A DNA stretch of 46,982 nucleotides. It comes from a virus. A program made the position numbers and the translations under genes. The DNA is taken from the IMG/VR virus record IMGVR_UViG_3300023184_004110, positions 1 to 46,982 of that record, one strand, 5' to 3'. The notes under the pieces are model-generated. The model was not told the DNA's origin, ran no database searches, and saw only the letters and a list, made by a program, of their open reading frames with translations. Below are positions 1 through 46,982 of the stretch, in pieces; positions within the stretch are counted from its first letter, which is position 1, and each line of letters starts with the position of its first letter.

Positions 1-536
1 TCCACTGCCTTCTTTACTCTTGTTTTGAGATATTGACTAAGACTAAAGTACCCAAAACCAAAGCGATGGCGTACCCAATTAAATTTGCTATTAAGCGATA
101 AAATGACATCATATGCCCGGTCTCCTAAAAAACTTATCCAGGGTGCTAGTCTGGTTATGCCATCAAACAAGTCTCCATGTACCACAAGATAATGTTTGCC
201 GTCTGCACCTATATGTTCTATTTGATTATGTATCTCAACCAGTCCAAAACTGAACCCATATGGTATCATGGGGCGGAGGAACTCGTCATGATTACCAGCC
301 ACATATACCACACGAGTGCCCCGTTTAGCATGACCGAGAACACGACGGACCACATTAGTGTGGCTCTGTTTCCATCTCCATTTGTTTTGTTGGATTCTCC
401 AGGCATCAATTATGTCTCCTACAAGGTATAAAGTGTCGCAGGAATTGTGCTTGAGGAAGTTGTTTAACTTATCAGCCTGACAATCCCTAGTACCGAGATG
501 AACGTCGCTGACGAAGATGGATCGGTATGTCTTCAT
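1..536 (-). CDS. LpxH-like metallophosphoesterase (3' end cut by window edge)
   Basis: The minus strand is open from an ATG at 536 to the left edge, giving about 178 residues. Calcineurin-like phosphoesterase motifs appear in order: SDVHLG (Asp11, His13), VGDIID (Asp41), AGNHDE (Asn82, His83) and VHGDLFD (His120, Asp122). The spacing and the segment LYLVGDIIDAWR resemble UDP-2,3-diacylglucosamine diphosphatase relatives, which cleave the pyrophosphate of a lipid A precursor. Such homologues usually run about 240-280 residues, so roughly a third is missing here. The family is clear, but the substrate is inferred; a general phosphodiesterase remains possible. Confidence 0.85.
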   Translation of the reverse strand, partial: MKTYRSIFVSDVHLGTRDCQADKLNNFLKHNSCDTLYLVGDIIDAWRIQQNKWRWKQSHTNVVRRVLGHAKRGTRVVYVAGNHDEFLRPMIPYGFSFGLVEIHNQIEHIGADGKHYLVVHGDLFDGITRLAPWISFLGDRAYDVILSLNSKFNWVRHRFGFGYFSLSQYLKTRVKKAV

Positions 537-583
537 ACCAATATTTACTGGTGTAATTAATTTTTAATATTACACTTGTGTTA

Positions 584-612
584 CATAAGAAGAAACCCGC
601 CGAAGCGGGTTT
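584..612 (-). terminator. Rho-independent terminator of the rubrerythrin/rubredoxin operon
   Basis: Read on the minus strand, an 8-bp stem AAACCCGC/GCGGGTTT closes a TTCG tetraloop and is followed by the T-rich stretch CTTCTTA. It starts a few bases after the rubredoxin stop codon. The same stem core recurs at 2452-2469. Confidence 0.8.
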
Positions 613-615
613 GTT

Positions 616-756
616 TTAGACTACAACTTCTTGATAATCTTCTTTACTACATCCACATTCAGGACAGACAAAATCATCCGGAAGTTCTACCCAAAATCCT
701 TCTTCAACTTCATCGTGTACGTGACCACAAACTACACATATATGTTCGGCATCCAT
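616..756 (-). CDS. Rubredoxin
   Basis: A 46-residue protein with the two rubredoxin knuckles, CVVCG (residues 7-11) and CPECG (31-35), separated by an acidic stretch and followed by SKEDYQEV, as in canonical rubredoxins. The four cysteines should bind one iron and pass single electrons. Its ATG overlaps the rubrerythrin stop by one base (TAATG), so translation is probably coupled. Rubrerythrins usually carry such a domain at their own C-terminus; here it is a separate protein. The likely role is to supply electrons to the neighbouring rubrerythrin. The family call is secure; the partner is inferred. Confidence 0.9.
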   Translation of the reverse strand: MDAEHICVVCGHVHDEVEEGFWVELPDDFVCPECGCSKEDYQEVVV

Positions 757-1241
757 TATGCTTCTCCTTCTGTAACATCATAAGTTCCTGCAATTACTGC
801 ATCTAATTTTTCTTGATATGCTGCTGCATGGCGCCGCTCAATCTTAGCCAATGCTGCAAAACGCTTTTCTGCTCGGGCCAATACTGCTGCAAATTGCTCA
901 GCATGTTCTTTACTTTCTTCAATCTGATGCTGTGCTTCTTTGGCAGCTTCTAAATTTCCTTCATGTATAGCAATAGCTTCAAACTGTGGGTACATTTCAG
1001 TAAACTCATATGTTTCACCCGCAATGGCTAGTTGCAGACACTCTTGGGTAGTGGGCTTGCCGACGAGCAATTCCAAATGACCCCAGGCATGTAAGATTTC
1101 TTGATCTGCGGTATGTTCAAAGTGTTGGGCAACTTCTTCGTAACCCTCGGCACGAGCAATCCGTGCAAAGTAACGATACTTAATATGTGCCTGGCTTTCC
1201 CCCGCCAATGCACTACTTAAATTTGCTAATGTAGCTGACAT
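756..1241 (-). CDS. Rubrerythrin (ferritin-like diiron domain only)
   Basis: 161 residues of helical ferritin-like sequence. Diiron ligand candidates lie in AGESQAHIKY (residues 14-23), ADQEILHAW (about 45-53), AGETYEF (about 74-80) and the IEESKEHAEQF helix (about 107-117). Rubrerythrins reduce hydrogen peroxide in the cytoplasm using electrons from rubredoxin. The usual C-terminal Cys4 domain is absent; it is supplied by the overlapping downstream gene. The start is supported by AAGGAG seven bases upstream. A sigma70-like promoter and a late-type motif lie just upstream at 1277-1305. It probably serves as an oxidative-stress gene kept by the phage. Confidence 0.9.
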   Translation of the reverse strand: MSATLANLSSALAGESQAHIKYRYFARIARAEGYEEVAQHFEHTADQEILHAWGHLELLVGKPTTQECLQLAIAGETYEFTEMYPQFEAIAIHEGNLEAAKEAQHQIEESKEHAEQFAAVLARAEKRFAALAKIERRHAAAYQEKLDAVIAGTYDVTEGEA

Positions 1242-1276
1242 AATTTCTCCTTGTGTGTGAATGTCTTACAATTTTC

Positions 1277-1305
1277 ATTGTACATGTATTTACTATAGAA
1301 ATCAA
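1277..1305 (-). promoter_or_regulatory. Promoter of rubrerythrin: sigma70-like with overlapping late motif
   Basis: On the minus strand TTGATT and TACAAT are separated by 17 bp. The late-type octamer AGTAAATA (1287-1294) sits inside the spacer. The pair could allow both early and late transcription of the rubrerythrin operon. Confidence 0.6.
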
Positions 1306-1352
1306 CTATAAAATGGCCGTTTTAATTGAAAATTTCTATAGCGGTAATAGTA

Positions 1353-1829
1353 TTAATATTCAACGAAGTCAATTAATAACACCACACGCTCTTGATTGGT
1401 TTTATTCCATGCCGAATGTGTTTTACGGTCATCAAAAATAATCATTTTACCTTGTTCCCAAGTTATAACAGTATCTTCGACTTGCAGACCAATGTCACCT
1501 ACGGGTATTTTTAATCCCAGGTGCGCTCTTAAAAAATTACCTTTAAACCCTGTATGTGGCTCTAGAATGGTACCGGGCGCAAGTCGGCTAAATGCCACAG
1601 TTCCTACTCCATGCGGGAAATTATTTTTTACTAAATTTGTAGTAACAGGACATTTGACAGTGTTTGGCGGATGCTCTAAGCCGCTAGGGAAACGAAACAA
1701 ACAAAAAGTTTCCCAACCATGATTGTATATGTCTTTTTCGTAGTAATCACTAAATTCAGATTCTACCTGTAGATATTCTTGATATATGGTTTTCCAGTTA
1801 TCTTCAAAAACTTTGACAAAGTCGTACAT
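1353..1829 (-). CDS. Aspartyl/asparaginyl beta-hydroxylase-family dioxygenase
   Basis: 158 residues with the pattern of the Asp/Asn beta-hydroxylase family of Fe(II)/2-oxoglutarate oxygenases: EPHTG (His92), LRAHLGL (Arg101, His103), then THSAWN (His138) and an arginine in the following strand (Arg148). These residues would hold iron and 2-oxoglutarate. The substrate is not visible; bacterial relatives hydroxylate peptides or small molecules. AAGGAA precedes the ATG. The gene is transcribed leftward from the palindromic late promoter it shares with the divergent dioxygenase-like gene at 1886. Confidence 0.75.
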   Translation of the reverse strand: MYDFVKVFEDNWKTIYQEYLQVESEFSDYYEKDIYNHGWETFCLFRFPSGLEHPPNTVKCPVTTNLVKNNFPHGVGTVAFSRLAPGTILEPHTGFKGNFLRAHLGLKIPVGDIGLQVEDTVITWEQGKMIIFDDRKTHSAWNKTNQERVVLLIDFVEY

Positions 1830-1845
1830 GTGACTTCCTTAAACT

Positions 1846-1869
1846 AGTATTTATTTCGAAATAAATACT
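1846..1869. promoter_or_regulatory. Palindromic bidirectional late promoter
   Basis: A perfect 24-bp palindrome places AATAAATA on both strands, back to back around a central TTCGAA. It lies between two divergent dioxygenase-type genes, each with a purine-rich ribosome site and an ATG 16-17 bp beyond its edge. The octamer resembles the T4-type late -10 element TATAAATA. Confidence 0.7.
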
Positions 1870-1885
1870 TCGAAGGAATTAACAC

Positions 1886-2449
1886 ATGAACGGAAATAAC
1901 TTATATCTGCATCTTGAACTACCATTGGAGTTTAAAGAACCACCATCTGTAAATTTTACAACTGGCCGCATTAAAGAAATTGAGTTCAGTACCGAAGATC
2001 TATTGGAACCGGATTGGCACGCCTGGCTGGGCAGTTTAGGCGTTAGAACAAAATGGGGCAGGGTAATGACCAGCGGTGTGGGTCAAAGATATGACATACA
2101 TATTGATTGTATGGATCCTCCGGGAAATCAGGCAGCACTTTTAAATTTTATGTTTGAAGGTGACGACAGTGAAATGATGTGGTACTCTATGTTGCCTGGT
2201 AAAGAGCCTCACAAATATACCAATACCAGGGGCGCCCAGGTGCAAGGTTATCGCCCAGAAGACTGTGTGGAAATCTATAGATCGCGCCCAAGCAAATCAT
2301 GCTTGGTCAATACTGGAATTCCGCATAGCATGCAAAACCACAACTCACCCAATAGACGCTGCTGGAGTCTATATTTGCACTCTATAGACCTATCCCGCAG
2401 GATAGAATTTCCTGAGGCAAGGGAAATATTTAAGCCTTGGATTAAATGA
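1886..2449 (+). CDS. 2OG-Fe(II) oxygenase-like phage protein
   Basis: 187 residues. A candidate facial triad is DIHID (His72, Asp74) and GIPHSM (His147), with an arginine in NRRCWSLYL (Arg158) placed to bind 2-oxoglutarate. The layout resembles hydroxylase-like proteins common in marine T4-like phages. GAAGGAA precedes the ATG. It is one of few plus-strand genes, expressed from the right arm of the palindromic promoter. The substrate is unknown. The fold assignment rests on motif spacing only, so it could be a non-catalytic relative. Confidence 0.6.
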   Translation: MNGNNLYLHLELPLEFKEPPSVNFTTGRIKEIEFSTEDLLEPDWHAWLGSLGVRTKWGRVMTSGVGQRYDIHIDCMDPPGNQAALLNFMFEGDDSEMMWYSMLPGKEPHKYTNTRGAQVQGYRPEDCVEIYRSRPSKSCLVNTGIPHSMQNHNSPNRRCWSLYLHSIDLSRRIEFPEAREIFKPWIK

Positions 2450-2451
2450 GA

Positions 2452-2469
2452 AACCCGCCGAAGCGGGTT
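2452..2469 (-). terminator. Terminator of the tmRNA gene (possibly bidirectional)
   Basis: A 7-bp stem AACCCGC/GCGGGTT with a TTCG loop on the minus strand, followed by TCTCATTT. It ends the tmRNA transcript. It also lies just after the plus-strand gene ending at 2449, so it may stop both converging units. The stem matches the terminator at 584-612. Confidence 0.65.
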
Positions 2470-2484
2470 CTGGTTGTTTCTTTT

Positions 2485-2720
2485 ATACAGTAAGTCCTAC
2501 TGCACCTTAGCCTTAAGCGGCCATGGAATATAAACTATCGTTTGCCTTTAGTTTGATTTGCTTGATTTACGGTCATCGCCTACCGTGCTGTCCACTTCAA
2601 TACTCCTGACCCAATCGATCCTGTGTCATCCCCACCTAAATACACCTTATACACTTAGGTGGAGATGCCGGGCACTGCCCCCGGGTCTTGGCTCCATTTT
2701 TATCCGTTTCATACAGCAAT
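2485..2720 (-). ncRNA. ssrA: Circularly permuted (two-piece) tmRNA
   Basis: Read on the minus strand, the acceptor part comes first. It has a T-arm-like hairpin, CCGGG/CCCGG around a 7-nt loop (2668-2684), then CATCTCCACC (2658-2667). After a 21-nt spacer comes the start of the coding part, GGTGGGGATG (2627-2636), which pairs with the acceptor end over 10 bp. This includes a G-U at the third acceptor pair, the alanine identity signal. Downstream are GACACAGGATCGATTGGG, a pseudoknot-like stem ACGGT/ACCGT, and a tag frame. This order is that of permuted tmRNA of alphaproteobacteria. CCA is not fully encoded (ACCT), so it would need post-transcriptional addition. Outer ends are approximate. It should rescue stalled ribosomes. 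Confidence 0.9.
2513..2545 (-). other. tmRNA proteolysis-tag reading frame
   Basis: Within the tmRNA, GCA AAC GAT starts a ten-codon frame encoding ANDSLYSMAA followed by TAA. Bacterial tags commonly begin with Ala-Asn-Asp and end with two alanines, recognised by ClpX. The methionine before the final Ala-Ala replaces the more usual leucine or valine. This phage also encodes ClpX and ClpP. Confidence 0.85.
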
Positions 2721-2726
2721 AACTAC

Positions 2727-2734
2727 TATTTATC
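2727..2734 (-). promoter_or_regulatory. Late-type promoter of tmRNA
   Basis: GATAAATA on the minus strand lies directly before the acceptor part of the tmRNA and overlaps the end of the 48-aa gene. It matches the late motif found elsewhere in the window. Confidence 0.5.
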
Positions 2735-2876
2735 GCCAAGTCTTCCTAGCGATCCAATGTTGTATCCGTTGCGCCTGCCTCGCTAGTCCCCAAGGCAGTG
2801 TGAAAAATATCTTCTCACCACTTGGAGTATACATGGTCTTACCATCACTATCGACTCCCATCAATCCTATAAACAT
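2730..2876 (-). CDS. Small conserved-looking phage protein (48 aa)
   Basis: An open frame from ATG at 2876 with GAGGAG six bases upstream. It encodes 48 residues: a polar N-terminus (GVDSDGKTMYTPSGEK), then a basic aromatic tail with ARQAQRIQHWIARKTWR that could form an amphipathic helix. No family is recognised. It sits between the 78-aa gene at 2891 and the tmRNA. Good ribosome site and tight packing support it as real. Confidence 0.6.
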   Translation of the reverse strand: MFIGLMGVDSDGKTMYTPSGEKIFFTLPWGLARQAQRIQHWIARKTWR

Positions 2877-2890
2877 AGGTTCTCCTCAAT

Positions 2891-3127
2891 TCAATGCTTC
2901 ACAGCAAACATACTGCTGATCATTGCTCTTACCATGACTAAATCGCTCTCACATGTGACCACTATAGGCTCATCAAGATCCGGATCATCTGCCCATGCTG
3001 CTTCGGGAAACTGTAAAAAAGTAAAGATAGTTCTAAAAGTCACAGTCCTACCTTGTGTGTAGGCAAGCTCTATCACATCCACTATGGAATTTACTATTTG
3101 TTGAGCTTTAAAATCTAGCGGGGTCAT
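2891..3127 (-). CDS. Hypothetical protein (78 aa)
   Basis: 78 residues, beginning MTPLDFKAQQIVNSIVDVIE, mostly helical, with an acidic middle (DDPDLDEP). No known motif. Its ATG lies 5 bp after the stop codon of the small membrane protein upstream, suggesting one transcript. Function unknown. Confidence 0.6.
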   Translation of the reverse strand: MTPLDFKAQQIVNSIVDVIELAYTQGRTVTFRTIFTFLQFPEAAWADDPDLDEPIVVTCESDLVMVRAMISSMFAVKH

Positions 3128-3132
3128 GATAT

Positions 3133-3324
3133 TTAATTAAATGTCATGTGCCCTGTTGCATACAATACTGCCATCACTGGGCCTGCAATATGCTCACCAA
3201 TTTCATACAAGGCCCAAACAGTTAATGCCACCGCCCACCATGGGTTAGACTCTGCCTTGTGACCTAACCATATGAAGAACCGTCCGTGCAATTGCCCAAT
3301 CTTGTTTGCTAGTCGAACTATCAT
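3133..3324 (-). CDS. Small membrane protein (63 aa)
   Basis: 63 residues with a basic, polar N-terminus and a hydrophobic stretch, WWAVALTVWALYEIGEHIA (about residues 29-47), consistent with one membrane helix. The rest of the C-terminus is mildly hydrophobic. It is packed 3 bp after the exported protein gene at 3328, suggesting an envelope-related unit. No family recognised. Confidence 0.6.
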   Translation of the reverse strand: MIVRLANKIGQLHGRFFIWLGHKAESNPWWAVALTVWALYEIGEHIAGPVMAVLYATGHMTFN

Positions 3325-3327
3325 AAT

Positions 3328-3666
3328 TTACCGATTGTAGCAATTGCGTTCACGATAGAAACGACCATCGGGAGTTTGAATCTCTCGCCAGTCACTGCAA
3401 ATAGGTGGGCGAACACTTGTAGTTTGTTCTACATACACTTGCGGTTGCGATTGTACATACACTGGTTGTGGTGGTACATACACTTGTGCTTGATTGTTGG
3501 CATTGGCAATAACTGCTCCTGCAATTCCACCAATGATTAGTGGAGCAATCCAATCGTTGCGCTCAACAATAACTGTCCTTGGCGCTGGGTGGTGATGATG
3601 CCATTGTTGCGCAAAAGACAATGATGCCACACTTGTTAAAATAACACTGATTAAGACTTTTTTCAT
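3328..3666 (-). CDS. Exported protein with glycine-zipper-like segment
   Basis: 112 residues. The N-terminus MKKVLISVILTSVASLSFAQ is a classic Sec signal peptide with cleavage likely after SFA. Then come a His-rich patch, a short hydrophobic glycine/alanine segment (IGGIAGAVIANA), a Pro/Gln/Tyr-Val repeat (about residues 70-95), and a C-terminus with two cysteines that may form a disulfide (CSDW, RNCYNR). It resembles small periplasmic proteins of unknown role found in proteobacteria. AAGGAG precedes the start, with a late-type motif at 3685. It probably acts in the host periplasm. Confidence 0.75.
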   Translation of the reverse strand: MKKVLISVILTSVASLSFAQQWHHHHPAPRTVIVERNDWIAPLIIGGIAGAVIANANNQAQVYVPPQPVYVQSQPQVYVEQTTSVRPPICSDWREIQTPDGRFYRERNCYNR

Positions 3667-3684
3667 AGTAATCTCCTTACTATA

Positions 3685-3692
3685 TATTTAAC
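3685..3692 (-). promoter_or_regulatory. Late-type promoter of exported protein
   Basis: GTTAAATA on the minus strand, 18 bp before the ATG at 3666, followed by the ribosome site AAGGAG. The identical octamer precedes the plus-strand H1-like gene at 21389. Confidence 0.5.
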
Positions 3693-3717
3693 GCTTTAGC
3701 CAACGATTAAGTTGACA

Positions 3718-3740
3718 GAAGCCCGCGCAGGGCGGGCTTC
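3718..3740 (-). terminator. Terminator-like hairpin after the 117-aa gene
   Basis: A 9-bp stem GAAGCCCGC/GCGGGCTTC with a 5-nt loop lies between the stop at 3759 and the late promoter at 3685. The T-tract after it is weak on the minus strand (TTCTGTC), so termination may be partial. Confidence 0.6.
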
Positions 3741-3758
3741 TTGTTGTGCTGCATGAAA

Positions 3759-4112
3759 TTATGCAGTGGTTGCGACTTTGGTGTCAACAGCAGGTGCCTT
3801 AGCGGCACGAGCCTTGATAGCTTCAAGGCTAGGTGCCTTGGCTTTTGCTTTGGGTACAGCAACCTTAACAGTAGCGGCACCGTTGTACTTGGCATCCGCA
3901 GTATCAATTGCTTCTTTGAATTCGGCACGTTGATACATGTCAGTGCCTTTAAGATGCTTGACGCAATCACCCTTGCTCATTTCTGTGGGCAATTCCAACA
4001 GCTCAATCTCATCATTACCGGTCTTCATAAGGACCTTTACACGGCTCATGTCGTTAGCGAAACGAACTTTGAACACACCATTATTACGGCTCACGCCAGT
4101 TACTTTAAACAT
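3759..4112 (-). CDS. Conserved-type phage protein with Ala/Lys-rich tail
   Basis: 117 residues. The first 80 are beta-rich and ordered (MFKVTGVSRNNGVFKVRFAND, then KVLMKTGNDEIELLELP). The last 40 are low-complexity Ala/Lys/Pro (VPKAKAKAPSLEAIKARAAKAPAV), a typical nucleic-acid-binding extension. No named family is recognised. It has its own sigma70 promoter at 4171-4199, so early expression is likely. A DNA- or RNA-binding role is only inferred from the tail. Confidence 0.65.
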   Translation of the reverse strand: MFKVTGVSRNNGVFKVRFANDMSRVKVLMKTGNDEIELLELPTEMSKGDCVKHLKGTDMYQRAEFKEAIDTADAKYNGAATVKVAVPKAKAKAPSLEAIKARAAKAPAVDTKVATTA

Positions 4113-4146
4113 ATCAAATCTCCTAGTAGGAAGTGGTTGAAAAAAA

Positions 4147-4164
4147 ATGTTGTACTTACAACAT
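4147..4164. repeat. Operator-like inverted repeat ATGTTGT-N4-ACAACAT
   Basis: A perfect inverted repeat with 7-bp arms immediately downstream of the -10 box of the promoter for the 117-aa gene. The TTGT/ACAA arms resemble the stem-loops upstream of the early promoters at 7293, 7923 and 8022. It could be a regulator site or a 5' UTR hairpin. Confidence 0.45.
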
Positions 4165-4170
4165 GCTCAA

Positions 4171-4199
4171 ATTATAGCTGACTTCTGAATAGAAGTCAA
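4171..4199 (-). promoter_or_regulatory. Sigma70 early promoter (117-aa gene)
   Basis: TTGACT and TATAAT on the minus strand with a 17-bp spacer. The -35 region is part of the imperfect repeat TTGACTTCT/AGAAGTCAG. Confidence 0.8.
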
Positions 4200-4224
4200 C
4201 CATTTTTTGACTTGATTTGCCCAT

Positions 4225-4431
4225 TTAGTTTGCAGGATGCAGGGCAAGAACGCTACCAGCGCCATAGCTGGATTCCAGCAGGCTCTTGGTACCAAAATAT
4301 CCGCCAGAGTCGGGGACAGTCATAAAGACATTGCGTCCCATAGTTGCTGGCACGTGACCTCGTCCGGGCACAAAAGTAGTAGCCGCAGAAGGCATTTGAA
4401 CTTGTACAGTGGCGCGCCATTGAGTAGTCAT
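4225..4431 (-). CDS. Hypothetical protein (68 aa)
   Basis: 68 residues, Gly/Ser/Thr-rich with no charged helices: FVPGRGHVPATMGRNVFM and GTKSLLESSYGAGSV. AGGAG lies seven bases before the ATG. It follows the small helix-turn-helix-like gene at 4446 in the same direction. No family recognised; it could be a small structural or early protein. Confidence 0.6.
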   Translation of the reverse strand: MTTQWRATVQVQMPSAATTFVPGRGHVPATMGRNVFMTVPDSGGYFGTKSLLESSYGAGSVLALHPAN

Positions 4432-4445
4432 GTCAATCTCCTAGA

Positions 4446-4592
4446 TTAATATTCAGTATTTTCGGGCATGCTTTCTAGTACATCATATACTAGAGAAAGC
4501 GGAACGTCTAACACTTGTGCGATCTTAGTTGGATGATCACCTTGCTCAAGCATGAGCTCAATATCCAAATACATTTCTTTCATGCGGCTCAT
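4446..4592 (-). CDS. Small helix-turn-helix-like protein (48 aa)
   Basis: 48 residues, beginning MSRMKEMYLDIELMLEQGDH. The segment HPTKIAQVLDVPLSLVYDVLE (about residues 20-40) has the length and hydrophobic pattern of a helix-turn-helix of the kind found in transposase and resolvase N-termini. Its ATG overlaps the stop of the upstream gene (ATGA), so the two are co-translated. It might regulate early promoters; this is inferred from the motif only. Confidence 0.65.
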   Translation of the reverse strand: MSRMKEMYLDIELMLEQGDHPTKIAQVLDVPLSLVYDVLESMPENTEY

Positions 4593-5116
4593 GCTAGTTC
4601 CTTTTCATTTGCTAGTGCTTCAGTTAATACAGTCAATTTGCGGCTGATGCTAGAACGCCCAGTGTCGGTGTCGTAAACATCACCACAATACCAAACACCG
4701 TCCTTCATCACATAGTAGTACTCGGCACCGGTGTACTCGCACAGTTCTAGAAACTCGTCAAATGTGTGCGATACTCGGAAGTCAACGCCCGTCTCGCCGC
4801 GGTCACGACCGTAAAAGGTACTCCAACCTGCCGCTCGTGCAGCTTCGTATGCTGCTTTATTCTCTGCTTCAATTCGTGCGTTTTCTTCATCGCTCAACTC
4901 ATCGTTCTTTGTGTGATACTGGCTGAACGGATGTGCCTCACCAATCAACTTGTCTAGGCTGCTCATGTCGCCTAGTGCCACAAGGTTGTTAGCCCGGGCG
5001 CTGTCATAGTGCTCTTGCAGGATAGCGCCATTGTGCGCAAGATAACCGTCCCAATGACAGTAAATGCTCTTGCACTTGTCACCATGCATCACACCAATTC
5101 GACTACGTGTACCCAT
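4589..5116 (-). CDS. Conserved phage protein of unknown function (MGTRSRIGV/CHWDGY type)
   Basis: 175 residues. The N-terminal MGTRSRIGVMHGDKCKSIYC followed by HWDGYLAHNGAIL is a signature seen in many phage and some plasmid proteins without known function. The C-terminal half has an aromatic beta-rich region (GAEYYYVMKDGVWYCGDVYD). AGGAGT precedes the ATG and a perfect sigma70 promoter (5150-5178) drives it, marking it as early. It is the first gene of a unit with the HTH-like gene. Confidence 0.75.
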   Translation of the reverse strand: MGTRSRIGVMHGDKCKSIYCHWDGYLAHNGAILQEHYDSARANNLVALGDMSSLDKLIGEAHPFSQYHTKNDELSDEENARIEAENKAAYEAARAAGWSTFYGRDRGETGVDFRVSHTFDEFLELCEYTGAEYYYVMKDGVWYCGDVYDTDTGRSSISRKLTVLTEALANEKELA

Positions 5117-5149
5117 TTCTGACTCCTGTTTGTTGCTGCGTATGTGTAT

Positions 5150-5178
5150 ATTATACTGGATTTTGGGCTGGCTGTCAA
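5150..5178 (-). promoter_or_regulatory. Sigma70 early promoter (gene 4589-5116)
   Basis: TTGACA-17-TATAAT on the minus strand, matching consensus at all twelve positions. The spacer holds the block GCCCAAAA, shared with promoters at 5677 and 8022 and nearly with 7293. The following leader GCAACAAACAGGAGTC recurs before the gene starting at 5643. Confidence 0.9.
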
Positions 5179-5432
5179 CCGATTATTACCACTCGGCGTG
5201 CGCCTTCAAAGTCGCCTTCATCTTCGTACATGTCGTCCTCAACCAAGAGCGTGTCCATGCGGTGGTAGTCGCTGTATTTGACCACACCCTCCGTGACAGA
5301 GTCTACAGCAGGTGCAACCTCGGTACGCTGGTAATCGCCATAGTTATAGCTGAAGTGTACAGCCGCCTCAGGATCCATATCCTGCAGTCGCTCAATAAGG
5401 TCTTTAACCAGCATACCGTGCTCCTTAAGCAT
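5175..5432 (-). CDS. Conserved phage protein of unknown function (NYGDY/DYHRM type)
   Basis: 85 residues, starting MLKEHGMLVKDLIERLQDMD, then VHFSYNYGDYQRTEVAP and VVKYSDYHRMDTLL. This arrangement recurs in small proteins of many large phages, with no known role. The stop codon overlaps the -35 hexamer of the next promoter. Its start overlaps the end of the gene at 5425 by 8 bp. The likely start may be the second methionine (residue 7). Confidence 0.7.
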   Translation of the reverse strand: MLKEHGMLVKDLIERLQDMDPEAAVHFSYNYGDYQRTEVAPAVDSVTEGVVKYSDYHRMDTLLVEDDMYEDEGDFEGARRVVIIG

Positions 5433-5643
5433 AGAAACTTGTGTTAAATTTGCAACTCTGATACACTACTTCGCGCACCGCGGTATCCATGAGCTCACCG
5501 TACTGCTCAGTTTTTTGATCTGCAATAAAACGCATGAGCGCCTCTGTTTGTTGCCAATTCAAGTTGGCTGCTTGACTCAGCTCTACAATCTTTTGTGCTA
5601 CTACGTCACCGGCATCTGTGTACATGTCAAAGCCTGTATTCAT
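5425..5643 (-). CDS. Hypothetical early protein (72 aa)
   Basis: 72 residues from the ATG at 5643, chosen because AGGAGT lies seven bases upstream and the frame further 5' is promoter leader. Helical with Gln/Glu-rich content (QTEALMRFIADQKTEQYGEL). No family recognised. It is the first gene after the consensus promoter at 5677-5705 and overlaps the 85-aa gene. Confidence 0.65.
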   Translation of the reverse strand: MNTGFDMYTDAGDVVAQKIVELSQAANLNWQQTEALMRFIADQKTEQYGELMDTAVREVVYQSCKFNTSFYA

Positions 5644-5676
5644 AATCGACTCCTGTTTGTTGCTGTTCATGTATGT

Positions 5677-5705
5677 ATTATAGCGCATTTTGGGCTAGCT
5701 GTCAA
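5677..5705 (-). promoter_or_regulatory. Sigma70 early promoter (gene at 5425) with upstream stem-loops
   Basis: TTGACA-17-TATAAT on the minus strand, full consensus. Just upstream are a 7-bp hairpin TCTGGCA/TGCCAGA (5712-5730), the palindrome CCAGAATTCTGG (5727-5738) and a second hairpin TTTGTTG/CAACAAA (5744-5765), which abuts the stop codon of the YubB-like gene. Confidence 0.9.
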
Positions 5706-5765
5706 CCGAAATCTGGCATTTTTTGCCAGAATTCTGGAAGATTTTTGTTGTTTTTTAGCAACAAA

Positions 5766-6293
5766 TTACCACTTATTTCCCGTGTTATTCACGTCCAAAT
5801 TGATGCTGTCTTCCTCAATTTCTTCCTCGTTTTCTTCTTCGTACAGGATTGCACTATCGCTGATACCGTATGTGTAGTCCAAATCACTGGGCAAGGTTTC
5901 AATAATTTCCTCACTGGTCATGTCGCCGTACTCGTAGTAGTCGTCGCTGCCGTTGTCCCAAACACCAGCAAAGGCCATGCCGGGTTCATGGTAGTCGGCA
6001 TAGATACGAAATCCCATGGTTAGCATCTTTGCATAAGCCGCAGTTGGGGGAGCCCATGCGCTGTCAAAATAGAGAACGATGCTGTTTTCTTGCACATCGT
6101 TGATGCCATCGGAATTTCCCACATCCCACTTAGTGCCCCAATTTTCTACACACCACGTGTGGTCCCACTCATTGTTGGGCATGGATACAAACTCCTGCAG
6201 GAAACGACCAGCAGCAAAGGCATCTTCTGCTCGCCGGATCATTGCCGGATCATCATGTTCCAGCGTCACAGTGTTAGCACACCAATTAGGCAT
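5766..6293 (-). CDS. YubB ferredoxin-like (DUF1281-type) protein
   Basis: 175 residues. MPNWCANTVTL at the N-terminus and the central WCVENWGTKWDV are hallmarks of the YubB/Api92 family, found on plasmids and phages. The family has a ferredoxin-like fold without iron and an unknown function. The C-terminal 30 residues are strongly acidic (EEENEEEIEED), which could mimic DNA or bind a basic partner. The ATG overlaps the end of a small membrane protein gene. GGAGG precedes the start. Confidence 0.8.
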   Translation of the reverse strand: MPNWCANTVTLEHDDPAMIRRAEDAFAAGRFLQEFVSMPNNEWDHTWCVENWGTKWDVGNSDGINDVQENSIVLYFDSAWAPPTAAYAKMLTMGFRIYADYHEPGMAFAGVWDNGSDDYYEYGDMTSEEIIETLPSDLDYTYGISDSAILYEEENEEEIEEDSINLDVNNTGNKW

Positions 6294-6441
6294 AACGACC
6301 TCCTAGGAAAATTGCATCAATGAAAATTCCAATAGCGATAAGGATGAACATGCCACCTATAAGGTTTGACAGCATCCATAGGAACACCAACGGTGTGTCC
6401 CTATCAGCAAGGATAAATTTAATCTTTTGCCATGTAGTCAT
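6286..6441 (-). CDS. Small membrane protein (51 aa)
   Basis: 51 residues: a short basic head (MTTWQKIKFILADRDTP) and a long hydrophobic segment LVFLWMLSNLIGGMFILIAI (about residues 18-37), followed by GIFIDAIFLGG. One or two membrane helices are likely. It overlaps the YubB-like gene by 8 bp and follows the 39-aa gene, so three genes are coupled. GGAGAG precedes the ATG. No family recognised. Confidence 0.65.
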   Translation of the reverse strand: MTTWQKIKFILADRDTPLVFLWMLSNLIGGMFILIAIGIFIDAIFLGGRYA

Positions 6442-6442
6442 A

Positions 6443-6562
6443 TCACTCTCCGGTTATCATGTCAATTAATTTACAAAAAACGAATATGGCACCCCACAGC
6501 ATAGCCAGTGCCATACCCAATCCAACTGCCCCTATCAAATAAGGTTCGATGACGTCGTACAC
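6443..6562 (-). CDS. Tiny membrane protein (39 aa, GTG start)
   Basis: 39 residues from GTG at 6562, preceded by AAGGAA. After eight polar residues, one hydrophobic stretch, IGAVGLGMALAMLWGAIFVF, spans the membrane. The stop is followed after one base by the ATG of the next small membrane protein. Such paired tiny membrane proteins are common in phage early regions. Function unknown. Confidence 0.5.
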   Translation of the reverse strand: MYDVIEPYLIGAVGLGMALAMLWGAIFVFCKLIDMITGE

Positions 6563-6571
6563 ACTAGTTCC

Positions 6572-6715
6572 TTATCCCCGCGGCTTGGACTCAACCACAG
6601 CAATACGACCGCTGTAGACACCACGGTTAGGGGTGTGACGCAGAACGCCCGGCGCCGGGTAAGTGATTACGCCACCGGTGCTGGATGGGACGGGCTCGGG
6701 TGCAGTATAGTTCAT
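6572..6715 (-). CDS. Hypothetical protein (47 aa)
   Basis: 47 residues, Pro/Gly-rich: MNYTAPEPVPSSTGGVITYP, then HTPNRGVYSGRIAVVE. No hydrophobic segment and no motif. AAAAGGCAAC precedes the ATG. Packed between the 92-aa gene and the tiny membrane proteins. Its codon pattern and spacing support it, but the product is unknown. Confidence 0.55.
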   Translation of the reverse strand: MNYTAPEPVPSSTGGVITYPAPGVLRHTPNRGVYSGRIAVVESKPRG

Positions 6716-6738
6716 AGTTGCCTTTTAGTTGTGTTAAA

Positions 6739-7017
6739 TTACTTGTCAGTCTTCATGACGTATTCAAACAGGACCCACTTGGCACGATTCAGGCACTGAC
6801 GTGCATCTTCGGCACGGTTAAAGTCAATGTCGCCGTACTCGGTGTTAATCATCTCTTGTGCATCGCTCATCAAGCTGGCTGCAATCATTGCAGGACCCGA
6901 AAAGCGGAAAGTGATGCTGGACTCGATGCTTTCACGCATGCCAGCTTCAGTAACACCGTACATGCGAACTTCACGTTTTTCTTGCTCGGTTAGTGCGTTA
7001 TAAGTAGCAGTGGTCAT
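6739..7017 (-). CDS. Hypothetical protein (92 aa)
   Basis: 92 residues, helical throughout, beginning MTTATYNALTEQEKREVRMY, with FSGPAMIAASLMSDAQEMI in the middle and RQCLNRAKWVLFEYVM at the end. It resembles short conserved proteins of large phages but no named family is recognised. AAGGAAC precedes the ATG. Confidence 0.65.
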   Translation of the reverse strand: MTTATYNALTEQEKREVRMYGVTEAGMRESIESSITFRFSGPAMIAASLMSDAQEMINTEYGDIDFNRAEDARQCLNRAKWVLFEYVMKTDK

Positions 7018-7069
7018 CTCAAGTTCCTTTGTTAAACAATAACTATATTAGAAATTTAGTGTTATCTTC

Positions 7070-7267
7070 TTATCGATTAGCAAGGCAGCAGTCAGCACCA
7101 TCAGGGCCAACAGTCACTTCGTCGTACCAGGCAATCTCATATCCAAAGTCCTCGCCCTCCAATACTGCAATACGAGCTAGGGCCAGTTCCACAGTTGGAT
7201 ACACTCCGTATATGTGACTCTCAGGAGCGCCACAGTACTCAGCACGTACAATAAAAATAGAAGTCAT
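7070..7267 (-). CDS. Hypothetical early protein (65 aa)
   Basis: 65 residues, alpha/beta, MTSIFIVRAEYCGAPESHIY then GVYPTVELALARIAVLEGED. Two adjacent cysteines occur near the end (DCCLANR). AAGGAAAC precedes the ATG. It is the first gene after the consensus promoter at 7293-7321, so early expression is likely. No family recognised. Confidence 0.65.
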   Translation of the reverse strand: MTSIFIVRAEYCGAPESHIYGVYPTVELALARIAVLEGEDFGYEIAWYDEVTVGPDGADCCLANR

Positions 7268-7292
7268 GTTGTTTCCTTAGTGTCTAAGCATG

Positions 7293-7321
7293 TATTATAA
7301 CGTCTTTTGGGCAGATTGTCA
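7293..7321 (-). promoter_or_regulatory. Sigma70 early promoter (gene 7070-7267) with upstream stem-loop
   Basis: TTGACA-17-TATAAT on the minus strand, full consensus, spacer containing GCCCAAAA. Upstream is the inverted repeat TGTTGTA-N4-TACAACA (about 7331-7348), which overlaps the stop codon of the gene at 7342. Confidence 0.9.
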
Positions 7322-7341
7322 ACCAGAATTTTGTTGTATTT

Positions 7342-7614
7342 TTACAACAGGTCCACTTGGATTTGACGTCCGCGGATTGTAGTCCCAAGCCCAGTTGGGA
7401 TATCCTTACGGTGTGCGCGAGCCAGGATGCGCTCGGTTGCCAGGGTTTCCACTGCCTCCCAGCATAGGCTGCGAGCGTTGACAGTAGCAAACTGATCGCT
7501 CATCTGCTTGACAGTCATGTAAAAGCCAATGTCGTTTTCACTGCCGTCACCTTTGAAGATAACACGGAACTTCTGCGAATTTTTCAAACCATCAACAATA
7601 GTCTTTGTACGCAT
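7342..7614 (-). CDS. Hypothetical early protein (90 aa)
   Basis: 90 residues with beta-rich N-terminus (KFRVIFKGDGSENDIGFYMT) and a central helix (ALCWEAVETLATERI-like region). No known family. Its ATG has CTGGAG seven bases upstream. It lies at the end of a roughly 300-base untranslated leader with many hairpins, an arrangement unlike the short leaders of its neighbours. Leader control of this gene is possible. Confidence 0.6.
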   Translation of the reverse strand: MRTKTIVDGLKNSQKFRVIFKGDGSENDIGFYMTVKQMSDQFATVNARSLCWEAVETLATERILARAHRKDIPTGLGTTIRGRQIQVDLL

Positions 7615-7624
7615 GTTTACTCCA

Positions 7625-7915
7625 GTTAAATTAGATTGGGCTTACAGTGGATTAACCAAATGCCATAGCCAGTTAAAGAAACACTAAAGGAACTCAGCTC
7701 GTTTGTCCAGGACCGTCTCCTGTACCCTAGCTCGCACACTAGGAACTCTGAACTTCGTCATTACCGCCTAACTACCCGTCACGTTCTACTGCATAGCCTA
7801 AGCTATCGTTCATACGCTTCATGAAGCTGCATAGGAGCCAGTCCGTCAACTGGGTTAAAACTCCTATACAGTCCCTAACGGATTAGGTAACCTTTAATGC
7901 TTTTCTAACTGTCTA
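7625..7915 (-). ncRNA. Highly structured leader or small RNA of unknown type
   Basis: About 290 bases without a convincing gene, downstream of two tandem sigma70 promoters. Perfect hairpins on the minus strand include CCTAA/TTAGG (7874-7887), ATAGGAG/CTCCTAT enclosing CCAGT/ACTGG (7831-7867), GCTTCATGAAGC, ATAGC/GCTAT (7793-7806), CCTAG/CTAGG (7726-7743) and CAGGA/TCCTG (7708-7722). It does not look like tRNA, tmRNA, 6S or a riboswitch I can name. A 25-codon frame inside it has no ribosome site. It may be a cis-regulator of the 90-aa gene or an independent RNA. Confidence 0.5.
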
Positions 7916-7922
7916 TGTATCA

Positions 7923-7951
7923 ATTATACTTGATTTTTGGGTTCTTGTCAA
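7923..7951 (-). promoter_or_regulatory. Sigma70 early promoter upstream of the structured leader
   Basis: TTGACA-17-TATAAT on the minus strand, full consensus. The upstream inverted repeat CTTGTTG/CAACAAG (about 7960-7981) and the AGAATCT block match the cassette at 8022, about 100 bp away. Confidence 0.9.
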
Positions 7952-8021
7952 CCAGAATCTTGTTGTATTTTTGCAACAAGCCCCAATTAACATTTACCCC
8001 TTTCTCCCTGTCCATGTATCA

Positions 8022-8050
8022 ATTATACTGGTTTTGGGCTGGGCTGTCAA
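8022..8050 (-). promoter_or_regulatory. Second tandem sigma70 early promoter with stem-loop
   Basis: TTGACA-17-TATAAT on the minus strand, spacer with GCCCAAAA. It is followed by TTGATACATGG, nearly as at 7923. Upstream lie CCAGAATTCTGG and the TTGTTGTA/TACAACAA inverted repeat (about 8069-8087). Only about 70 bp separate it from the next promoter, with no credible gene between. Confidence 0.88.
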
Positions 8051-8087
8051 CCAGAATTCTGGTTATTTTGTTGTATTTTTACAACAA

Positions 8088-8447
8088 CTAGCTGAAATTT
8101 TGGTTAGAAAAACGCTGCCCTGCGCTTTTTTGACGTTGTATGCTAGCGGGCTGTCCTGTGCCCAGCTCATCGTGGGTGAAAAACCCATATAAGAACACTT
8201 GGTTTTGCTCTACTTTATAGACCAAACTGAGATCGTGTGTGAGATGGGCATGCTTGAGTCCTTGCACTTGCATACCTATTACTCCTTTTTGGATAAATGG
8301 TTTATCACTAGATCCAAAACTGTTATTGGGATTACTACGTTTAGTCTCCATAAACCCGTGCAGTTTTCTCTTAAGAGACGGGTTGTCGCGAATTCGTGCT
8401 AGATAAGTCTGCTTGTATAACTCAGATCTACGGAATAGCACTTCCAT
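8088..8447 (-). CDS. RelE/YafQ-like toxin candidate
   Basis: 119 residues. The region GLKHAHLTHDLSLVYKVEQ then VFLYGFFTHDELG matches the end of RelE/YafQ-type mRNA interferase folds, where a His-Asp-Leu turn and paired beta strands build the active face. Phage genomes often carry this variant. The start lies 3 bp after the stop of a 58-aa acidic partner, the usual antitoxin-toxin order. The last 25 residues are extra and polar. Catalytic activity cannot be judged by eye. Confidence 0.6.
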   Translation of the reverse strand: MEVLFRRSELYKQTYLARIRDNPSLKRKLHGFMETKRSNPNNSFGSSDKPFIQKGVIGMQVQGLKHAHLTHDLSLVYKVEQNQVFLYGFFTHDELGTGQPASIQRQKSAGQRFSNQNFS

Positions 8448-8450
8448 AGA

Positions 8451-8627
8451 TTATTCCCAAGAAGCCATTTCAGCTTCGAGTTCTTCGGCAGTCATGGGCT
8501 TGGACCACGCACCCGATTGATCTTGTTCTACAATCTTAACTAGGTCTTCGGTAAGAAAGCCAGTGTCATTGTTACGGGCAATGGTTTCCTGTAGGGTTGG
8601 GGCACTTGCTACTTCGTTGATTTTCAT
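8451..8627 (-). CDS. Antitoxin-like small acidic protein (58 aa)
   Basis: 58 residues, acidic: MKINEVASAPTLQETIARNN, TGFLTEDLVKIVEQ, and the tail MTAEELEAEMASWE, which could wrap a basic toxin. It directly precedes the RelE-like gene by 3 bp. The ATG begins five bases after a late-type octamer (8633-8640), so its mRNA may be leaderless. Antitoxin role inferred from context. Confidence 0.55.
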   Translation of the reverse strand: MKINEVASAPTLQETIARNNDTGFLTEDLVKIVEQDQSGAWSKPMTAEELEAEMASWE

Positions 8628-8632
8628 AACAA

Positions 8633-8640
8633 TATTTATC
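8633..8640 (-). promoter_or_regulatory. Late-type promoter abutting the antitoxin-like start codon
   Basis: GATAAATA on the minus strand, then TTGTT, then ATG. With T4-type geometry the transcript would start on the A of the start codon. Confidence 0.5.
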
Positions 8641-8675
8641 CTATGGCTGTTTGCTACATTGTAGCAGGTATCGTG

Positions 8676-9386
8676 CTATTTGTCAATACTGAAGTTGCGG
8701 TCAATTACGTGAGCTTCGGCTCGGCGTAAGCGATCAATCCAACCCATATTTCTAACTGCTTTGAAGGCCAAATTTTCGGTACTGAATTCCCCACCAGCAT
8801 CTAGCCCATTTTGGCGCATGCGATAGAGTTTAGCTGCTGCCTGTTTGAAATCTGCAGGACTGGTGCTACGCCTAATAGTTTTGCTCAATAGGTCAATCAT
8901 GTTCTGGGTTTTTTTCTTTACTGCATGCTGATCATATTGGGGAGGAACGAATTCTGGCTTGCTGACCCAGCGATTGTTTAACACGGAAAATATGCCCGCG
9001 CTGTGTCCTTGATGTTGGCTATCTTCTACGTAGAGTTCTACTTCGTATCCATATATGGTGATGTTGTGCTTGTCATTCCAAATGTGTTTTTTAGCACTGT
9101 ACAATGCCTCAGCTAAGTCGTCACATTTGAGATCACGATAATCGGTTACTACATGTAAATCAAAATCACTGTAGTTGGTGTAATTGAAATTTGCTAGACT
9201 ACCAGTAAGATATATGTCAAGCATTTTAAAATCTGGTATTTCTAAGTATTCAATAAACACCTTAGCAATGGTCAGCAGTTGTTGGCGCACCGCAGGATCC
9301 ATGTTCCAGCCCGTCCATACTTCGGGATTAAGTGCCCTGTGATATTGTAGTGTATCGTTAACGGCAACTAATTCATCAGATTTCAT
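8676..9386 (-). CDS. Nucleotidyltransferase-like protein (DNA polymerase beta superfamily)
   Basis: 236 residues. LTGSLANFNYTNYSDFDLHV (residues 60-79) carries the Gly-Ser and the Asp-x-Asp pair (Asp74, Asp76) of the polymerase-beta-type nucleotidyltransferase fold. EVELYVED (about 115-122) offers the third acidic residue. The remainder is helical. Homologues occur in large T4-like phages without a known substrate; transfer of a nucleotide to RNA or protein is possible. Its ATG overlaps the stop of the virion gene upstream by one base (TAATG). Confidence 0.75.
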   Translation of the reverse strand: MKSDELVAVNDTLQYHRALNPEVWTGWNMDPAVRQQLLTIAKVFIEYLEIPDFKMLDIYLTGSLANFNYTNYSDFDLHVVTDYRDLKCDDLAEALYSAKKHIWNDKHNITIYGYEVELYVEDSQHQGHSAGIFSVLNNRWVSKPEFVPPQYDQHAVKKKTQNMIDLLSKTIRRSTSPADFKQAAAKLYRMRQNGLDAGGEFSTENLAFKAVRNMGWIDRLRRAEAHVIDRNFSIDK

Positions 9387-10399
9387 TATTTCCCAATCTT
9401 AATAAGATTTCCCGGAACTTTGTTTTGTGGCAAAAATGCAGGAGAGACAGGCGGAAGATAATCTCCGTACAAATCAAAAAGAATTTCTGTATTATCTGTG
9501 TAGAATCTATATGGACTATATTCCACATTATCGGGTAATGTAATTATTGCTGGCTTAGTCCTACTAGATTTATTAACACGGTAGGGAAACACTCTACCAT
9601 ATCCAGGGCCAGTTTGTGCAGTGTATAACGAATCGTATCGTATTATGACCTGTCTGCCAGACAATACAGGATGACCGTTTTCTACTAGTATAGTGTCTGG
9701 TGGATTTTCGTCCGGCAGTTGACTAAAACTAATATCAATGCTGATACCAAATGGCATGCTGGGATAGATTTCCCATTGAAAGTCACCACCATCACCTATA
9801 ATATCACTGGCTACTATTAGATAACGACCTACAATTTTATCTCGGTCGCTGACTTGTGCTAAATCTAATCCACTGGGGTCTGTTGTTGGAACATCAGTGA
9901 ATCCCGGCAACTGATCCAGTCGAACAACAGCATACCCATATACTCGATCATCAATTTGTTTGGTGTAAATAATAGGTTCCACAATTTCGATTGTGGTTTG
10001 ATTACTGGTGTCCTGCCCTGGCCTAGTGTCAAAATCAAAAATATATTCATCGTACTGGGATTCATTGGCAATGCCACGCCAGACGTCGTTTCCTCTTTCG
10101 TAGGGTTTATATGCAAATTCGTAATTATTAACATCAAACGGAAAATCAGTGTTGACATTTTTTGCTGGATATCGTCCCGGATTGGATTGGTACGATAATG
10201 TTATTGAATCGTTTGTTGAAGATACTGCTTGAAAAACGCCATTAAATGTTGTACTTACACCTTCAACTCTGTACTTCCCAATTGGATAATTTCCCAAATC
10301 TTGTAATTTTAAAGTAGCATATCCACGAAAAAGGTCATAGTGCGGATTAGCGACTGTAGTAACGTATGGTGGTAATCGGTAGGTGACAGCTATACTCAT
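9386..10399 (-). CDS. Putative virion protein (337 aa)
   Basis: 337 residues, beta-rich with many Tyr, Pro, Asn and Thr, no membrane segment. Two similar halves carry KYRVEGVSTTFNGVFQAVSS- and YLIVASDIIGDGGDFQWEI-type strands, hinting at repeated beta domains. No family recognised. The gene lies beside a subtilisin-like protease and fibre genes, so a tail or fibre-associated role is likely. The ATG lies six bases after a late-type octamer, with no ribosome site between, so it may be translated from a leaderless mRNA. Confidence 0.65.
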   Translation of the reverse strand: MSIAVTYRLPPYVTTVANPHYDLFRGYATLKLQDLGNYPIGKYRVEGVSTTFNGVFQAVSSTNDSITLSYQSNPGRYPAKNVNTDFPFDVNNYEFAYKPYERGNDVWRGIANESQYDEYIFDFDTRPGQDTSNQTTIEIVEPIIYTKQIDDRVYGYAVVRLDQLPGFTDVPTTDPSGLDLAQVSDRDKIVGRYLIVASDIIGDGGDFQWEIYPSMPFGISIDISFSQLPDENPPDTILVENGHPVLSGRQVIIRYDSLYTAQTGPGYGRVFPYRVNKSSRTKPAIITLPDNVEYSPYRFYTDNTEILFDLYGDYLPPVSPAFLPQNKVPGNLIKIGK

Positions 10400-10405
10400 A
10401 ATATG

Positions 10406-10413
10406 TATTTATG
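10406..10413 (-). promoter_or_regulatory. Late-type promoter abutting the 337-aa virion gene
   Basis: CATAAATA on the minus strand, then CATATT and the ATG. The same fourteen-base arrangement occurs at 20183-20196 before the exported nuclease. Confidence 0.55.
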
Positions 10414-10424
10414 GTCACAGAGTT

Positions 10425-10515
10425 TATGTACCACACTATGGGATTCCCGGTAGCGAATCGGGCCGTCCCGGGCAGTGGTCGCCCGCCCTCGCAACTAGTG
10501 CGGTCCTAAGGGTGT
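10425..10515. other. GC-rich intergenic segment with hairpins
   Basis: About 90 bases much richer in G and C than the surroundings, between the subtilisin gene and the late promoter. It contains CCCGG/CCGGG-type and GGGC/GCCC inverted repeats. No open frame, tRNA cloverleaf or terminator T-tract could be confirmed. It may be a terminator-like or structured RNA element. Confidence 0.35.
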
Positions 10516-10519
10516 TTGT

Positions 10520-12283
10520 TTAACCACGCATGCGACGCCGAACGCGGGGGTATGTTCTTCCAGATGTGGGCCTAATCCATACGTTTTTCTTTGGATAAGG
10601 GATTCCAGTGACTGGTCGCTCTTTTGGCAAGAACATATATCTGTTAGTTGAACCTTGAAGGCTAAAAACATCACTAGTCCAAATTGGGGCAGTACCACCA
10701 GTATTTCGAATCTGGGACAATTTTGCATAATTTTTTACATAGGTCACTGCATCAGCAGGAGTCATATTTGGATACAACTCTGCTATACATGCTAGCATTC
10801 CGGCCACTTGCGGACTTGCCATACTGGTGCCTATTTCTCTGCCTATGTAGTATGAGGAACTTCTAGGATCTCTAGCAGTAGTGCTACCGCTCCAACCACC
10901 AGCGGAGTCTGACAGGGCGCCAACGATCCAAGTACCCGGGGCAAAGACATCTATTCTAGGTCCGCGATTGCTGTAAAATGCCACAGACTCTAACTTATCA
11001 GCGCCTACGGCTCCTACACACACAACTCCCGGGACTGAACCTGGGGCACAACCTCGATGTTGGTACCATAGATAAAGCGTGCCGGCAAATGAAGCTACAA
11101 ATTGATTTTCATAATCAACATCACCTGGGTTGGCTATATAATAAGATTCATTCCCAGCCGAAGCAACAACTATAACCCCATCGGCTACTGCTTGTGCTAT
11201 ATCTGCTGCATCAGAGTCAAGGTACCATGGCACAGTAGTAGTACCTGCAATGTTGTACATGCCAACTGAATTCAATTGACTTGATGTCAGTGCTGTATTG
11301 TTTCCAACTCCTATCTCAGTTCCTCTCCATGATGCTTCAATGACTGGCCCTAGTGTGTACGGTGCATAGGGAAAAGTTAAACTGGTACCAATACTGGCAT
11401 TTACTATTGTGGGGTTTCTACGACCTGTCGCTGGATTGATAGGTTTATTTTTATGAAATGCTCTTATGTAATCCCAATAAATTAACGAATCAATTGTTCC
11501 TCCCAAGGGATCAATTTGATATATGTTAGCGTCTGACGCCCATCCTTGAGTATTTCCGGCAACAGTACTAGTGGTATGACTGCCATGGTTGGCATTAATT
11601 GAGTTTGTGGCTTTGGTGTACGGATATGCTCCTGTAAGAAGTGGCGCAGCATCATCGTCTATACCAGATACAATACTGGTTAGTAAATGCCAATTATATA
11701 ATGTACATCTAGTGCCTCCGGTACCATCTGCATTTTTTGCATATTCCGGATGAGCGGGAACTCCGCTCATGCCATCTACCATAACAATATCAACATTTTT
11801 TCCAGTTGGACCAACAGTTGCCGTTGCGGTTTGTGTAGTAGTACCATCGTCGCCCCAATTGGTCCGTTGAACTCCCTCCGTACAACGTAGTAAAGCCCAG
11901 TTCTTCCAATTGGAGTTCATAGCAGATCCGGCCGGCCAATATGATCCAGCAGAATCAATTGCTGTTTTACTGAAAATTGCAGTTTGAGAGAGTGCTTGAT
12001 ATTTTCTTGCAGATCGCAGGAGATCTGCATGCACCACAGCAACTACCCTGGGATCTTGTTGTAGCATTGCAGCTTCTCTTGCTGTCAATAGATAATGAGT
12101 GTTTAGGCTAGTTGGCCTTCGTTTATAAGGTCCTATAGCTCTATCAGGTATAAATTCTGGTCCACCTTCATTTTCAATATCACTATAAAACGAATCCAAA
12201 TCTTCAACGTTGGCTAGGGTTACCACAAACTCCGCAGTATCAGTATTATCTAATTCGTCTAAATTTTCAGAAAATATTTTCAT
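10520..12283 (-). CDS. Subtilisin-like serine protease (S8), virion-associated
   Basis: 587 residues. Catalytic motifs are VDIVMVDG (Asp170), NHGSHTTS (His233) and GTSMASPQ (Ser487), with a conserved SAGNES oxyanion region between. Residues 1-90 (ending THYLLTAREAAMLQQDPRVV) resemble an I9-type inhibitory propeptide. There is no signal peptide, so action inside the infected cell or on the particle is likely. The tail is basic (RTYPRVRRRMRG). It abuts fibre genes by one base. A role in virion maturation or surface degradation is inferred. A second S8 gene lies at 32088. Confidence 0.88.
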   Translation of the reverse strand: MKIFSENLDELDNTDTAEFVVTLANVEDLDSFYSDIENEGGPEFIPDRAIGPYKRRPTSLNTHYLLTAREAAMLQQDPRVVAVVHADLLRSARKYQALSQTAIFSKTAIDSAGSYWPAGSAMNSNWKNWALLRCTEGVQRTNWGDDGTTTQTATATVGPTGKNVDIVMVDGMSGVPAHPEYAKNADGTGGTRCTLYNWHLLTSIVSGIDDDAAPLLTGAYPYTKATNSINANHGSHTTSTVAGNTQGWASDANIYQIDPLGGTIDSLIYWDYIRAFHKNKPINPATGRRNPTIVNASIGTSLTFPYAPYTLGPVIEASWRGTEIGVGNNTALTSSQLNSVGMYNIAGTTTVPWYLDSDAADIAQAVADGVIVVASAGNESYYIANPGDVDYENQFVASFAGTLYLWYQHRGCAPGSVPGVVCVGAVGADKLESVAFYSNRGPRIDVFAPGTWIVGALSDSAGGWSGSTTARDPRSSSYYIGREIGTSMASPQVAGMLACIAELYPNMTPADAVTYVKNYAKLSQIRNTGGTAPIWTSDVFSLQGSTNRYMFLPKERPVTGIPYPKKNVWIRPTSGRTYPRVRRRMRG

Positions 12284-12284
12284 T

Positions 12285-12848
12285 TTATGCTTCAGTCTGT
12301 AATAAAGTTAACGTAATAGAAATACTTGTACTAGTACCACTTAGATTAGTAACTGACATTGGTATATTGGTAGTTGGTGGGTTTTCGTCATTGAAGCCGG
12401 CTATAGCTGGAGTTACTGTGACGGTTTGACCACCTGTGGTAATAACTTCTGCGATAAGACCAGCGTCAGACGCTGGATCAACGGTTTGTAATCGAGCAGC
12501 GTCGGCAGTCCTAGCTGCATCACTTGAATAAATTCTCACCCAAGCAGCAGCAGATGTTTGTATTTTGTACAAGGTGTAACCTTTAAAACCAGTGACATTA
12601 AATGATGCGGTTGCAAGATTGTTTATAGAACCACTACCAGTTGCTGTAGTTCTTAGGTATGCAGCTGGAACTCCACTTGCGCCCGGGGCTCCACTTGCGC
12701 CCGGGGCTCCACTTGCGCCAGATGGTCCGGTTGGGCCGGTTGTAACGGTTGTAGTTAATTGCCAAGCATTGCCGTTCCATTTCCATGAACGAGTATTAGC
12801 AGTGTAAACTTGATTTAATGTTGGCGTGTCGGGGAAATTAATAGGCAT
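12285..12848 (-). CDS. Short collagen-like fibre protein
   Basis: 187 residues. The head (MPINFPDTPTLNQVYTANTR, then SWKWNGNAWQL) is a common phage fibre N-terminus that displays a tryptophan-rich loop. A brief Gly-X-Y stretch, [19 protein letters not shown] (about 38-59), follows, then a beta-sandwich-like domain of about 125 residues. It abuts the protease gene by one base. The role is probably trimeric fibre or decoration on the virion. Confidence 0.75.
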   Translation of the reverse strand: MPINFPDTPTLNQVYTANTRSWKWNGNAWQLTTTVTTGPTGPSGASGAPGASGAPGASGVPAAYLRTTATGSGSINNLATASFNVTGFKGYTLYKIQTSAAAWVRIYSSDAARTADAARLQTVDPASDAGLIAEVITTGGQTVTVTPAIAGFNDENPPTTNIPMSVTNLSGTSTSISITLTLLQTEA

Positions 12849-12868
12849 GATTGTTCTTTCATTTATTA

Positions 12869-12876
12869 TATTTATT
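12869..12876 (-). promoter_or_regulatory. Late-type promoter of the protease/short fibre unit
   Basis: AATAAATA on the minus strand, 20 bp before the ATG at 12848. No strong ribosome site is seen between. Confidence 0.5.
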
Positions 12877-12901
12877 CTTAATAATCAAAAATTTTTAATT
12901 C

Positions 12902-14845
12902 TTATATTGCATTATAGGGAAAACTCTTTCCTACTCCCCATATTATCCTGACCACACCACCACCCGGGGTATTGCTATAGTCGGTCCAAAGATATCTACT
13001 TTCAGCATAACCACCGCCACCACCACCACCATACGCACCGGCAGTGGTTTGAGGACCATATGGAGTACTAAATCCTACACACCTACCAATTTCTCCACCG
13101 CTGCCGCCGTAGCCGCCACCCGTCGGTCCATCCCTAAGATCGTACCAGCCGCCGCCATAATGACCACCAGCCACTGTAAGGTTCCCAACTATTCCATAAA
13201 CTCCTACCCCGCCACCACTACCAGCTGGGTATGAGTACCCATAAGTACCCCCACCACCGCCGCCGCCCAAGCTAGCACCACCATCGACATAAGCATTATA
13301 ATTATTATTATTCCAGTTCCAGACTCCGGCAGTTCCTTTACCTCCGGCGCCCACATATCCACCAGCACCACCACCACCGCCTTTGTAATCAAATCCGTTA
13401 CCCTCAGGGTAACCATTTGTATAAATTGATCGAATCCCAACGGTAGCACCATCCCCACCATCCCCACCACCATCACCAACAAACGTACCACCCCAGCCGC
13501 CTTCATTACCGTTGGGAGTACTACCATCTCGATGCAGACCACCGGCTTGTTTGCCGCCACCGCCTTTAACTGTTGTAGGGCTAATAAAATAACTATCTCC
13601 TCCCCTACCTTGGGTAAGTCCCGGTGCCCAAGGTGTAATAGCAGGACGCGCAGCATGAGCTGACCCATACCCCGGGGTACCGGCTGCCGCAGTCCCTGGG
13701 GTGCCAACAACAACTGTATATGTGTGTCCCGGGACCACTGAGATATTATTTCGCCATCCTAGGCCACCACCACCGCCGCCGGCTCCACCGGGTTCATCTG
13801 CTGGCTGATCGTTCGGGCCTGTAGCAGATCCACCGTTGCCGGCACCACCGGCACCAACAGCTACAACCGACACACTGGTAACCCCGGCCGGGCAGGTCCA
13901 TGTACCGTTTGATGTAAATATTGATTCTTCTGCCAAATTTAAATAAAAAGTTTGCCCCCAAATTAATTTTACAACCCCATCACCGCCTGCGCCGCCTCTG
14001 GTACCACCGCCACCACCCCCACCACCATAATCTCCACCTTTGCCACCAATCGAAGTAGGGTTACCACCAGGTCCGTAATATAAACCAATGGATCCATCTT
14101 TACCGCCATTGGTTGACCCATGACCCCCCCAGCCTGTATAATTAAGTTCACCTACAAGTTTAAATCCAGTAATACCACCTAAATTCTGGCCCGGAATGCC
14201 ATCTATACCAATGCCCCCACCACCACCTGCTGAAGGATTATTGGCGCCGCCGCCCCCACCACCACCTGGCGTGCTGGCGGTATCAGTGCCGTACAGAAAG
14301 TTGGTCGGTGATGTAGCACTACCATTCCAACCGCTTGATCCGGCGCCGCCCCCACCACCACCACACCTGGCACTACCAAAACTGCCGCCGCGGCCGCCAT
14401 CGGCACCGCCGGTGCCTACATATCCGCCGCCAAGACCGCCGGCGGTGCTAGACACCCCACTAGTGATTGTTATACCCGGGCCGCCACCGCCTTTGCCGCT
14501 AACAGTAGTTGCACTAATAAAATAACTATCCCCGCCATTTCCGGCCTTGTATCCGATAGTACCTGCATCAATAGCAGGATCAATTCCGCCCAACCCAACA
14601 ACTACTACATATGTCTGGCCCGGAACTACTGGGATACTACTTTTCCATCCGCGGCCGCCGCCCCCGCCACCGCCGCCCCCACCACCATCCCACGGCGCAC
14701 GGTGAGCGCCAGCGCCGCCGCCACCAACAGCTATAGCAAACACACTCGTAACTCCGGGTGGGCAAGTCCACGTGGCATTGGCAGTAAATACCACCTCGCC
14801 TGGTGGGACTACCCTTACAAAACTATTGATTAATGATACACTCAT
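12902..14845 (-). CDS. Glycine-rich virion protein, two tandem domains
   Basis: 647 residues. After MSVSLINSFVRVVPPGEVVF come two copies of a glycine-rich domain, each opening with NATWTCPPGVTSVFAIAVGG or NGTWTCPAGVTSVSVVAVGA. Each then has long GGGGG runs and a VVGLGG-type core, and closes with VRIIWGVGKSFPY or a near copy. Such domains occur in phage tail and fibre tip proteins, where polyglycine helices may pack into a sheet. The gene is head-to-tail with two paralogues through ATGA overlaps, a recent tandem expansion. The final residues are identical to those of the next paralogue. Confidence 0.8.
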   Translation of the reverse strand: MSVSLINSFVRVVPPGEVVFTANATWTCPPGVTSVFAIAVGGGGAGAHRAPWDGGGGGGGGGGGRGWKSSIPVVPGQTYVVVVGLGGIDPAIDAGTIGYKAGNGGDSYFISATTVSGKGGGGPGITITSGVSSTAGGLGGGYVGTGGADGGRGGSFGSARCGGGGGGAGSSGWNGSATSPTNFLYGTDTASTPGGGGGGGANNPSAGGGGGIGIDGIPGQNLGGITGFKLVGELNYTGWGGHGSTNGGKDGSIGLYYGPGGNPTSIGGKGGDYGGGGGGGGTRGGAGGDGVVKLIWGQTFYLNLAEESIFTSNGTWTCPAGVTSVSVVAVGAGGAGNGGSATGPNDQPADEPGGAGGGGGGLGWRNNISVVPGHTYTVVVGTPGTAAAGTPGYGSAHAARPAITPWAPGLTQGRGGDSYFISPTTVKGGGGKQAGGLHRDGSTPNGNEGGWGGTFVGDGGGDGGDGATVGIRSIYTNGYPEGNGFDYKGGGGGAGGYVGAGGKGTAGVWNWNNNNYNAYVDGGASLGGGGGGGTYGYSYPAGSGGGVGVYGIVGNLTVAGGHYGGGWYDLRDGPTGGGYGGSGGEIGRCVGFSTPYGPQTTAGAYGGGGGGGYAESRYLWTDYSNTPGGGVVRIIWGVGKSFPYNAI

Positions 14846-16737
14846 ATTGCATTATAGGGAAAACTCTTTCCTACTCCCCATATTATTCTGACTACGCCGC
14901 GGCTGCCCGAGCCACCTTTTTCTCCAGCGCTGGCGCCACCACCACCTCCACCATACAAACCCCCATTGCCACCCGGGGCAGGTGATACACGATCTCCATT
15001 GGCATCAAATGCAGTTCCTAGTCCCCCATTGCCACCACCTAGACTGCTGCCACTTCCGCCACCACCTTTACGATCATTTGGGCCGCTAACCATGGTTTTC
15101 CCGCCAGGAGTTACTAGCCCAAGTGATCCGTATGTGCTGGTACCACCACCACCACCAGATCCGTCAAACCCATATGTACCGCCACCACCACCACCACCTG
15201 GACTTTCGCCACCGTCAACAAAAATTCCATCGCCCCAATCGCCTATTCCAGACGTACCTGCACCACCTGCACCAGTATACCCCCCGGCACCGCCACCCCC
15301 GCCTCTATAGAACCAACCATCCCAAGTTGGGTCACCATTTGTGTACGGTGCTCTAGGCCCAACTGTGCCACCATCGCCGCCCGGGCCACCACCATCGCCA
15401 AAGAAGATACCACCACCACCACCATCATTTCCAGTAATAGCGCCACCACCTTGGGGAGCACCACCACCTCCACCACCTCCACCACCTAGTACTGTTGTTC
15501 TACTAATAAAAAAACTATCTGTGCCGTTGGAGGCTTTAAAATTTGGAGTAGAGTAATTGGTACTATTTATAGGTGATGCTGTATCCACACCAGCTGTACC
15601 AACAACAACCGTGTATGCTTGACCTGGGACCACAGTAATGTTATTTCGCCAACCCAGGCCACCACCACCACCACCTGCACCACCATAGTTTTCATCAAAT
15701 TGGTTTTCAACCGCAAAGCCATGATTACCACCGCCCCCACCGCCAATACACAATACACTAACACTAGTAACTCCGGTTGGGCAAGTCCACGTGGTATTGG
15801 AAGTAAATTGTACGCCCGATGCTCGGGTAGGATTAAAAGTTTGTCCCCAAAGTATCCGCACAGCGCCTGCGCCTCCCGAGCCCCCTCTATGCACTAGCGA
15901 GGTCCATTCACCTATTGCCCCACCCCCACCCCCACCAAAATCACCACCGTTACCGCCAACAGACACGCCAAGATATGCATAAAATCCATTTTCACCATTG
16001 GTACCATCACTACCACCACTGCCCCCACCAGCATTCCCGGCGAGTATGCCAGGACCAATGCCACCACCACCTGCACCATCAGCTTTTTGTCCATAAATTC
16101 CTACACCACCCCCACCTCCACTTGCAGTATCACTACCACCACCACCCCCGCCGGCTGCGCCAGTAAATGCACCGGCACTATTACCATTGGGATAATTTGT
16201 TAGAGTTGCATTAACTGCTGATCCGCCTGCACCATTGTACCCACCTGCACCACCTCCACCGGCACTTCTAAATGCAACGCAGTTACCACCTCGCCCACCT
16301 GCGCCGCCACCAGTACCAGTGTACCCCCCACCAGCACCCCCGGTGTTAACACTGGCACCAGCACCGCCACCGCCTTTAACTGTTGAAGTATTGATAAAAT
16401 AACTGTCGCCACCATTGCCGGCTTTATCTCCTGGGGTACTCATATCGCTTGGGATGTCAACCCCGCCAGCCCCAACAACAACTGTGTATGTTTGACCTGG
16501 CACTACTGTGATATCACTTTTCCATGCCAGCCCACCGCCGCCGCCACCTGCGCCACCGTTATATCCGTTGAACCCTCCCCAACCGTGATTACCACCGCCA
16601 CCACCACCTATAGCAATTACTGATATACTAGTAACTCCAACCGGGCAAGTCCACGTGGCATTGGCAGTAAATACCACCTCGCCGGGTGGGGCTACATAAG
16701 GCGCCCTTACAAAACTATTGATTAATGATACACTCAT
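14842..16737 (-). CDS. Glycine-rich virion protein, second paralogue (two domains)
   Basis: 631 residues from ATG at 16737, chosen because MSVSLINSFVR opens all three paralogues and the start overlaps the previous stop as ATGA. Two copies of the domain starting NATWTCPVGVTSISVIAIGG and NTTWTCPTGVTSVSVLCIGG. It ends VVRIIWGVGKSFPYNAI, as in its neighbour. Likely a virion surface or tail-tip protein. Low-complexity DNA here makes assembly errors possible. Confidence 0.8.
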   Translation of the reverse strand: MSVSLINSFVRAPYVAPPGEVVFTANATWTCPVGVTSISVIAIGGGGGGNHGWGGFNGYNGGAGGGGGGLAWKSDITVVPGQTYTVVVGAGGVDIPSDMSTPGDKAGNGGDSYFINTSTVKGGGGAGASVNTGGAGGGYTGTGGGAGGRGGNCVAFRSAGGGGAGGYNGAGGSAVNATLTNYPNGNSAGAFTGAAGGGGGGSDTASGGGGGVGIYGQKADGAGGGGIGPGILAGNAGGGSGGSDGTNGENGFYAYLGVSVGGNGGDFGGGGGGAIGEWTSLVHRGGSGGAGAVRILWGQTFNPTRASGVQFTSNTTWTCPTGVTSVSVLCIGGGGGGNHGFAVENQFDENYGGAGGGGGGLGWRNNITVVPGQAYTVVVGTAGVDTASPINSTNYSTPNFKASNGTDSFFISRTTVLGGGGGGGGGAPQGGGAITGNDGGGGGIFFGDGGGPGGDGGTVGPRAPYTNGDPTWDGWFYRGGGGGAGGYTGAGGAGTSGIGDWGDGIFVDGGESPGGGGGGGTYGFDGSGGGGGTSTYGSLGLVTPGGKTMVSGPNDRKGGGGSGSSLGGGNGGLGTAFDANGDRVSPAPGGNGGLYGGGGGGASAGEKGGSGSRGVVRIIWGVGKSFPYNAI

Positions 16738-17726
16738 GCTGCATTGCTGGGAAAACTGCGTCCTGTGCCCCAAATTATTCTTACTACCCCAGCACCACCA
16801 GACCCTGCAAGAGCTGTAGAGTACTCAATGCTAGCACCACCTCCACCTCCACCGTATAACCCACCGTCTCCACCCTTGGAGTAGCGTGTAACATAATTAA
16901 GGCCTACGCCAATTTTACCATTTTCTCCACCACTACCTCCCGAACCCGGGCCACCAAAATCACGCCACCCGGGTGCAGCAGAACCGCCTGCACCGGTTAC
17001 CCCTTTTCCATATATGCCTACTCCGCCACCACCAGGACCGGGTTCGCCACTGCCACTAGTGCCTCCGCTACCACCAGCACCACTATTAGCAGCTCCGCTG
17101 TTGCCAGCTGGGCCAGCTTGAGCACTGTAGTTGTTTTTTTCAGTGTTATAATACGCATCAGTATTTGTACGAGTTACCTGAGTATCTGCCCCACCGGTAC
17201 CAGAGTATCCACCGGCGCCACCACCACCGCATCCAACAAACAGAATTTGTAAATTATTTTCTGTACAACTACCACCGCGGCCTCCCCCGTCACCTACATA
17301 TGTTCCACCAGCACCCCCGACATTATTATATGCAGTTTCACCACCACCACCTTTAACCATAGTCGGACTGATAAAATAACTATCCTCGCCGTCGATGCCC
17401 TTACCACCGGGTGTGGACCGCGTATTTGGACTATTATCATATCCGCCGCTGCCAACTACTACAGTATATGTTTGTCCCGGTGTTACAGTAATATTATTTT
17501 TCCACCCAAGACCACCACCACCACCACCACTGCCCCCGGGGTAGTTGCCGCCGAAGACATAGCCGCCCCAACCGTGATTTCCAGCGCCACCGCCACCAAC
17601 AGCTACCACTGATACACTGGTAACTCCAGCTGGGCAAGTCCACGTGGCATTGGCAGTAAATACCACCTCGCCGGGTGGGGCTACATAAGTCGCCCTTACA
17701 AAACTATTGATTAATGATACACTCAT
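16734..17726 (-). CDS. Glycine-rich virion protein, first paralogue (one domain)
   Basis: 330 residues with a single copy of the glycine-rich domain: MSVSLINSFVRATYVAPPGE, then NATWTCPAGVTSVSVVAVGG, ending VVRIIWGTGRSFPSNAA. It is the upstream member of three genes joined by ATGA overlaps. No late motif or strong ribosome site is seen just before it, so it may be read through from the collagen-like gene at 17746. Confidence 0.8.
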   Translation of the reverse strand: MSVSLINSFVRATYVAPPGEVVFTANATWTCPAGVTSVSVVAVGGGGAGNHGWGGYVFGGNYPGGSGGGGGGLGWKNNITVTPGQTYTVVVGSGGYDNSPNTRSTPGGKGIDGEDSYFISPTMVKGGGGETAYNNVGGAGGTYVGDGGGRGGSCTENNLQILFVGCGGGGAGGYSGTGGADTQVTRTNTDAYYNTEKNNYSAQAGPAGNSGAANSGAGGSGGTSGSGEPGPGGGGVGIYGKGVTGAGGSAAPGWRDFGGPGSGGSGGENGKIGVGLNYVTRYSKGGDGGLYGGGGGGASIEYSTALAGSGGAGVVRIIWGTGRSFPSNAA

Positions 17727-17745
17727 GCTGCATTGATTTAAAATT

Positions 17746-19329
17746 TTATATTCTATTGTAATAGAGATTTATTTTTAGTCCTGCCGCCGCAGTTCCTGCA
17801 GATGTTATATCAAAGGTAATTTCGCTGTCATCGGCTATGGACACGTTTGCTGATGTTAATGTAGTTGGGATAGCCGCAGTTACACTGGTTTTTTCGGTGG
17901 CATCAATTGAGAGCTTATTTGCTCCTAGTATACTGGTCCCGTTTAATTTAATATCAACAATAACCAATCCTGATGTAGATGCTGTAGCCACTGATGATCT
18001 TGGTATTTGGGTTATAGACATGGGCCACGGAGCCCTGAATCTTGTTTTTGCAGTTCCGGTGGTCAAACTACTTACTTCATCAGATAATGCAATGGTAAAC
18101 ACAGTTGAAGTAGGACCTGTTGCTCCTGTTGCTCCTGTGGCACCTGTTGGACCACTAGACCCACTAGGTCCGCTGCTGCCAACTACACCCGAGTTGGCAA
18201 GTTCAACCCATTGGTAAGATGTGCCATCATTTAAATAATAATATTGAATACCAGATTCTGAATCTACCCAAATTGTTCCCAAGCCCGGGCTAGTGGGTGC
18301 AGAATTAGCAAATGTATAGTTCACTGATCCACTGGCACCAGTAGGTCCAGTAGCACCAGTAGCACCAGTGGCACCAGTGGCACCACTTGCTCCGTAACCA
18401 CTGGGACCAGTAACACCAGTTGATCCTATTAATCCTGTTGGACCTGTTGGTCCCGATGGACCTGTTGCACCAACTAGTCCGCTTGCTCCAATTCCAGTAG
18501 GTCCAGTAGGGCCTGTTGGGCCAGTTGCACCGGCTTGTGCCACAGATACAGTAACATTACCGCCAGTAGCAGATGCAGTAACACCACCACCAACAAAATT
18601 TAATCCGGTTAATGCACTGGTTATTTGATTACCTTCATCTCGTACTAGAATATTTGATCCACCGCCACCACCAGGGATAGTAACAGTAACATTACTGCCA
18701 GTGGTAGTTGCAGTAACACCGGCACCGACAAAATTTAATCCAGTTACAGAACTTGTTAAACTAACCCCTTCGTCTCTAACGGCAATATTAGCAGCACCAC
18801 CGCCAGTGGCACTGATAACTATATCGCCGGTACCAAGTCCAGTACCGCTCCAAACATCTATGCCATCACCAGCGCGAATTTCAGTTACATACCCAGTAGA
18901 GTTGATGTATATTTTTGTAATTCCGGGAGTAGTTTCTGTGTCAAAACTTATAGGGTAAGCTGCTTGAATATTGGCAATAGACCCAGCTGGACCAGTTGCG
19001 CCAGTTGCACCACTTGGGCCAGTTGAACCAGTTGCACCCCTGACACCAGTTGCTCCTACTATGCCCGATGACCCCACAGAACCATTTGTTCCTGCTGGGC
19101 CGGTAGAACCAGTTGCCCCTTTGGGACCAGTGGCACCACCAAGCCCGGTCGCGCCCCTAACACCACTCGGGCCAGCTGGACCAGTTGCACCAGTAGGACC
19201 GCGTGGTCCGGTGGGTCCAGTTGCACCCACAGTGGTTACTGCTTGTGGTCCCATCTGTGCTGCGCCTGGTTTTGTTGCTAGTTTCGTAACTGCTTCGCCA
19301 GTAAAAATTTTTGTATTTTCGTTAGACAT
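17746..19329 (-). CDS. Collagen-like phage fibre protein (527 aa)
   Basis: 527 residues. A short head ([20 protein letters not shown]) is followed by Gly-X-Y repeats rich in GATGPTG and GPSGATG (about 35-110), a beta region with two near copies of [20 protein letters not shown], a second collagen block (about 275-345), a third short block and a C-terminal beta domain that may drive trimerisation. Collagen-like repeats form triple-helical shafts in phage fibres. Likely a tail or head fibre. Confidence 0.8.
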
Positions 19330-19351
19330 AGTTTAATTTTCCTATTTGTAA

Positions 19352-20182
19352 TTATTCAGCGGCAGCGGCACCGCATTTGGCACGTTTGGCTCGGGTCAAC
19401 GCTCCAAAGTCCACCGGCCATTCTGCCCCGGGATTGAGTTCTCGAGCAGCAGGCGGAAATGCAAATTGTACACCTGCCATGGTTTGAATCTGTGAAACTG
19501 GCAATCTAAATTTAGTTAAGTCGTTGCCTAAATTAACATATGGTTTAGTATGCGGGAATCCCCAACCTGCTATTTCGTTTGTTTGATTGTTAATAACAAT
19601 CTTATAGAAACCATGAGGCACAACTACACCTGCGCCGATTCTAGGATCCTGTGCATCGTACACACCACCTACGTAGATGGTGTAGCTTTGATTGCGCTGT
19701 ACTGCCCACCCACGTATACTGGTTTCTAACAGTTTCCAAATACCACGATTCAGTGAGCCATGCTGCGGACTCATATTGGTCATTAAGAAACTTTCGTATT
19801 CGACCTGCTGGTCCCATGATAGATCACCATCGGGACTCATGTGTCCTTTATCGTAACCAGTGCCAGCATAGTCATCAGGTTTAGGACCGTTTTGTATGCT
19901 CTGATCAGCAACAAATGCATTGGTGCGTGGCCAGCAACCCAGTGCATTTTGTGGCAATAGTTCGTAGGTTACATACTTAGGTAGTTTAGCAGCGGCATCA
20001 TATCCTACCAAGTAGGCCTGACGGCAAATTGGCTGTACACCTGCTGTTTGTGGGAAACCGTACGGAGCATGCACTCGGCAGGTTTGTGGATCTTGTGGGG
20101 CCCGTTGGGTCCACGCTTGTGCATTAACTGCTGCTATTACCAGCAGGATTGAGATTATAAATTTTTTCATCGAGTGCTCCAT
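19352..20182 (-). CDS. Exported DNA/RNA non-specific endonuclease (NUC1/EndA type)
   Basis: 276 residues from the first ATG, or 272 from MKKFIISILLVIAAVNAQAW, which is a Sec signal peptide and has GGAG seven bases before it. The beta-beta-alpha-metal core is DKGHMSPDGD (catalytic His), then TNMSPQHGSLNRGIWKLLE with the metal-binding Asn. It should cleave DNA and RNA in the periplasm or outside the cell, perhaps to recycle host nucleic acid or exclude rivals. The promoter lies in a 12-bp-arm palindrome at 20173-20203 that overlaps the start region. Confidence 0.85.
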   Translation of the reverse strand: MEHSMKKFIISILLVIAAVNAQAWTQRAPQDPQTCRVHAPYGFPQTAGVQPICRQAYLVGYDAAAKLPKYVTYELLPQNALGCWPRTNAFVADQSIQNGPKPDDYAGTGYDKGHMSPDGDLSWDQQVEYESFLMTNMSPQHGSLNRGIWKLLETSIRGWAVQRNQSYTIYVGGVYDAQDPRIGAGVVVPHGFYKIVINNQTNEIAGWGFPHTKPYVNLGNDLTKFRLPVSQIQTMAGVQFAFPPAARELNPGAEWPVDFGALTRAKRAKCGAAAAE

Positions 20183-20203
20183 AATATGTATTTATGGAGC
20201 ACT
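20173..20203 (-). promoter_or_regulatory. Late promoter inside a long inverted repeat
   Basis: Arms AGTGCTCCATAA/TTATGGAGCACT (12 bp, perfect) flank a 7-nt loop. The minus strand carries CATAAATA (20189-20196) and, six bases on, an ATG. The repeat covers the 5' end of the nuclease gene, so the transcript may also fold. Confidence 0.6.
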
Positions 20204-20214
20204 TGATTAAACGG

Positions 20215-20808
20215 TTACCTGCGTTTTTCAATAACCTTATCAGCTAGTCCGTATGCAACTGCTTCTTCTGCACTCATGAAACGGTCTCGATCCATATCCG
20301 CTTCTAGTTGTTCGTATGTTTTACCTGCTGAGTTATGATCTCGGTAGATACGGATCAAGTTCTTTTTAAGGAAAGTGATCTCTTTGTACTGGATTTCAAT
20401 GTCACTCTGCATGCCACGTGCGCCACCACTGGGTTGATGGATCATGTGTCTAGCATTAGGCAAGATGTAACGCATGCCCGGTGCACCTGCTTGTGCAAGT
20501 AAACTGCCCATACTGGCTGCTTGTCCCATGACAATGGTGCTGACCTTTGGCTTGATATATTGCATGGTATCGTAAATGCTCATGCCTGCTGTAACACTAC
20601 CCCCGGGACTGTTGATGTAGAACAGGATATCTGCATCAGGATTATCACTCTCTAGGAACAGTAATTGTGCTACCACCAGACTGGCGCTGTGATCGCTTAC
20701 TTCTGTGTCTAGCATGACAATGCGATCTTTAAGCAAACGGCTGTATAGATCATAACTGCGCTCGCCGTTGCTGGTACGTTCCAGCACCATGGGTACTAAA
20801 TTTGGCAT
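20215..20808 (-). CDS. clpP: ATP-dependent Clp protease proteolytic subunit ClpP
   Basis: 197 residues, full length for ClpP. The catalytic triad is visible: GQAASMGS (Ser99), MIHQPSGG (His124) and EADMDRDRF (Asp171). The substrate-strand motif [11 protein letters not shown] and the N-terminal [17 protein letters not shown] loop, used to dock the ATPase, are intact. ClpP forms a double-ring barrel that degrades proteins fed by ClpX or ClpA. A perfect sigma70 promoter (20836-20864) precedes it, so it is probably early. The phage also encodes ClpX and a tmRNA. It may replace or mix with host ClpP. Confidence 0.96.
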
Positions 20809-20835
20809 AGGTTCCTTTGTAGTCTATTATAGCTG

Positions 20836-20864
20836 ATTATAGACTATTATAGATCTATTGTCAA
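20836..20864 (-). promoter_or_regulatory. Sigma70 promoter of clpP with three phased -10 boxes
   Basis: TTGACA-17-TATAAT on the minus strand. Two more TATAAT copies at 20846-20851 and 20826-20831 lie ten bases either side, within the repeat CTATAATAGTCTATAATCAG. Confidence 0.88.
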
Positions 20865-21358
20865 CACCGTTTGAAGTCTTGATAATGAAACCAATGCCCG
20901 TTGCGGAACCACGTTTTTAAAGTCAGTCCGTAATAGTCAAAGTGATCACGCCACTCAAAGAAACTAGGACCATGCGCACCGCTATACATATTGGGTTCTC
21001 TACCATACAGGTCCAAATGTTGCCAACGATCAACGTCCCACTGATATTGATGTACCATTTCGTGTGCTAATACATTCATAAACCACTGGGCACAAAACCA
21101 TTTATCGTTGAGCTCAATATTGCACCAGCTTCCCGATTCCTGCTGCTCTGGATGCCAATAGCAACTTCCCCAGGCTTTCCTGCCAGCCCGAACAGTTATC
21201 TTGGGTTTTTTTAATTGATTGTTAAAAATGTGTCGATTTATGATCTTGTATGCGTAATCAATATCACTAGTTCCGGGGCGAAATTGTTTGCGGCGCTGAT
21301 AATGAATACCGGGCAGCGGACTTTCCATAATGGTTCTAATAGGATTGGGTCGAGCCAT
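20861..21358 (-). CDS. SprT-like zinc metallopeptidase
   Basis: 165 residues. The zinc motif HEMVH lies in NVLAHEMVHQYQWDVDRW, preceded by a beta-rich region with AGRKAWGSCYWHPEQQ, as in SprT/Spartan-like domains. Further His residues downstream (GAHGPSFFEWRDHFDYYG) may supply the third ligand. Spartan relatives cut proteins crosslinked to DNA; the phage role is inferred. The gene ends within the clpP promoter's -35 box. The ATG sits five bases after AATAAATA, so a leaderless late mRNA is likely. Confidence 0.8.
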   Translation of the reverse strand: MARPNPIRTIMESPLPGIHYQRRKQFRPGTSDIDYAYKIINRHIFNNQLKKPKITVRAGRKAWGSCYWHPEQQESGSWCNIELNDKWFCAQWFMNVLAHEMVHQYQWDVDRWQHLDLYGREPNMYSGAHGPSFFEWRDHFDYYGLTLKTWFRNGHWFHYQDFKRC

Positions 21359-21363
21359 ACAAA

Positions 21364-21371
21364 TATTTATT
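21364..21371 (-). promoter_or_regulatory. Late-type promoter abutting the SprT-like gene
   Basis: AATAAATA on the minus strand, then TTTGT and the ATG at 21358. Confidence 0.5.
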
Positions 21372-21388
21372 AGTACCGTTACAATCTG

Positions 21389-21396
21389 GTTAAATA
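21389..21396 (+). promoter_or_regulatory. Late-type promoter of the H1-like gene
   Basis: GTTAAATA on the plus strand, 24 bp before the ATG at 21421, with AAGGAGAT between. It diverges from the SprT promoter. Confidence 0.5.
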
Positions 21397-21420
21397 CAAT
21401 ATAACATTAAGGAGATATCA

Positions 21421-21777
21421 ATGTTCAAAAAAATTAAAGAGTTTTTCGTAGGTAAACCTGTAGAAGCCGCTGCACCGTATAAAGTAGAAGCACCCGCACC
21501 TGTTATAGCCGAAGTTGCTGCGGTACAAGTAGAAACTGTTGCAAGTTTTTCTACTGTTGTTTCAGAAGCGCCTGCACCTGTTACAGAAAAAGCCATTAAT
21601 CCCGAAACAGGTGATGTGTATGACAAACTGGTGACACCAGAAGCGCCTGCACCTGTTGCAAAGCCAAAACGTGCTGCAAAGCCCAAGGCTCCTGCTGCTG
21701 CTAAACCAGCTAAGGCTCCAAAAGCAGCCGCAGCAAAAGCACCTGCAAAACCAAAAGCTAAATCAAAGAAGGCCTAA
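21421..21777 (+). CDS. Histone H1-like Ala/Lys/Pro-rich protein
   Basis: 118 residues. The N-terminus MFKKIKEFFVGKPVEAAAPY may form an amphipathic helix. The middle has repeats of EAPAPV, and the last 45 residues are almost only Ala, Lys and Pro (KPKAPAAAKPAKAPKAAA), like the tail of histone H1 and bacterial H1-like proteins. It probably binds DNA or RNA non-specifically. AAGGAG precedes the ATG. The 3' end overlaps the tail of the convergent UV endonuclease gene by 15 bp. Confidence 0.65.
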   Translation: MFKKIKEFFVGKPVEAAAPYKVEAPAPVIAEVAAVQVETVASFSTVVSEAPAPVTEKAINPETGDVYDKLVTPEAPAPVAKPKRAAKPKAPAAAKPAKAPKAAAAKAPAKPKAKSKKA

Positions 21778-22803
21778 TTGTTTAGCCTCTTCGTATAATG
21801 CGAAGCTGGCTAAATTTTTACCTTTCGACTCACACATGATGTCGAATCGATCTAGAAAACTCAGTGCCCACCGGTTTACTGCTGTATTCCAGTAGAAATC
21901 ACTATGCGCTCTGAGTTTTTGTTTTTTGTGTCCTGATTCTAACAATGCAGAATGATCTGGCATTACACCAGTGTTGTGATCCACCAGATAATCCTCTCGG
22001 CTAAGAGAATAATGAAGTGTAGGGCGCACACCACGCCAACTGTCCACCACACGATCAACGCGACTATCTGTCGCTGAGACATATTCCCCTTCTCGTATCC
22101 AGTGATGATGTATGTCGAGCACAATAGGAACGATATCGCTAATAGTAAGGCAATCATCTAATCCCCAAGCATTTTCTTCATTTTCAATTGTAATGCAATT
22201 TCTTGCCTCTGGGCTAAGTCTGGCATGTGCTCTTCGTATGCCCGCAGGGCCTTCGCGACCTGATATGTGGACATTGATTTTGAGGTCTTGGAATCGTTGG
22301 CCATAGCCCATCCAGCGAGCCATGTCTGCGTGGTATTCAAATTCTTCTATGCTCCTATCGACAATACCAGGATTACTGCTAGCAAGAACAGTGAACTGGC
22401 CAGGATGAAAGCTGACACGTACATTGCGGCTGCGAGCGCTGTTACCGATAGATATAAAATTGCGCTCACAATAGTCACGAACATCGCTACGGCGCCAAAA
22501 ATAACTCCAATCAGCTTGGGTATAAACAGGCAACAAATCGCTGCTAAGACGAACCATCCTAAGATTTTCATGTAATTCTCCTACTCGATCTACCAAGCGC
22601 CGTGTGGCTTCAATGTTCCGCACCATCAAGTCCCACAATCGCTGTTCAGCTACATCCAGTGTCTGTCGCTTTAACCAAGCACATGTGGTGGTTCCAGTAT
22701 TATATTGTTTACAATCATCTGTAGAGTCAATACCGTCAACTTGTGACGGATGATCGATCCACTTACATGCAAATCCCAAGCTGCCTAGGCGTTTGAAGGT
22801 CAT
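21763..22803 (-). CDS. uvsE: UV damage endonuclease (UvdE/UvsE)
   Basis: 346 residues. Motifs of the TIM-barrel UV endonuclease are clear: RLGSLGFACKW at the start, RLSSDLLPVYT, SFHPGQFTVLAS, HADMARWMGYG, NVHISGREG, TIENEE and LDIHHHW. The metal-binding His and Glu residues fall in these blocks. The enzyme nicks DNA 5' of pyrimidine dimers and other lesions, starting repair without the UvrABC system. It has its own sigma70 promoter at 22835-22863, so expression is probably early. Confidence 0.95.
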   Translation of the reverse strand: MTFKRLGSLGFACKWIDHPSQVDGIDSTDDCKQYNTGTTTCAWLKRQTLDVAEQRLWDLMVRNIEATRRLVDRVGELHENLRMVRLSSDLLPVYTQADWSYFWRRSDVRDYCERNFISIGNSARSRNVRVSFHPGQFTVLASSNPGIVDRSIEEFEYHADMARWMGYGQRFQDLKINVHISGREGPAGIRRAHARLSPEARNCITIENEENAWGLDDCLTISDIVPIVLDIHHHWIREGEYVSATDSRVDRVVDSWRGVRPTLHYSLSREDYLVDHNTGVMPDHSALLESGHKKQKLRAHSDFYWNTAVNRWALSFLDRFDIMCESKGKNLASFALYEEAKQLGLL

Positions 22804-22834
22804 ACGTATTCATATATAATAAAGAACATAACGT

Positions 22835-22863
22835 ATTATATACTATCACTACGTGAAAGTCAA
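22835..22863 (-). promoter_or_regulatory. Sigma70 promoter of the UV endonuclease gene
   Basis: TTGACT-17-TATAAT on the minus strand, 30 bp upstream of the ATG at 22803. Confidence 0.8.
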
Positions 22864-22881
22864 CGAGAATTAGTAAATTAA

Positions 22882-23967
22882 TTATGCAGTTATAATGCCA
22901 AATTTAGCCCAACGTGCCCCACCCAAACTTACCCAACCAATTGGTGCCCCAACCTCGGGTTTAGTGTTCCAAACTATGTTTCCCAAAGGCTGATTGTTAG
23001 TTGGTGCAGAATCTGCGCTGGTGTGCGTAGATGCACCGATGTTAATAACATTGACACTAATGCTACCATCTGGGTTAACTGATAAATTGTTATATCTATT
23101 GGCACCAAATATTAAACTTTGGTTAGGCTTGGGCATGCCAATACGTGCAGTATCTTGCCGTAACTTGTTAAACGTCACTTGAACTTCTTGATCCCACATG
23201 TCAAGCGGGGCCTCTGGATCCATGGTGTTAATACCTACCCTGTTGTTGCTGACATACAAGGTGTCATCTAACAATGTTTCGCCAATTACTTGCAATTCTT
23301 TTAGTGCGCCTACTTTTTGCAAATTGCTGTTCAACACAGTTGGTGCCAGAGTGGTATCATTAATGAAGCTGTGGCCACCTTTAACCTTGATAGATTCAAC
23401 CGGGATTCCTCGAGTTTGTATTTCATCAAACACTTGATCTCTAAAAGATCCCAGTAAGCCATCTGCCATTTCACCACGTAAGGCAGTTATGCAGTGCTCA
23501 AGTATGTCACGAAAAAGTTGGCTGTCAGAACTCATAGTTCCAGCTAATTCTAAATTGCCGGCAATCACGGCATCAGTTGCTACTTCCAATCTTTGAGCCA
23601 CAAGAGTATTCTCAAATACAGTAGCTTCATCTAAAATTGTAACTTGGCACACTCCGGCTTTATCTTGGATACCAACGCTTTCAAAGTTTCTATGAGTACC
23701 AGAAATAATTTGTTCCGGGCGTATGTATAGCCCTTCGGGATTGATAGCATTACCCGGAACACTGCGTTCAGGAAATGCAAACGTTTTTGGATTGCTAGTT
23801 AACAATGCACCAATGTAATCTCGTGCAGTGGCAGCTATATCAATTCGTCTAAGTTGATCCCTAACTCCCTCGGATACTAATTTGTTCACGTCCTGATTTA
23901 ATGTTCTCAAAAAATCATCTGTGATATTTTTTACTAGGACTGTGGTTTGTTCGTTTATATTACTCAT
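22882..23967 (-). CDS. T4-like tail fibre protein
   Basis: 361 residues. An alpha-helical head (MSNINEQTTVLVKNITDDFL) is followed by a beta-helical shaft and the motif TLYVSNNRVGINTMDPEAPL, then DMWDQEVQV, seen in fibres of T4-like marine phages. The C-terminus (WVSLGGARWAKFGI) is aromatic and may bind the receptor or aid trimerisation. It is adjacent to the 240-aa gene upstream by 7 bp. Role in host attachment is inferred from family resemblance. Confidence 0.75.
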   Translation of the reverse strand: MSNINEQTTVLVKNITDDFLRTLNQDVNKLVSEGVRDQLRRIDIAATARDYIGALLTSNPKTFAFPERSVPGNAINPEGLYIRPEQIISGTHRNFESVGIQDKAGVCQVTILDEATVFENTLVAQRLEVATDAVIAGNLELAGTMSSDSQLFRDILEHCITALRGEMADGLLGSFRDQVFDEIQTRGIPVESIKVKGGHSFINDTTLAPTVLNSNLQKVGALKELQVIGETLLDDTLYVSNNRVGINTMDPEAPLDMWDQEVQVTFNKLRQDTARIGMPKPNQSLIFGANRYNNLSVNPDGSISVNVINIGASTHTSADSAPTNNQPLGNIVWNTKPEVGAPIGWVSLGGARWAKFGIITA

Positions 23968-23974
23968 GTTGACC

Positions 23975-24697
23975 TCAAAATTTGATAGTTATAATATGTT
24001 CATAATTCTTTTTTATTGTACTCTTGTACATGATGTTTTTATGAACATAGAAATTTACAGCGGCATTGTCTAAACTGAATTTAGCCAATTGTTTAAAATA
24101 CATATTGCGACGATGGAACGGACCATAGACCTGCATTTGAGTACTTACCTCATATATGGTACCAGTGTATGCATTTTTGTCGACCATGTCGTACTGGTAG
24201 TGTTCAAGATAGATTCTGTTTTTATCAGCACCATTGATTAAAATGGGTTGACTGAACTCTTTATCTTTAAAATCTTGATTTTTGTAATCTCGTAAGGTAG
24301 TAATAATAATACCATCAACAGCATTGGCCAGCTGTTGAACAAGGTATTTTTGATCCTCGTCAGTCTCAGCAAAGGTAAAATACTCATCGCATGCTACGGC
24401 AATTGTGCTGGATTTAGGTTCTATGTTATCTAAATCTATTAGATCGTACACACAGCCATGACTATTTAGATATTCTTGTATCTCTTCACTGATATGTGCT
24501 GCCCTAAAGGGGATTGAGCCCATGGTTAACATCCATGGATTAAATCCAACAAACAACATGTTGTCGTTGGCAGTTAAATCATAGTAGTGTAAGATCTCGT
24601 CTAATATGTTTTGTTTTTTGGACAAAACATCAGCAGACCTTTGATTGTTGACAAATCCATTAAATAGGACGTCACTGTATTGTGTGAATGATATCAT
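23975..24697 (-). CDS. Unknown protein with possible Rossmann-like core
   Basis: 240 residues. MLFVGFNPWMLTMGS (about residues 47-61), a following acidic strand end (CVYDLIDLDNI) and VDGIIITTLRDY form an alternating beta/alpha pattern like a nucleotide- or SAM-binding fold, but the glycine motif is not classic. Related-looking proteins sit beside fibre genes in T4-like phages. The late promoter lies in the long hairpin upstream (24700-24749). Methyltransferase activity is only a guess; a structural role is equally possible. Confidence 0.55.
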   Translation of the reverse strand: MISFTQYSDVLFNGFVNNQRSADVLSKKQNILDEILHYYDLTANDNMLFVGFNPWMLTMGSIPFRAAHISEEIQEYLNSHGCVYDLIDLDNIEPKSSTIAVACDEYFTFAETDEDQKYLVQQLANAVDGIIITTLRDYKNQDFKDKEFSQPILINGADKNRIYLEHYQYDMVDKNAYTGTIYEVSTQMQVYGPFHRRNMYFKQLAKFSLDNAAVNFYVHKNIMYKSTIKKNYEHIITIKF

Positions 24698-24699
24698 TT

Positions 24700-24749
24700 G
24701 TTCTTGTTACCGAGCTCATAGATATTTATGAGTAGCTGGTAACAAGAAC
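24700..24749 (-). promoter_or_regulatory. Late promoter inside a 50-bp hairpin
   Basis: Perfect 12-bp arms GTTCTTGTTACC/GGTAACAAGAAC, with an inner 6-bp stem CTCATA/TATGAG. The minus strand carries CATAAATA (24723-24730) at the apex. This is the second late promoter in the window enclosed by a long inverted repeat. Confidence 0.6.
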
Positions 24750-24752
24750 CCG

Positions 24753-25058
24753 TTAGCCTTTTATTCGATCCAGTATAACTTGGTAAAAACTATCTAATTC
24801 ACCACCAAATCTACCATATAAATGTCCTATAGCGTCAAGGCAATATGTGTAGTTTTTTGCTGCCAATTCCTTAACCATTTGCTGATGTAGGTGCTTATAA
24901 TGCTCTAGAACAGGCATTTCTACTGCCGATATACTATCACCGGGCACCACACAAAAACATTCCACTGATGTGCCACGTACATCTAATGTTTCTAATTCCA
25001 GTACCACGTACTTTTCATTTAAGTGGTCGGCTACTTCTCTATTGAAAATTATATTCAT
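24753..25058 (-). CDS. Hypothetical protein (101 aa)
   Basis: 101 residues from the ATG at 25058; a TTG three codons earlier is a weaker option. Alpha/beta with VVLELETLDVRGTSVECFCV near the start and a helical end (FGGELDSFYQVILDRIKG). The ATG follows the exonuclease stop by one base. No family recognised, though it looks like a conserved T4-like phage orphan. Confidence 0.6.
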   Translation of the reverse strand: MNIIFNREVADHLNEKYVVLELETLDVRGTSVECFCVVPGDSISAVEMPVLEHYKHLHQQMVKELAAKNYTYCLDAIGHLYGRFGGELDSFYQVILDRIKG

Positions 25059-25059
25059 A

Positions 25060-25602
25060 CTATCCAAATCTTGGTTTTAATCCCAAGCGATTATACACTT
25101 GCTGTACTGCTGTGGCTTGACTTACACAATCCTCTAGTGCATTATGCAAGCCCACTTTGCCTTTAATCCTAGGGTCACCGTGTGCCTTGAACAGGGTGCG
25201 ACTGTCGCTGATTTGCCAGAACTGCCAAGGAGTAGGCCAACCATATTGCCGGTAAAGATTTTCTAATATGGCAATGTCAAATACTGGGCCTTGGCACCAG
25301 ATGTTGTCAACACCCACTAGGAATCGGTTTAGACTCTTGTACATGGTTTCCACACTGACTCTGTTATCAGGGCCCAGTGCTTCTTCTCTAACATCTTCGG
25401 CTTGCCGCAACCACCACTCCAGTGTGTCGTCCTGTACTTCGCGCCCACGCTCAATTTGCTCATCGGCATCAATGCGCAGGTATAATCCGGGCCCGGGCTC
25501 TTTGAGAGTGTAAGGGTCAAATTTAACTGCACCCAGGGTGAGTACAACACAACCGGGCTGTGTGCCCAGAGTTTCCAAATCAAGCATGCAATCAGTAGTC
25601 AT
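25060..25602 (-). CDS. DnaQ-fold 3'-5' exonuclease (DexA/Rv2179c-like)
   Basis: 180 residues. Exo I is MLDLETLG (Asp8, Glu10), an Exo II-like Asp lies in GPVFDIAILE, DSRTLFKA follows, and Exo III is LHNALEDCVSQA with His and Asp. This matches the one-domain exonucleases of T4 DexA and Rv2179c type, which degrade single-stranded DNA or RNA 3' to 5'. A sigma70 promoter at 25608-25636 places its transcript start at or near the ATG. If leaderless translation fails, Met6 is an alternative. Confidence 0.85.
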   Translation of the reverse strand: MTTDCMLDLETLGTQPGCVVLTLGAVKFDPYTLKEPGPGLYLRIDADEQIERGREVQDDTLEWWLRQAEDVREEALGPDNRVSVETMYKSLNRFLVGVDNIWCQGPVFDIAILENLYRQYGWPTPWQFWQISDSRTLFKAHGDPRIKGKVGLHNALEDCVSQATAVQQVYNRLGLKPRFG

Positions 25603-25607
25603 GCTGG

Positions 25608-25636
25608 ATTGTACGCTATTATTTGACTATTGTCAA
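25608..25636 (-). promoter_or_regulatory. Sigma70 promoter of the exonuclease gene
   Basis: TTGACA-17-TACAAT on the minus strand, overlapping the end of the upstream nucleotidylyltransferase gene. The -10 box is only about five bases from the ATG. Confidence 0.75.
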
Positions 25637-26098
25637 GTGTTTTTTGCTCTCAGCTTCGGCTACCCGTTTGCGCAGGCTACTGCTACTGAAACTGTGATCC
25701 CGCCCATTATAGACGATTTCGATCCCACGCTTTTGACAAATATCTCTACCGGTAAAGTCTTTGTCTTTATACTCTACACCCAATATCCTAACATCAACTG
25801 GCAATATCAGCAAAAGGTCTTCTACGTCTTTTTCAGTTTGGTATATTACCACTTCATCCACGTTGCGATTAGTGCTCAACTGTATCTGTCGCTCTACAAT
25901 GCTCTGCACTGGTGGGTTCTTGCTGTCCGGGCGATCAATGGTGGGATCGGTCTGTAGTGCTGCAATCAAGTAATCACAGTGATTTTTAGCTTCACTCAGC
26001 ATGGCAATGTGTCCTGCATGCAGCAGGTCAAACGTGCTGAAGGTGATGCCAATCTTTAAACCATCCCGCTTGAGTTCTTTTACTTTATTGAATATCAT
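25619..26098 (-). CDS. Cytidylyltransferase-fold nucleotidylyltransferase
   Basis: 159 residues from the ATG at 26098, which overlaps the preceding stop (ATGA). KIGITFSTFDLLHAGHIAML (residues 15-34) holds the HxGH motif of the cytidylyltransferase superfamily (TagD, RfaE). A second motif, SSSSLRKRV, near the end matches the ISSTxLR-type region that binds nucleotide. It would join CTP or ATP to a phosphorylated sugar or glycerol. In a phage it might modify surface polymers or nucleotides. The substrate is not determinable. Confidence 0.85.
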   Translation of the reverse strand: MIFNKVKELKRDGLKIGITFSTFDLLHAGHIAMLSEAKNHCDYLIAALQTDPTIDRPDSKNPPVQSIVERQIQLSTNRNVDEVVIYQTEKDVEDLLLILPVDVRILGVEYKDKDFTGRDICQKRGIEIVYNGRDHSFSSSSLRKRVAEAESKKHLTIVK

Positions 26099-26271
26099 AC
26101 CACTTCTTCTACAATGCCCAGAAGTTCTGCTATGATTAGACAATAACCAGCCATTAGCAAGTTACCTCCGATTAAGCAAGCACCCGCTACTATACGAATA
26201 GCACTCTTTACAAGGCTGACATAAAAATGGCCTCGGCTGGTGTCTCGAGGTTGGACTTCAAGGTCGATCAT
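26095..26271 (-). CDS. Small membrane protein (58 aa) between clpS and nucleotidylyltransferase
   Basis: 58 residues. A polar head (MIDLEVQPRDTSRGHFYVSL) and a hydrophobic stretch VAGACLIGGNLLMAGYCLII (about 28-47) give one membrane helix. It overlaps clpS upstream and the nucleotidylyltransferase downstream, both as ATGA, so the three are probably translated together. No family recognised. Confidence 0.65.
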   Translation of the reverse strand: MIDLEVQPRDTSRGHFYVSLVKSAIRIVAGACLIGGNLLMAGYCLIIAELLGIVEEVV

Positions 26272-26600
26272 TCTTCTGCCTCTAATTTTATTTCTAACGG
26301 ATATCCTTGCCTACGTGCCAGGAAACTGACTTCAATACCTTTTTGTTCAGCTATTTCGTAAGGCATAATAGACACTACTGCTGAACCATCTTCATGTATT
26401 TTTTGTGTTAAATCCTCGGCAACACTGTGTTCGAGATTAAAAATTGTAACTAAACTTTCAATTACAAATTCTGCTGTAGTAACCTCATCGTTAATGTATA
26501 TAACTTTGAACATTCTAGGTTCTTTAATATTGAGCTTAGGCTCAATTCGAGGTTTAATCTGACTTTTAATTAGTATTTCAGTTGCAGTTGTAGTTGTCAT
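26268..26600 (-). CDS. clpS: ClpS adaptor protein
   Basis: 110 residues. After a 28-residue flexible N-terminus comes the ClpS fold: FKVIYINDEVTTAEFVIESL, then the helical VAEDLTQKIHEDGSAVVSIM and AEQKGIEVSFLARRQGYPL, ending LEIKLEAEE. ClpS binds substrates with bulky N-terminal residues and hands them to ClpA. Met at the position after TTAEF and the Asn-Asp loop should form the pocket. No clpA is in this window, so it may use the host ClpA. It heads a three-gene unit. Confidence 0.93.
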   Translation of the reverse strand: MTTTTATEILIKSQIKPRIEPKLNIKEPRMFKVIYINDEVTTAEFVIESLVTIFNLEHSVAEDLTQKIHEDGSAVVSIMPYEIAEQKGIEVSFLARRQGYPLEIKLEAEE

Positions 26601-26614
26601 TTTTGTTCCTTAAA

Positions 26615-26634
26615 AGCGGGGATTGCTCCCCGCT
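26615..26634 (-). terminator. Terminator after hsp20
   Basis: An 8-bp stem AGCGGGGA/TCCCCGCT with a 4-nt loop on the minus strand, then TTTTAAGG. It separates hsp20 from clpS and also covers the leader of clpS. Confidence 0.7.
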
Positions 26635-26645
26635 GTTGTATTTAA

Positions 26646-27101
26646 TTAATCGCCACTGGTAATGGCAATTTTACGAGGCTTGAGTGCATCAGGAACTATG
26701 CGCTCAAGTTTAACTGTAAGCATGCCATTTTTAACTACAGCATCCTTGACTTCCAAGTAACTACCTAGTGTGAACTTGCGCTCAAAACTACGTTGACTAA
26801 TGCCCCTATATAGGTAATCGGTCGCAGCAGTTGTTGGAATTTTTTCTCCAATGATAGTTAAAACATCTCCCTCAATACTGACATCAATGTCGCTGTAGTC
26901 AAATCCAGCTACAGCAAATTCAATAGAGTATTCATTTTCACTGTACTTAACAATGTTATACGGGGGATAGTTACTTTGATTTGTCTGCGTGTCTTGCATA
27001 CGCAAAATTTCATCAAACAAACTTTCATAACCTATTGTAAACCTTGAAAGAGGCGCGGATAGTGGCGCAAAGTCTATGCGCCCTATTGTTAGTTTTGTCA
27101 T
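26646..27101 (-). CDS. Small heat-shock protein Hsp20 (IbpA-like)
   Basis: 151 residues. The alpha-crystallin domain runs from about residue 45, with EFAVAGFDYSDIDVSIEGDV, LTIIGEK and the IbpA-like YLYRGISQRSFERKFTLG, then VKNGMLTVKLERIVP. The C-terminus PRKIAI carries an I-x-I type anchor. It holds unfolding proteins for refolding by DnaK, whose gene is directly upstream. Ribosome site TAGGAG and leader TTGCTTAA resemble those of dnaK. Expected in the host cytoplasm. Confidence 0.93.
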   Translation of the reverse strand: MTKLTIGRIDFAPLSAPLSRFTIGYESLFDEILRMQDTQTNQSNYPPYNIVKYSENEYSIEFAVAGFDYSDIDVSIEGDVLTIIGEKIPTTAATDYLYRGISQRSFERKFTLGSYLEVKDAVVKNGMLTVKLERIVPDALKPRKIAITSGD

Positions 27102-27131
27102 ATTTTTCTCCTATTAAGCAAGATGACTAAT

Positions 27132-27153
27132 GTGGGGCCCAAAGGCGCCCCAC
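27132..27153 (-). terminator. Hairpin between dnaK and hsp20
   Basis: A 7-bp GC-rich stem GTGGGGC/GCCCCAC with an 8-nt loop after the dnaK stop. No clear T-tract follows on the minus strand, so it may attenuate or protect the transcript rather than terminate. Confidence 0.45.
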
Positions 27154-27174
27154 GGGTTTGGCACACCATGTGCC

Positions 27175-29079
27175 TTATTGAGCGTCAGGTTTAACTTCCT
27201 TAGACTCAACATCTACTGGGCCATCGGCTGGTGCAGACTCTGCTGCTTTTTTTGCAGCTTCTTCAGCATCACTCTTGGCCTTTGTTAGTGAATTGTATGC
27301 TTCATACACTAGTGGCATACATTTTTGAATGTCAGGAACATCGCCATCAGCTGCTGCTTTTTTTAGATTAGCAATAGCCTCAGTTAGCTTGGTCTTTTCT
27401 TCTTCAGTGATTTTATCACCGTAGTCCTTGAGATCTTTTTCAATTTCATTAACCAAGCCCTCAACTTGATTGCGTTGATCGATTAATTCGCGTTGCTTCT
27501 TGTCAGTTTCGGCATTGAGCTCGGCATCCTTGATCATGTCTTGGATTTCTTTTTCACTCAAGCCACTGTTGGCTTTAATGGTAATATTGTTTTCCTTACC
27601 AGTTGCTTGATCCTTGGCGCTGACTTTAAGAATACCATTTGCATCAATATCCAATGTGACTTCAATTTGAGGTTGTCCACGACGTGCTGGTGGAATACCG
27701 TCAAGATTAAATTCACCCAATACTTTGTTGTATTGGAATATTTCACGCTCGCCTTGCGCAACTTTGATAGTGACACTAGGTTGGCCATCTTCGGCGGTAC
27801 TAAACACTTGGCTATGCTTAGTTGGGATAGTTGTATTTTTAGAAATTAACTTAGTAAACACACCGCCCATGGTTTCAATACCAAGACTTAGTGGAGTAAC
27901 GTCTAGCAATAGAACGTCTGTGCGTCCTCCACCCAATACGTCACCTTGGATAGCAGCACCAGCGGCAACTGCCTCGTCTGGATTAACATCTTTACGTGGT
28001 GCCTTGCCAAATAGCTTTTCAACAACTTCTGCAACCTTAGGCATGCGTGTCATACCGCCAACAAGGATAACCTCGTCGATGTCAGCAGCAGTAACCTTAG
28101 CATCTGCCATGGCAGTTTTACAAGGAGCAATGCTGCGTTGAATTAGCTCATCAACTAGACTTTCTAACTTGGCACGTGTTAACTTAACATTTAAGTGCTT
28201 AGGACCTGTTGCGTCTGCTGTGATGTAAGGCAGGTTAACATCAGTTTGGGCACTGCTTGACAATTCAATCTTGGCTTTTTCAGCAGCTTCTTTTAGTCGC
28301 TGTAGAGCCAACATGTCTTTCTTAAGATCAACCCCATTATCCTTCTTGAATTCATCAACCAAGTAATCCATAATACGTTGGTCAAAGTCTTCACCACCTA
28401 GGAATGTATCACCGTTAGTGCTTAGTACTTCGATTTGTTTGTCGCCATCAACATCTGCTAACTCAATGATACTTACATCAAATGTACCACCACCCAAGTC
28501 ATATACAGCAATTTTACGGTCACGCTTGTCTTGTTTGTCCACGCCATATGCCAATGCAGCAGCAGTTGGCTCATTGATGATACGCAGAACTTCTAAGCCT
28601 GCGATGCGTCCTGCGTCCTTAGTAGCTTGACGTTGACTATCATTGAAGTAAGCAGGAACAGTGATAACTGCTTGTGTAACTTCGTGCCCAAGATAGTCTT
28701 CAGCGGTCTTTTTCATTTTGCGAAGTATTTCAGCTGACACTTGTTGAGGAGCCAATTTATCGTCGTTGGCTTCAATCCATGCATCACCGTTGTCGGCTTG
28801 GGTAATTTTGTAAGGCATCAAGTTGATGTCTTTTTGTACAGCTGATTCTGTGAACTTGCGTCCAATTAGACGTTTAGCTGCATAGATTGTATTTTTGGGA
28901 TTTGTAACTGCCTGTCGTTTGGCGCTGGCACCTACTAAGATTTCACCATTGGCATAAGCTACAATACTAGGTGTAGTTCTAGCACCTTCGCTGTTTTCAA
29001 TGATTTTGGGGATACCGTTTTCAATGACGGCTACACATGAATTTGTGGTACCCAGATCGATACCGATGATTTTGCTCAT
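27175..29079 (-). CDS. dnaK: Chaperone DnaK (Hsp70)
   Basis: 634 residues from ATG at 29079, preceded by AAGGAG; upstream in-frame sequence is leader. Full length for DnaK. The ATPase domain shows [47 protein letters not shown] and [10 protein letters not shown]. The linker [19 protein letters not shown] and substrate domain are intact. The lid ends in a Glu/Asp-rich tail. It folds and protects proteins using DnaJ and GrpE, which are not in this window, so host cofactors are likely. A whole phage-borne Hsp70 is uncommon. Confidence 0.96.
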
Positions 29080-29137
29080 AATTTTCTCCTTAGTTAAGCA
29101 AGAATATGTAAGACCCCACCCGGGCATCCTACACATG

Positions 29138-29168
29138 TATTTATACACGATCCGTCAATAGCTGTCAA
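29138..29168 (-). promoter_or_regulatory. Composite early/late promoter of dnaK
   Basis: TTGACA-17-TATAAA (29140-29168) overlaps a perfect T4-type late octamer TATAAATA (29138-29145) on the minus strand. It lies at the end of clpX, so dnaK can be transcribed both early and late. Confidence 0.75.
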
Positions 29169-30379
29169 TTTTTTTGATAGTTTGCCAGTGTTCCGGACAA
29201 CACAGTATCTTTTGTTATTTCAATTTGGTTGAACTCTGCTTTGATTGCTTCTATGTTAAACATATATGGTTTAAGTAGGTTTTCCAAAATACTCTTTAAT
29301 CCCCTAGCACCCGACTTCATTGCTAATGCCTGTTGTGCTATTTCTTGTACTGCGTCATCTGTAAACACTAGATCTACATTATCGATTTTAAAATAAAATT
29401 GCATCTGCCTGATTAGATTATTCTTAGTGTCAGTAAGTATAGCAGTCATGTCGCTTAATGTCAAGTCTTCTACGTAGGTAATTAAAGGAAATCTGCCAGT
29501 AAATTCTGGTATCATTCCAAACTTAATAAAATCTTCTTGTTGAAATTGTTTACGGTCAACTTTGATTGGAGTTACGGTTCCACCGAATCCTATAGTTGAT
29601 CCCGAATTGGTTCTCTTATCAATAATTTTATCAATATCCGAAAACGCACCCGCTGCAATAAACAAAATGTTTCGAGTATCAACTTCTACACTATCGCTCA
29701 TGACGTTTCTGCGATTACCACCAATGTTAACTTTACATTTAGTGCCTTCTACTAATTTAAGCAAGGCCTGCTGCACACCTTCACCAGACACATCACGAAC
29801 AAATGGATTTTCTGATTTACGTGCAATCTTATCGACTTCGTCGATAAAAATAATACCTTGCTCACATTTTTCTATATCGTATTCAGCTTCGGCCAGTAGT
29901 CTACCTATTAGGCTTTCTACATCATCGCCTACATAACCAGCTTCAGTCAGTGTGGTGGCATCGGCAATTACAAATGGTACCTTGAGATACTTGGCTATCA
30001 TCCTGGCCATTAAGGTCTTACCTGACCCAGTAGGACCAAATATTAAGATATTGCTTTTTTCAACTTCGTTTTGTGGTTTAAAATATATGCGCTTATAATG
30101 ATTTACCACTGCTACGCTCAGTGTTATCTTAGCATCATCTTGACCAATGATGTGATGGTCAAGATATTTTTTAACCTTGGCTGGGTCTAGTACACCACCA
30201 ATGCGTTTTTCTTTTTTAAGAGCATCGTTTTTTTCTTTGTTTAGTATGCTGCCGCATAACTCGATACATTCATCGCAGATGCCTACATTGTTGGCTACTA
30301 TTAGTTTAACAACTTCGGCTTTATCTTTATTGCAAAAATTACAAAACACTCGACTACTATTGAGATTTATTTCGTTCAT
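29165..30379 (-). CDS. clpX: ATP-dependent protease ATPase subunit ClpX
   Basis: 404 residues from ATG at 30379, inside the end of the preceding gene (23-bp overlap). The zinc domain has Cys13, Cys16, Cys35 and Cys38. The AAA+ core shows Walker A GPTGSGKT (115-122), pore loop GYVG (148-151), Walker B IIFIDE (176-181) and sensor-2 GARGL (357-361). The IGF loop (263-265) that docks ClpP is present. ClpX unfolds tagged proteins, including tmRNA-tagged ones, into ClpP. With phage ClpP and tmRNA here, a complete disposal route is plausible. Confidence 0.95.
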   Translation of the reverse strand: MNEINLNSSRVFCNFCNKDKAEVVKLIVANNVGICDECIELCGSILNKEKNDALKKEKRIGGVLDPAKVKKYLDHHIIGQDDAKITLSVAVVNHYKRIYFKPQNEVEKSNILIFGPTGSGKTLMARMIAKYLKVPFVIADATTLTEAGYVGDDVESLIGRLLAEAEYDIEKCEQGIIFIDEVDKIARKSENPFVRDVSGEGVQQALLKLVEGTKCKVNIGGNRRNVMSDSVEVDTRNILFIAAGAFSDIDKIIDKRTNSGSTIGFGGTVTPIKVDRKQFQQEDFIKFGMIPEFTGRFPLITYVEDLTLSDMTAILTDTKNNLIRQMQFYFKIDNVDLVFTDDAVQEIAQQALAMKSGARGLKSILENLLKPYMFNIEAIKAEFNQIEITKDTVLSGTLANYQKN

Positions 30380-32027
30380 TTTTTGAAATGTACTCTTCGA
30401 TTTGATCTTTTTCACTAGCACTTAAATCTTCAGGATCATATGAACCTGTTGCTAGTTTGTCTATCAAGTATTTAACGTATTCTTCGTTGTAGCTGTAAGT
30501 ATCTGTTGTAGATTTGTCTATTTCAATCCAGTTGTTATTGTATCTATATAAACGAGTTGGCAAGTAGTCTACCCTTAGATATAGATCACCCTTGTTGGCA
30601 GTTTTAGGAAACTCTGTGCCAAATAACGCATTAATTTCAGTTACTGATTTTGGATCATTATCTGCTTTGATTATATTTTTCTTATTAGTATTCGCTGCTT
30701 CTGGTGGCACATACGGAGCAGGCTTTGGTTTCTGTACAATAAATTCTGGCACAACTGGTTTACTTGGTAGCACTGGCGCAGATATTGTTGGCATTGTAGC
30801 CGGAAACTCTTTTTCTACTACTGGCATCGTGATCTTGATTTCAATTGGTTCGTAACCTTCTAACGCCCACCCATCGACTACATCGCATGCCTTATTTGGA
30901 CAGAACGGACCAATGCCGGGTGCGTTAATCAATGGGGTACCACATTTATAGCAAGGCTCTAATGCACTATCACTTGGCTCTGTGGGCTTATATACTTGTA
31001 TTGGTACTGGGTCTATGCCCGGTGGAGTTGCACTACCTGCAGGAGTAAACAAATAAGGATGGTCATCGATATCAAATTCTTTTGCTACAGTCTCTTTTAT
31101 TTGTGCAATCTGTTCATCAGTTAGCGGACCATCGTCGGGTTCGTAAAGCGGCGACTGTCCGCCTGGCCATTTAACATATTCGTCGTCGTACCCGGGTATG
31201 GGAGGTCTGTCGGGCCACGGAGTCTTGTAACCATCTTCTGCGACTTCTTCCTCTTTTGCTGCTAGTCGATCTTCACGTGCCCAGCGTAGGCTCTGTTGTG
31301 ATGCTAATATTAAACACAATGCCAGTGGGTCAAATACTATAACGATCAATATAATAACCCAACGCACTGAACGTTCTAATATATTGCTGTCAGGATTGTC
31401 ACCATAAATTAACGCCGCGATATATTTAATCGGCCCAACCTCTGCTTCGACCTTGCGTACCTCGGCGGCAATAGGCGCACGTTCATCGTTAAGTCCCGCG
31501 ATAGACTTCTGCGACTGTAGTATTTCATTTTGAAGTCTAACACGCTCTTTCTGCTGGGACTTTCGCAAAGCCACAGCCTTGTCGGCACCCGTTTCTGTTG
31601 TTGAGCGGCCCAGTACTTGGTCCACTCCCTCATCCATTTGTTTAAGTGCCTTACGGTTTGCTTCAATATTCTCTTTTTCGGTTCGGATTTTTTCATCGTA
31701 TACAGCTATTTTACTTTGTACATCACCCGACACTAGATTTTGGTCGTTGTGTGCTTTACTTAGGAAACCAAAAATTCCCATGCTGGTTAGCAGCATAAGG
31801 AATACTACAGCTGGAATAAGATAGCTTTTGAATTTCCAACTGGCTCTTTGCCAATTGTTATGCAGCCAAACGGTAGCCATCACCTTGCCTAGCTCTAAGC
31901 TGGCGCCCATGATTATGATTGGAATTACTGCCGCAGAAAAGATAGCAGTCAAGCCTATTATTGAATAATAAGCAGCCACCATGCTCAAAATTAGAGCGGT
32001 GAGTAACATTGTAAAAGCAAATGCCAT
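30357..32027 (-). CDS. Large membrane protein with coiled coil and zinc-ribbon-like motif
   Basis: 556 residues. N-terminal membrane helices (MAFAFTMLLTALILSMVAAY; IGLTAIFSAAVIPIIIMGAS; LIPAVVFLMLLTSMGIFGFL) are followed by a coiled coil (about 100-200), another helix pair near RWVIILIVIVFDPLALCLIL, then a long soluble tail with CYKCGTP and FCPNKAC, a likely zinc ribbon. Similar proteins occur widely in T4-like phages with unknown function. The gene overlaps clpX, so the two are coupled. Confidence 0.7.
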   Translation of the reverse strand: MAFAFTMLLTALILSMVAAYYSIIGLTAIFSAAVIPIIIMGASLELGKVMATVWLHNNWQRASWKFKSYLIPAVVFLMLLTSMGIFGFLSKAHNDQNLVSGDVQSKIAVYDEKIRTEKENIEANRKALKQMDEGVDQVLGRSTTETGADKAVALRKSQQKERVRLQNEILQSQKSIAGLNDERAPIAAEVRKVEAEVGPIKYIAALIYGDNPDSNILERSVRWVIILIVIVFDPLALCLILASQQSLRWAREDRLAAKEEEVAEDGYKTPWPDRPPIPGYDDEYVKWPGGQSPLYEPDDGPLTDEQIAQIKETVAKEFDIDDHPYLFTPAGSATPPGIDPVPIQVYKPTEPSDSALEPCYKCGTPLINAPGIGPFCPNKACDVVDGWALEGYEPIEIKITMPVVEKEFPATMPTISAPVLPSKPVVPEFIVQKPKPAPYVPPEAANTNKKNIIKADNDPKSVTEINALFGTEFPKTANKGDLYLRVDYLPTRLYRYNNNWIEIDKSTTDTYSYNEEYVKYLIDKLATGSYDPEDLSASEKDQIEEYISKNERNKSQ

Positions 32028-32031
32028 AGTA

Positions 32032-32039
32032 TATTTACG
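32032..32039 (-). promoter_or_regulatory. Late-type octamer abutting the membrane protein gene
   Basis: CGTAAATA on the minus strand, four bases before the ATG at 32027. Weaker match than the others. Confidence 0.35.
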
Positions 32040-32053
32040 TAGAGTATACGACT

Positions 32054-32082
32054 ATTATAGCATGTCTATAATAGTTCTGCAA
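32054..32082 (-). promoter_or_regulatory. Sigma70-like promoter upstream of membrane protein and clpX
   Basis: TTGCAG-17-TATAAT on the minus strand. A perfect 10-bp inverted repeat ACTATTATAG/CTATAATAGT (32051-32075) covers the -10 box and the spacer, so a dimeric regulator could bind here. Confidence 0.6.
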
Positions 32083-32087
32083 GGATT

Positions 32088-33719
32088 TTACGGCCCTGTA
32101 TATCCATTATGATAGGGATTGTACAAATAATTATTGGGACCACCTTGAAGTGCATTTTGGTTACCCCAGTCATTTGTGAGATTGGTAGTTGATATAATAT
32201 TTTTAACTCCCATGGTTGCTATCCATTTCTTGACGTCAGCCGGTTTAGCACCAGGATTATTAGAAAGATATAACGCGGCAACTCCGGTAACTTGTGGACT
32301 TGCCATGCTAGTTCCACTGATCTTAGATGACTTATATACACTGCTGTTGGCCTGTGTTCCAAATACATAAGGATGCTTTGGGAAAGTGCTGTTAATACTA
32401 GTGGCCGCAGTAATGTTTGTTCCCGGGGCAATTACTGTACATCCAGGACCACGCTCAGAATAACCATCAACTTGTTCTAATAATTTGCCATTGTTTAAGA
32501 CTGTGAGGTCTTTAACTGCTGATACCAATATAGTGTTTCTGCTACTTGGACTGCAACCTCTATGATAATAAATTGGAGTTTCTGGAGGGAAAAAATCCGC
32601 CCACGAATCAGCTACAGTGTAATAATTATCATAGTCGGGTCCAGTGTCTAGGTCAATTTTATGTCCAAAGTTACCAGCTGACCTTACAAAAATAATTCCA
32701 GCTGCTTCACACGCTGCACACGCTGCATCCTCACTCGGTACATGGAATCCGTGCTGTGTGCTTACTTGTCCATTGGCAATTTTTTTAGTTTGCGGTGTTT
32801 GGTATGTTTGAAGATTTCCTCTATAATTTATAGAAGTAATGCTAGGAGCATTGTGATTGTTATAATCGTTTGAGTATAGCCAACTATATCCCCAGCTCAT
32901 ATTTACTATGGTGGGCCTACGCACCCCAGTATTTGGATCAATTGGTTTACGTAAATGCCAACCCAATAACAAATCAAAATGCAATTCATCTGGCACTCGC
33001 TCGGTGTCATCACCAAATACTCTCAATGAGAATATACGTGCGCTTTTAGCATATCCATATGTTTTTCCAGCCGCAATTGACGCTACGTGTGTTCCATGTT
33101 CACCACCACCTGGGGTATTACCAGTATTATAATGATTCAATGGCATAGTCCCAACAACTCCGCTGGATTTAAACCAATCAATCATTTGTACTCGACTCTT
33201 GCCGCTGGGATCTTTAAACTCAGGGTGTGCTGCTTCAACACCATCATCCATAATAACAATATCAACACCTGCACCTGCACGATCGTAGTTATATGTATTA
33301 CCTACTGTAGGCTCTGTGGTGGGTAGGCTGGTTCTTCTTAATCCCCAGTTTACGTTATATAAATCTTCTTTGGAGTTTCTATTAAAATTGCCAGCAACTC
33401 TAGTATAGGCCACAGGTCGTTGAATAGAATTTAATGGTTGGATTGGTTTAGGGACCACATGTGGTGTTCTTGCCTTATAGGCAACTGGAATATGCACAGC
33501 CACAACCCTATGATCCTCAGCTAATTTTTTAGCCTCTTCGTCAGTTAAAAAATAATGTGTTATTGTTGGCATAGCTAATCTTGCATTAGCTACACTAACT
33601 GCCCTAGTAGGAACTATATTATGATTTACTGAAGGAAGGAAGCTGGTGTCAATTACAAGATCGTTGTGTACGCTGTCAATATCAGTTTCGCTATTTGCAA
33701 TAACTATGTATTCTTTCAT
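32088..33719 (-). CDS. Second subtilisin-like serine protease (S8)
   Basis: 543 residues. Catalytic motifs are VDIVIMDDG (Asp158), EHGTHVAS (His208) and GTSMASPQ (Ser471). As in the first S8 protein, residues 1-90 form a propeptide-like region (THYFLTDEEAKKLAEDHRVV) and there is no signal peptide. Several cysteines (CAACEAAG, RGCSPS) are present. It is paired with the large collagen-like fibre upstream. Both proteases sit beside fibres, which suggests fibre maturation or a particle-bound enzyme; this is inferred. Confidence 0.88.
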   Translation of the reverse strand: MKEYIVIANSETDIDSVHNDLVIDTSFLPSVNHNIVPTRAVSVANARLAMPTITHYFLTDEEAKKLAEDHRVVAVHIPVAYKARTPHVVPKPIQPLNSIQRPVAYTRVAGNFNRNSKEDLYNVNWGLRRTSLPTTEPTVGNTYNYDRAGAGVDIVIMDDGVEAAHPEFKDPSGKSRVQMIDWFKSSGVVGTMPLNHYNTGNTPGGGEHGTHVASIAAGKTYGYAKSARIFSLRVFGDDTERVPDELHFDLLLGWHLRKPIDPNTGVRRPTIVNMSWGYSWLYSNDYNNHNAPSITSINYRGNLQTYQTPQTKKIANGQVSTQHGFHVPSEDAACAACEAAGIIFVRSAGNFGHKIDLDTGPDYDNYYTVADSWADFFPPETPIYYHRGCSPSSRNTILVSAVKDLTVLNNGKLLEQVDGYSERGPGCTVIAPGTNITAATSINSTFPKHPYVFGTQANSSVYKSSKISGTSMASPQVTGVAALYLSNNPGAKPADVKKWIATMGVKNIISTTNLTNDWGNQNALQGGPNNYLYNPYHNGYTGP

Positions 33720-33730
33720 GCTTGCCTTTA

Positions 33731-36646
33731 TTAGAATGTTGAATTGTCAATAGTAAATTTGACCCAAATATCAGCTGATCCGGTAGTGTATGTGGTAGTA
33801 CATATGTATGCAGTGGTACCAGAAATCGCTATATCTCCTGCAACGTCACCAGGAGCACCAATGCTTGACCCAGGCACCGCAACACCAAATCTAGCCGGGC
33901 TACCACTTAGACCCGTAGGTCCTGTTACACCCGTAGCGCCAGTAATGCCTGTTGGGCCAGTAGCACCAGTTAAACCACTAGGGCCAGTGGGTCCTGTTGC
34001 ACCAATACCAGTTGGTCCTGTTGGTCCCGTAGTACCAGTTGCACCTCTTAACCCGCTCGGTCCTGTAGTACCGTCTGGACCAGTGGCACCAACTGTGCCT
34101 GGTAACCCGCTCGGTCCAGTAGGACCAGTTGCACCACTAGCACCAACTAAACCTGTTGGGCCTGTGGGTCCAACTATGCCAGTAGGACCTGTTGCACCAA
34201 TTGGACCGGCTGCGCCATCTGGACCTGTAGCACCAGTTGCACCTACACCTGTTGGGCCGGTAGGACCTACGTTACCAGTGGGTCCAGTAGACCCTGTTAA
34301 TCCAGTTAATCCTATACCGCCGCTTGGACCAGTTACGCCAGTTGGTCCAGCTATGCCCACATTGCCTTGAATACCCGTTGGTCCAGTTGCACCTACATTG
34401 CCTTGAATACCGGTAGGTCCTGTTGCGCCCACATTACCTTGAATACCTGTTGGTCCAGCTATACCCACATTGCCTTGAATGCCTGTTGGTCCAGTTACAC
34501 CAGTAGGTCCAGTAGGGCCACGTAATCCTACACCGCCCGACGCACCACTTGCACCACTTGCACCACTGGGACCAGTGGGTCCTTCTGGCCCCGTTGGGCC
34601 TGTGTATCCAGAAGGACCAGTTGGGCCGGTTAAGCCAGTTGGTCCTTGTGGACCAGTGGGACCAACTTCACCTGTAGCACCACTTGCTCCGACTCCGGTG
34701 GGTCCAGTAGGTCCAGCAAATCCTGTGGCACCCAATGGTCCAGTTGCACCACTCGGTCCAGTGGGTCCAGTTTCTCCAGTAGGCCCTTGCGGTCCCACTA
34801 AGCCCCTTGGTCCCATAACCCCAGTGGTGCCAATACCAGTTGGACCTGTTGCACCTTTTAATCCAATTGGGCCTGTGGGACCAAGCTCGCCAGTGGGCCC
34901 AGTGGGTCCAGTAGTCCCAGTCGGGCCAGTCACACCAGTTACCCCAGTTGGCCCAGTTTCGCCTGTGGCGCCAATTCCAGTTGGCCCAGTAGGTCCAGTA
35001 GGTCCCAAGGGCCCTGTGATATTACCAGCATCTATAAATCCGTTAACTGCCCCGCCACCAACAGCACCGGTGTAGACCCATAAATGTCCAGTGTCACTGG
35101 TGATGTAACCATCACCAAAAGTTTGCCCAGTTAATGGTAAACTAGCCGATCCAGCTACTGATCCTTTAATAGTAACACTAGTACCGTTTGCTCCAGTGGC
35201 ACCAGTGGGCCCAGTGGCACCAGTGGGCCCAGTGGCACCAGTTGCTCCAGTGGCACCTTTAATGCCGCCAGGCCCAGGCAATCCAGTTGGGCCAGGGGGG
35301 CCAGTTACGCCAGTTGCACCTGCAGGTCCAGTTGGTCCCATTTCTCCAGTAGCACCATCAGGTCCAGTAGCACCATCAGGTCCAGTAGATCCCATGGCGC
35401 CATAATGTCCTGTTGGACCCTCTGGGCCAGTTGCACCAATGATACCTGTTGCGCCAGTGGCACCAGTTGCACCTGCAGGTCCAGTTGGTCCTTGTGGCCC
35501 TTGAATACCAGTAACTCCAGTAGCGCCAGTGGCACCAGTAGATCCTGCGCCACTAGCACCGCTAGCGCCACTAGCACCAATTGGGCCGGTTACACCAGTA
35601 GTTCCAATACCGGTAGCACCAGTAATACCTGTTGGGCCGGTAGGACCCATAGGGCCTGTTGCCCCAGTTGGACCAGTAAATCCAGTGGCCCCTAGCGGCC
35701 CAACACGCCCAGTAGCGCCGGTTGCACCACTTGCGCCGGTTGCTCCAGTAAGTCCAGTAGGGCCTCTTTCACCAATGTAACCACGTGGACCACTAGGTCC
35801 AGTTACGCCAGTTGGGCCACCAGCTGGACCAGCTGGTCCTTCAGGACCGCTGGGTCCAGTTGCACCTGCAGGACCAATAATTGGGCCTATGTCTATCCAT
35901 TGTAAACTGTCCCATGCCCATAAATGATTACCAACCAAGTAGGCATCTCCCGATTCGGCCCCTGTAGTTGTAAAAAGTTCAGGTAACGTCAATGATCCAA
36001 TGATTTTAATGGTACCAACATGTATACCGCGTATAGTTGTTCCGAGAGGTAAACTAAGCTCGCCGCTGTTATTGCTAATAGCAAGATTACCAATATAGAT
36101 GATATCACCGGTGGTAAGCCTATCTATTACAATTTGCCCACTGTCAGATCCGATTGATGCATCACCTACATATACTGTACCAGGACCAACATAAACACTA
36201 TGCCATGGCTTAGATTCTGAACCAAGCGTGTACTGGTTTGCTGCGGCAGGTAAAATATTTCCCGTAACACTACTAAGGTCAATATTTGCATGATCCTCGG
36301 CCAGTAAGGTGTCAATTTGCTGAATAGTGTAGTATTCTTCGACATCAAATGCAGTGGCTTGTACATTCCCATCGGGAAATTCCAGCCCACCGTTGATTTT
36401 AAATCTCCACGTTTCTCCGCCCCCGAGTTGGGTACCTGTGGTGATTGTAATGTCTCTACCACTACTAATAGTATTTCCGTAAAAATCCAGCGAAGAATTG
36501 GCAATTGCTCCGATGGCTTGAACTGAAATATTTCCAGAGACTAGATCTGAAAAGTTATTGTTGATCTTATCAAACGCGACTCTTAGCTGATCGCCATCGC
36601 CGGTGCTTGGTCCTGATCCTGTGTTTATGACTCGTAGATTACCCAT
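33731..36646 (-). CDS. Large collagen-like fibre protein (971 aa)
   Basis: 971 residues. An N-terminal virion-attachment-like region ([20 protein letters not shown], with [12 protein letters not shown]) and beta-rich modules run to about 250. Two long Gly-X-Y blocks (about 255-485 and 550-905), mostly GATGPTG and GPTGPTG, are separated by a small domain containing [19 protein letters not shown]-terminal beta domain ends [11 protein letters not shown]. Four 12-residue repeats of [10 protein letters not shown] type occur near residues 715-765. It should form a long triple-helical fibre. It is driven by the late promoter at 36668. Confidence 0.82.
34365..34495 (-). repeat. 36-bp tandem repeat within the collagen-like fibre gene
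   Basis: About four copies of a 36-bp unit encoding [10 protein letters not shown] plus IA or AT. Copies differ by a few bases. Such units can vary in number by slippage or recombination and would change fibre length. Confidence 0.7.
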
Positions 36647-36655
36647 GTTTAAGTG

Positions 36656-36678
36656 TCCTATAAACAGTATTTATAGGA
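36656..36678 (-). promoter_or_regulatory. Late promoter inside a hairpin (collagen-like fibre)
   Basis: 9-bp arms TCCTATAAA/TTTATAGGA flank a 5-nt loop. The minus strand carries the perfect octamer TATAAATA (36668-36675), 21 bp before the ATG, with AGGA as a ribosome site. Confidence 0.65.
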
Positions 36679-36703
36679 TATTAAAAATAAGTTTACGGCT
36701 TTG

Positions 36704-37027
36704 TTATACGCTGAAACTGCTGCCGCAGCCGCATGTACTCTGTGCGTTGGGATTTTTAATAACGAATTGACTGCCGGTTAGGTCTTCCCTATAGTCAACA
36801 TCTGCGCCCTGTAGATATTGACTGCTCATTGCGTCCACTAATACTGCTAGTCCTGACTGCTCTATTACAAAATCATCTTCGTTTTGTACTTCGTCTAGGG
36901 TAAAACCGTAGCTAAAACCACTACAGCCACCACCTTGTACAAACACACGCAGGCGAATATCTGGATTGTTTTCCTCTGCCAGTATGTCTTTTATCTTTAC
37001 TACTGCATTTTCAGTAAGAGTCATCAT
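36704..37027 (-). CDS. A-type iron-sulfur carrier (ErpA/IscA-like)
   Basis: 107 residues (or one less from the second ATG). The three ligand cysteines are Cys35 in [11 protein letters not shown] and Cys99/Cys101 in STCGCGSSF, with the family's [13 protein letters not shown] start. The pattern matches ErpA/IscA proteins, which deliver Fe-S clusters to target enzymes. Its start overlaps the superoxide dismutase stop (ATGA), so the two are co-translated. It may feed phage or host Fe-S proteins under oxidative stress. Confidence 0.93.
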
Positions 37028-37584
37028 CGTATACCACCATATATTCTGCGGTTAACGTATTCCCAATTGATAATACGCCACATACTGTCTAGATATCGTT
37101 CTTTATTGCTTTGGTAGTCTAGGCTCCAAGCATGTTCCCACCAATCAATCAGCAGGGCAATGTCTGTCTTTTTTGCATGATTGCGTATTGTTTTGATTTC
37201 GCCTGAGCGTGACATGTAGATCCAGCCCGATCCTTGCAACTTCATTGCTTCTTTTTTAAATTCGTCTTGGAATCTATCAAAGCTGGTCCAGCGCCTATTA
37301 ATTAGTGCAAGGCTAGTGCCGTGGGGTTTATTACCGGATTTAGGTGATTGCAGTTGTGGGAAGAATATATTGTGTAAGAAAGCGCCAGCTTCGTTAAAGG
37401 CAGCATCTCCCTCACCAGCATTATAGCGATCTACATAACCTTTTGCCAGCTTGCCGTAGTGGTAATTCACTGTGGCTAGGGTCATCACAGGTGCTAGTCC
37501 CTCACGTGAGTAGGGTAGACGCTGCAATTCTAGATTGTGCTTGCTTTTATCTTCAATAAGATCAATGGCTTGTCGTATTTCCAT
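37024..37584 (-). CDS. Fe/Mn-family superoxide dismutase
   Basis: 186 residues. Metal ligands are His42 (NYHYGK), His71 (FLHNIFF), Asp147 and His151 (IDWWEHAW). The gateway Tyr50 is kept, but the residue matching His30 of the E. coli enzyme is Leu46. The second-shell Gln position appears to be His136 (RNHAKK), and HAYY is HAWS. It should convert superoxide to peroxide in the cytoplasm, which rubrerythrin could then remove. Iron or manganese preference cannot be read with certainty. IF-1 lies directly upstream, overlapping by one base. Confidence 0.9.
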
Positions 37585-37802
37585 TACTTGTTGCGATACA
37601 CTACTCGGCCACGAGTCATGTCATATGGGCTCATTTCTATGTCTACACGATCCCCCATTAGGATTTGGATGTTATGCTGCCGCATTTTACCAGCTAGTGT
37701 AGCAATAATATTGTGTTTATTTTCTAACTCTACCCTAAACATTGCATTGGGTAATACTTCAAAAACTTTACCCGACATGCGTATACTCTCTTCTTTGGCC
37801 AA
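37584..37802 (-). CDS. infA: Translation initiation factor IF-1
   Basis: 72 residues from a TTG at 37802, chosen because it yields MAKEESIRM, the canonical IF-1 N-terminus and exact usual length, with AAGGGG seven bases before it. The S1-type OB fold is complete: [40 protein letters not shown], and [20 protein letters not shown]-1 binds the ribosomal A site during initiation. It overlaps the dismutase gene by one base. A phage copy could bias initiation toward phage mRNAs; that is inference. Confidence 0.95.
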
Positions 37803-37824
37803 ACGTATATTCCCCTTAAACAAG

Positions 37825-37832
37825 TATTTAGT
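37825..37832 (-). promoter_or_regulatory. Late-type promoter of the IF-1/SOD/ErpA operon
   Basis: ACTAAATA on the minus strand, 22 bp before the chosen TTG start, with the ribosome site AAGGGG between. Confidence 0.45.
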
Positions 37833-37840
37833 AGATTATA

Positions 37841-38683
37841 TCAAGTCCAAAGACTATCGCGAGCCCGGATCAAACGGATCATCATCTGTTCATCTTCTTT
37901 ATCATAGGCTGCTTCGATCTTAGTAGTAAGTTTAAGCGCCCGATCACCCATCTTTTCCAGTTCCGGAGTCTTCTTGCTACCAAAAAGTTTACCCCCGTTG
38001 TGCTCGCGTACTTTTTCGCAGTATTCACTCCATCCACTGGCATCGTGTGGATCTGGACGAGCAGGATACACTGTGGTCCACCATATATAAAGCTCTTTGA
38101 TTTCCTTTGCACGAACAGCCTGACCTGTTGGACGACCGTAGTTTTCGTCACCTTCTTCTACACCCATATCGTTGCCAAGTGTAAGTGTCATGGCCCAGTC
38201 AAGGTGGTCTAGGCCTGCCTGGGGACAACGCCATGTACGCCAACGCCACCAACCAGTGGCCCAAAAGGGTGCTTCGTACTTTGCTTTAGTGTCTTTATCT
38301 CCCCAGGCAATGTGATGCCAGGCTTGTTCTATTTCAACAAAATCAACCAACTCATTGAATAGACAAGGCAAAAAGCGGTTCCCCACATCGCACCATTGAC
38401 CCGGTTTAATATTCCGGGCATGAGCGGTAAGACTATGAGTGCGACTAACCCAACGGTTGTTAATGTAGTACTTGATATCATATATTTTCCTTATAGGCCA
38501 GGTTACAAAATCTTGGACATGGCCAAGTCCTTCCTCAGCTAGCCAATAACGAACAGGGTGATAGCCTTTAGCTCGGTCGGTCCAGTCATTCCATTCTTCG
38601 CTGGTGCCCATCTCAAGTTTGCGAGTACCACGAATCCAGTCTGCAAAAGGAGTGCAACTCCAGTAATTTGTGTGTTGTGCCAT
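37841..38683 (-). CDS. Conserved-type phage protein of unknown function (280 aa)
   Basis: 280 residues from the ATG at 38683, which follows the metallopeptidase stop by one base; a longer TTG frame is less likely. Rich in Trp and His (CTPFADWIRGTRKLEM; GHVQDFVTWPIRKIYDIKY; WATGWWRWRTWRCPQ). No known motif. Similar Trp-rich proteins are found in large phages with unknown roles. The C-terminus is helical and charged (MMIRLIRARDSLWT). Confidence 0.65.
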   Translation of the reverse strand: MAQHTNYWSCTPFADWIRGTRKLEMGTSEEWNDWTDRAKGYHPVRYWLAEEGLGHVQDFVTWPIRKIYDIKYYINNRWVSRTHSLTAHARNIKPGQWCDVGNRFLPCLFNELVDFVEIEQAWHHIAWGDKDTKAKYEAPFWATGWWRWRTWRCPQAGLDHLDWAMTLTLGNDMGVEEGDENYGRPTGQAVRAKEIKELYIWWTTVYPARPDPHDASGWSEYCEKVREHNGGKLFGSKKTPELEKMGDRALKLTTKIEAAYDKEDEQMMIRLIRARDSLWT

Positions 38684-38684
38684 A

Positions 38685-38972
38685 TTATATTCTTTTGAAT
38701 TCTTCAACTATACCCGGGTTGTCTTCAAGCAAGGCCACTAGTGCATGAGTGAAAAACTTAACTTGTTTTTCACTCATGAACAGGTCATATGCATGATCCA
38801 GCATGTGAACTACTTCGTGCCACTTGGCAATTTTAATTGTCTGCGCAGTACTGCTTTGATTAATCCAGATTTCCTGTGTATTGAAATTGGCCAGTCCAAT
38901 ATGGCCAGACATTTCTTCTGCAGGTTTCATTATTATGGCATAATCAATGCCGCTGATTTTTACGTTGCTCAC
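38685..38972 (-). CDS. Small HExxH metallopeptidase-like protein
   Basis: 95 residues with a GTG start. The motif KWHEVVHMLDHAYDLFM (about residues 50-66) holds HEVVH, a zinc-binding helix, followed by His60. Small HExxH proteins of this size are common in phages and resemble the core of SprT or ImmA/IrrE-type peptidases. It overlaps the CDGSH-like gene by 29 bp. Activity is uncertain because the rest of the fold is short. Confidence 0.65.
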   Translation of the reverse strand: MSNVKISGIDYAIIMKPAEEMSGHIGLANFNTQEIWINQSSTAQTIKIAKWHEVVHMLDHAYDLFMSEKQVKFFTHALVALLEDNPGIVEEFKRI

Positions 38973-39105
38973 TGTTAATCTTTCTTAAATCTATTTGCCC
39001 ACGACGCGCCAACATTTCGGCATACTGCTCTTGTGTAAGTGCATGGCTGGCATCACACCGACCCTCAGGGTCTAGTGTTCTACCACAATTGCACATTACC
39101 TGCAT
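38944..39105 (-). CDS. CDGSH-like small metal-binding protein (53 aa)
   Basis: 53 residues. MCNCGRTLDPEGRCDASHAL (residues 4-23) follows the pattern C-x-C-x2-T-x3-P-x3-C-D-A-S-H, close to the CDGSH [2Fe-2S] motif but with two extra residues between Pro and Cys. The tail is basic. The ATG overlaps the stop of the upstream gene (TAATG). It may bind an Fe-S cluster or zinc. A regulatory or redox role is inferred. Iron-sulfur and redox genes lie nearby. Confidence 0.55.
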   Translation of the reverse strand: MQVMCNCGRTLDPEGRCDASHALTQEQYAEMLARRGQIDLRKINSEQRKNQRH

Positions 39106-39317
39106 TAGCTATCACGTTCCATTGTACAGGCTTCTTGCACCAATGCTTGAAGTTGCTCTAAATTTGAGCACATGATTTTAGCAGTAGCGTAATCGCCTTT
39201 CTTGGTGCGACCGCCAACTTCAAGCATGAAACCATTGTCATACAGGTTTACTGTGAAACTGTCATTTACTTTTGTTAGTTTGTCGCCGAGATTGCTTACT
39301 GGTTTTGCTGTTGCCAT
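39105..39317 (-). CDS. Hypothetical protein (70 aa)
   Basis: 70 residues: beta-rich N-terminus (DSFTVNLYDNGFMLEVGGRT) and a C-terminal helix (NLEQLQALVQEACTMERD). No family recognised. AAGGAAA precedes the ATG. Packed 14 bp after the SDR gene's stop. Confidence 0.65.
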   Translation of the reverse strand: MATAKPVSNLGDKLTKVNDSFTVNLYDNGFMLEVGGRTKKGDYATAKIMCSNLEQLQALVQEACTMERDS

Positions 39318-39331
39318 GATTTTTCCTTATA

Positions 39332-39865
39332 TTATTCGGGGATATTGAATGTAAGAGATGTAAATTTTATAGGACTTTTTAAACAATACTCCATGACCTC
39401 AATCACTTGATCTGTGGTCATATGATTTTTATCGCCAATTTCTTGTTTAACACGATCCACCATAATCCAACCAGGTTTTAGATTAATTATCTGTGGAAGA
39501 TTAAATGTGTTTTGTATGCAAAAATGATCCAATCTACGTTTAGTAACTGCGTAGTGAGTTGGGTTGGCAGTGATAGTAGCAATTGTAGATATATTAATTA
39601 TAGTTTTGTTTTGGCCGGCCCATGATGCGTATAATTCTTGGAGCATGAAGGTTTGACTATCATCAAAGAAATTATAAGCGTTATTAACAAATATATCAGC
39701 ATCAGCTGACGCATTAACTATTTCTGTCCTTTTCTCGGCACTGGTTATATTAAATCCATTTGCTCTGCTAAAACCAATGACATTGTTATCAGGATCAGTT
39801 TTAAAATAATCAAAAATTGCTTTACCTAATCCACTAGAATGTCCAGTGACGATAATTTTCTTCAT
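39332..39865 (-). CDS. Short-chain dehydrogenase/reductase (SDR) family protein
   Basis: 177 residues. The NAD(P)-binding motif TGHSSGLG (7-14), NNAYN (61-65) and catalytic Ser93, Tyr105 and Lys109 (YAVTK) fit the SDR family, but it is about 70 residues shorter than usual and lacks much of the substrate-binding end. The dinucleotide fold should be intact. Substrate unknown. It overlaps the 76-aa gene upstream by 4 bp (ATGA). Confidence 0.85.
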   Translation of the reverse strand: MKKIIVTGHSSGLGKAIFDYFKTDPDNNVIGFSRANGFNITSAEKRTEIVNASADADIFVNNAYNFFDDSQTFMLQELYASWAGQNKTIINISTIATITANPTHYAVTKRRLDHFCIQNTFNLPQIINLKPGWIMVDRVKQEIGDKNHMTTDQVIEVMEYCLKSPIKFTSLTFNIPE

Positions 39866-40092
39866 TGCTTAATTCCTTTTGATTTACTACGTTTAGTAGT
39901 TTTTGTATCTTCTTTACTAATACTTAGTATAGCAGACTTGACTTCATTGAGCAAGGCTTCATCGTCCCAAACCAGTTCAGTTCGCCCATTTGGAAATGTA
40001 GTTACTGTTAAGTGATTGCCTTTTACTATCTTTACCACATCTGGGCCAGTTGCATCAATTACTGTTTCTGATTTCTTTTTACGTGTTGCCAT
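39862..40092 (-). CDS. Hypothetical basic protein (76 aa)
   Basis: 76 residues with Lys-rich ends (MATRKKKSET; TKTTKRSKSKGIKQ) and a beta-hairpin-like middle (HLTVTTFPNGRTELVWDDEA). It lies between the MazG-like gene and the SDR gene, overlapping the latter. A nucleic-acid-binding role is possible from charge only. Confidence 0.6.
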   Translation of the reverse strand: MATRKKKSETVIDATGPDVVKIVKGNHLTVTTFPNGRTELVWDDEALLNEVKSAILSISKEDTKTTKRSKSKGIKQ

Positions 40093-40093
40093 G

Positions 40094-40465
40094 TTAATCT
40101 CTTGTTAAAAAAGGAGTTAGGTCCGGTGGCACCCACCCTGTAGGTTTAAGTACCTTACCATCTTCACGCTTGCGAACCTTGCCTGTCTCTCGATCAATTT
40201 TAGCAAAGTTAGTTGCCATAACTTCTTTCCAACCGCCCTCGCCATCAAATCCTGCCGAATGGATAGCACCAATGGTAACAACAACGAAATCTAACAATGC
40301 ATCTAATTGCTCTTCACGGTTTTCCATTAGGAGACCAGTTTTGAGCTCTCTCCATTCTTCTTCCATTAAATCCAAATACAATTTGTATTGATCTTGATTT
40401 AGTGTACCAACTGTTTGGTCACAGGCCCGCATAAATTTTTCTTGATCTCGAAATGGATTTGTCAT
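40094..40465 (-). CDS. MazG-like NTP pyrophosphohydrolase
   Basis: 123 residues from ATG at 40465, one base after the preceding stop. The alpha-helical MazG/PRA-PH fold shows LMEEEWRELKTGLL and REEQLDALLDFVVVTIGAIH, giving the ExxE and ExxD magnesium site. Phage MazG-like enzymes hydrolyse nucleotides and may lower (p)ppGpp or clear odd dNTPs, keeping the host in a growth state. The exact substrate is uncertain. Confidence 0.8.
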   Translation of the reverse strand: MTNPFRDQEKFMRACDQTVGTLNQDQYKLYLDLMEEEWRELKTGLLMENREEQLDALLDFVVVTIGAIHSAGFDGEGGWKEVMATNFAKIDRETGKVRKREDGKVLKPTGWVPPDLTPFLTRD

Positions 40466-40466
40466 A

Positions 40467-40649
40467 TTAGTCTGCAATCATTAATTGTTTTTCGTTATAG
40501 ATATGTAAAGCCCCTGCTACTTCTGGAGTAGTACATTCTACAACAACTCTACGTTCGCCCGCCAGTGTATCAAATACTGATACAACAATGCCAGGCCATT
40601 TATATCCACTAACTTTTTCTACCCGATCACCTACTGCTAGTAATGCCAT
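40467..40649 (-). CDS. Small KOW-like phage protein (60 aa)
   Basis: 60 residues. MALLAVGDRVEKVSGYKWPG and IVVSVFDTLAGERRVVVECT form a small beta barrel of KOW/SH3-like type, ending GALHIYNEKQL. Similar single-domain proteins are frequent in large phages. They may bind RNA or act as structural cofactors. The ATG follows the 149-residue-type gene upstream by one base. Confidence 0.7.
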   Translation of the reverse strand: MALLAVGDRVEKVSGYKWPGIVVSVFDTLAGERRVVVECTTPEVAGALHIYNEKQLMIAD

Positions 40650-40650
40650 T

Positions 40651-41082
40651 TTATTCTTCCTGTTGTTCTAAAACTCGCCAACCCAGTCTATATAGGTCGT
40701 TGGCGATTTCGTCTGCTACTGTGCCTTCTGGCGCAAATGCTTCGCTGTCTTTTATGTACTTCTGTTGCTCTGCGGTAAGATTTGCCCACTCTTCGGGGGT
40801 TCTGCGTTCCTCATCATTGCTGAACTGGATTCCACTACAGTACCAATCCATGTAGTCACCTCGACCTTGTACATCGGCAACCAAGCCGCCAGCATAACGC
40901 CAACTGCAATGCCATGTCTTGCCCTTGAGTATGGGCCACATTTCTAGTCGCTGGAAATCATTGTTACACAATGCAGCATAGAGATTCTGCGCATACACAC
41001 TATCACCACGTACTTTTTCTACCATCCAGGGACAAGACTTTATGTCCGCCTCCATGTCGTAGACCACTTCATCATTATCCAT
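40651..41082 (-). CDS. Conserved-type phage protein (143 aa)
   Basis: 143 residues from ATG at 41082, which overlaps the end of the membrane protein gene by 8 bp; a GTG 18 bp earlier is an alternative. Features VYAQNLYAALCNNDFQRLEM and HCSWRYAGGLVADVQG with GDYMDWYCSG, a signature of a widespread phage family of unknown function. A C-terminal helix (VADEIANDLYRLGWRVLEQ) follows. Confidence 0.7.
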   Translation of the reverse strand: MDNDEVVYDMEADIKSCPWMVEKVRGDSVYAQNLYAALCNNDFQRLEMWPILKGKTWHCSWRYAGGLVADVQGRGDYMDWYCSGIQFSNDEERRTPEEWANLTAEQQKYIKDSEAFAPEGTVADEIANDLYRLGWRVLEQQEE

Positions 41083-41446
41083 GTGCCAGTTCTTGCGCAC
41101 TCATGGCCATTAGTGTTTGGAACAACAAGGCCACTTCGGTCTCAGTCAAAGACGATACCACTGTATTAGTAAACTTCATTGATTTTGTTTGTGCATGATT
41201 CAGTATACCCAAGACCAACGGTTTAAATTCTGTGCCTTGGTTAATAAACTCACTGCCAGCATAGGCGTAGAATTGATCGCCATGTTTTTCTATACTGAGC
41301 ACACAAGGAGTCAAGGACTGCTCTTCTTCCTCCGCTTGTTCTTCTACCATGTCGACAATCCTAGATACTGCACGCCACACGCCTACAGCGTATCCGCCTG
41401 CAAAAATAACACCGGCAAAGAAAATGTAAAGCAGTACTTGATCCAT
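41075..41446 (-). CDS. Membrane-anchored protein (123 aa)
   Basis: 123 residues. The first 25 (MDQVLLYIFFAGVIFAGGYA) form one membrane helix. A charged linker (MVEEQAEEEEQ) and a soluble alpha/beta domain with YAYAGSEFINQGTEF follow. The topology suggests an inner-membrane protein with a cytoplasmic domain. No family recognised. Confidence 0.6.
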   Translation of the reverse strand: MDQVLLYIFFAGVIFAGGYAVGVWRAVSRIVDMVEEQAEEEEQSLTPCVLSIEKHGDQFYAYAGSEFINQGTEFKPLVLGILNHAQTKSMKFTNTVVSSLTETEVALLFQTLMAMSAQELAHG

Positions 41447-41454
41447 AACTTTAT

Positions 41455-41991
41455 TTACTCCGCGGCCAGTACACCTGTTGCTTTACGCAGGTCCAGCGCA
41501 TGACGCAAGGCTTGTTCAATGAACTGATTCAGCGTAAGATCCATGTCGTGTGCCATTCGTGCATAGGTTGCAAATTCCTCGTCTGTAAACTCAATAGGCA
41601 TGCTGACGCGGGTATCGTAATCCTCGCCTGCCTTGATAGCCAGTGACTTCTGGATAAAGTCGTCGTCCACATCAAGATCAACGAAGTTAACATCGTCCCA
41701 TGCTTCGTTTAAGCTAACACCGCGATTCTTGGCTTCTTTCTCGTGTTTCTTAACATAGTCGGGATTGATCATGCGGTAAGCACGATCATGTGTGTAGTCG
41801 CAAACTTCTACACAATAGACCTTGTGACTCTTGGTGCTGAACACAATATTAAAACTGTATCCACCTTTGCCATGAACACCATTCCAGCTGGCCAACTGAT
41901 AGCTGTTGGGCCCAAAACATTGCCAACCATAAGTGTCACCTTCGGTGATCTTGTAGTCAACCAATTCCATCCATTCTTTCATCGTAAGCAT
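41455..41991 (-). CDS. Phage protein with ribbon-helix-helix-like C-terminus (178 aa)
   Basis: 178 residues. The N-terminal part is beta-rich (SWNGVHGKGGYSFNIVFS; KVYCVEVCDYTHDRAYRM). The end, SMPIEFTDEEFATYARMAHD with MDLTLNQFIEQALRHAL, has the strand-helix-helix pattern of ribbon-helix-helix DNA-binding domains. AAGGAG precedes the ATG. It may regulate a promoter or act as an antitoxin-like protein; both are inferred. Confidence 0.6.
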   Translation of the reverse strand: MLTMKEWMELVDYKITEGDTYGWQCFGPNSYQLASWNGVHGKGGYSFNIVFSTKSHKVYCVEVCDYTHDRAYRMINPDYVKKHEKEAKNRGVSLNEAWDDVNFVDLDVDDDFIQKSLAIKAGEDYDTRVSMPIEFTDEEFATYARMAHDMDLTLNQFIEQALRHALDLRKATGVLAAE

Positions 41992-42040
41992 ATCCGCTCC
42001 TTATATAAAAATTAATTTTAACACAATCTAGTTCCGATGT

Positions 42041-42265
42041 CTAGAGATATTTCAATCTAAACCAAGTTTCTTGGGCATCGTCATAGAAATCCAAATATAT
42101 CACAGTGTTGTAGTGGACCAAACCTTCTCCCCATTCTGTGTGCCTCCGGGAAGTAAAACCCAGTTCTCGTCGCATGACATCACGGATCAGCAAGAAACTG
42201 GGCGGGTATTCCCGTGCTATGCTCGCATGTATCCTAGCCCATTCTGCCTCGGTCAACTTGATCAC
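42041..42265 (-). CDS. Tandem-array paralogue A (74 aa, GTG start)
   Basis: 74 residues ending in DDAQETWFRLKYL, the array's C-terminal motif. It is the last gene of the array, with GTG overlapping the previous stop (GTGA). Helical N-terminus (TEAEWARIHASIAREYPP). Function unknown. Similar single-domain proteins ending in F-x-L-x-W occur in many T4-like phages. Confidence 0.6.
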   Translation of the reverse strand: MIKLTEAEWARIHASIAREYPPSFLLIRDVMRRELGFTSRRHTEWGEGLVHYNTVIYLDFYDDAQETWFRLKYL

Positions 42266-42435
42266 TGGCTACTCCATTTTAATGCACACATCGTGCCCAA
42301 TTCATTGTCGGGCACACGGATAGTAAAGCCCTGGGCCGGCCAATTGGTATTTACGGTCCATATGTCTTTTTGGAATCTCCGCTGGCACCATTTCACGGCT
42401 CCCGCTATTTTATCATAGCTTACAGTTATGTTCAT
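42262..42435 (-). CDS. Tandem-array paralogue B (57 aa)
   Basis: 57 residues from ATG at 42435 (ATGA overlap with paralogue C). MNITVSYDKIAGAVKWCQRR, then WTVNTNWPAQGFTIRVPDN, ending MCALKWSSQ. The middle tryptophan-rich hairpin and the final L-K-W define the array family. Confidence 0.65.
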   Translation of the reverse strand: MNITVSYDKIAGAVKWCQRRFQKDIWTVNTNWPAQGFTIRVPDNELGTMCALKWSSQ

Positions 42436-42674
42436 AACCATTTCAATGCAAAAAATGCAGCGTCCCGAGACTCTGCAAAATGGAACGTGGATCCAATCCA
42501 TTTGTGATCTTGCATCCAACCCCTACTGCCCTGCGTCTTACACCAATTGTTTATTTCTTCCACACGGAAGACCCAATCAGCCCAATCCATGGTGTGGGGG
42601 CGCACGAGCTGTACGCTGTGCTGATAATTTATTTCGATATCGCGTTTTATTTTTCTACGCTGTTTACTATTCAT
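42432..42674 (-). CDS. Tandem-array paralogue C (80 aa)
   Basis: 80 residues from ATG at 42674 (ATGA overlap with D). A basic head (MNSKQRRKIKRDIEINY) is followed by WADWVFRVEEINNWCKTQG and the end HFAESRDAAFFALKWL. It has the family layout: helix with W-C, then beta hairpin, then D-A-x-x-F-x-L-K-W. Confidence 0.65.
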   Translation of the reverse strand: MNSKQRRKIKRDIEINYQHSVQLVRPHTMDWADWVFRVEEINNWCKTQGSRGWMQDHKWIGSTFHFAESRDAAFFALKWL

Positions 42675-42895
42675 GTACCCCACCTCAACAAGAACCAGGC
42701 ATAATCTCGTTCACGGCGGAACTCAAACACACCTTCACCAACATAATACCCCCAACCATCATTGTCTCGGTCGCTGAAATGTTCTCGACACCAATCAATA
42801 CAGGGTGCCCATCCTTGGTAAACGTGCTTGCTCACACGATCATTTACTGGCGCAGGCACACTGGCCACATACCATCCATTGTTCTGGTTTCTCAT
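42671..42895 (-). CDS. Tandem-array paralogue D (74 aa)
   Basis: 74 residues from ATG at 42895 (ATGA overlap with E). MRNQNNGWYVASVPAPVNDR, then CIDWCREHFSDRDNDGWGYY, ending RRERDYAWFLLRWGT. A clear member of the array. Confidence 0.7.
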   Translation of the reverse strand: MRNQNNGWYVASVPAPVNDRVSKHVYQGWAPCIDWCREHFSDRDNDGWGYYVGEGVFEFRRERDYAWFLLRWGT

Positions 42896-43236
42896 GACCA
42901 TGACCTCCCGTCGCTGAGTATGGCCCACGATACCCGTTGGTCCAGCAGGTACTTGAGCCGGTGTGCATCTGCTTCTGTGTCAACTACTACACCCAACAGA
43001 TCGAAGTCATCTAACCACTCGCCCATGGCAATGGGTGCTTGTTCATAGCTCATGGAATTTACAGTAAGAGTTTGATAGCTGCTGTTAACGTGTACACAGA
43101 ACTTGGCCTCCCACAGTCCAAGATCACGAAACAATATACCGGTGACATCACGAGTTGTGATGTGATATTTTTCGTGAGGTGACCAGCAGACGTACCATCC
43201 GCTGAGTGTGTGTTGTACAGTAACTCCACTATTCAT
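42892..43236 (-). CDS. Tandem-array paralogue E, diverged and extended (114 aa)
   Basis: 114 residues from ATG at 43236 (ATGA overlap with F). It keeps GWYVCWSPHEKYHITTRDVT and the TEADAHRLKYLL motif, but a C-terminal extension of about 18 residues follows. It appears to be an enlarged or partly remodelled copy. Confidence 0.6.
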   Translation of the reverse strand: MNSGVTVQHTLSGWYVCWSPHEKYHITTRDVTGILFRDLGLWEAKFCVHVNSSYQTLTVNSMSYEQAPIAMGEWLDDFDLLGVVVDTEADAHRLKYLLDQRVSWAILSDGRSWS

Positions 43237-43436
43237 ATTCCCCACTTCAACAAGAACAAAAATAAATGCTTTTTCTTTTTAAAATAAATGCGTTGGTCAA
43301 AATACCAATAATGCCATTCTTTACTCTTGAATGTTTGCAGGCACCAAGATATTTTGTCTGCACGGCGCAAGTGAATCGCATCGGTCCAGTGATGGAATTC
43401 TTCTCTCTTGGTACCATAATCAACAATCAATGTCAT
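43233..43436 (-). CDS. Tandem-array paralogue F (67 aa)
   Basis: 67 residues from ATG at 43436 (ATGA overlap with G). MTLIVDYGTKREEFHHWTDA, then ISWCLQTFKSKEWHYWYFDQ, ending KHLFLFLLKWGI. Confidence 0.7.
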   Translation of the reverse strand: MTLIVDYGTKREEFHHWTDAIHLRRADKISWCLQTFKSKEWHYWYFDQRIYFKKKKHLFLFLLKWGI

Positions 43437-43615
43437 GACCACTTCAATATAAAAATCAAGGCATCCTTCTCATCGGCAAAAAAATAATCAATCTTTGTAG
43501 CATCATATGTATTGTATCCATCGCAATGCATATCATTAGTTATATAACTAGAGCAATATTTTTTAGCCCAATGCAAAGGCTCCCAAAAAGGATCATAAGG
43601 TAAAGTAACTGTCAT
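43433..43615 (-). CDS. Tandem-array paralogue G (60 aa)
   Basis: 60 residues from ATG at 43615 (ATGA overlap with H). MTVTLPYDPFWEPLHWAKKY, then a short middle with TKIDYFFADEKDALIFILKW plus Ser. Shortest well-conserved member. Confidence 0.7.
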   Translation of the reverse strand: MTVTLPYDPFWEPLHWAKKYCSSYITNDMHCDGYNTYDATKIDYFFADEKDALIFILKWS

Positions 43616-43830
43616 GACCACTTCAACAAAAACATAACAGCCATTTTGTCGTCTTTAAATTCCATGTAGTAAACATCTTTGGATACTTTGATGCAATTCC
43701 AATCTTTGTAGTACTCCCAACCACGTTCTTTCATCCAATCATGTATGGGTGGGATAGGATGTAGTTGTTCAAACCCTGTTTCATAATAGAGTAATTCAAG
43801 TTGTTGATGTTTGTCTAGGTAAAATTTCAT
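43612..43830 (-). CDS. Tandem-array paralogue H (72 aa)
   Basis: 72 residues from ATG at 43830 (ATGA overlap with I). MKFYLDKHQQLELLYYETGF, then IHDWMKERGWEYYKDWNCIK, ending DDKMAVMFLLKWS. Confidence 0.7.
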   Translation of the reverse strand: MKFYLDKHQQLELLYYETGFEQLHPIPPIHDWMKERGWEYYKDWNCIKVSKDVYYMEFKDDKMAVMFLLKWS

Positions 43831-44135
43831 GACCACTTCAACAAAAACAAAGTGCGATCCTGCTCATCGCGAAACCAATACTTGTAATCACTGCCTACCC
43901 AAAGAGCATTTTCTTTGAGCCAGTTCGAATCACCAAATGTGTCTAGCATCCACAGACTCATCTCATGCCAGTCTTTTGAAGCGTAGTTGCGTGGTCGAAC
44001 CCAATAGGGCCACTTGGGTTGATTGTCAGCATAGCCAGTTTCAAGGCGCTTCATGTTGATCTCATCTATCCATAGGTTTGCTAGGTCAGCCACCCACTGC
44101 AATTTGTCGTTAGCCATAGCACGTTTTTTTATCAC
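43827..44135 (-). CDS. Tandem-array paralogue I (102 aa)
   Basis: 102 residues from a GTG at 44135, chosen because GAGGG lies just upstream and the promoter at 44161-44189 would start transcription near 44154, after the more upstream ATG. DWHEMSLWMLDTFGDSNWLK, then VGSDYKYWFRDEQDRTLFLL and KWS. First gene after that promoter. Confidence 0.65.
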   Translation of the reverse strand: MIKKRAMANDKLQWVADLANLWIDEINMKRLETGYADNQPKWPYWVRPRNYASKDWHEMSLWMLDTFGDSNWLKENALWVGSDYKYWFRDEQDRTLFLLKWS

Positions 44136-44160
44136 AATACCCTCACGGTAAACATGCTGC

Positions 44161-44189
44161 ATTATAACATGTTATAATGATCCGGTCAA
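44161..44189 (-). promoter_or_regulatory. Sigma70 promoter of the tandem array
   Basis: TTGACC-17-TATAAT on the minus strand. The -35 box overlaps the stop codon of paralogue J. The spacer carries the repeat ATTATAACATGTTATAAT. Confidence 0.8.
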
Positions 44190-44431
44190 TCGGGCCGGTT
44201 CCATTTCAGCAGGAACCAGGTAGCATCTTCTGGGCGCAGGCTGGCTCGAATCTGATATTGGTACCCATAATTGTACATATCGTGCATGCGATGCCAGCTA
44301 GGTGGTTCTGTGGCGTTCTCCATGATCCATTTACCAGCTTCGGTCTGCTGCCATTTCCATATGGGTTCGGCCGCATACAGATCCGGGTCCTCTACATCGC
44401 CCATGCGGAATTCGTGTACAACCAATTCCAC
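44186..44431 (-). CDS. Tandem-array paralogue J (81 aa)
   Basis: 81 residues with a GTG start just after the virion gene's stop. MELVVHEFRMGDVEDPDLYA, a central KWIMENATEPPSWHRMHDMY, and an end RPEDATWFLLKWNRPD. It is the upstream member of the array, separated from paralogue I by the promoter. Confidence 0.65.
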   Translation of the reverse strand: MELVVHEFRMGDVEDPDLYAAEPIWKWQQTEAGKWIMENATEPPSWHRMHDMYNYGYQYQIRASLRPEDATWFLLKWNRPD

Positions 44432-44887
44432 CTAGTATTCCTTTTTCAGCAGATCCCACATCTGCATCTTGTCTTTGATATCAGCTTCCAGTGCGCGATA
44501 TCGTTCGCCCAATTCCAGCAGCTCATCCCACTCTGCTTCGATCTTGGGATTAGGTCGCATCATGCCCAAGCGAGCATTGATATTTGCCAAGGTCTCGTTG
44601 AGACTGACACCATTGATCAGGATATCAGCATTGTCGCCACGGATCTCCAACAGCCCCTTGTCCTTTACCTGCAACGAGTCATTCAGTGTGACTGTAGAGT
44701 TTGTATAGGTATTGAGTGTAGACCACCCAGTGGTGCCTGTGGCACTTATAGAGTATACACCACCACTACCGACTGCACCGATGCTGATATTACCCAGGCT
44801 ACTAGCAGTCAGCAGGCTGCCAGTGGTAAAAATACTGTTGGCTGTTAGTGCCGGCAACGGCAGTGTGGGTAAAACTGTTATGCTCAT
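44432..44887 (-). CDS. Conserved virion-type protein with C-terminal coiled coil
   Basis: 151 residues. A Ser/Thr/Gly-rich N-terminus (MSITVLPTLPLPALTANSIF), a short beta region with LQVKDKGLLEIRGDNADILI, then a charged helix PKIEAEWDELLELGERYRAL and EADIKDKMQMWDLLKKEY. This combination recurs in large T4-like phages and is thought to be a small structural protein. Role in the particle is inferred. It is encoded between the array and the omega-like gene. Confidence 0.65.
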   Translation of the reverse strand: MSITVLPTLPLPALTANSIFTTGSLLTASSLGNISIGAVGSGGVYSISATGTTGWSTLNTYTNSTVTLNDSLQVKDKGLLEIRGDNADILINGVSLNETLANINARLGMMRPNPKIEAEWDELLELGERYRALEADIKDKMQMWDLLKKEY

Positions 44888-44893
44888 GCAGTA

Positions 44894-45088
44894 TCACTTG
44901 AGTTTCATCAGCATTTCCATGCCAAACTTTCCTTGCTCAAGTTCAGCAATCGCAGTCGTGGCGAAACGGGCCGTCTTTGGCATGGTAACCAAAGGTTTAT
45001 GGCCTCGTTTGAGTTCGCGTACTCTGACCGCAGTGGCCAGCACTCGTTGATAAAGGTTTTCAATGGGTTCAATTTTTTGATTAGACAT
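44894..45088 (-). CDS. RNA-polymerase omega-like small protein (64 aa)
   Basis: 64 residues. NLYQRVLATAVRVRELKRGH, then KPLV and TTAIAELEQGKFG match the order of RpoZ features: a helix with paired Arg, a Lys-Pro-Leu-Val turn, then an Ala-x-x-Glu-x-x-x-Gly helix. The resemblance is suggestive but short. If right, it could bind host RNA polymerase. AAGGAAA precedes the ATG. It lies right after tRNA-Arg in the same transcript. Confidence 0.45.
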   Translation of the reverse strand: MSNQKIEPIENLYQRVLATAVRVRELKRGHKPLVTMPKTARFATTAIAELEQGKFGMEMLMKLK

Positions 45089-45109
45089 GCGGTTTCCTTG
45101 TTGATAAAC

Positions 45110-45184
45110 TGGTCCGGCGTAACAGAATCGAACTGCTATCTAGGGAGTAGAAATCCCCTGTATTATCCATTATACTAACGCCAG
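45110..45184 (-). tRNA. tRNA-Arg (anticodon UCU)
   Basis: A 75-base cloverleaf on the minus strand. Acceptor stem CTGGCGT/ACGCCGG with one T-G wobble, D-stem GTAT/ATAC, anticodon stem GGGGA/TCCCT with loop TTTCTAC (anticodon TCT, reads AGA), T-loop TTCGATT, and an encoded CCA. AGA is often rare in high-GC alphaproteobacteria but commoner in this AT-richer phage. Confidence 0.9.
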
Positions 45185-45195
45185 CTTGTGCGACT

Positions 45196-45224
45196 ATTGT
45201 AGCAGAGATTTAATATAAAGTCAA
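45196..45224 (-). promoter_or_regulatory. Sigma70 promoter of tRNA-Arg and downstream genes
   Basis: TTGACT-17-TACAAT on the minus strand, about 12 bp before the tRNA 5' end. Confidence 0.75.
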
Positions 45225-45238
45225 CTACTGTACGCTCA

Positions 45239-45246
45239 TATAAATA
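45239..45246 (+). promoter_or_regulatory. Late promoter of the methyltransferase-like gene
   Basis: Perfect octamer TATAAATA on the plus strand, 21 bp before the ATG at 45268. Confidence 0.65.
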
Positions 45247-45267
45247 TTTAATCAATTTGGAAAACTT

Positions 45268-45837
45268 ATGTCAACGTTATTTGATTCACACCTGGGATTT
45301 GCGGACCTAACTAAAAATTACTCCCTTACGCAATTTGTAGAAACTGGGTGCTACATGGGAGAAGGGTTAAGTTATGCACAACAAATAGGCTATAGTAACC
45401 TGTACAGTTGCGACATTGATAATTCTCGAGTACTGGACTGCCAATCTAGGTTTCCCGATGCGGTTATATTACATCAAGAGAGCGTGGGATTTTTAGAACA
45501 AGTACTGCCGCAAGTACATGGTGCTACAATGTTTTGGCTTGATGCACATTATCCCGCTGATTACGGTCAAGTCGAATCTGCTGAAACTAAATTTCCTGTA
45601 ATAGAAGAAATATTAAGAATCAAAAAATACAAAGCTGACTATCAGAGGGATGTTATTATCATAGATGATATACGAGTGTTGAATTCAGAAGACAATCCGT
45701 TAATCAATGCAAGTATAGGTGAGTACTATATGATAGATTTAAGTGTACAGCAATTAGCAGACTTGCTAAGTGATACACATCGTCATTACCTAGCTCGCAC
45801 TGACACTGGTAATCTTATATTTGTGCCTAAAGATTAA
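45268..45837 (+). CDS. Class I SAM-dependent methyltransferase-like protein
   Basis: 189 residues. VETGCYMGEGLSYAQQIGYS (about 24-43) is a motif-I-like glycine loop, CDIDNSRVLDC the acidic strand end, and MFWLDAHYPADYG and VIIIDDIRV later core strands. The layout suits a Rossmann-fold methyltransferase of the type linked to sugar or peptide modification. The start follows a perfect late promoter. Convergent with the dioxygenase-like gene 45838, one base after its stop. Substrate unknown. Confidence 0.75.
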   Translation: MSTLFDSHLGFADLTKNYSLTQFVETGCYMGEGLSYAQQIGYSNLYSCDIDNSRVLDCQSRFPDAVILHQESVGFLEQVLPQVHGATMFWLDAHYPADYGQVESAETKFPVIEEILRIKKYKADYQRDVIIIDDIRVLNSEDNPLINASIGEYYMIDLSVQQLADLLSDTHRHYLARTDTGNLIFVPKD

Positions 45838-46419
45838 TTACATGGTATAGGTAATAATATACCTACACAAGCCACTATCTTTATTTACATTAGACTTAAC
45901 TGCATGGGAATTTTCAACTTGTAGTAGGTAGACATCACCATCTTGCATGGTGTATGATGATAAGTTTTGTTGCCAAAACTCTTCTATATTTTTATTATTG
46001 CTAATAAATGTAGTACCTGCATTTGAATTTTTTAAACCAATGTTAATGCTGATGTTGCGAGTTATATCACAATGTGCGCCTACACTATCCCCAGCTAAGA
46101 CTTTTATAATTCCCGTGTTCTCAGCTGATATTGTGTGTGACAGAAATTTATCAATTAATTGATGGTTTGCTATTGCTGCTTGTTGTATTACTCGTAATTG
46201 TTCTGCCACTTCGTTGCACTCTGCGGGAAAGTTATGGAAGAAGTTTCTGGCAAAAGATATAGTTGAACTAGTATATGTTTGCCAGTGCGGTCTTTTTAAA
46301 GGATCGTTATGTATCTGTACACCTTTTGGTATCTCTACATTAACAAATTGTTCTTCTATTTTGTTAATATCCCAAGATATAGTAAATCCTGTAGATATTT
46401 TTACAAATTCTTGTGACAT
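45838..46419 (-). CDS. 2OG-Fe(II) oxygenase-like protein
   Basis: 193 residues. GAHCDITRNISINIGL gives His116 and Asp118, ENSHAVKSN gives His172, and LCRYIITYT gives Arg186, fitting the H-x-D...H facial triad and 2-oxoglutarate-binding arginine. The substrate is unknown. It sits 3 bp after a second dioxygenase-like gene at 46423, so the two may act on the same target. Confidence 0.7.
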   Translation of the reverse strand: MSQEFVKISTGFTISWDINKIEEQFVNVEIPKGVQIHNDPLKRPHWQTYTSSTISFARNFFHNFPAECNEVAEQLRVIQQAAIANHQLIDKFLSHTISAENTGIIKVLAGDSVGAHCDITRNISINIGLKNSNAGTTFISNNKNIEEFWQQNLSSYTMQDGDVYLLQVENSHAVKSNVNKDSGLCRYIITYTM

Positions 46420-46422
46420 TGT

Positions 46423-46974
46423 CTAGTGCTGCGATATGTATAATTTGTCTGTACCTTCAACAGCAAAGTTAAATCTTTGATCCTGATTTATGATTAAATT
46501 ATCTATACCAATTGTGGACACCGCCTGTGCAAGTTTATCTGGAATCCAATAATCGTATCCTAGAAAATAAAATTCTTGATCGGTTTTGTTTGAGAACTCA
46601 TGCCAGTCAACCCCGGGGTAAAATTGGAACCATGATCCTTTTGGACAATTAATTTTAGTTGGCTTCTGTTGAAATTCTTTTTTAATATTAATCTTAAACA
46701 GTCCTTCGCTGTTATCACTTATAACAAAAATATTTCTAACAATATGCATATGATATTCAAAGTCATCCACATGTGGCAGCAACCGGGCCTGGGCCGGCAA
46801 TCGCCAAATACACATTCTCCCAAAAGGTCCTAGATTATTATTAAATTGCCTAGTGAACTCACAAAATTTTAAAGTTTCGGGAAATTTTGGGTTCAACTGT
46901 TGCTCTCCGGTGTGAGCCAATGCAACCATATTCGGAAAGTGAAAATAATTAAGATTGCGATTAATAAATTTCAT
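46423..46974 (-). CDS. Asp/Asn hydroxylase-like protein
   Basis: 183 residues. LLPHVDDFEYHMHIVRNIFV offers His68, Asp70 and Arg80, and DWHEFSNKTDQEFYFLGYD gives His125. The layout is that of beta-hydroxylase-type oxygenases, but the arginine expected after the last histidine is not evident, so activity is uncertain. It begins eight bases from the right edge; any promoter lies outside the window. Confidence 0.65.
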   Translation of the reverse strand: MKFINRNLNYFHFPNMVALAHTGEQQLNPKFPETLKFCEFTRQFNNNLGPFGRMCIWRLPAQARLLPHVDDFEYHMHIVRNIFVISDNSEGLFKINIKKEFQQKPTKINCPKGSWFQFYPGVDWHEFSNKTDQEFYFLGYDYWIPDKLAQAVSTIGIDNLIINQDQRFNFAVEGTDKLYISQH

Positions 46975-46982
46975 CCAAGACT

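Follow-up and report, generated by a model that had tools for sequence, protein, structure and literature searches.

A fragment of a T4-like phage of uncultured bacteria carries on its minus strand a gene for a circularly permuted, two-piece tmRNA which, with a probability that we place at roughly 80%, is functional: it would be made late in infection, rescue stalled ribosomes with the SmpB and AlaRS of the host and send the tagged fragments to ClpXP. The fragment analysed, called here the window, is the whole linear stretch of 46,982 nucleotides of an IMG/VR virus record, and it also encodes collagen-like tail-fibre proteins and a subtilisin-like protein with relatives in T4-like cyanophages. 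Read from the sequence, the form of the gene, the conservation of its fold, an intact tag, a promoter motif and a co-encoded ClpXP are the observations on which this interpretation is built.

The permuted tmRNA gene and its fold

The Rfam family RF04321 (tmRNA_permuted) matched positions 2513-2718 (-) over its full model (1-213) with 116.7 bits and an E-value of 3e-22, and RF01850 (beta_tmRNA) matched 2447-2771 (-), also over its full model (1-331), with 103.2 bits; both scores are above the gathering thresholds (103.2 against 84 for RF01850). ARAGORN, run on this DNA, missed the gene. The initial annotation had proposed a phage-borne permuted tmRNA at 2485-2720, and the Rfam matches bear this out as to the kind of gene; the interval does contain the RNA gene (about 2513-2718) but leaves out a terminator-like hairpin. 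After the gene as a whole, its elements are listed in their order along the minus strand:

2513-2718, minus strand: permuted tmRNA gene (ssrA), with tRNA-like and tag-coding parts (RF04321, RF01850, covariation)
2727-2733, minus strand: T4-type late promoter motif ATAAATA (GATAAATA, 2734-2727) upstream of the tmRNA (motif scan)
2668-2684, minus strand: T arm CCGGG-GGCAGTG-CCCGG with an alpha-type T-loop (alpha_tmRNA consensus GGCgGUA, against UUCGAUU for beta)
2658-2667, minus strand: acceptor 3' half CATCTCC + ACC (CATCTCCACC), with CCA only partly encoded
2637-2657, minus strand: linker of 21 nt, beta-type in sequence, presumably excised when the two-piece RNA forms
2627-2633, minus strand: acceptor 5' half GGGGATG, forming G3-U70 with the 3' half
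2610-2626, minus strand: D-loop ACACAGGATCGATTGGG, alpha-type (segment comparison, Rfam alpha consensus)
2570-2585, minus strand: hairpin CGGT-AGGCGATG-ACCG, beta-type (11 cells with compensatory change at the last pair)
2513-2545, minus strand: tag reading frame ANDSLYSMAA + TAA (ORF translation)
2452-2469, minus strand: terminator-like hairpin closing the transcription unit, also within the 3' end of the beta_tmRNA match

The order is permuted, since the acceptor half CATCTCCACC (2667-2658) stands 5' of GGTGGGGATG (2636-2627, GGT-GGGGATG), to which it is joined through the linker. The two form the 10 pairs, with a G-U at acceptor pair 3, that had been noticed initially, and the pairing runs on into the linker as an unbroken 19-bp precursor hairpin. 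The discriminator next to the acceptor stem is an A (CATCTCC-A-CC), and the D-loop, read along the minus strand 3' of GGT-GGGGATG, is ACACAGGATCGATT. The hairpin at 2452-2469 was a plus-strand entry in the terminator scan; its stem reads on both strands, and on the minus strand it is followed by TTTCTCATTT.

Across 24 distinct aligned sequences, of which 23 come from virus records and one is bacterial, the pairs of the window structure are kept in 96.1% of cells, a figure biased toward the true register because the structure was read from the window itself, against only 37-44% of cells in slid controls. Both sides have changed in 12 of the 33 pairs and the acceptor G3-U70 is invariant (24/24). 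The compensatory changes are not accounted for by the bias of reading the structure from the window and support a conserved tRNA-like fold above chance. Single-sequence folding gave z = -2.4, with the acceptor-linker hairpin and the T arm as drawn. Because the loci were collected with two motifs, the CATCTCCACCTAAG signature and a T arm reading GGGGGCNGNNCCC, some of their features are given by the choice itself and the counts are biased, so that the shares of beta linkers in the alignment and of alpha T-loops in the 98-sequence set are not frequencies; the loci from the second viral scan, being those among the matches listed, are a lower bound.

Alpha-type and beta-type segments

A clear alpha_tmRNA match had been expected initially, and this expectation failed: the best Rfam subtype is beta_tmRNA, and alpha_tmRNA (RF01849) gave no reported match. 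The alpha character nevertheless stands for the elbow, and only there. The RF01849 consensus has the T-loop GGCgGUA and the D-loop AGGAUCGAC, whereas that of RF01850 has UUCGAUU and GGUUUCGAC, neither of which occurs in the window tmRNA; its T-loop GGCAGTG and D-loop AGGATCGATT keep the alpha type with some letters different from the consensus. The linker and the AGGCGA hairpin match beta. When the T arm, linker, D-loop and hairpin were compared segment by segment, they came out as alpha, beta, alpha and beta, with wide margins between the alpha and beta scores for the T arm (34.5/16.5), the linker (23/34) and the hairpin (39/58) and a narrow one for the D-loop (23.5/20.5). Two bacterial beta genes (L158 and L160) were beta in every segment of the same comparison. 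By its sequence, the window tmRNA is a mosaic of an alpha-type elbow on a beta-type linker and tag-proximal hairpin. Two other phages (L110 and L122) have nearly the same linker together with a beta elbow, which indicates that elbow and linker have been swapped or converted relative to each other.

Because of this mosaic make-up, the tmRNA does not point to one single host lineage, as the initial annotation had supposed it would. The tmRNA of a sister phage (L092, record G004) scored highest with the alpha model (60.7 bits), against beta for the window; inference of the host from the tmRNA subtype was dropped and no host is claimed here. We also gave up the idea that the GGCAGTG T-loop, which breaks the TTCRA rule, is a phage-specific novelty, since the Rfam alpha consensus identifies it as the normal alphaproteobacterial form. 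The sister-phage gene has features of its own: a linker of about 130 nt that contains AAGGAGATATTATG (ribosome-binding site and start codon), and acceptor pairs altered to GGGCCTG/CAGGTCC, with compensation.

In 68 sequences (67 viral, one bacterial) the D-loop could be classified, and across them the types of T-loop and D-loop co-occur (53/7/0/8, Fisher 9e-7, in a test that ignores shared ancestry), with the linker lying in between; T-loops ending in AG make up six of the seven exceptions. Since binding of SmpB requires interactions of the D- and T-loops (PMC3968760), matching selection on the two types would be the simplest reading of this co-occurrence, to which shared ancestry contributes as well. 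The matched types suggest that the elbow, the place where SmpB docks, is selected as a unit despite swaps elsewhere in the gene.

Late promoter, tag and ClpXP

The late-type promoter that had been proposed in front of the gene is supported by the distribution of its motif. The minus strand of the window has 11 copies of ATAAATA and the plus strand two. Seven of the 11 precede a start codon by 8-40 nt (p = 9e-9; such positions cover 3% of the window), and another, at 2733-2727, directly precedes the tmRNA. Of 92 distinct upstream regions of phage tmRNAs, 59 have the motif within 120 nt, compared with 1.8% of background windows, and 39 of its copies share the offset -36 or -37 relative to the GAC of the T arm. 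A sigma-70-like promoter is present in the same upstream region in 11 of these 59 cases. In having a TATAAATA-like motif at a constant upstream distance, the gene resembles a T4-type late transcription unit. Phage tmRNAs have long been known without an agreed role, and a late promoter fixed across many of them gives a time of action.

These data also bear on whether the gene is only a passenger, that is, a functionless copy of a host ssrA left by imprecise excision or as the remnant of an attachment site. The ssrA gene is a frequent site of integration, and this idea was raised for the phage Melnitz (PMC9004378); for the window we regard it as very improbable, because the gene is whole and has both promoter and terminator, the late promoter holds a fixed position in many phages, compensatory change keeps the fold across diverged phages, and among 84,980 species genomes of bacteria and archaea the acceptor/linker signature was matched only three times. 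One match is the native beta gene of Dechloromonas, one lies on a contig of Pseudomonas indica (beta, 281 bits), and the third is on an apparently chimeric WWE3 MAG contig.

The tag proposed initially was confirmed as the ORF at 2545-2513 (-), GCA AAC GAT AGT TTA TAT TCC ATG GCC GCT TAA, a short frame of ten codons with a stop and a ClpXP-type degron end, which in the window is MAA. LAA ends 49 of the 68 tags found, and ANDSLYSMAA is the sole 10-mer of the set that ends in MAA. With the alanine borne by the tmRNA, the full tag has 11 residues and is identical to the E. coli tag AANDENYALAA, as quoted in PMC3968760, at positions 1-4, 7, 10 and 11. Among ten-residue tags, variation peaks at third codon positions (0.47, against 0.24 and 0.17).

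No SmpB was found in 27 virus records (the window, its relatives and tmRNA-bearing IMG/VR records, one of them of 209 kb), which are mostly fragments, and the host would therefore have to supply this protein. A phage tmRNA that draws on host SmpB might act as a decoy, competing with the host tmRNA for SmpB and AlaRS and so blocking or retuning trans-translation, and the tag-less tmRNA of mycobacteriophage DS6A was reported to inhibit host tmRNA (PMC11915505). A decoy needs no tag; that of the window is intact, ends in a stop, is conserved in relatives and varies mainly at third positions, and a decoy thus appears improbable to us.

Longer tags were seen in other phages. Two loci (L121 and L122, records G052 and G045) and two further ones have tags of 29 residues, such as AKASTGEVTVSGKNVKFSARTVKAESFAV, which end in FAV or LAV, not LAA, and are possibly poor degrons for ClpXP. 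In L107, L116, L041, L051 and others the tags are likewise unusually long, 24-31 residues, as in ANDDSFDFAALSFTGNTVGGRVALAA.

The window encodes ClpX and ClpP themselves, along with two chaperones:

20215-20808, minus strand: phage clpP, Ser-His-Asp triad kept (NF001368, 299 bits, above the curated cut-off)
26646-27101, minus strand: IbpA-like small heat-shock protein (best model IbpA, 120 bits, below the model's equivalog cut-off)
27175-29148, minus strand: phage dnaK (Hsp70; profile match)
29165-30421, minus strand: phage clpX (TIGR00382, 460 bits, above the curated cut-off)

Apart from these, many stress and metabolic genes lie on this one phage fragment, and a tRNA gene is also present:

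756-1241: rubrerythrin-like protein
1353-1829: Asp/Asn hydroxylase-like protein
19352-20182: non-specific endonuclease-like protein
21763-22803: UvdE-like protein
25619-26143: nucleotidyltransferase of HldE type
37024-37584: superoxide dismutase-like protein
45110-45184, minus strand: tRNA-Arg (TCT) gene

ClpX was found in six of 22 tmRNA-bearing virus records, which had been found regardless of ClpX, and in none of the 28 records from that scan that are tmRNA-negative (the two sets total 1.21 and 1.27 Mb; Fisher 0.005, ignoring shared ancestry); with near-identical phages merged, it was found in four of 20 tmRNA-bearing records (p = 0.025). The control set consists of 28 of the 50 records tested from a 15-mer scan of viral contigs, those being matches without a detectable tmRNA. 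Five of the six ClpX-bearing records have some 3-6 kb between the tmRNA and clpX; in record G030 and in the window (26 kb) the two genes are far apart. The ClpXP of Acinetobacter phage MD-2021a was not counted, because its tig-clpP-clpX order looks like that of a bacterial contig.

The phage ClpX keeps the C4 zinc finger, Walker A and B, the GYVG pore loop, the IGF loop that binds ClpP, and sensor 2. The RKH loop and the pore-2 loop of ClpX touch the ssrA tag, and both are changed in the clade of the window ClpX: the former is NRRN in the window and NRRN or NRKN in the clade, and the latter is one residue shorter throughout. With ClpX and ClpP on the tmRNA's own fragment and a tag ending in MAA, these changes could mean that the tag and the phage ClpX have co-diverged, so that phage ClpXP prefers proteins tagged by the phage. 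We find such a dedicated pathway rather unlikely, given that the sister phage (G004) shares these loop changes and yet has an ordinary tag, ANDSQFALAA, that a change from L to M is mild, and that ClpX was not seen in most tmRNA-bearing records, most of which are fragments.

Our preferred reading remains a working tmRNA that serves trans-translation late in infection, and we infer its expression, cleavage, charging, use of SmpB, tagging and degradation as follows. A late phage transcript would start just after ATAAATA, and a cut at the acceptor hairpin would remove the 21-nt linker, after which the acceptor stem would hold the acceptor and tag pieces together. The host would complete the CCA, AlaRS would charge alanine through G3-U70, and host SmpB would bind the elbow of this alpha/beta mosaic RNA, in which D-loop and T-loop have stayed matched. 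The complex may then free ribosomes stalled late in infection, for instance on degraded host or phage mRNA, and add (A)ANDSLYSMAA to unfinished proteins, whose MAA end, close to LAA, would lead to destruction by ClpXP, host-made and/or phage-made. The intact clpX and clpP genes of this phage make phage ClpXP a possible destroyer and an obvious destination for the tag. Going further, large T4-like phages may run a late tag-and-degrade system of their own, composed of a mosaic two-piece tmRNA under a late promoter, which would tag the products of stalled ribosomes, and a ClpXP with altered tag-contacting loops, which would remove them, so that protein turnover escapes host control; this extension we offer only tentatively.

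Comparison with known systems

Phage-borne permuted tmRNA is not new, as it has been published: 53 two-piece tmRNAs, most of them from marine or aquatic phages, were described among public phage genomes, including Methylophilales phage Melnitz (PMC9004378), and 79 unique phage tmRNAs of all forms were reported elsewhere (PMC11915505). For the mix of parts in the window, namely a mosaic tmRNA, a late promoter, and ClpX and ClpP on one fragment, we found no earlier report. A literature search covering few subscription journals, and thus weak evidence, returned no alpha/beta mosaic and no fixed late promoter for phage tmRNAs; a direct DNA search in named phages gave no counterpart of the window tmRNA.

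Among bacterial forms, beta_tmRNA (RF01850), represented by the native gene of Dechloromonas (L160), shares with the window the linker hairpin TAAG...TTTAGGT, the AGGCGA hairpin and the gene order. The Dechloromonas gene differs in its score (286 bits against 103) and in its elbow, where the T-loop is TTCGACT (GGCAGTG in the window) and the D-loop GGTTTCGAC (AGGATCGATT in the window); native bacterial beta_tmRNA genes, at 281-286 bits, lie far above the 103.2 bits of the window. With alpha_tmRNA (RF01849) the window shares the T-loop GGCRGNN and the D-loop AGGATCGA, but it resembles beta in the linker, the acceptor pairs and the tag-proximal hairpin. Two of the bacterial signature matches deserve mention here. 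The Pseudomonas indica contig (L158, 63-391) holds a strong beta-type permuted tmRNA (281 bits) in a genus not expected to have one, for which transfer, a mobile element or contamination are candidate explanations. In the WWE3 MAG contig (L159, 3218-3733), the beginning of a beta-type permuted tmRNA comes straight after a standard one; the linker of this second part is identical to that of P. indica in every letter, so that the contig is probably a chimera, assembled across the acceptor sequence that both parts have in common.

Among phages, Melnitz is, like the source of the window, a T4-like myophage with a circularly permuted tmRNA and its own tag, but its ssrA groups with alphaproteobacteria and was reported to follow an early promoter, together with a glutamine riboswitch, whereas the window has a late-type promoter and a mosaic gene (PMC9004378). 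A tmRNA and Clp genes (six Clp ORFs) also occur in one genome in the Sinorhizobium jumbo phage AP-J-162 (PMC11242549). Prevotella phage Lak-A2 has a tmRNA and ClpX as well, but the tmRNA is of the standard one-piece form and the phage has its own SmpB; its ClpX (L149) is interrupted at the Walker B site (between E. coli residues 185/187) by an insertion of about 316 residues that looks like an intein. The isolated jumbo phage Phosso of Sinorhizobium (PV764938) combines a permuted tmRNA with ClpX and ClpP and no SmpB, as does the window, but its tmRNA (L150) is of alpha type with a linker of about 400 nt between the acceptor and coding halves. Bacillus phage G, likewise an isolated jumbo phage, has tmRNA, ClpX and ClpP, but with a standard one-piece tmRNA. 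Since Phosso and phage G bring the same combination in phages of known hosts, the question is open to testing at the bench.
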